IMG/VR virus record: IMGVR_UViG_3300008459_000476
Coordinates: 1-21,774 of that record
Reading direction: 5' to 3' (one strand)
From: a virus
Length of the DNA: 21,774 nucleotides
The translations under genes and the position numbers were made by a program. This document shows, one piece after another, positions 1 to 21,774 of the stretch; position 1 is the first letter of the stretch, and each line of letters begins with the position of its first letter. The notes beneath the pieces are model-generated. The model ran no database searches, had not been told where the DNA came from, and saw only the letters and a program-made list of their open reading frames with translations.

Positions 1-295
1 GGATATCATTCGCGGTTCCTTCGCCGTACTGGGCGTCTAGGTTGCGCCCAAATTCGTATTGCCTCCCTCCGTTCATGTTGCACTGCTTACATTGAAACTG
101 AACGTTTAACTCGTACCACCTGGTGCTAAACTTTGCCCTGGTGATAAAATGCCCCGCGTCTACCTCTTTCCAGTGGCGACGGGAGCCGCAAGTAAAGCAG
201 CTCCCGTAACCGTCGGAGTCCGTCGCACGCAACCGTACGTACTGGCTAAATACCTGGTCCAACTTCGCTACCAGTTTCTGGCGGGGTGTGGGCAT
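1..295 (-). CDS. ninG: NinG-like recombination endonuclease, C-terminus outside window
   Basis: The reading frame opens with ATG at 295 and stays open to base 1, giving 98 residues without a stop. It carries a zinc-finger-like pattern: Cys-Phe-Thr-Cys-Gly near residue 29, then Asp-Ala-Gly-His-Phe about 15 residues later, and Gln-Cys-Lys-Gln-Cys-Asn further on, followed by a Tyr...Leu-Asp...Tyr-Gly stretch. This order (CxxCG, DxGHF, QCxxCN, LDxxYG) is that of the lambda NinG/Rap family, which resolves branched recombination intermediates. The start overlaps the end of the upstream gene by 50 nt in another frame, which suggests translational coupling. It would be co-expressed with the replication genes, as ninG is in lambdoid phages. 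The family call is by motif recognition; the C-terminal half is not visible. Confidence 0.82.
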   Translation of the reverse strand, partial: MPTPRQKLVAKLDQVFSQYVRLRATDSDGYGSCFTCGSRRHWKEVDAGHFITRAKFSTRWYELNVQFQCKQCNMNGGRQYEFGRNLDAQYGEGTANDI

Positions 296-797
296 TGCGT
301 TCTTTGTCGCGGGCCGCTATCTCGGCGCGCTGTTCGGGGGTCAATTTAGAGCGCCTTGCGAGAATCTCCGCAAAGGTGGGCCGCACTTCTGGGAGTGAAT
401 CGATAATCTCCCGGAACGAGCGAGCCGCTCCCTGGTATTCTTGTTCCTGCTCTCTGTGGTGCGCCTCGCGAAAGGCTGCCACCGTTTCGCCGTCATACTG
501 CGATATCGCATTGCAAATGGTGGGGGTGTCCAGGCGGCCGTACAGCTCCACCTTTCCGAACCGGATTTTCTGGAAGACCAGTAGAATTTCCTCCACCTTC
601 AGCGAAGGGTTCGCCGCGATAATATCATCTACCGCCTGCTTAAAATCTTCCTCTGTTTCGTAGGTGGCTTTCACCATTACCGCCCTGGTGAGCTTTACCA
701 GTTCGCGGAAAAGGAGCAGGCGCAAGGCGGGCCGGTCCGCTTTATTCGCCTGGCTCACCGTTACCCCTTCGCGGTGTATCTGCTCTGGGGTGCGCAT
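246..797 (-). CDS. DUF6633-like protein, position of a helicase loader
   Basis: This 183-residue, highly charged, mostly helical protein follows the replication initiator. A central segment with Arg-Phe-Gly-Lys-Val-Glu-Leu-Tyr-Gly-Arg followed by a Tyr-Asp-Gly-Glu helix resembles the DUF6633 group, which I recall from phages and mobile elements of Bacteroidota (pattern roughly K.GRYG..YG..D). The function of that group is unknown. Its place after an O-like initiator is where lambda has the helicase loader P, but that is inference only and no Walker motif is visible. I chose ATG at 797, 16 nt after the upstream stop. The frame stays open to 1073, and ATG at 938 is possible, but it would overlap the initiator by 125 nt in a region where the initiator frame looks genuine. 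Confidence 0.6.
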   Translation of the reverse strand: MRTPEQIHREGVTVSQANKADRPALRLLLFRELVKLTRAVMVKATYETEEDFKQAVDDIIAANPSLKVEEILLVFQKIRFGKVELYGRLDTPTICNAISQYDGETVAAFREAHHREQEQEYQGAARSFREIIDSLPEVRPTFAEILARRSKLTPEQRAEIAARDKERNAHTPPETGSEVGPGI

Positions 798-813
798 GAG
801 CGCCGCCCCTGGG

Positions 814-1539
814 TCAGCTATTAGCCCAGCTAGCGACTGTTTCCAGGTTGAAATTTGAACGCTTAGGCTGCTCTCTGAGGGGAAAGAGTCCCTGCCACCC
901 GTTAGCGATTGACTGTTGAATGATTTTGACAGCTGCATGTGAGTCTTGTTTTGATAGCGTCTGCAAGTTATGAAGGGCTGCCTGTTCTCCGCGCGCGGTG
1001 TAGCTCCGGATTCCTCTTTCCTTCCGTTCCTGTTTCCAGGTGCTCCACATCTCCAAAAATTCCGCGCATTCAAACGGCATCACCACTGTGTTATTCTCTT
1101 TATTATCCTCTTTATTATCTCTCTTTATTATCTGTGCGCCTCCAGGCGCAACTTTTTGCGCCTCAGGGCGCAACTTTTCGCGCTTCCGGGCGCAACTTTC
1201 TGCTTTAATTGCGCCTCCAGGCGCGGGTTTTGACGGCCGTCCGCGCGTCCCTGGCTCGATTCCGCCGCGGGGAACTTCTGGGCCCAGCTGAAGTACGCGC
1301 GTTTTCCCGTACCCGGTTAGATGAAGCAACCCAGCATCTGTTAGGGCCTTTCGCATTTTGCGTACCTGTTGCTCCGTGCATTCCAGGAACTCGGCACAGT
1401 ACCCGTCCGATGCGTAACAGCCTCTGCCGGTATCCTCAAACGAGGAAACGAGGGCCAAAAAAAGGCGCTCCCTGAGGGTGCGCCCTTTTAAGTCCCACAC
1501 GCGCGCCGGTATCCAAATGCCGGTCAGTTCGTGTTGCAT
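814..1539 (-). CDS. Phage replication initiation protein (lambda O-like layout)
   Basis: The protein has 241 residues. Residues about 15-85 look like a winged helix-turn-helix DNA-binding domain (an ERLFLALVSSF helix, then an AEFLECTEQQVRKMRKAL recognition-helix-like segment). Residues about 105-150 form a low-complexity, charged linker. Residues about 155-230 end in Ser-Ile-Ala-Asn-Gly-Trp-Gln-Gly-Leu-Phe, a C-terminal motif common in phage replisome organisers of the O/DnaD type. The linker is encoded by an array of inverted repeats and AT-rich direct repeats that looks like the replication origin (see 1091-1224), just as lambda ori lies inside the linker of gene O. The gene overlaps the upstream HTH gene by 16 nt. 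The likely role is to bind the internal iterons and load the host helicase. The family call is by layout and motif; no close homologue is named. Confidence 0.72.
   Translation of the reverse strand: MQHELTGIWIPARVWDLKGRTLRERLFLALVSSFEDTGRGCYASDGYCAEFLECTEQQVRKMRKALTDAGLLHLTGYGKTRVLQLGPEVPRGGIEPGTRGRPSKPAPGGAIKAESCARKREKLRPEAQKVAPGGAQIIKRDNKEDNKENNTVVMPFECAEFLEMWSTWKQERKERGIRSYTARGEQAALHNLQTLSKQDSHAAVKIIQQSIANGWQGLFPLREQPKRSNFNLETVASWANS
1091..1224. other. Candidate phage replication origin: four iterons plus AT-rich 12-bp repeats
   Basis: On the + strand, 14-bp imperfect palindromes of the form GCGCCTCCAGGCGC occur at 1136-1149, 1158-1171, 1180-1193 and 1211-1224. The first three are exactly 22 bp apart and each is followed by AACTTT. 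The fourth is 31 bp further on. Directly adjacent are three copies of CTCTTTATTATC (1096-1107, 1108-1119, 1121-1132) in an AT-rich tract. Iterons beside an AT-rich unwinding region within an initiator gene is the arrangement of lambda ori. The function is inferred from layout. Confidence 0.7.
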
Positions 1540-1787
1540 TGTGTCAGGTACCGTTCGGCGTCTGTTACCGCCTGGGTAATTTCTTCGTAGCTCGCTCCGG
1601 TCATTTCCCGGTACTCTCGTACGTACTTCAGGAAGTTAGATGGTGCGGCATGGTACCAGGACCGAAACGCCTGGGCGGTTACCCCTAGGCGCTTACTCGC
1701 TTCCTCCGTGTTCTTGTGATGTTTCAGAACTAGCAGCTCTAGCGGAGAGTGCCCTTTCGTATTTTTCAATCCATTCATGAGTTTCAT
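1524..1787 (-). CDS. Small helix-turn-helix DNA-binding protein
   Basis: This is an 87-residue protein. The middle (residues about 24-52) reads as a helix-turn-helix: a Lys-Asn-Thr-Glu-Glu-Ala-Ser-Lys-Arg-Leu-Gly-Val turn followed by a Thr-Ala-Gln-Ala-Phe-Arg-Ser-Trp helix, then a basic/aromatic helix. This resembles the phage Cro/YdaS-like class or a DNA-binding accessory. An in-frame TGA lies just upstream of ATG 1787, so the start is 1787 or the second ATG at 1778. It sits directly before the replication initiator and overlaps it by 16 nt. It could regulate the early promoter or assist origin binding; neither can be told from the sequence. Confidence 0.65.
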   Translation of the reverse strand: MKLMNGLKNTKGHSPLELLVLKHHKNTEEASKRLGVTAQAFRSWYHAAPSNFLKYVREYREMTGASYEEITQAVTDAERYLTQCNTN

Positions 1788-1902
1788 CTGTGGTCATTCC
1801 TGAAATGCGTTTGAGGCCGGAAAAGTTAGCAAACGGTGAGGACTTCCAGTACATGCGGAAATCCGTTTGCGTGTTGGGTGTGTCAGCTATTGGGCGTCCC
1901 AT
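1693..1902 (-). CDS. Possible small overlapping ORF, hypothetical
   Basis: This frame encodes 69 residues with no recognisable domain and a charged helical C-terminal half. Its ATG overlaps the upstream stop (1883) by 20 nt, a spacing typical of this operon, and it fills the otherwise uncovered 1788-1882. However, its last 95 nt overlap the better-supported HTH gene in another frame. It could be a real small gene, a leader coupling translation to the HTH gene, or chance. Confidence 0.33.
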   Translation of the reverse strand: MGRPIADTPNTQTDFRMYWKSSPFANFSGLKRISGMTTDETHEWIEKYERALSARAASSETSQEHGGSE

Positions 1903-2257
1903 CCTCTAGCATTTTATCCCTGAGTTTTAGCAGGGCCTTCGCCGTTTCCTCGATTTCGTCCAGGCTCCGTGAACCCGCCGAAATAGCCTGCCCGATAGCC
2001 CAGGATGCATCGATGCGGCTCTGCGTGCTTTTGTCCTGGGGCCGCGCCTGGAGCTCCGGCTTTTTGAACTTGAATTTGGTACCGTAGTTCCCGGTGGTAG
2101 CCTCTACCTCTACCGTGTCTCCCACTTTCCACGTGTCCGGCTTTTTGGTAGATACCTCACCCATCCGTCCATCATCGAGGGTCGCCTCGAATTTGTAGAA
2201 TGTTCCGTACTGGGATTCATAGGTTCCCATTCCCTGCAACTGTTTGATAATAGCCAT
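1883..2257 (-). CDS. Putative OB-fold single-stranded DNA-binding protein
   Basis: In this 124-residue protein, residues 1-66 look like a small beta-barrel: alternating strands with Tyr-Gly-Thr-Phe-Tyr-Lys-Phe-Glu, a Trp-Lys-Val-Gly-Asp-Thr-Val strand, and Asn-Tyr-Gly-Thr-Lys-Phe-Lys-Phe-Lys-Lys-Pro. This is the pattern of compact OB-fold proteins in phage replication modules. The C-terminal 55 residues form a charged helix ending in acidic residues, loosely like SSB tails. Its position in the replication operon fits a single-stranded DNA-binding role. The start ATG is preceded by the U-rich leader ACCTTTTTAATT, also seen before the capsid and scaffold genes, which suggests high expression. 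OB-fold by eye only. Confidence 0.5.
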   Translation of the reverse strand: MAIIKQLQGMGTYESQYGTFYKFEATLDDGRMGEVSTKKPDTWKVGDTVEVEATTGNYGTKFKFKKPELQARPQDKSTQSRIDASWAIGQAISAGSRSLDEIEETAKALLKLRDKMLEDGTPNS

Positions 2258-2277
2258 AATTAAAAAGGTTTTAAGGG

Positions 2278-2442
2278 TTAATAGTCAGTGTCTTTAAGCA
2301 CGTGTAAGGTCCGTTCGGCCTTCACGCAGAAAACGAAATCGATGCTGTTGGCGTGTACGTCCTCGATAAAGGCGTGCGCTCTGTCGTACTTGCGCTGCAA
2401 GTTCTGGTACTGGCGCTCCAGGATTAGGTACTGTGGGTCCAT
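2278..2442 (-). CDS. Small hypothetical protein, 54 residues
   Basis: The frame runs from ATG at 2442 to TAA at 2278. The N-terminal half is an amphipathic, Gln/Arg/Leu-rich helix with coiled-coil character; the C-terminal half is mixed, with one Cys. I do not recognise it. It fills the gap between its neighbours in the operon (18 nt from the upstream stop, 20 nt to the next start) on the same strand, which argues that it is a real gene. Confidence 0.6.
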   Translation of the reverse strand: MDPQYLILERQYQNLQRKYDRAHAFIEDVHANSIDFVFCVKAERTLHVLKDTDY

Positions 2443-2460
2443 TGTTTGAAGGTTGTGCCC

Positions 2461-2697
2461 TTAGGGGCGGGTTTTGTTTGTACAGAGGGCCTGTGTAGCA
2501 TTGTGAAACTTCACCCGTATACGCTCCACCGCGTCAAAAAGTTCGTCCCGGTCCTCGAAACTTTTGTAATCCTTCCGGTACAGCTCAGCCGTAGCCCAGT
2601 GTAAATCTAGAATCAGGCTATTGAGGTATACCGCTTCCTTTGTGGTAATGGTGCTCTCTTTGCTCATTTCGAGCGCTGGGGTAGAATCGTAGTTCAT
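2461..2697 (-). CDS. First gene of the early operon, hypothetical
   Basis: This is a 78-residue soluble protein, largely helical (residues 20-70), with no family I recognise. It is the promoter-proximal gene of the early/replication operon: a Bacteroidota promoter lies at 2720-2751, giving a leader of only about 20 nt. A second ATG at codon 11 is an alternative start. Promoter-proximal early phage genes often act on the host or on regulation, but nothing in this sequence shows which. Confidence 0.65.
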   Translation of the reverse strand: MNYDSTPALEMSKESTITTKEAVYLNSLILDLHWATAELYRKDYKSFEDRDELFDAVERIRVKFHNATQALCTNKTRP

Positions 2698-2719
2698 GGT
2701 CCGGTGTGTTTGATGTGGG

Positions 2720-2751
2720 CAAAGATAGGCGCCGGGGTATACACTTCCAAA
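2720..2751 (-). promoter_or_regulatory. Early operon promoter (Bacteroidota type)
   Basis: On the minus strand, TTTG (2751-2748) is followed after 20 nt by TATCTTTG (2727-2720). This matches the Bacteroidota consensus of a -33 TTTG and a -7 TAnnTTTG. An A8 tract (2770-2763) lies 11 nt upstream of the -33 box, like an UP element. TCAAACAC (2713-2706) lies near the expected transcription start and is repeated at the promoter near 21154. Confidence 0.85.
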
Positions 2752-2783
2752 CTTTCGCGCTATTTTTTTTCCCTACCTGGACA

Positions 2784-2815
2784 AAAGAAAGGGCCCCGGC
2801 GTTCCAGGGCCCCTT
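2784..2815 (-). terminator. Terminator of the late/lysis operon
   Basis: The minus-strand RNA forms AAGGG-x-CCC ... GGG-x-CCCTT, with one internal mismatch and a loop of about 9 nt, then runs into TTTCTTTTG. It lies after the last lysis gene and just before the early promoter, separating late from early transcription. Confidence 0.7.
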
Positions 2816-2871
2816 CAGCTATCAAACAATTTCGGCCCGAATGCAACGCATTCATCAACCCTGGGGCGAAG

Positions 2872-3090
2872 TTAATCCCCCGCCACCGAAAGGCACAATG
2901 GCACCACAGAAATAGCACACAATACCACCGCCTCCCAGCTTACCCCGTCCTCCATAATCACATAACAGGCTGTAGACGCAATTAAACCGCCTATAGTTCG
3001 CTTCGCGGACCACCGCCGAAGGTCTCCCTTGGTCTTGAAGATTTCGGTTAAATCTAGGCCCCTTAAAATCGTTCCTAGAATTTCCTTCAT
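2872..3090 (-). CDS. Holin-like membrane protein with two TM segments
   Basis: This 72-residue protein has a basic N-terminal amphipathic region (residues 1-28, ending Arg-Arg-Trp-Ser-Ala-Lys-Arg) followed by two hydrophobic segments, about 30-46 and 51-69. That is the size and topology of class II-type phage holins. The Lys-Arg-Thr-Ile-Gly-Gly step before the first TM resembles small membrane proteins I associate with lysis cassettes of Bacteroidota phages. ATG at 3090 overlaps the upstream stop (ATGA). The frame is open to 3243, but that extension shadows the upstream gene. It is the last gene before the terminator. Holin activity is inferred from topology and position. Confidence 0.6.
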   Translation of the reverse strand: MKEILGTILRGLDLTEIFKTKGDLRRWSAKRTIGGLIASTACYVIMEDGVSWEAVVLCAISVVPLCLSVAGD

Positions 3091-3245
3091 TTCCGCCGGT
3101 CCTTTACCAGGTAGTTTACCGCCTGGCTCAGGAAGCTCGTTATCTTGTTGTCTTTGTCCGACGGGGTCAAATTTGCTACCACGTCCCAGAACAGAATGAA
3201 GGCGGGCACCAATACGGCCCAGTTTTCGGTTACGAACTGCCACAT
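3087..3245 (-). CDS. Small single-TM protein, possible holin partner
   Basis: ATG at 3245 to TGA at 3087 encodes 52 residues. The N-terminus (residues 2-25, Trp/Phe/Val-rich) can form one membrane segment, followed by an acidic-then-basic amphipathic helix ending Lys-Asp-Arg-Arg-Lys. It overlaps the downstream two-TM gene by 4 nt (ATGA), so the two are translationally coupled and could act as a holin/antiholin or holin/accessory pair. No family is recognised with confidence. Confidence 0.6.
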   Translation of the reverse strand: MWQFVTENWAVLVPAFILFWDVVANLTPSDKDNKITSFLSQAVNYLVKDRRK

Positions 3246-3255
3246 GTTAGGGGTT

Positions 3256-4080
3256 TTATTGTGCTTCGAGCACGTGAATATGAACGCGTTTTTGGGGGTA
3301 CTGGGTTACCTCGAACCGAACCCACCACCCGCCCAGGCGCGGCTGGGCAAATCCTTTCTCCACCTCCCACCCCGCGCGGCGGTCTAGCTTTTTGTAGCTG
3401 CCTAGCTTGATGTGGTGAACGGTGCTCTCGTTAATTGTGCCTGTTTGGTTAATGCGCTCTACCGAGATAGGCACGTGCCACTTCTGGTGCGTGTGGCCGC
3501 TCACGATTAGGTCCGCGTCCGGCCATTCTTTCTGGTCTATATCGACGTTTAGCACCCCTTTCGACCTGGGCGCGCTGCCTCCGTAGCCGTGGTGGAAGTG
3601 GATTCGTTTTGTTAGGACGGTGGTAGAGATGTGAAACCGGAACAAAAGCCACCCCGCGTACGGCCCTACCGTTACGTTCGCGTTTAGCAGCTGGGCGAGC
3701 CGGTCCAGGGGCGACGTGCTTAAGCGCTTTTCTATGTTGGTCTCATGGTTACCCCGTCCCAAGAACTGCAGCACAGATTTGTATTTCTCGAGGTATTCCG
3801 CTGCGTCATTTACCACATCATCCAGGTAGGTAATGCTTTTGTATTCTGGTCTCAATCCTGAGTAGCTCCGCCGCGGGTCGTACATGCCCTGCATTAAATC
3901 GAACCAGTCTCCAAAAATGTAGACGGCTGAGCCGTTTTTTAAAGCCTGGTCCAGGTGTTTGGTGAGCAGCTCCCGGTCGCAGTGGATGGAATCGAAATGA
4001 ACATCACTTAGAAATAGGCACTCGGCGCTCTCGTTGTGCTCCCTGAGGTACACCGTAGGGTTCAGGTATTTCAGTTTCAA
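3256..4080 (-). CDS. Calcineurin-like metallophosphoesterase
   Basis: All metal-binding motifs of the family are present in this 274-residue protein: Asp26-x-His28 (SDVHFD), Gly57-Asp58, Gly110-Asn-His-Glu113, a His cluster at 161-164, and Gly195-His-Thr-His198. It should be a soluble two-metal phosphoesterase; the substrate cannot be read from sequence. Related enzymes cut nucleotides, nucleic acids or phosphoproteins. Its start overlaps the endolysin stop by 4 nt and two membrane genes follow, so it is expressed late. Placement inside the lysis cassette is odd. It may remove a nucleotide signal, process DNA at packaging, or be a carried moron. Confidence 0.9.
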   Translation of the reverse strand: MKLKYLNPTVYLREHNESAECLFLSDVHFDSIHCDRELLTKHLDQALKNGSAVYIFGDWFDLMQGMYDPRRSYSGLRPEYKSITYLDDVVNDAAEYLEKYKSVLQFLGRGNHETNIEKRLSTSPLDRLAQLLNANVTVGPYAGWLLFRFHISTTVLTKRIHFHHGYGGSAPRSKGVLNVDIDQKEWPDADLIVSGHTHQKWHVPISVERINQTGTINESTVHHIKLGSYKKLDRRAGWEVEKGFAQPRLGGWWVRFEVTQYPQKRVHIHVLEAQ

Positions 4081-4520
4081 AATAGGGTCGGGGTTTTGGT
4101 GGCGTCAATCTTCAGGCCTGGCAGGCGCTCGCTCACCTTGAACGAGGGGCACGCTTTTGTGTCCGTAAAATCATTGTGCCCGTACAGCTCCATAGGTCCG
4201 TACTTCGCTCGAAGGGTAGCTACCAGGTTTTTTAGCGCGTGTTCTTGGGCAGCGTTTAGCGTGTCCTTCGGTTTCATATCCAGGTCCGTACCTCCCACGT
4301 AGCAGATGCCGACGGTTTCCGCGTTCCACCCCTGTACGTGGCTGCCCGCCTGCTCGATTCTTCGCCCTGGAACCACCTTACCGCTGAGCTCAATTACAAA
4401 ATGGTAGCCGATATCGCGCCACCCTTTGCCTTTGTGCCACCGCTTAATCTCGGCTGCAGTTACCGGCCGCCCTTCGGGGGTTGCGCTGCAGTGAAGTACC
4501 AGGTATCGAAGGTTTCGCAT
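4077..4520 (-). CDS. N-acetylmuramoyl-L-alanine amidase (endolysin)
   Basis: This is a 147-residue single-domain Amidase_2 enzyme. Zinc ligands of the T7-lysozyme/PGRP fold are visible: His10 (VLHCSAT), His115 (YGHNDF) and Cys124 (KACPSF), with Lys122 at the catalytic Lys/Thr position and the usual Gly-Tyr-His40 strand. It cleaves the bond between MurNAc and L-Ala of peptidoglycan to lyse the host. There is no signal peptide and no cell-wall-binding domain, so release should depend on a holin; candidates lie on both sides (4521-4700, 2872-3245). Its ATG is adjacent to the stop of the XhlA-like gene and its stop overlaps the next start. Confidence 0.93.
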   Translation of the reverse strand: MRNLRYLVLHCSATPEGRPVTAAEIKRWHKGKGWRDIGYHFVIELSGKVVPGRRIEQAGSHVQGWNAETVGICYVGGTDLDMKPKDTLNAAQEHALKNLVATLRAKYGPMELYGHNDFTDTKACPSFKVSERLPGLKIDATKTPTLF

Positions 4521-4700
4521 TTAGAACATGGATTTAGCCCAGCTAAGAATAGATAAAACAAAGGCACCTAGAGCTGTCCAGTACCGCTTTTCTAAATTTG
4601 AGATGCGGCGCTCGAAGTCATCTAGCCCCTCTTTGTGGTGGTCTATCTTCGTTTCGATGCGGACTACCGCCCTTTCTATCTTGTTGAGTTGCTCCTGCAC
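4521..4700 (-). CDS. XhlA-like coiled-coil membrane protein (lysis accessory)
   Basis: GTG at 4700 to TAA at 4521 encodes 59 residues. Residues 1-38 form a charged coiled coil; residues 40-55 are a hydrophobic C-terminal membrane anchor. This coiled coil plus C-terminal anchor is the build of XhlA/haemolysin-type lysis accessories, which work with a holin and are encoded next to the amidase, as here. An in-frame TGA lies 6 nt before the GTG, so no upstream ATG is available in this frame. The ATG coupled to the upstream gene lies in a different frame (4618-4755). Confidence 0.62.
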   Translation of the reverse strand: MQEQLNKIERAVVRIETKIDHHKEGLDDFERRISNLEKRYWTALGAFVLSILSWAKSMF

Positions 4701-4755
4701 GGTTCAGCCAGATTTCTAATTTCTCCGCATTGCTGCGGCGCTTTTTAGTCAGCAT
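4618..4755 (-). CDS. Short coupled ORF in another frame, start of XhlA-like gene or leader
   Basis: ATG at 4755 overlaps the stop of the upstream adaptor gene (ATGCTGA), the coupling used elsewhere in this operon. The 45-residue product begins with a natural-looking basic helix (MLTKKRRSNAEKLEIWLN), but after about residue 18 becomes Gly/Pro/Arg-rich and looks like out-of-frame translation. The frame that continues sensibly is the one starting at GTG 4700. This may be a short leader peptide, or the real N-terminus of the XhlA-like protein separated by a frameshift. Confidence 0.4.
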   Translation of the reverse strand: MLTKKRRSNAEKLEIWLNRAGATQQDRKGGSPHRNEDRPPQRGAR

Positions 4756-5303
4756 ACAGAGTACAGTTCTAGGTTCCTGGTATACCTCCCGGCACCCTGG
4801 GAAAAGGTGAGCCCGTTCTGATAGTAGACGAACGGCTGAGCGCACAGGCGGTTTTGCGTGTTCGTGCTGTATTCAGGAATTCCGGCCGTGTTGTGGCAGA
4901 GGTACTTATACATTTGAGCGGTGTAGAAATGCGCGTTCGCGCGGCACCGTTCAATCTCGCGGTGTAGGTCGCTCGTGGAAATCGCGCTCTTATTATCCCC
5001 CGTGTAAATCATTAGGCCGCCGTTCTCAATCTTCACATTGAGCGTAGGCAACAGCTCTACCATGGTCCACCAGGCGGTGGCCTTGCGTACGTACGTGTCC
5101 ATGAGGGTAGCGTACAGGCCGGTGACCGTCCCGGCGGTTACGCGCGCCTTCAGTGCATCGTACAGGTCGGAGCCTAGGTAGGTCTGCAGGTGTTTATCCT
5201 GGGCGATAATTACCGCCTGGGAGATATAGTTCTCATCCACTGAGCCGTTCAGCTGGGTTACCTTTTTCAGGTAGTTCGGAGAAACGAAAAGTACCTCAGC
5301 CAT
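4749..5303 (-). CDS. DUF6712-like head adaptor/connector protein
   Basis: The 184-residue helical protein opens with Met-Ala-Glu-Val-Leu-Phe-Val-Ser-Pro-Asn-Tyr-Leu and has Asp-Glu-Asn-Tyr-Ile and Ala-Gln-Asp-Lys-His...Tyr-Leu-Gly-Ser-Asp-Leu-Tyr in residues 20-50. This is the pattern of DUF6712 proteins of Bacteroidota phages and resembles gp6/gp15-type head-tail adaptors, which bind under the portal. It directly follows the portal gene (stop and start share one base), which fits a connector role. A specific biochemical function is not shown. Confidence 0.62.
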   Translation of the reverse strand: MAEVLFVSPNYLKKVTQLNGSVDENYISQAVIIAQDKHLQTYLGSDLYDALKARVTAGTVTGLYATLMDTYVRKATAWWTMVELLPTLNVKIENGGLMIYTGDNKSAISTSDLHREIERCRANAHFYTAQMYKYLCHNTAGIPEYSTNTQNRLCAQPFVYYQNGLTFSQGAGRYTRNLELYSVC

Positions 5304-7186
5304 TACCTGGGGGTGTTAAAGTTTCGGGGTTTCAAAAATCCGCGGTTCACCATATCTCGCGGGCGCTGGGCTACTTTGCGCTCATTCGTAGGGATAGCTA
5401 CCGCCTTCCGCTCGCTGGGGTCCAGAGACCGGATAATGCGCTGGGCCTCGTTTACAGAAATCAGTTTATTGTCCTTTCGTAGGTACGTCTGGCGCTCCCA
5501 GAAATGGCGACAGCTTCCGCCGCCTTTGTACAACCAGATGCTGTACGTGTCTGCTCCGCGCGGGCCCCATCCTGGGTTCACAGCCTGGGAACCTGCAGCC
5601 AGAATATCCTCCTTTCGGTAGACCTTCAGGGCGTTTACCATGCGGCTGCAGAAATCGCGGCTTTTTTCGTCCGCGGTGTTGGGTTTGTAGGCGTACCGTA
5701 CCCGGAGAATTTCGCTATCCTGTTCGCTGTTGGCGCCTGGGTTGCCTCGCAGAACGCGCGCAAATTGAAAAGCGGAATCGTGGAGGTCCTCCAAATCGTA
5801 GTCTACCTCTCGCGTATCGATGAGCTCCCATTCGTCGCCCAGTTCCTCGCCACATCCCGCCAGGTAATCGAATGCCCCGTCCAGGTTCACGGCCTCCGAA
5901 GCGAGGGCTACCCCTTCCTGAAACATAGCCTCCGCCGCATCAATCGGGAAACCTAGCATGGTAACCAAAAGCTGGATAGCCTGGGCGCGTGTGAGCTCTC
6001 CGCGCTGCTCGCGTGCCACAATCTCCAGGGCGCTGCTTACCTGGATTCCGGTGTAAGACTGTGTAACGTTCGCCTCTGCCACCTGTTGACCACGTGGGTA
6101 CACCTTCGCCTTCACCCCTGAGGCTCCTAGCATGCTCTCCACAGCCTCAATTACCACCTTCCGTTCCGGGTTTACCACCTGCTCGTTAAACAGGTTTGCA
6201 GATTCCGCAATCTCCGAACCTCCGCCAAGTTTGCCGGCCACCATTACCCCGAACATTTGCGGGTTCGTAACGCGGTGGCCTATCATAATTTTCGCGGTGG
6301 TTTCCTCGCTCAGGAATTGGTACTGTTTGTCCGCGTCCGAAAGGGGGAAAGGCTCAATAACTGGGCGGCGCTCCGGCGTGTCCGAGAACGTCATGAAGAA
6401 TTTACCCGCGTTCTGTGGGCCCGCCGTTTCCCGTTCGATATCATTACGGATGTTCCGGCGTTCTTGTTCGTCTGGAAATCCGTTTGCAAAGTGGATAGCA
6501 AACGAGGGCGCCAGGCCGTTCTTGATATTGTTAATGTGGTATACCGAAATCTCTTTCTCTAATTCAATATAGTTGATTGCCCCGATATAGTCCGGCTTAG
6601 GGTAGTAAAAGGAACCCACCGTGAACGGGTGCACCGCGAGGATTTGTAGCGGGTGCTCGTTTTTCGTTTCGGGGTTGAACCTAGGCAGCGCCTGGGGTTC
6701 CTCGCGGCTCGCCCAGTCTTTCGCGTAATAGTACCAGTTTACCGTTTCGTGCTCATCCGCCACCCCGCACCGCACGTTTTCAAACGGCAAATGCCGCACG
6801 TTTGCAATCACAGAACGGTCCAGGCTCCAGGTAATCTCCAGGTAGAACCCGCGCTGAATCTTCAGGTCTAGGGTGGCCTTCCGCAGTTCGTCCTCCAGGT
6901 CCCATTTCGCGAACAATAACCGCGCCTCCAGGCTGTCCGAATCGAACCCCTGCCCGTAAATCATAGAGGCAATGGTATTGCACAGGGCGTTATGCGTAGG
7001 GCTCGCATGGTAGAGGTCTACCAGGTACTGGGGGTATTTATTATCTGCCCCGTATTCTACGAACGTGTCCGTGGGTTTTTCCTCGTGCGAAACGGGCACG
7101 TACTTCGCCAGGTCTACACCTAGCACCCCGCTACCTAGCGGTTTATTCGGCGCCTTTGCCGGGATGTTTTGCAGTTTACGGTTCAT
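5303..7186 (-). CDS. Portal protein with long C-terminal extension
   Basis: This 627-residue protein has a portal-type N-terminal core: a Lys-Tyr-Pro-Gln-Tyr-Leu-Val-Asp-Leu segment (residues about 51-59), a Ser-Pro-Thr-His-Asn-Ala-Leu helix, then Tyr-His-Ile-Asn-Asn-Ile-Lys-Asn-Gly (about 235), a hallmark of Bacteroidota portal proteins, and a clip/stem region near residues 290-330. It forms the ring through which DNA enters and leaves. Portals are usually 400-500 residues; here about 130 extra residues (roughly 490-627) contain Ser-Arg-Asp-Phe-Cys, Arg-Lys-Glu-Asp-Ile and Cys-Arg-His-Phe-Trp-Glu-Arg motifs. These recall C-terminal domains fused to portal or minor head proteins. The start overlaps the upstream gene by 11 nt. 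It lies after the capsid genes, not next to terminase. Confidence 0.82.
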   Translation of the reverse strand: MNRKLQNIPAKAPNKPLGSGVLGVDLAKYVPVSHEEKPTDTFVEYGADNKYPQYLVDLYHASPTHNALCNTIASMIYGQGFDSDSLEARLLFAKWDLEDELRKATLDLKIQRGFYLEITWSLDRSVIANVRHLPFENVRCGVADEHETVNWYYYAKDWASREEPQALPRFNPETKNEHPLQILAVHPFTVGSFYYPKPDYIGAINYIELEKEISVYHINNIKNGLAPSFAIHFANGFPDEQERRNIRNDIERETAGPQNAGKFFMTFSDTPERRPVIEPFPLSDADKQYQFLSEETTAKIMIGHRVTNPQMFGVMVAGKLGGGSEIAESANLFNEQVVNPERKVVIEAVESMLGASGVKAKVYPRGQQVAEANVTQSYTGIQVSSALEIVAREQRGELTRAQAIQLLVTMLGFPIDAAEAMFQEGVALASEAVNLDGAFDYLAGCGEELGDEWELIDTREVDYDLEDLHDSAFQFARVLRGNPGANSEQDSEILRVRYAYKPNTADEKSRDFCSRMVNALKVYRKEDILAAGSQAVNPGWGPRGADTYSIWLYKGGGSCRHFWERQTYLRKDNKLISVNEAQRIIRSLDPSERKAVAIPTNERKVAQRPRDMVNRGFLKPRNFNTPR

Positions 7187-7571
7187 AGTAGATAACGTTA
7201 TCCTCTAGCGTAATGGTGGGAAAAGTTGCAATGGCCGGTCCAGGGACGCGAAGGGTTCCCCGCTCAATCAAACCGGCCACGGCCACGTTCGCCGGGTCTA
7301 AGTTCGTGCTGCTCGTTTGTGCGAACACGAAATAATCATAATCCCCCGGGTCTGTCAGGGTTACGTTATTCGTATTCGTTACGTTCGTGTCGACAGCTAC
7401 CGCGGTGTACCGTTCATTATCGTAATCGGTAACCGCTACGAAATAGAAATCTTCACCCGTTGTACGGTTTACCAGTTTAAACAGGTAGTGCGTGTACAGG
7501 TAGTCCCGTGCTGCTTCCTGGAGGGTCAGGTAGAGGGTCTGGTTCGCCTGGTTCGGGTTTAGGTACAGCAT
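7176..7571 (-). CDS. Minor virion protein, beta-rich, between tail tube and portal
   Basis: The 131-residue, Thr/Tyr/Asn-rich protein is dominated by beta strands (Thr-Leu-Tyr-Leu-Thr-Leu, Phe-Tyr-Phe-Val-Ala-Val and similar). I associate the opening (MLYLN...Q..TLYLTL) with short structural proteins encoded near capsid and portal genes of Bacteroidota phages. Their role is not established; head decoration, head-tail joining or an Ig-like accessory are possible. A UUCG hairpin separates it from the tail tube gene; its stop overlaps the portal start. Confidence 0.6.
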   Translation of the reverse strand: MLYLNPNQANQTLYLTLQEAARDYLYTHYLFKLVNRTTGEDFYFVAVTDYDNERYTAVAVDTNVTNTNNVTLTDPGDYDYFVFAQTSSTNLDPANVAVAGLIERGTLRVPGPAIATFPTITLEDNVIYYEP

Positions 7572-7602
7572 CGATTCTATAACGTTGGAATGCCCTAAAA
7601 TA

Positions 7603-7630
7603 GAACAGCACCCCCGAAGGGGTGCCGTTC
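7603..7630 (-). terminator. UUCG hairpin after tail tube gene (attenuator or mRNA stabiliser)
   Basis: The minus-strand RNA forms GCACCCC-UUCG-GGGGUGC (7625-7608), extended outward by GAAC/GUUC past one mismatch. The loop is the very stable C(UUCG)G tetraloop. Only UAUUUUA follows, a weak U-tract, so read-through into the portal genes is likely. This would give more capsid and tube mRNA than portal mRNA. Confidence 0.68.
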
Positions 7631-7648
7631 CTCATTTCCGCTGTGGCA

Positions 7649-8167
7649 TTAGTTGCCTGGGGTGAACGTGATGTTGGTAACAGCCGAAAGACCTGGGGCC
7701 GGTACTTTTTCCTCCGCGGTGAAGGTCAAAGTGTAGCCGTACAGGTCGCCGGGGTTCTGTCCCGTGACAATCGTACCGCCGGTAACCAGGGCTCCGTTCG
7801 TGTGGCCGAGAACCAAACGGTCGCCGTTCATAGTGTCCACAATAACCACTACCTGAGTCTTCACCAGGTCTGCAATTTCTGCGGAGACTCCGGATTCAAT
7901 TTTAGGTACAGTGATTTCGAGCACCTGAGAATAAAATACGCTCCCAGATTCGGCGCTCGCGTTAATGGTCTGGGTGAGGCTGCTAGAGTTCTTCGTTACG
8001 TCGAACCCGTAGACAGTCAAACCTGGAGCTACCGCCCCGGCCAGGGCTCCGGCCGTAACCGTGCCCCAGTCCGTAGCATCGAATTCCCCAATCCATACCC
8101 TTTTAATTCCGCCGATAGCATCCCGGCACGGAATACCACGGCCCGAGATAGTAATAGTACAGGCCAT
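7649..8167 (-). CDS. Major tail tube protein
   Basis: This 172-residue protein is beta-strand-rich, Thr/Val/Gly-rich and almost free of charged clusters, as expected of a tube subunit. The start (Met-Ala-Cys-Thr-Ile-Thr...Cys-Arg-Asp-Ala-Ile-Gly-Gly-Ile-Lys) matches tail tube proteins I know from Bacteroidota siphophages. It should polymerise into the non-contractile tail tube around the tape measure. It lies directly after the major capsid gene (10 nt) and before a strong hairpin, consistent with high expression. No tail sheath gene is visible in the window. Confidence 0.72.
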   Translation of the reverse strand: MACTITISGRGIPCRDAIGGIKRVWIGEFDATDWGTVTAGALAGAVAPGLTVYGFDVTKNSSSLTQTINASAESGSVFYSQVLEITVPKIESGVSAEIADLVKTQVVVIVDTMNGDRLVLGHTNGALVTGGTIVTGQNPGDLYGYTLTFTAEEKVPAPGLSAVTNITFTPGN

Positions 8168-8177
8168 GTTTTACGTG

Positions 8178-9119
8178 TTAGGAGGTGCGACGTGCGATAG
8201 CGTACGAATCGTGGTCCACGATTTGGCAGCCTGCAGTAATTGCAATCATTGCGCGGGTTGCATCCTCGAGGGTGCTCTCGTTCAAGTTTGCGACAGCTGC
8301 AGCGGTAGCGAAATCGTTTCCGCTCAGGTCCGTACCGAACGCCAGGTTCTCAGGCTTAGAGAACAGGAACGTGTCGGCGGGGAATCCGCGCGGGGTCACG
8401 ATGCGGTATCCAGCGTACTGGCTTACCTGCTCGTTCGGGAGGTAGAGAGAACCGTTTGCAGAGCCGAGAGATGCGTAGTACAGAGACTTCATAGCAGGGC
8501 TCATGTACAGCAAGGTATCCGGGTCGCCCGCGATATCGGCCGGTACTTTTGCCGCCAGAGCTGCGAGACGGGTGAGAATACCCGTTGCACCCGTGGTAGA
8601 GTCCGTTGCACCTGCCAAAGCATTCTCAGCGGTCGGCGAAGCAGCCACGATTTTAGCGAGCCACCCGTTCAGGTAGGTAACCGCCGTTCCGCCCGACGTG
8701 GTTCCGTCTACGCTGTTGTAGGCGCCGCGCCACATACCTACTTCGATATCCTTTGCAGCCTGGGCAATGACGTACCGAAGCATAGCCTCATTCGTGTCGC
8801 GCGGAGCCGTGCGAGAATCGCGCATCATATCGGCCTCCCACGTAGCAATCAAATCTGAATTGCAGAGCTGCAATTTGATTTCAAGTTTCGTGGTAGCCAA
8901 AATCACCTCATCGAGGGTAGCGGCGCCTCCGTTGAATCCGCACGTACGCGCCCGGAGCGAAGCGCCCGACCACTTCCGCAGAACGGCCGTACCGACCACG
9001 TTAGGAACGAGGTTACACCAATTGTTCACGATAGTGTCCGCTGCCATGATAGCAGGCGTGACGTACGGGAGGGCCGCCTTTCCAGCGTAGGTTCCCGTTG
9101 CGGCTGTAATGTTTGCCAT
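8178..9119 (-). CDS. Major capsid protein
   Basis: The 313-residue protein is Ala/Thr-rich, with long central helices, a Trp-Glu-Ala-Asp-Met-Met-Arg-Asp segment near residue 94 and an SPAMKSLYYASLG stretch near residue 207. These fit the HK97-fold capsid proteins of Bacteroidota phages. The genes before it encode scaffold and protease, the standard head-assembly set. The start is preceded by CCTTTTTTAAAAA with no Shine-Dalgarno, a leader shared with the scaffold gene. There is no obvious cleaved delta domain within it; scaffolding is supplied by the separate upstream protein. Confidence 0.8.
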   Translation of the reverse strand: MANITAATGTYAGKAALPYVTPAIMAADTIVNNWCNLVPNVVGTAVLRKWSGASLRARTCGFNGGAATLDEVILATTKLEIKLQLCNSDLIATWEADMMRDSRTAPRDTNEAMLRYVIAQAAKDIEVGMWRGAYNSVDGTTSGGTAVTYLNGWLAKIVAASPTAENALAGATDSTTGATGILTRLAALAAKVPADIAGDPDTLLYMSPAMKSLYYASLGSANGSLYLPNEQVSQYAGYRIVTPRGFPADTFLFSKPENLAFGTDLSGNDFATAAAVANLNESTLEDATRAMIAITAGCQIVDHDSYAIARRTS

Positions 9120-9139
9120 TTTTTAAAAAAGGTTTAGGT

Positions 9140-9682
9140 TTAGTAAGAGCTCATCAAAACACGCACCCGGTCCGCCTCGCTGAGGGTAGCGAGTTCCGCG
9201 GCCGAAGGGCGTGCCTTTTGGGTGCCGAGTTTTTGGACGCCCTGGGCGGCGGGCTGCTTCGCCAGGTTTGCGATTTCTTCGTTCTTTTCCTGGAGCTGTT
9301 GAGCGAAGTTCTCGGTAACCTTCGCTACCGCCTCATCAATCATACGCGCGACGTCCTCGCGGGTCAGCGTTTCCTCCGCTGCAGCTACGGGTTCTTCCTC
9401 TTTTGCTTCCTCCACAGCTTCAGCTTCACCCATTTCAGCAATAACGCCACCCTGGACCACGAACGGCGTGCCGTCTGCCAGCATGTAGTTACCGTCTGGG
9501 AGCGGGATTTGCTCGCCTTCGTCATTCACCACATACACGTCTACACCCACGGCGAACGCTTCGGCCGAGGTCTGGATTTCTTGGCCACCCTCCAGGGCTG
9601 CCACCGCGAACTTTTGTTCTTCAGCGCCCAGGGCCTGGGCTGCCTTCAGGAACATCTCCGCTACTCTTTGTTTTACGTCCAT
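9140..9682 (-). CDS. Capsid scaffolding protein
   Basis: This 180-residue protein has a small N-terminal domain, a beta-rich middle (residues about 45-80, containing Pro-Leu-Pro-Asp-Gly-Asn-Tyr-Met), then a very acidic Glu/Ala-rich stretch (about 82-105) and a long coiled-coil helix (about 105-145). Acidic coiled-coil proteins encoded between prohead protease and capsid are scaffolds that direct shell assembly and are cleaved or expelled. The U/A-rich leader before its ATG matches that of the capsid gene. The function rests on position and composition. Confidence 0.72.
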   Translation of the reverse strand: MDVKQRVAEMFLKAAQALGAEEQKFAVAALEGGQEIQTSAEAFAVGVDVYVVNDEGEQIPLPDGNYMLADGTPFVVQGGVIAEMGEAEAVEEAKEEEPVAAAEETLTREDVARMIDEAVAKVTENFAQQLQEKNEEIANLAKQPAAQGVQKLGTQKARPSAAELATLSEADRVRVLMSSY

Positions 9683-9712
9683 TTTAAAAAGGATTTGTAG
9701 GTATAACGAAAT

Positions 9713-10291
9713 TCAAGACAGGGAATTGACAATCTCAGAAACCGCGTTCTCTAGGGCCTGCTCAAAAGAAAGGGCTGCAGCTTCCTGGCGGCGCGTAAAT
9801 AGGCCCTCGATGCTGAACCCTTTTACCCGGCCGGTCTTTACCCAGTCATTCCACAGCGTTTCGCTGTCAATCTTCATCGAAACCATCCAGGTTCCACGTG
9901 GAACATTCATACCGTAGAGCGCGGATTTGTCTTTTTTGGAGTCCTCCACAATCCAAGACTCCACTACCGTAGTACCCTGTACCGGGGCCTCGTGTTCGAG
10001 GGTCGCGCGGCTCTGGTTGCCTGCCTGAAAATAGAGCTCCATAGCCTGGCGCACCGTGTCCTTACTAAACAGGATATAGAAATCTTCGCCGTCCTTGTGG
10101 CGGTAGATTGGTTTATCTGGAATGAGGGCGGGCCCCATTACCAGGCGCTTTTCTTCATCGATAGCTTTAAACCGGAATTCTTCCGACAGTGCTACGAAAT
10201 CCTTTTCTATAGCCGGTTCCTCCACTAAAGAAATGGCCTGGATGCCGAACGCTTCGGCGTCCGTGTCGATAATGAGCTCGTATACGTTCAT
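9713..10291 (-). CDS. XkdF-type prohead serine protease (Peptidase_S78_2)
   Basis: The 192-residue protein contains the sequence signature of XkdF: Gly-Pro-Ala-Leu-Ile-Pro-Asp-Lys-Pro-Ile-Tyr-Arg (about 53-64), Phe-Ser-Lys-Asp-Thr-Val-Arg, Glu-His (about 99), Val-Val-Glu-Ser-Trp-Ile-Val-Glu-Asp, Gly-Thr-Trp-Met-Val-Ser-Met-Lys and Gly-Phe-Ser-Ile-Glu-Gly. In this assemblin-like family the His of the Glu-His motif and the Ser of Phe-Ser-Ile-Glu-Gly are the expected catalytic residues (about His100 and Ser160). It should process scaffold and capsid during head maturation. ATG overlaps the tape measure stop by 4 nt. Confidence 0.86.
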   Translation of the reverse strand: MNVYELIIDTDAEAFGIQAISLVEEPAIEKDFVALSEEFRFKAIDEEKRLVMGPALIPDKPIYRHKDGEDFYILFSKDTVRQAMELYFQAGNQSRATLEHEAPVQGTTVVESWIVEDSKKDKSALYGMNVPRGTWMVSMKIDSETLWNDWVKTGRVKGFSIEGLFTRRQEAAALSFEQALENAVSEIVNSLS

Positions 10292-12078
10292 GGATTTAGT
10301 GCGGCCTGGTCCGCGATTCTTTGGTTTGCCTGTTGTGCATTGCTAACGTCTGAGGCTAGGACGTACGAACGGAACCCGCCCGTAGTGCTGCCCTGCCCCA
10401 TAAATGAGAGGTCTAACTGTGGGGGCGGTGCCGCGGTCCCCAGGTCGCCCGTAGCTCCTGGAGGTGGTGGCGGGCCGCCTGGAGATTCGAACTGTTGGCG
10501 TGCGATAGTCGCGATTTGAGCCGCACCAGTAGCAGCTACCGCCACCGTAGACGCAATGCGTAGGAGGGTGGGCTGCGTTTTGTCTGTGAGGGCCGCCGTA
10601 ATCCCCTCCGCGGTGTTTACTACAGCGTTTGCCAGGGATACGGTTTTGCTAATGTTGAACCACCGTTTGGCGCGCTTTTCGTCCCGCTTACCGAATACCT
10701 CCGCCAGGGCCTCCGTGGTCTGTAGGGTGAGCTGTGCAAACCTGGAAGCGGTAGCTAGGCGGGTGCGTGCCCGCTTCGCGAAGTCCTCTAGTTCCGCCTG
10801 CCTCCGTTCGCGGCGCTGTTGCTCCGCGTATTTCTCCGCGTCTGCCTCTTTCGCCAGGTAGTCCTGGGTAATAACGAGCTGTGCGTTCTTCGTTTCCTGC
10901 TCTATTTGCAGGGTGGTGTTTTTCTTGGCGTTTAGTGCCGTAGCCGTAGCGGTAAGTTCGGCCGATTCCGCCACCCTCCGTTTCCGTTCTTCTTCTTCCA
11001 GGCGCGCCTGTTCTTCCGCCGCGGCTGCAGCACGCAAACCCTGGAGCTCTGCCTGCAGCCGTTTACGCAGTCTCAGAGATTCCGTTTCAATCTCGAATAT
11101 CTCCGCCTGCAGTTCGGCTGCCTTTGTCCGCTCTTCGTCCGTAATGGTGCCCGCTGCCTCTGCTAGTTTGTTCTGCTCGCGCTGAATCCGGAGCGCCTCG
11201 CTCGCGTTTGCCTTCCGCTCGTTGAGCAGTTGCCGGTCGAGCTGTGCGGAGCGTTCGCTGGCTCTAATCCGTTCCTCGATGCTCCGGGTTTCATCATCGG
11301 CTATTAGGCGGTTCGCGGCTATCTCTTTCCGCACTCGAGCCTGGGAGATAATTTGGTCCCGCTGCCTGTCCTCTAGGGCCTGGGTAGCCCCTGCCAGGCG
11401 TGCAGCGGCATCGGCCGCGGCGCTCGCTTCGGTGGCCACTTTGCCTACCTCATTCGCGAATGCTTTAACTACCGCCGTAGCCGGGTTTAAAGACAGGGCC
11501 GCGTCCCCTAGTTTGCCTAACCCCTGGCGCGCGCTCTCTAGGGCGCCCTTAAAATCCCCGCTAAATACCTGTTGCATAGCGGTACCTAGCGAGCCTACCC
11601 CGTCCAGGATTTTGGTGAACTGGTCTATGACGTACTGTTTAACCAGACCGGCAAACTCCGTTAGGGATTCGCGCGGTTTGGTAAACAGGTTCACGATTCC
11701 CTCGCCCAGCTTAGCAGCCACCCCTACCACAACCTGGAACGCTGCCCGTAGGCCCGCCATGGCGCGTTCTAATTTCTCGGCGCCTTCGTCGGTGCTCTGG
11801 AAGTAGGCCACCAGGGACCCTAAGGCCGTAACAAAGAGGCCTATACCCGTAGCCGCAAATGCGATTTTGGTGGCGTTCAGGCCTCCGATTAGAGACCGTA
11901 TACCCGCGCCTGCCCCTACTAGCTGAGACGCAAACCCGCCCGTAACCCGGTCGAGCGCTCCGATAGCGTTCTGCCCGGTTTTACTCAGATTATCTACCGC
12001 GTCCTCCGCATCCTGGAATGCTTTATCCAGCTGCGAAGTATCCGCCTCGATTTTTACTACTGGGTCTTTACGAGCCAT
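10288..12078 (-). CDS. Tail tape measure protein
   Basis: This is a 596-residue protein. It has an N-terminal helical region with Asp-Thr-Ser-Gln-Leu-Asp-Lys-Ala-Phe, a hydrophobic Gly/Ala segment (residues about 58-90), a second amphipathic patch (about 105-125), a very long charged coiled coil (about 230-450), a further hydrophobic stretch (about 470-530) and a Pro/Gly-rich C-terminus. This is the build of tape measure proteins, which set tail length and cross the cell envelope. At the general ratio of about 0.15 nm per residue, a tail of roughly 90 nm is expected. It overlaps the small membrane-protein gene by 22 nt and the protease gene by 4 nt. No lysozyme or peptidase domain is visible. 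Confidence 0.88.
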   Translation of the reverse strand: MARKDPVVKIEADTSQLDKAFQDAEDAVDNLSKTGQNAIGALDRVTGGFASQLVGAGAGIRSLIGGLNATKIAFAATGIGLFVTALGSLVAYFQSTDEGAEKLERAMAGLRAAFQVVVGVAAKLGEGIVNLFTKPRESLTEFAGLVKQYVIDQFTKILDGVGSLGTAMQQVFSGDFKGALESARQGLGKLGDAALSLNPATAVVKAFANEVGKVATEASAAADAAARLAGATQALEDRQRDQIISQARVRKEIAANRLIADDETRSIEERIRASERSAQLDRQLLNERKANASEALRIQREQNKLAEAAGTITDEERTKAAELQAEIFEIETESLRLRKRLQAELQGLRAAAAAEEQARLEEEERKRRVAESAELTATATALNAKKNTTLQIEQETKNAQLVITQDYLAKEADAEKYAEQQRRERRQAELEDFAKRARTRLATASRFAQLTLQTTEALAEVFGKRDEKRAKRWFNISKTVSLANAVVNTAEGITAALTDKTQPTLLRIASTVAVAATGAAQIATIARQQFESPGGPPPPPGATGDLGTAAPPPQLDLSFMGQGSTTGGFRSYVLASDVSNAQQANQRIADQAALNP

Positions 12079-12236
12079 AACGCTAGCCTAAAAATTAAAA
12101 TGAGCCACCCTACCGCAATACAAAAGGCCAGGAAGTAATCTAGGTACTTTACCCACCGCGGCGCCCGCCGTTTAGACTGGAGCAGCAGTATAGCCTCCAT
12201 CAAATAACCATGGTCCTTTTGTTCTCTTAGCTTCAT
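12057..12236 (-). CDS. Small membrane protein upstream of tape measure
   Basis: This 59-residue protein has a charged N-terminus (residues 1-30, Lys/Arg-rich) and one strong membrane segment (about 34-56). ATG at 12236 overlaps the upstream tail gene stop (ATGA). The frame can be extended to 12293 but only as a shadow of that gene. It overlaps the tape measure gene by 22 nt. It may assist tail assembly at the membrane or act in DNA entry; there is no family I can name. Confidence 0.6.
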   Translation of the reverse strand: MKLREQKDHGYLMEAILLLQSKRRAPRWVKYLDYFLAFCIAVGWLILIFRLALWLVKTQ

Positions 12237-14395
12237 GGCTGGAAACAGTTTGCCGTGCCCGCTACGTATACGAATCCGTATTTCTCGCAGCACTCCCGGT
12301 TTACCGTGAAGATACCCGAACCCGAAGAAGTGGTAAATTCAATTCGGCCCGTCCGTCCCGTAGCAGGTAGGTACGTGCAGTCCCGCATAGTGCCCAGGAT
12401 TTTGAGCAGCTGAACCTTACACACCCCGTCCACCGTCGGGTCAAACCCGGTAATCTCTAGCACCCTCCAGTAGGTGTTGAATAGGTAGATTTTGTCGCTA
12501 AACTCGAACGTAGAAATCTCGGCCGTGGTGAGCCGGAACGATGCGGTAAGTATACGCGCATCTGAGCTGTACAACTGGTTCGCGTATTGCTGCCAGTACT
12601 TGTTATACAGGGTGTCGTAGGGGTTAGCCGTAATGCGAAAGAACGGTAATTCGATACCGAACATTAGCGAATCTTCCGCCACGTCCGCATCCTCTGTATT
12701 ATTCGTATTGAACTGTCCCAGGTAGGGCATGTTCTGCGAGGAAGGGGTTCCTGCATTATCGATTAGGAAAGGCTGCGCAAGTTGGCCGTTCCAATACGCT
12801 AGCCTAGGTTTGAGCTCCGCGATATCTGGCTGCTCTCCATCATCGGACAGGATGCGCGCGATGTTATAGGCGGTGCCTGGAACGTAGCTCGTAACGAACG
12901 GCGCGAACCCGCTCACCGTTTTCTGCTCTCCGGTGGCGAAGGCGTTGCCAGGGTCCAGAATGCGGTGCCGTCCGTACACCCGGCCGGATGCCTGGACAGC
13001 TGCGTTTAGGAAGTCTTCGCCTTCATCATGCGTCCAGATATAGGTTCGCTTTTGGCGGTCGGCGGTGGTGTTCACCTGCACGTCCTGGGAGAGGTCCAAT
13101 AGGTTCGTCCAGTCCTTCACATCCCCCGCTGCCATGTAGTCCGTGTAGGGCTCTATATAGATTTTCTTCGGGTCATAACGGTCTGGGATGAATACCAGGT
13201 TAAAGCATTTCTGGAGCCCTGCCAAGAAATCCATTTGGCGCATATCGGGAAAATTCCGCGATACGTCCAGGGTGCTAATGGCCGCTACCGCTTCGGTAAT
13301 GGTCCATGAGGTGCCACCTACCCCCAAAGTCCCAGCGCCCGCGTTCAGGGTGAGGTTCCCGGCTGAGACTTGCACCTGGAGTTTCCACGTGCTGCCTCCC
13401 GTGAAGTACTCTTTCAGTGTGGCCTGGCGCGTAAAGAAATCGGTGCCAGAAGTTGCCAGGGTGTAGTGGGTGGTTCCGTTCGACAGACGGAACGAAACCG
13501 TAGGGCCGGGGCCGCTCGTGCTATACCGGAAATAGAACTGGTGTTTATAGGTCCCGCTAAACGGAACTGTCCACGTAGGCGCGGCGTAGTCTGAGCCGTA
13601 ATCGAAGAACGGGGAAACCTCTTGTAGGGTTACGTCGGTCCATGCTGTGGGCGCCGTTAGGCTCAGGTCGGTAGTTCGGCCTACCCAGAACTTCGCGCTC
13701 GCGGAATCCTCCACGAACTTGAGCGAAGGGCCCCCGTTATGGAGCATCAAATACAGGTCCGTCTGCGCCGTGAAAAAGGCGCTCGAATAGGTGAACCCGA
13801 CGGTGGAGAATACTTTATCTAGGACCGTTTTAACACGAATGAAAGGGGTCATATCGGTAGGCTGCAGCGCCCCGGTTCCTGGGTTGGTGGTGCCGTCCCA
13901 GTTTTTTACCCGGTCTACCAGGCCGTACCGGAACGCTCCAGACTGTAGCGTGCCTGCCCAGCTGTTGGTTACGTTCGTGAAGTTTACCGTGTGGTTCTCG
14001 GTGGTGAAGTTGAGATTATCCAGGGTGGCGTCCCCGATAGTGCGCGACAGGTCCGCCGCCTCACCGAAGAACGCTACCTCCAAATCCACGAACTGCCCCT
14101 TCTGTAGGTACCAACTTTTCACCTGGAGATAGCCCGTAATGAGCGGTACCCCGCCCTTCATAATACGCGCCTGGGTGCGCGTTTTTAGGTCGAAGCTAGG
14201 TACCTGGCTCAGGTCGAACGGACCGAATACGGCCTCATTCGTTTTAGTGAGGGGTAACCTAAAGGTCTGAGAGTAGCTAGATGCGGGAGCGTTCAGCTGC
14301 TCTAGGTCGGTGAACTTGTAGTTCAGGTTTACCGGCTCGAACTGGTAGAGGTCTAACTCTATCCAGGTCCCCCGAAAGGCCATTAGGGTCAGCAT
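12233..14395 (-). CDS. Large tail-tip/hub protein with Cys-Cys tail motif
   Basis: The 720-residue protein starts at ATG 14395, overlapping the upstream stop (ATGCTGA); ATG 14383 is an alternative. Residues about 15-45 (Asn-Leu-Asn-Tyr-Lys-Phe-Thr-Asp...Ser-Tyr-Ser-Gln-Thr-Phe-Arg-Leu-Pro) resemble the opening of large tail proteins common in Bacteroidota phages. The middle is beta-rich, and residues about 390-470 (Asp-Phe-Leu-Ala-Gly-Leu...Ile-Tyr-Ile-Glu-Pro) look like a hub or baseplate-like domain. The last 30 residues contain Glu-Cys-Cys-Glu-Lys-Tyr-Gly and a further Cys. It lies just before the membrane protein and tape measure and should be part of the distal tail. The exact role is inferred. 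Confidence 0.65.
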   Translation of the reverse strand: MLTLMAFRGTWIELDLYQFEPVNLNYKFTDLEQLNAPASSYSQTFRLPLTKTNEAVFGPFDLSQVPSFDLKTRTQARIMKGGVPLITGYLQVKSWYLQKGQFVDLEVAFFGEAADLSRTIGDATLDNLNFTTENHTVNFTNVTNSWAGTLQSGAFRYGLVDRVKNWDGTTNPGTGALQPTDMTPFIRVKTVLDKVFSTVGFTYSSAFFTAQTDLYLMLHNGGPSLKFVEDSASAKFWVGRTTDLSLTAPTAWTDVTLQEVSPFFDYGSDYAAPTWTVPFSGTYKHQFYFRYSTSGPGPTVSFRLSNGTTHYTLATSGTDFFTRQATLKEYFTGGSTWKLQVQVSAGNLTLNAGAGTLGVGGTSWTITEAVAAISTLDVSRNFPDMRQMDFLAGLQKCFNLVFIPDRYDPKKIYIEPYTDYMAAGDVKDWTNLLDLSQDVQVNTTADRQKRTYIWTHDEGEDFLNAAVQASGRVYGRHRILDPGNAFATGEQKTVSGFAPFVTSYVPGTAYNIARILSDDGEQPDIAELKPRLAYWNGQLAQPFLIDNAGTPSSQNMPYLGQFNTNNTEDADVAEDSLMFGIELPFFRITANPYDTLYNKYWQQYANQLYSSDARILTASFRLTTAEISTFEFSDKIYLFNTYWRVLEITGFDPTVDGVCKVQLLKILGTMRDCTYLPATGRTGRIEFTTSSGSGIFTVNRECCEKYGFVYVAGTANCFQP

Positions 14396-15615
14396 CGGAC
14401 CGGCTGTGTAAGTTCTACGTTCATGTTGAACTGGGTGAGCCTTCCATCTGCTCGCTCTTTGTAGGGCGCTGCGGCGTCCGTAATGCGCACCGGCTGCCAC
14501 CGGCTATCCACCCGAACGTAAACCTGGCGCGAACGCAACAGCGGGCCGATAATGGCCGAATCGCTTACCCCGAATACCCCGCTCAGCTGATACGTAATCG
14601 TGCCGGTTTTTTGGTACGGGACCGTCTCAGGCTCGTAACTGTTCCACGTGAAACTAGAGGCGCCGTAATTTCCCAGGGCTTTACGGTAGGGCTTTTCTTC
14701 GCTTCGGATTTGGCGCCGCGTGAACCCGTCGAACCGGAGGAAATCCCACCCGCCCCGCGTGTTTGCGAACGCTACCTGAGTACCGCTACCGCGAGGGCCT
14801 GGGCAGTCCCTCAGGATGCGGAGCGCGTGCCCCTTTTGTACCCCGGCTGCGTCCTGTGGGGTTACCACTATCTCCGTCCAGGCGGTGGCGCCGGTCATGG
14901 CCAGCACCTGGGCGGGCATTACCCCGGCATAGGTGAGGAACCCGTTAACCGGTGAAACGTCGGTAGGTACCTGGCTCCCGTTCGTGGCGTCTACGGTTTT
15001 GTTCTGTGTGATAGGGGCGCCCGTAGGTGGCACCACCTGGAAGTTCAATCGGCGCACGTCCGAAATTGTGGACCTATTTAGGAACGCCATTAGCCCTTCA
15101 TCCTCATCTCCCGCAGTTATGGTTATTACATTGCTTACCGCGGGCCGGTCTGTGAGCCAGAATTTCTTACTGGCGGCGGTGCCGTAGTAATCGGCAAACG
15201 AGGGATGCAAACCGCTAGACGGCTGTTCGTACCCGTCAATTACCCACAGGCTACGGTTCGCCTGGTTGAGGGCCTCCGTGCCCGTGTATTCGCCTATGCG
15301 AACCTGATACCAGGTGATACCCGCGTTTGCCCTGGTGTACGGTAGCGCGGTGTAATCGTGCAGGAAGGTGGTGCCTAGATAGTTCGAGGTATCTACCACC
15401 GTCCGGTTCTGAATAATGCGCCCCAGGTCGAAGTGCGCGCGGTTATTGCTGTTCGCCTTGAGGTAGTATTTGCCTATCTCGGTCCCGCTCTCGAATACCT
15501 GGACAATGAAGGCGAACGTGTCCGTAATGGTAGCCGAGGTAGACAGGGTATAGATGAGCTGTTGCCCTGCAGGTACGAACGTCTCCGCTGGATTTGAGAC
15601 AAAAGAGGCGGCCAT
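14389..15615 (-). CDS. Minor tail protein
   Basis: The 408-residue beta-rich protein contains alternating strands and a Gly-Gly-Trp-Asp-Phe-Leu-Arg-Phe-Asp-Gly motif (about 288-297). I associate this motif (GGWD followed by an aromatic strand) with tail proteins encoded beside the large hub protein in Bacteroidota phages. It shares one base with the upstream gp10-like gene stop and overlaps the hub start by 7 nt, so the three are translated together and probably form one tail substructure. No enzymatic motif is seen. Confidence 0.6.
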   Translation of the reverse strand: MAASFVSNPAETFVPAGQQLIYTLSTSATITDTFAFIVQVFESGTEIGKYYLKANSNNRAHFDLGRIIQNRTVVDTSNYLGTTFLHDYTALPYTRANAGITWYQVRIGEYTGTEALNQANRSLWVIDGYEQPSSGLHPSFADYYGTAASKKFWLTDRPAVSNVITITAGDEDEGLMAFLNRSTISDVRRLNFQVVPPTGAPITQNKTVDATNGSQVPTDVSPVNGFLTYAGVMPAQVLAMTGATAWTEIVVTPQDAAGVQKGHALRILRDCPGPRGSGTQVAFANTRGGWDFLRFDGFTRRQIRSEEKPYRKALGNYGASSFTWNSYEPETVPYQKTGTITYQLSGVFGVSDSAIIGPLLRSRQVYVRVDSRWQPVRITDAAAPYKERADGRLTQFNMNVELTQPVRC

Positions 15616-16187
15616 TATTTCGATTTTATAGTTATAGTTCCTATACGTGCGCTGAGCTTTTGGGCAAAGTCCCTACCCAGGGTTTCCGCTACCGTGTCCC
15701 CGTGTTTGTTCATAGCCCACTCAAACCCGTTTACGAAATAACGGACGCCCTCGATTCCTTTACGTTTGATTGAACGAGCAATGAGGAACGCGGCCGAATT
15801 TAAACCGCGCTCTGTTTGCTTGATGAATTCGCCGGTCTTCGGGTCCCGCAATCGAACCGGCTTTACCTTCATCCATTCCCGTACTGCAGAGGTGGGCGGC
15901 TGTTTGTCGCGGTAGGAATAGGGCGAGCCTCTGCGTACCTGAGTGCCGTTCACGCCCCAGTGCATAAAGGCTGCATACCTGGACGCTTTCCCGGTCGCCA
16001 TGAGCTCCACGGCTTGAACCTTTCCCTTTCCTTTCTTCAGCTTGAACGAAAGGCTTTTCTGCAGGTCGCGGGTGGCTACCCCGTAGTTCTTGTTCTTACC
16101 TACACGCCGGGTCCCTAGCTCGCGCCTGGAGGCGTCCACCACCTCACCGGCAAACCATACCCACATGCGCTCTGCTTCGGTGCTCAT
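15615..16187 (-). CDS. HK97 gp10-like tail/neck component
   Basis: In this 190-residue basic protein, a Tyr-Ala-Ala-Phe-Met-His-Trp-Gly-Val-Asn-Gly-Thr segment (about 71-82) is the hallmark Y-x-x-F-x-x-x-G motif of the HK97 gp10/virion-morphogenesis class. It is followed by a Pro-Pro-Thr-Ser-Ala-Val-Arg-Glu-Trp helix and a long C-terminal helical part with Ser-Ala-Ala-Phe-Leu-Ile-Ala-Arg-Ser-Ile. Family members join the head to the tail or complete the tail. In most siphophages the gene sits between capsid and tube genes; here it lies among tail-tip genes. Confidence 0.66.
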   Translation of the reverse strand: MSTEAERMWVWFAGEVVDASRRELGTRRVGKNKNYGVATRDLQKSLSFKLKKGKGKVQAVELMATGKASRYAAFMHWGVNGTQVRRGSPYSYRDKQPPTSAVREWMKVKPVRLRDPKTGEFIKQTERGLNSAAFLIARSIKRKGIEGVRYFVNGFEWAMNKHGDTVAETLGRDFAQKLSARIGTITIKSK

Positions 16188-16188
16188 C

Positions 16189-16320
16189 TCAGTAAGCGGC
16201 CAGGGCCAACAGGAAATCCAGGACGGTAATAAACCCGTCGGCGTTCAAGTCTAGGCGCGCGTTATATGGCGGCGGCATGCCGGGCCCCAGGTACTGGAGA
16301 ATCGCTATTAGCTGGCTCAT
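16189..16320 (-). CDS. 43-residue protein with a dockerin/EF-hand calcium loop
   Basis: ATG at 16320 overlaps the upstream stop (ATGA), and TGA at 16189 lies one base before the next start. Residues 24-35 read D-x-N-x-D-G-x-I-x-x-x-D, with every calcium ligand position of a dockerin/EF-hand loop filled (Asp24, Asn26, Asp28, Phe30 backbone, Thr32, Asp35). A Leu-rich helix follows (36-43), as in half a type I dockerin. The first 12 residues form another hydrophobic helix, then a Pro-rich turn. The likely role is a small calcium-stabilised structural or docking element of the tail; this is inference from motif and position. Confidence 0.65.
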   Translation of the reverse strand: MSQLIAILQYLGPGMPPPYNARLDLNADGFITVLDFLLALAAY

Positions 16321-16457
16321 TTACCCTGCCCCTTGTACGGTTTCTTGTAGAGCTTCGAGGTCTTAATCTTGCTCTGTTTGGTCTTCGCGTGTACCCCTGG
16401 GCGCGATACCGTGCGCTCAATTCGTACCGCGGTAGCCTGTGCTTTTGCCTTTGCCAT
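16317..16457 (-). CDS. Small basic protein, 46 residues
   Basis: ATG at 16457 to TGA at 16317. It is strongly basic (Lys/Arg about one residue in three), with a central Arg-Pro-Gly-Val-His-Ala-Lys-Thr-Lys-Gln-Ser-Lys segment and a C-terminal Tyr-Lys-Lys-Pro-Tyr-Lys-Gly-Gln-Gly-Lys. I recall similar HAKTK...SK..KK.Y.GQG microproteins among structural genes of Bacteroidota phages; their function is unknown. It could bind nucleic acid or an acidic tail or fibre surface. It overlaps the next gene by 4 nt. Confidence 0.68.
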   Translation of the reverse strand: MAKAKAQATAVRIERTVSRPGVHAKTKQSKIKTSKLYKKPYKGQGK

Positions 16458-16458
16458 T

Positions 16459-16701
16459 TTAGGTGAATTCTGGGCCTACCGTGGGTTCATTCCATTCGTC
16501 AAAATGCGCCTCCAGGTATTCGCATGCCTCATCATTTGTCCATACGGTAAACGGGAGCCCTACCGGTTCGTTTTTATATTCCACTATTGCCCACTGTCCA
16601 TCCACGGAATACCTGGTAGTGTCCATGCTGTCATCTGCGAGCAAATCGTAATCAACCTGCAAAAGGTCGGGGGATGCCATGAGATAGTATTTGCGTGCCA
16701 T
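16459..16701 (-). CDS. Hypothetical acidic protein, 80 residues
   Basis: This soluble acidic protein is rich in Asp, Glu, Trp and Tyr, with no recognised domain. A central segment (about 36-55) looks like two strands and the C-terminal third like a helix with Glu-Ala-Cys-Glu-Tyr-Leu-Glu-Ala. Its ATG shares a base with the stop of the lectin gene. Being coupled to fibre and lectin genes, it may be a fibre chaperone or accessory, but nothing in the sequence proves this. Confidence 0.6.
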   Translation of the reverse strand: MARKYYLMASPDLLQVDYDLLADDSMDTTRYSVDGQWAIVEYKNEPVGLPFTVWTNDEACEYLEAHFDEWNEPTVGPEFT

Positions 16702-17441
16702 TAGTAACCGAATCGTGCTTTCTCGGCGTTAAAATTTTGGGCTATTTCGGCTGCGGTTAGCACTCTATTGTAACGTCTTACTAAACCTGTGTACATGCGC
16801 TGATACTCGCCGCTACCCTGGTAGGTGCCAAGGAAAAAATGGTTCAAGTTTGCGGTAGGGTTATAGTTGCCTGTTGTGTCCTGACCGGCTACTACAGTAT
16901 TTCTGTAAACCGTCAGACGGTCATTTGCCCCTAGGTCCTCCATGGTTACCACCATGTGGTGCCAGGTGTCTAAAGTCCACACTCCACTACCTCCATAGGT
17001 TGTGTTAAATGTATCAATATTTGGCGCGTAAATAATCATTGCGGAACCGCTCCACCTCATACGAATACCAGTATTGTAGGCGGCTGCGAATATGTTACCG
17101 CTACCCAGCCAGGCACCGTTAGAGCGAATCCAAAACTCGTTAGTGAAATTTCGATTCAGGCTAATGTGTAACGGGTCGCTGGTGTTTACAGGCATACTAT
17201 TTACTCCGTAGTCATTTACCCCATCGCAATAGAGCGCGTTCACCCCGCCTATAGTTGTAAATGCCGCTCCATTAGCCAGGCTAAGGTTATAAGTGAACCC
17301 GGTACTATTGTAGGTGTTATGCAAATCCGGCCATGGTGAGCCCTGGTTATTTGCGTCCCAGTAGGTCTGCAGGTTCGTAGTTACGAACGCGGCCGCCGGA
17401 GGTGCCACGTAGGAGCTGGCTATGTGGTTAAAGAAGTTCAT
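16701..17441 (-). CDS. LamG/concanavalin-like lectin, likely receptor-binding
   Basis: In the 246-residue protein, residues about 25-240 have the layout of a LamG/concanavalin A-like jelly roll: Tyr-Trp-Asp-Ala near the start, Phe-x-x-Glu-Phe-Trp-Ile-Arg in the first sheet, Asp-Thr-Trp-His-His-Met-Val-Val-Thr in the middle and Ala-Glu-Ile-Ala-Gln-Asn-Phe-Asn near the end, the standard closing motif of such domains. It probably binds surface glycans of the host. The gene is visibly richer in A and T than its neighbours, suggesting acquisition or fast diversification. It overlaps the fibre gene stop by 4 nt. Confidence 0.78.
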   Translation of the reverse strand: MNFFNHIASSYVAPPAAAFVTTNLQTYWDANNQGSPWPDLHNTYNSTGFTYNLSLANGAAFTTIGGVNALYCDGVNDYGVNSMPVNTSDPLHISLNRNFTNEFWIRSNGAWLGSGNIFAAAYNTGIRMRWSGSAMIIYAPNIDTFNTTYGGSGVWTLDTWHHMVVTMEDLGANDRLTVYRNTVVAGQDTTGNYNPTANLNHFFLGTYQGSGEYQRMYTGLVRRYNRVLTAAEIAQNFNAEKARFGY

Positions 17442-18589
17442 AATGCTAAACGGTCACCTACACATACCCACGTGTCTGTGTCGATTTTCTTAATTGCTAT
17501 AACCGCGTTTTGCTTAGCCGTCCGTGCCGTTTGGCTTGAGAGCAGGGTTACCCCTCCAGTTCCCTGGACGGTTACCGTTCCTGTGTTGCGCTGCATGAAC
17601 GCTATTTCTGTTCCAGTTGGAAACGCCACTGTGGAATTTAGAGGGATAGTGATAGTAAAATTCGAGGTGGAATCGCATACCATAAACTCGTTTGCGTCCG
17701 CCAGCACCAGGGGATAGGTAGTGGTGCTATTTGTTGCTACTACACTGTATTGTGTGGGTATAGTTGGTTTGTTTAAGATTTGCGCATCCCCGCTAACCGC
17801 GTTCCAGTCCGCGTTTACGTTCACTTCCGCACCCGCCGCGATGCCGTCTAATTTCGTTTTATCCGCAGAGCTCATAGAGCCCGCGGCTGAGGTTGTGGCG
17901 GCTGTGATTGAGATAGCCGGATTCGCTCCACCGCTCGAAACAATAGGTGCCGTGCCTGTTACAGAGACCACGGTAGCCCCGGTTCCGATGCCGTCCAGCT
18001 TGGTTTTATCGGCAGCACTCATGGAGCCTGGGGCGGAGGTGGTCGCGGCGTCAATACTTACCGTAGCATTCCCCGAAAGGTCTACCCCTACCTGAATAGG
18101 CGCAGTGCCAAATACTCCACGGGTGCCCGTATTTGAGATTGTAATAGTATCTGTGGAGATATTGCCAGCAATAGAGATACCAGAGCCCGCAGTGAAGGTG
18201 AGCGTGTCCGCGGTATTGTCCGGTGTAATCGTGTTCCCGCCTGCTACGAAATTGCTGAACATGAAAACCGGAGGTGGAGATGCGCCGGTGGCGCTGCCCC
18301 CTATCTCTACGTTTAGCATGCTTACCGTGCTGGCCGCATCAAATCCCCAAGTGTTGTATGGTGCCGTATTTCTCCGGTATAAATCGAACGGCTGCGTCTC
18401 AAATAAAGCCTCTAGGGTGGTCTTATTCGTAACCGAGACTAGCCCACCTACCACGGATGCGTTATACTGGGCGTAGTTTATCTCTAACCGCGTCTGCTCT
18501 ACGTAGCTCCCGGTGCTGTCATCCAGGATGCGCACCAGAACCTGGTCCTGGTCTAGCGCGTTCCGCTCGAAGGTGACTATATAGGCCAT
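17438..18589 (-). CDS. Tail fibre protein with internal repeats
   Basis: This is a 383-residue protein. A short N-terminal domain (residues 1-100) is followed by a Thr/Ser/Gly-rich beta shaft. Two copies of a repeat of about 46 residues (161-206 and 212-257), each with the fibre motif Ser-Ala-Asp/Ala-Asp-Lys-Thr-Lys-Leu-Asp-Gly-Ile, lead into Asp-Trp-Asn-Ala...Ile-Leu-Asn-Lys-Pro. Such repeats are typical of trimeric phage fibres. The last 100 residues form a beta-rich tip. It follows the terminator/fibre fusion by one base and is coupled to the lectin gene, so these three probably form the adsorption apparatus. Confidence 0.78.
   Translation of the reverse strand: MAYIVTFERNALDQDQVLVRILDDSTGSYVEQTRLEINYAQYNASVVGGLVSVTNKTTLEALFETQPFDLYRRNTAPYNTWGFDAASTVSMLNVEIGGSATGASPPPVFMFSNFVAGGNTITPDNTADTLTFTAGSGISIAGNISTDTITISNTGTRGVFGTAPIQVGVDLSGNATVSIDAATTSAPGSMSAADKTKLDGIGTGATVVSVTGTAPIVSSGGANPAISITAATTSAAGSMSSADKTKLDGIAAGAEVNVNADWNAVSGDAQILNKPTIPTQYSVVATNSTTTYPLVLADANEFMVCDSTSNFTITIPLNSTVAFPTGTEIAFMQRNTGTVTVQGTGGVTLLSSQTARTAKQNAVIAIKKIDTDTWVCVGDRLAL
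17819..18109 (-). repeat. Two tandem fibre repeats
   Basis: Positions 18109-17972 and 17956-17819 encode two related 46-residue units that differ by substitutions but keep the Thr-Lys-Leu-Asp-Gly-Ile core. The repetition is visible in both DNA and protein and suggests that fibre length varies by unit duplication. Confidence 0.75.
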
Positions 18590-18590
18590 A

Positions 18591-20147
18591 TTAGATGTTA
18601 ATTGAGACGGTGTTTAGGTAGGCATTACCCACCATGGTAGGGCTAGGAGTGATAGCAAACGCAAACTGCGCGCTCGCGTTCGTGGTGTTGTAGGTGAATG
18701 ACAATTTAGCCACCTGTGCGCCGAAGCTGTACTTTGTGTTAATCTCTGCCACAGTCACAAAAAGCGCTCCCACTTTGTCGAGCACCTGGACCTTTAGCGT
18801 TCCAGTGCCTAAGCCCGTATAGCCCACGGTAATGTTTCCTGTAATCGGTCGGCCCGTGAGGTTGCCGGTGAAGGTGAGCAGGTTTTGAGCTCCGGCCGTG
18901 TTCACCGCTACCGTGAGGCTGCCCTGGTTCACCGTCCAAAGGTTGAGCGGCGGAATGAGCAGGTAGTTCGATTTACCCGCATAGGCCGGAGCAGTGTACG
19001 CAGCGTTTGTTAGGACGGCTGTAGTGGGGTTCGTAGTGGTTCCTGCACCTCCACCCCCAGGTACCCACGTTCGTACGAATATGCGGCCTGTATTGATTTG
19101 CTGGCGGGTCACAATAGCTACCGGAATCTCCGGGAATGGTGCGGTGGTTACGAATGCCCCAGGTGTAGGAGAGGCGTACAAAATGGTGCCTGGGGTGTAT
19201 GCGTTCGTGTTCAGCTGTCGAACCTCTCCGTAGGTACGTACGTGCCCGTCGGCGCCGTTTGCTATCTGGGCATAGGTTACCCCTAGCAGGTACTTCGGGC
19301 TATCCACCCCCAGGGCAAACAGGCCCACCGTTACTTTATCTCCGTGTACCCCTACCGCCTTGCACAGAACGCCCTTTGCGATAGCTGCCCCGCTGTTATT
19401 GTGCACCTGGATATCTAGCGCCCTGGGCGCTCCGTTAATCCACTGAGCCGTTACCTCATCATAAATTAGCGCGTCATGGTCTAGCGGGTCGGTAATCGTT
19501 ACGTCGGTGAGCTGTCCCAGGGAATCCACCCCGCCCGTGTCAATGGATACTATACCGTTACCTTCATCTGTGAGGGTGCCGTTTGTCACTTTGATAGTGC
19601 GCACGCTCAGAACATCTACCGTTCCGTCCTGGGTGAGAACTCGAAGCACCCCGCGCCTGGCGTACGTTATCTCTGTGCCCTCTGGGGTCACTCCGTTAAT
19701 AGGAGCATCGCACGCGGAACGGTCATAGGGAATCTCTATAGTCAGGTCTAGCAGCACCCCCGCGAGCATGTTGCTGCCTTCCTGTTGGAGGGGCGTTATA
19801 ACCGCGTTTGTTACCTCGTAGTTTTCCTCATCTATGAAGATATTAAACCCGTTTGAGATATCTGCGATAATATCTTCTGCCACCTGTTCCGCATCGCTTA
19901 CTACCTCCTTTTGCCGTTCGGTCTTACTGTCATAATAGGTCGGCAAATCGAAAATATATACCTCGAAATCTACACTCTTTGTCGTGTCCTCGTAGGTGGC
20001 TCCAGTATACACCACGTGCATAATAGGGTACTGGTCCACCTTTCCCAGGTCGAGGTCTTCCGGAGCCCCGAATGAAAAGGATTTTAGGAAATAGTGGTTC
20101 TCGGCGAAGTCCCGAAACCGGTTTATGAAGGTGTTTAGAGTAATCAT
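18591..20147 (-). CDS. Tail terminator-like domain fused to fibre/Ig-like region
   Basis: This is a 518-residue protein. Residues 1-150 (Ile-Asn-Arg-Phe-Arg-Asp-Phe-Ala-Glu-Asn-His...Gln-Tyr-Pro, then Asp-Phe-Glu-Val-Tyr-Ile-Phe-Asp, and a helix with Val-Ala-Glu-Asp-Ile-Ile) resemble small tail-completion/terminator proteins of Bacteroidota phages, normally a separate gene of about 150 residues. Residues about 245-370 carry a fibre-type module (Asn-Asn-Ser-Gly-Ala-Ala-Ile-Ala-Lys-Gly and Gly-Ala-Asp-Gly-His-Val-Arg-Thr-Tyr-Gly). Residues about 390-518 form a beta-sandwich-like C-terminus. ATG overlaps the stop of the -1 frame of the chaperone gene (ATGA). The fusion would place a fibre or decoration at the tail-terminator position, or the domain has another role. 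Confidence 0.65.
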   Translation of the reverse strand: MITLNTFINRFRDFAENHYFLKSFSFGAPEDLDLGKVDQYPIMHVVYTGATYEDTTKSVDFEVYIFDLPTYYDSKTERQKEVVSDAEQVAEDIIADISNGFNIFIDEENYEVTNAVITPLQQEGSNMLAGVLLDLTIEIPYDRSACDAPINGVTPEGTEITYARRGVLRVLTQDGTVDVLSVRTIKVTNGTLTDEGNGIVSIDTGGVDSLGQLTDVTITDPLDHDALIYDEVTAQWINGAPRALDIQVHNNSGAAIAKGVLCKAVGVHGDKVTVGLFALGVDSPKYLLGVTYAQIANGADGHVRTYGEVRQLNTNAYTPGTILYASPTPGAFVTTAPFPEIPVAIVTRQQINTGRIFVRTWVPGGGGAGTTTNPTTAVLTNAAYTAPAYAGKSNYLLIPPLNLWTVNQGSLTVAVNTAGAQNLLTFTGNLTGRPITGNITVGYTGLGTGTLKVQVLDKVGALFVTVAEINTKYSFGAQVAKLSFTYNTTNASAQFAFAITPSPTMVGNAYLNTVSINI

Positions 20148-20814
20148 TTAGCCTGCCTGGTTTCGTGTGCTAGGTCTTTTAGGTAGCAGAGGTGCGTGAA
20201 TACCGACCGAATAGGGCGCTCCGTAACCTGGTCCATGTAGAGGTACCCGCCGCCGATTTCGCAGAGGCTGTGATACCATCCCCACTTGCTGCCGAATTCA
20301 CTTTCTCGGCCGCCTCCATTAAAGAGTGCTCCAAATTCAACAGTAATTCCCTTTGAGTATTCCAAAAAAAAAGCATCGCACCTGAAAACAGGTCGGCTGG
20401 CATAGCCTTGAACGGGGTGCTGTCCTCCCGTGCGGTGTACTTTTTAATGGTGTAACGGTCTCCAAATTGCAGCTCAATAGGACGGTATAGCAGCGCCATA
20501 ATGCGGTGCGCATTTGGCCAGAAATCGCGCTGCATGTACTCCAGGTCTATCCATTCTCCCGTGCTGAATTCGTCCCAGTCTGGGATGAACCCGTAGGTCT
20601 TACCCGCCAGGGTGAGCACTGGGAGGTGGCGGCTCGTTTCGGGCATGTTCTCCAGGTGCTCGCTCGCGGCTTGAATTTCCCCGAACGGGATTTGCCGCAC
20701 CTGGTCCTGGCTGAGCCCTGCCACCAGGCGCACGCGCTCCATAGGGTCTTCTGTGGTCATGAGGTGCTGAAGCTGTCCTAGGGTAAGGTCCTGCCAGCGG
20801 TCTGGTATTCTCAT
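20144..20814 (-). CDS. Tail assembly chaperone GT form, via -1 frameshift at T9
   Basis: The first 150 codons (20814-20365) are shared with the shorter G form. At the T9 run (20372-20364) the heptamer T-TTT-TTT is in the correct phase for a -1 slip. The -1 frame then continues 73 residues to TGA at 20144, giving about 223 residues. The -1 part contains Phe-Gly-Ser-Lys-Trp-Gly-Trp-Tyr and later a Thr-Glu-Arg-Pro helix, which resembles the conserved T domain (KWGW..., then V...P) of tail chaperones. Its stop overlaps the next ATG by 4 nt, which argues the -1 frame is translated. Such chaperones coat the tape measure before tube assembly. A T8/T10 sequencing error is the main alternative. Confidence 0.7.
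20179..20814 (-). CDS. Tail assembly chaperone G form
   Basis: This is a 211-residue protein in the zero frame. Residues 1-60 start with Pro-Asp-Arg-Trp-Gln-Asp-Leu-Thr-Leu-Gly-Gln, and residues 70-150 contain Tyr-Gly-Phe-Ile-Pro-Asp...Ser-Thr-Gly-Glu-Trp-Ile-Asp-Leu-Glu and a Phe-Lys-Ala-Met-Pro segment. These match the tail chaperone class that I know from Bacteroidota phages. After the T9 run the zero frame adds a helix (Glu-Leu-Leu-Leu-Asn-Leu) and a Ser/Ala-rich tail. It is the first gene of the late operon, behind a terminator and a -7 promoter box. It is far from the tape measure gene it should serve, which is unusual. Confidence 0.72.
   Translation of the reverse strand: MRIPDRWQDLTLGQLQHLMTTEDPMERVRLVAGLSQDQVRQIPFGEIQAASEHLENMPETSRHLPVLTLAGKTYGFIPDWDEFSTGEWIDLEYMQRDFWPNAHRIMALLYRPIELQFGDRYTIKKYTAREDSTPFKAMPADLFSGAMLFFWNTQRELLLNLEHSLMEAAEKVNSAASGDGITASAKSAAGTSTWTRLRSALFGRYSRTSAT
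20364..20372 (-). promoter_or_regulatory. Slippery T9 site for -1 frameshift
   Basis: Nine T residues on the minus strand follow codons ATG-C. Zero-frame codons CTT-TTT-TTT-TGG give a T-TTT-TTT heptamer in slip phase. No clear downstream stem-loop is seen. Poly-U slippery runs of this kind are known in tail chaperone genes. Confidence 0.68.
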
Positions 20815-20845
20815 TTCTCGGTTAACGTAAAGGGGTTGATTTCCT

Positions 20846-20853
20846 CAAAAATA
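20846..20853 (-). promoter_or_regulatory. Putative late-operon promoter, -7 box only
   Basis: TATTTTTG on the minus strand matches TAnnTTTG and is preceded by TGCC, as at the promoter near 21154. ATCAA follows at the same distance as in the other two promoters. The -33 TTTG is absent: that position falls in the terminator hairpin. This may therefore be activator-dependent. It lies 31 nt before the tail chaperone ATG. Confidence 0.55.
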
Positions 20854-20858
20854 GGCAC

Positions 20859-20880
20859 AAAAAAAGGGGCCGTAGCCCCT
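20859..20880 (-). terminator. Intrinsic terminator after the 74-residue gene
   Basis: The minus-strand RNA folds AGGGGC-UACG-GCCCCU, with a 6-bp GC-rich stem and a 4-nt loop, followed directly by a run of U. It sits 19 nt after the small gene's stop and overlaps the expected -33 position of the next promoter. Confidence 0.88.
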
Positions 20881-20899
20881 CGCGTTTCGTCTCCGCATT

Positions 20900-21124
20900 T
20901 TAGTAGAGCCCCTGGGCTAACCTTGCGGTATTCTTCCACTGGTTGTAGTCCGTTTCAAGGCATACGGCAATGGCCGTTTCCATGTTTGGGCTACGGAGAA
21001 TGGCTTGGTTGAACAGCACGCTCTGGCCGGACTCGATGGTGTCCATGTAAGTGCGGAAACGCTCGAGCATGTAGTCTTTCGGTCCAGAGATGCGTCCTTC
21101 GGGGGTTACGGTAAAGTGGTTCAT
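20900..21124 (-). CDS. Isolated 74-residue protein of unknown function
   Basis: ATG at 21124 is about 30 nt after its promoter box. A TTG at 21166 is in frame but lies inside the promoter, so ATG is preferred. The protein is soluble, with an N-terminal strand-turn (Phe-Thr-Val-Thr-Pro-Glu-Gly-Arg) and two or three helices (about 15-30, 48-57, 60-72). No family is recognised. It is the only gene in the window with its own promoter and its own terminator, between terminase and the late operon. The promoter is a near copy of the early one, so it is probably expressed early and might be a regulator or host-takeover factor; that is inference. Confidence 0.68.
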   Translation of the reverse strand: MNHFTVTPEGRISGPKDYMLERFRTYMDTIESGQSVLFNQAILRSPNMETAIAVCLETDYNQWKNTARLAQGLY

Positions 21125-21153
21125 GGCGGTGCCGTTTGGAGTGTTTGACCCCA

Positions 21154-21184
21154 CAAAGATAGGCAACCTTTCTAATTCTCCAAA
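21154..21184 (-). promoter_or_regulatory. Promoter of the 74-residue gene (Bacteroidota type)
   Basis: TTTG (21184-21181), a 19-nt spacer and TATCTTTG (21161-21154) match the Bacteroidota consensus. An A9 tract (21204-21196) lies 11 nt upstream of the -33 box and TCAAACAC (21148-21141) lies downstream, the same arrangement as the early promoter at 2720-2751. Confidence 0.86.
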
Positions 21185-21203
21185 CGTCTGCTATATTTTT
21201 TTT

Positions 21204-21774
21204 TCATCCTACCCGGTACCGTCCGAAGTTGGGCGCCGCCTGGTTCCAGGTGGCTGCATACCTTAGCGCGTCTACGGCATGGTTAAAGGCGTCCACCGGC
21301 TCGTTCAATGCCTTTCCGTTTTTGTCCTCGCGCCACTTGTAGTTCCTCAGTTCTTTAATGAGGTTCAGGGACCGGCCGGTAACGGTGAGCGGTTTAGATT
21401 GTAGGTACTGTATTCCCGCCCGTACGGAATCGGGGCCCTTCCTGGCAGGGTGCGCGTTAATGCCGTAGCCTACCAGTTCGTCTATGCTTTTGGGTTCGGC
21501 GCTGTCCGCAATTACGGGAACCTTTCCGAACGGCTGCAGGATGCGTGCGATATCGGCGTTCGATAGCCTAGTGCCGTAACAAATCTCATCTACCAGGGTT
21601 CCACCGCCGTACGAATAGACGGCCACTACCGCCGTAGGGTCATTTGAATACCCGAAGTCCAGGCCGTAGTTTATCAGTTTGGCGTCTCCGGGGACCTGGT
21701 CGCATTCGGTCCAGTGTCCGAAGATTGTGGTGCGGGATGGTCCCCGCTCTCCGAGTCCGTAGATTCTCCAAAAA
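21204..21774 (-). CDS. terL: Terminase large subunit, C-terminal nuclease part (N-terminus outside window)
   Basis: The frame is open from the window edge for 189 residues. It starts with Phe-Trp-Arg-Ile-Tyr-Gly-Leu-Gly-Glu-Arg-Gly, the linker motif of TerL, followed by Tyr-Gly-Leu-Asp-Phe-Gly-Tyr-Ser-Asn-Asp-Pro-Thr-Ala (first catalytic Asp of the RNase H-like nuclease), Ile-Ala-Asp-Ser-Ala-Glu-Pro-Lys-Ser (second acidic site) and Asp-Ala-Phe-Asn-His-Ala-Val-Asp-Ala-Leu-Arg-Tyr-Ala (last catalytic Asp). This domain cuts concatemeric DNA during packaging; the ATPase domain lies outside the window. An internal GTG at 21626 would give only 140 residues and is not the start. The gene ends 20 nt before the promoter of the small isolated gene. 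Confidence 0.96.
   Translation of the reverse strand, partial: FWRIYGLGERGPSRTTIFGHWTECDQVPGDAKLINYGLDFGYSNDPTAVVAVYSYGGGTLVDEICYGTRLSNADIARILQPFGKVPVIADSAEPKSIDELVGYGINAHPARKGPDSVRAGIQYLQSKPLTVTGRSLNLIKELRNYKWREDKNGKALNEPVDAFNHAVDALRYAATWNQAAPNFGRYRVG

Follow-up and report, generated by a model that had tools for sequence, protein, structure and literature searches.

What a regular array of short repeats does inside a phage gene that appears to encode a replication initiator is the question raised by this locus. The DNA analysed here (the window) is a virus record of 21,774 nt, a phage fragment with a NinG-like gene truncated at its left end and a terminase domain at its right. By computation we describe the anatomy of the array, its constraint at the DNA level, its layout in related lineages and the covariation of its iterons with the recognition helix of the initiator. 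From this we infer that the array, located at 1.1-1.2 kb, is in all probability a theta-type phage replication origin embedded in the initiator gene.

The Initiator Gene and Its Surroundings

The repeats lie in a gene for a 241-aa protein whose best match was PHROG 678, "replication initiation O-like" (3.9e-13), with a further match to PHROG 270, "replication initiation protein" (1.1e-10). The match to Pfam HTH_36 (PF13730) stayed below threshold (16.4 bits, cut-off 25), and the protein had no Pfam profile match to the RepA_N domain. An AlphaFold2 model built from 25 aligned relatives allowed the division of the protein into three parts, which are given here together with the lambda-like gene nearby:

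814..1539, minus strand: O-like replication initiator gene (P0001), 241 aa, with matches to PHROG 678 and PHROG 270
1264..1539, minus strand: N-terminal winged-HTH domain, residues 1-92 (AlphaFold2, pLDDT mostly 80-95)
1099..1263, minus strand: disordered linker, residues 93-147 (pLDDT <50 over 93-147), whose coding DNA houses the repeats
814..1098, minus strand: C-terminal helical domain, residues 148-241 (conserved alignment columns; AlphaFold2 helices)
2..295, minus strand: NinG-like gene (PF05766, 3e-9), truncated by the contig end; a gene of the lambda nin region

In the model, the winged HTH is made of helices at residues 22-35, 45-52 and 56-68 and strands at 72-75 and 82-85, the recognition helix corresponding approximately to residues 56-68. 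The C-terminal domain shows helices at 159-174, 182-195 and 200-212 and carries the conserved motifs W..W...K and SIANGWQGLF; its probable role is the recruitment of the helicase or of a partner. In a Foldseek comparison with the PDB, the top matches were the RepA_N plasmid initiators 4pql, 4pt7 and 5kbj, all of them weak (E 0.006-0.02), and MarR- and ArsR-type repressors were also among the structural matches of the initiator. A sequence profile search likewise gave a weak match to 4pt7 (RepA_N) at E 0.07, after MarR-type regulators at 0.006.

Past the initiator gene, the order is a gene with a weak DUF6633 match and then NinG, inside which the contig stops. The first of these (246-938, minus strand) overlaps the 3' end of the initiator gene, and its DUF6633 match (6e-4) is below the cut-off. 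No P-like helicase loader gene was recognised next to the initiator, on a contig that ends within NinG, and the 21.8-kb window as a whole has no recognisable gene for a helicase or a loader. On the other side, positions 1883-2257 (minus strand) encode a 124-aa protein with no Pfam, PHROG or NCBIfam match above chance, which by eye (YGTFYKFEATLDDGRMG) could be an OB-fold single-strand DNA-binding protein.

Anatomy of the Repeat Array

A repeat search of the window detected one four-copy family, with starts at 1136, 1158, 1180 and 1211 (22, 22 and 31 bp from start to start), and this is the window's sole direct-repeat family of at least 20 nt with copies within 300 bp. The elements of the array, for which no strand is assigned, are the following:

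1211..1224: iteron 4, with 6-bp dyad arms and without the AAAGTT flank, 31 bp from iteron 3
1180..1201: iteron 3, 22-bp unit, core in phase 2, peptide ESCA
1158..1179: iteron 2, 22-bp unit, core in phase 0, peptide KLRP
1136..1157: iteron 1, 22-bp unit, core in phase 1, peptide KVAP
1095..1132: AT-rich tract, three coding-strand GATAATAAAGA units with spacing 13 and 12, the least stable DNA of the window

On the coding strand, iterons 4, 3, 2 and 1 are followed by the three GATAATAAAGA units, and the invariant iteron core reads AAGTTGCGCC. The original prediction, made from the DNA letters, placed 14-bp palindromes at these four positions, the first three with a 22-bp period; positions and period were right, but the palindromes are not equal, in such a way that copies 1 and 4 (GCGCCTCCAGGCGC) have perfect 6-bp arms and the arms of copies 2 and 3 are reduced to 5 and 4 bp, respectively. 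The AACTTT that had been reported after each of the first three copies was found at all three. As also anticipated, the three cores occupy three reading frames and encode unrelated peptides (phases 2, 0 and 1). By simple arithmetic, spacings of 22, 22 and 31 bp correspond to approximately two, two and three helical turns of B-DNA. The sole perfect 14-bp palindrome of the window is GTTCCACGTGGAAC, at 9891-9904, within a Peptidase_S78_2-like gene.

The linker-coding segment 1099-1263 includes the iterons and nearly the entire AT tract. Within the tract, GATAATAAAGA units start at 1097, 1109 and 1122, and the three AT-repeat copies that had been described as adjoining the iterons correspond to CTCTTTATTATC at 1096, 1108 and 1121. 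Units two and three share one phase and both encode DNKE, whereas the first lies in another phase and encodes IIKR. The least stable 38-bp stretch of the window begins at 1092, and the tract 1095-1132 is probably the DNA unwinding element. No DnaA box (TTWTNCACA) was found in the window; such boxes are not required where an origin is served by an initiator of its own. The cumulative GC skew, expected beforehand to centre at 1.1-1.2 kb, showed no turning point near 1.1 kb in this 21.8-kb fragment.

A set of dyads inside a winged-HTH gene could also be an operator, through which the protein represses or regulates its own operon while replication starts elsewhere. Winged-HTH proteins often autoregulate, and the MarR- and ArsR-type repressors among the structural matches point in the same direction. 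However, the sites lie approximately 315-405 nt inside the gene, and no promoter-like site was found near the repeats, the two detected being at 2224-2274. In addition, an operator leaves unexplained both the adjoining AT repeat of low stability, present also in relatives, and the membership in an O-like family. We consider this explanation unlikely, having in mind that operator and origin roles could coexist.

The Repeats Are Constrained as DNA

The array was compared with a synonymous recoding null, in which the protein is fixed and the codons are permuted or resampled (2 x 3000 trials). None of the 6000 recodings attained the observed repeat score of 28, the maxima being 16 and 18, and the three GATAATAAAGA units observed compare with at most two in any of the same 6000. 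The 14-bp dyads alone were weakly significant, their observed number being reached by 69-72 of 3000 recodings (around 2%). Lambda O, used as a positive control, passed this test by a small margin, its value being reached in 1 of 300 recodings. A peptide repeat as the source of the DNA repeat was ruled out by synonymous recoding. These data show that the linker repeats are constrained at the DNA level and not at the peptide level, in agreement with the claim that the repetition is kept for DNA reasons.

Layout and Periodicity in Related Initiators

Relatives were collected by scanning viral and genome contigs, down to approximately 25% identity; one of the search patterns was based on the peptide that the AT tract encodes, which biases the frequency of AT tracts among the relatives. 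In their alignment, the N- and C-terminal domains are conserved and the linker is unalignable, and the linkers show lineage-specific repeats followed by an AT-rich stretch. This comparison had been proposed beforehand as a test, and its outcome, a layout of iterons plus AT tract that persists while the linker peptide varies, was the one predicted. By contrast, the statement that the repeats are unlike those of any origin does not stand, since AAGTTGCGCCT or similar GTTGC iterons occupy the same place in four related lineages (L026, L036, L041 and L056). The iteron core is common to the window and to relatives of 36-38% protein identity.

When 47 lineages were pooled and compared with the recoding null, an excess of self-similarity in linker DNA was detected at 21-24 bp, with its peak at 22 (mean z at 21, 22 and 23 bp of 0.92, 1.86 and 1.18), with doubles at 42-46 bp and also a repeat of 12 bp, in agreement with the AT tract. 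The HTH-coding DNA of the same 47 lineages, used as control, was flat, without periodic excess. The period of the linker is independent of the reading frame, neither 22 nor 23 being divisible by 3. In single-gene tests the best repeat beats every recoding in 29 of the 54 relatives; in many lineages, therefore, the repeats are too short or have diverged too far to be significant by themselves. In 47 of 49 lineages, the coding strand of the AT tract is rich in A. The tracts often consist of ATAATA units with a 12-bp period, and resemble single-strand capture motifs such as DnaA-trios.

Searches by DNA pattern were less productive. A nucleotide search of a phage collection with positions 1-2300 of the window gave zero matches, as did a strict tandem iteron pattern in viral contigs, and a loose tandem-AGTTGCGCC pattern hit at least 120 stretches, none of which, among the matches listed, was in an initiator-like ORF. 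The search with paired GATAATAAAGA produced 18 matches, mostly to unrelated Asp/Asn/Lys-rich proteins, three groups among them (L014; L020; and L021, L022 and L025) being initiators with iterons of their own.

Iteron Sequence Follows the Recognition Helix

Iteron similarity between lineages tracks the identity of the recognition helix, with a Mantel r of 0.49 in a test that leaves some shared ancestry in. With control for GC content and for the remainder of the wHTH, r was 0.29 (0 of 2000 permutations), and a slight correlation with the C-terminal domain was also detected (partial r 0.21), partial Mantel tests being known as lenient. Individual pairs show the same trend. Between the window and L056, the recognition helix is 69% identical (VRKMR) and the rest of the wHTH 39%; linker-peptide similarity is 0.13 and the C-terminal domains are unrelated (0.07), yet both have the iteron words AAAGTTGC and GGCGCAA in common. 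The window and L030 have related C-terminal domains (0.49) and no iteron similarity. An independent case is gp70 of Pseudomonas phage Cruim01 (L271), which was retrieved by protein similarity alone: its helix reads LSNSRVSEII, and its (A/C)CCTATTCGGAAA repeats, at spacings of 20, 22 and 23, resemble the TTCG iterons of the lineages with LSKNRCSEII. The initiator very likely binds the iterons, the covariation being an indirect indication that this binding would be specific.

Other features were observed in the same set. Six lineages (L063, L077, L098, L101, L120 and L271) have in common the helix motif LS(K/N)xR(C/V)SEII and TCG-type iterons, and the hosts of these phages span different groups, including Clostridium and Pseudomonas. 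Nearly the same wHTH domain and iterons, joined to unrelated C-terminal domains, were found in L036 (3992-4756) and L056 (3998-4744), with similarities of 0.73 for the N-domain and 0.05 for the C-domain, and also in L076 (4001-4798) and L099 (3989-4930), with similarities of 0.92 and 0.04.

Repeats without DNA function could also be left by slippage or by a tandem duplication of recent date, in a linker under no constraint. This would fit with a linker that is disordered and variable, and duplication is presumably how iterons originate. Such a process does not account for a 21-23 bp period with doubles across 47 pooled lineages despite their different iteron sequences, nor for an iteron core common to relatives of 36-38% identity that tracks the recognition helix, nor for the maintenance of the order of iterons and then AT tract, and we consider it very improbable. 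Least probable of all is that the GC inverted repeats act as hairpins of the mRNA, in attenuation, termination or the control of translation. In favour of this, the fold of the 160-nt RNA is better than that of shuffled sequences (z -4.4) and one terminator-like site is found on the opposite strand at 1135; against it, a good fold follows automatically from GC-rich dyads, terminator-like sites number 3 versus 2.9 in shuffles, no Rfam match was obtained, and the iterons of AT-rich relatives, such as TTAACAAAAGTTAA, would be weak hairpins.

Comparison with Known Origins

The plan of a replication origin within its initiator gene is that of lambda ori, as had been proposed for this locus. In gene O of lambda, and in the Stx phages P27 and 933W, an O-like initiator gene likewise carries four iterons and then an AT-rich tract in its middle; in the window, the O-like gene encodes a disordered linker and the iterons lie beside the least stable DNA. 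The annotated lambda iterons start at 39034, 39054, 39078 and 39101, thus 20, 24 and 23 bp apart, versus 22, 22 and 31 in the window. The presence of NinG nearby is a further lambda-like feature, whereas the P gene of the lambda module was not seen in the window and the iteron sequences are unrelated (ATCCCTC ends in lambda versus the AAGTTGCGCC core). Experiments on lambda and Stx phages show that the iterons are the binding sites of O, that unwinding, but not O binding, requires the AT-rich region, and that synonymous changes in the iterons abolish transformation (PMC7466680; PMC5043065).

RepA_N initiators, such as Rep of pSK41, have a winged-HTH N-domain and Rep boxes in the linker-coding DNA, as in the window gene, which differs in being a phage gene with no RepA_N profile match and a weak fold match. 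In pSK41, the ori is central in rep, the linker encoded there is dispensable, and the C-domain of Rep interacts with replication proteins of the host (PMC5703833). In pPR9, an HTH_36-type N-domain and its origin replaced the block of pSK41, with around 500 bp exchanged, and the rep region replicates autonomously (PMC5703833). The chimeric Rep of pPR9/pUSA03 has a phage-type HTH_36 (pfam13730) N-domain, the family to which the window initiator belongs by its weak Pfam match; unlike the window, it is found on a plasmid and has the C-domain of pSK41. In the Francisella phage vB_FhiM_KIRK, the replication gene fhv_0043 houses a putative origin of the lambda type, in which repeats and a repeated KDNNK peptide are present (PMC7924643). 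This peptide resembles the DNKEDNKE of the window, although the sequence differs, and the KIRK origin is also a prediction.

Proposed Mechanism and Significance

If the array is a replication origin, the winged HTH would bind the iterons, probably in dimeric form at the dyads and all on one face of the helix. The resulting wrapped or bent complex would melt the adjoining GATAATAAAGA tract, one strand would be kept open after melting, and the C-terminal domain would bring the replicative helicase, directly or via a loader. The linker peptide would act as a spacer of nearly irrelevant sequence, and, as its sequence would hardly matter, the linker DNA would be free to act as the origin.

The lambda-type plan is already known from lambda O, RepA_N plasmids, pPR9 and KIRK, and the window adds a probable example from an uncultured phage; our comparison covered open-licence papers, and origins of this type may already have been surveyed broadly for this initiator family elsewhere. 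In this gene the same DNA would be read twice, as linker peptide and as origin, the two readings being separable: the period of around two turns is kept in all three frames and the peptide drifts. The comparison also yields a practical rule for finding origins in uncultured phages, and the pairs of recognition helix and iteron are directly testable candidates for binding specificity.

The sequence comparisons suggest that the N-domain and the origin may travel as one cassette. We lean slightly towards a broader proposal, in which wHTH and iteron array would form a portable specificity cassette, common to phages of many bacterial groups and placed on unrelated C-domains, with a two-turn phase of 21-23 bp regardless of frame, in such a way that the origin and the recognition code of its initiator could be read from the gene alone.
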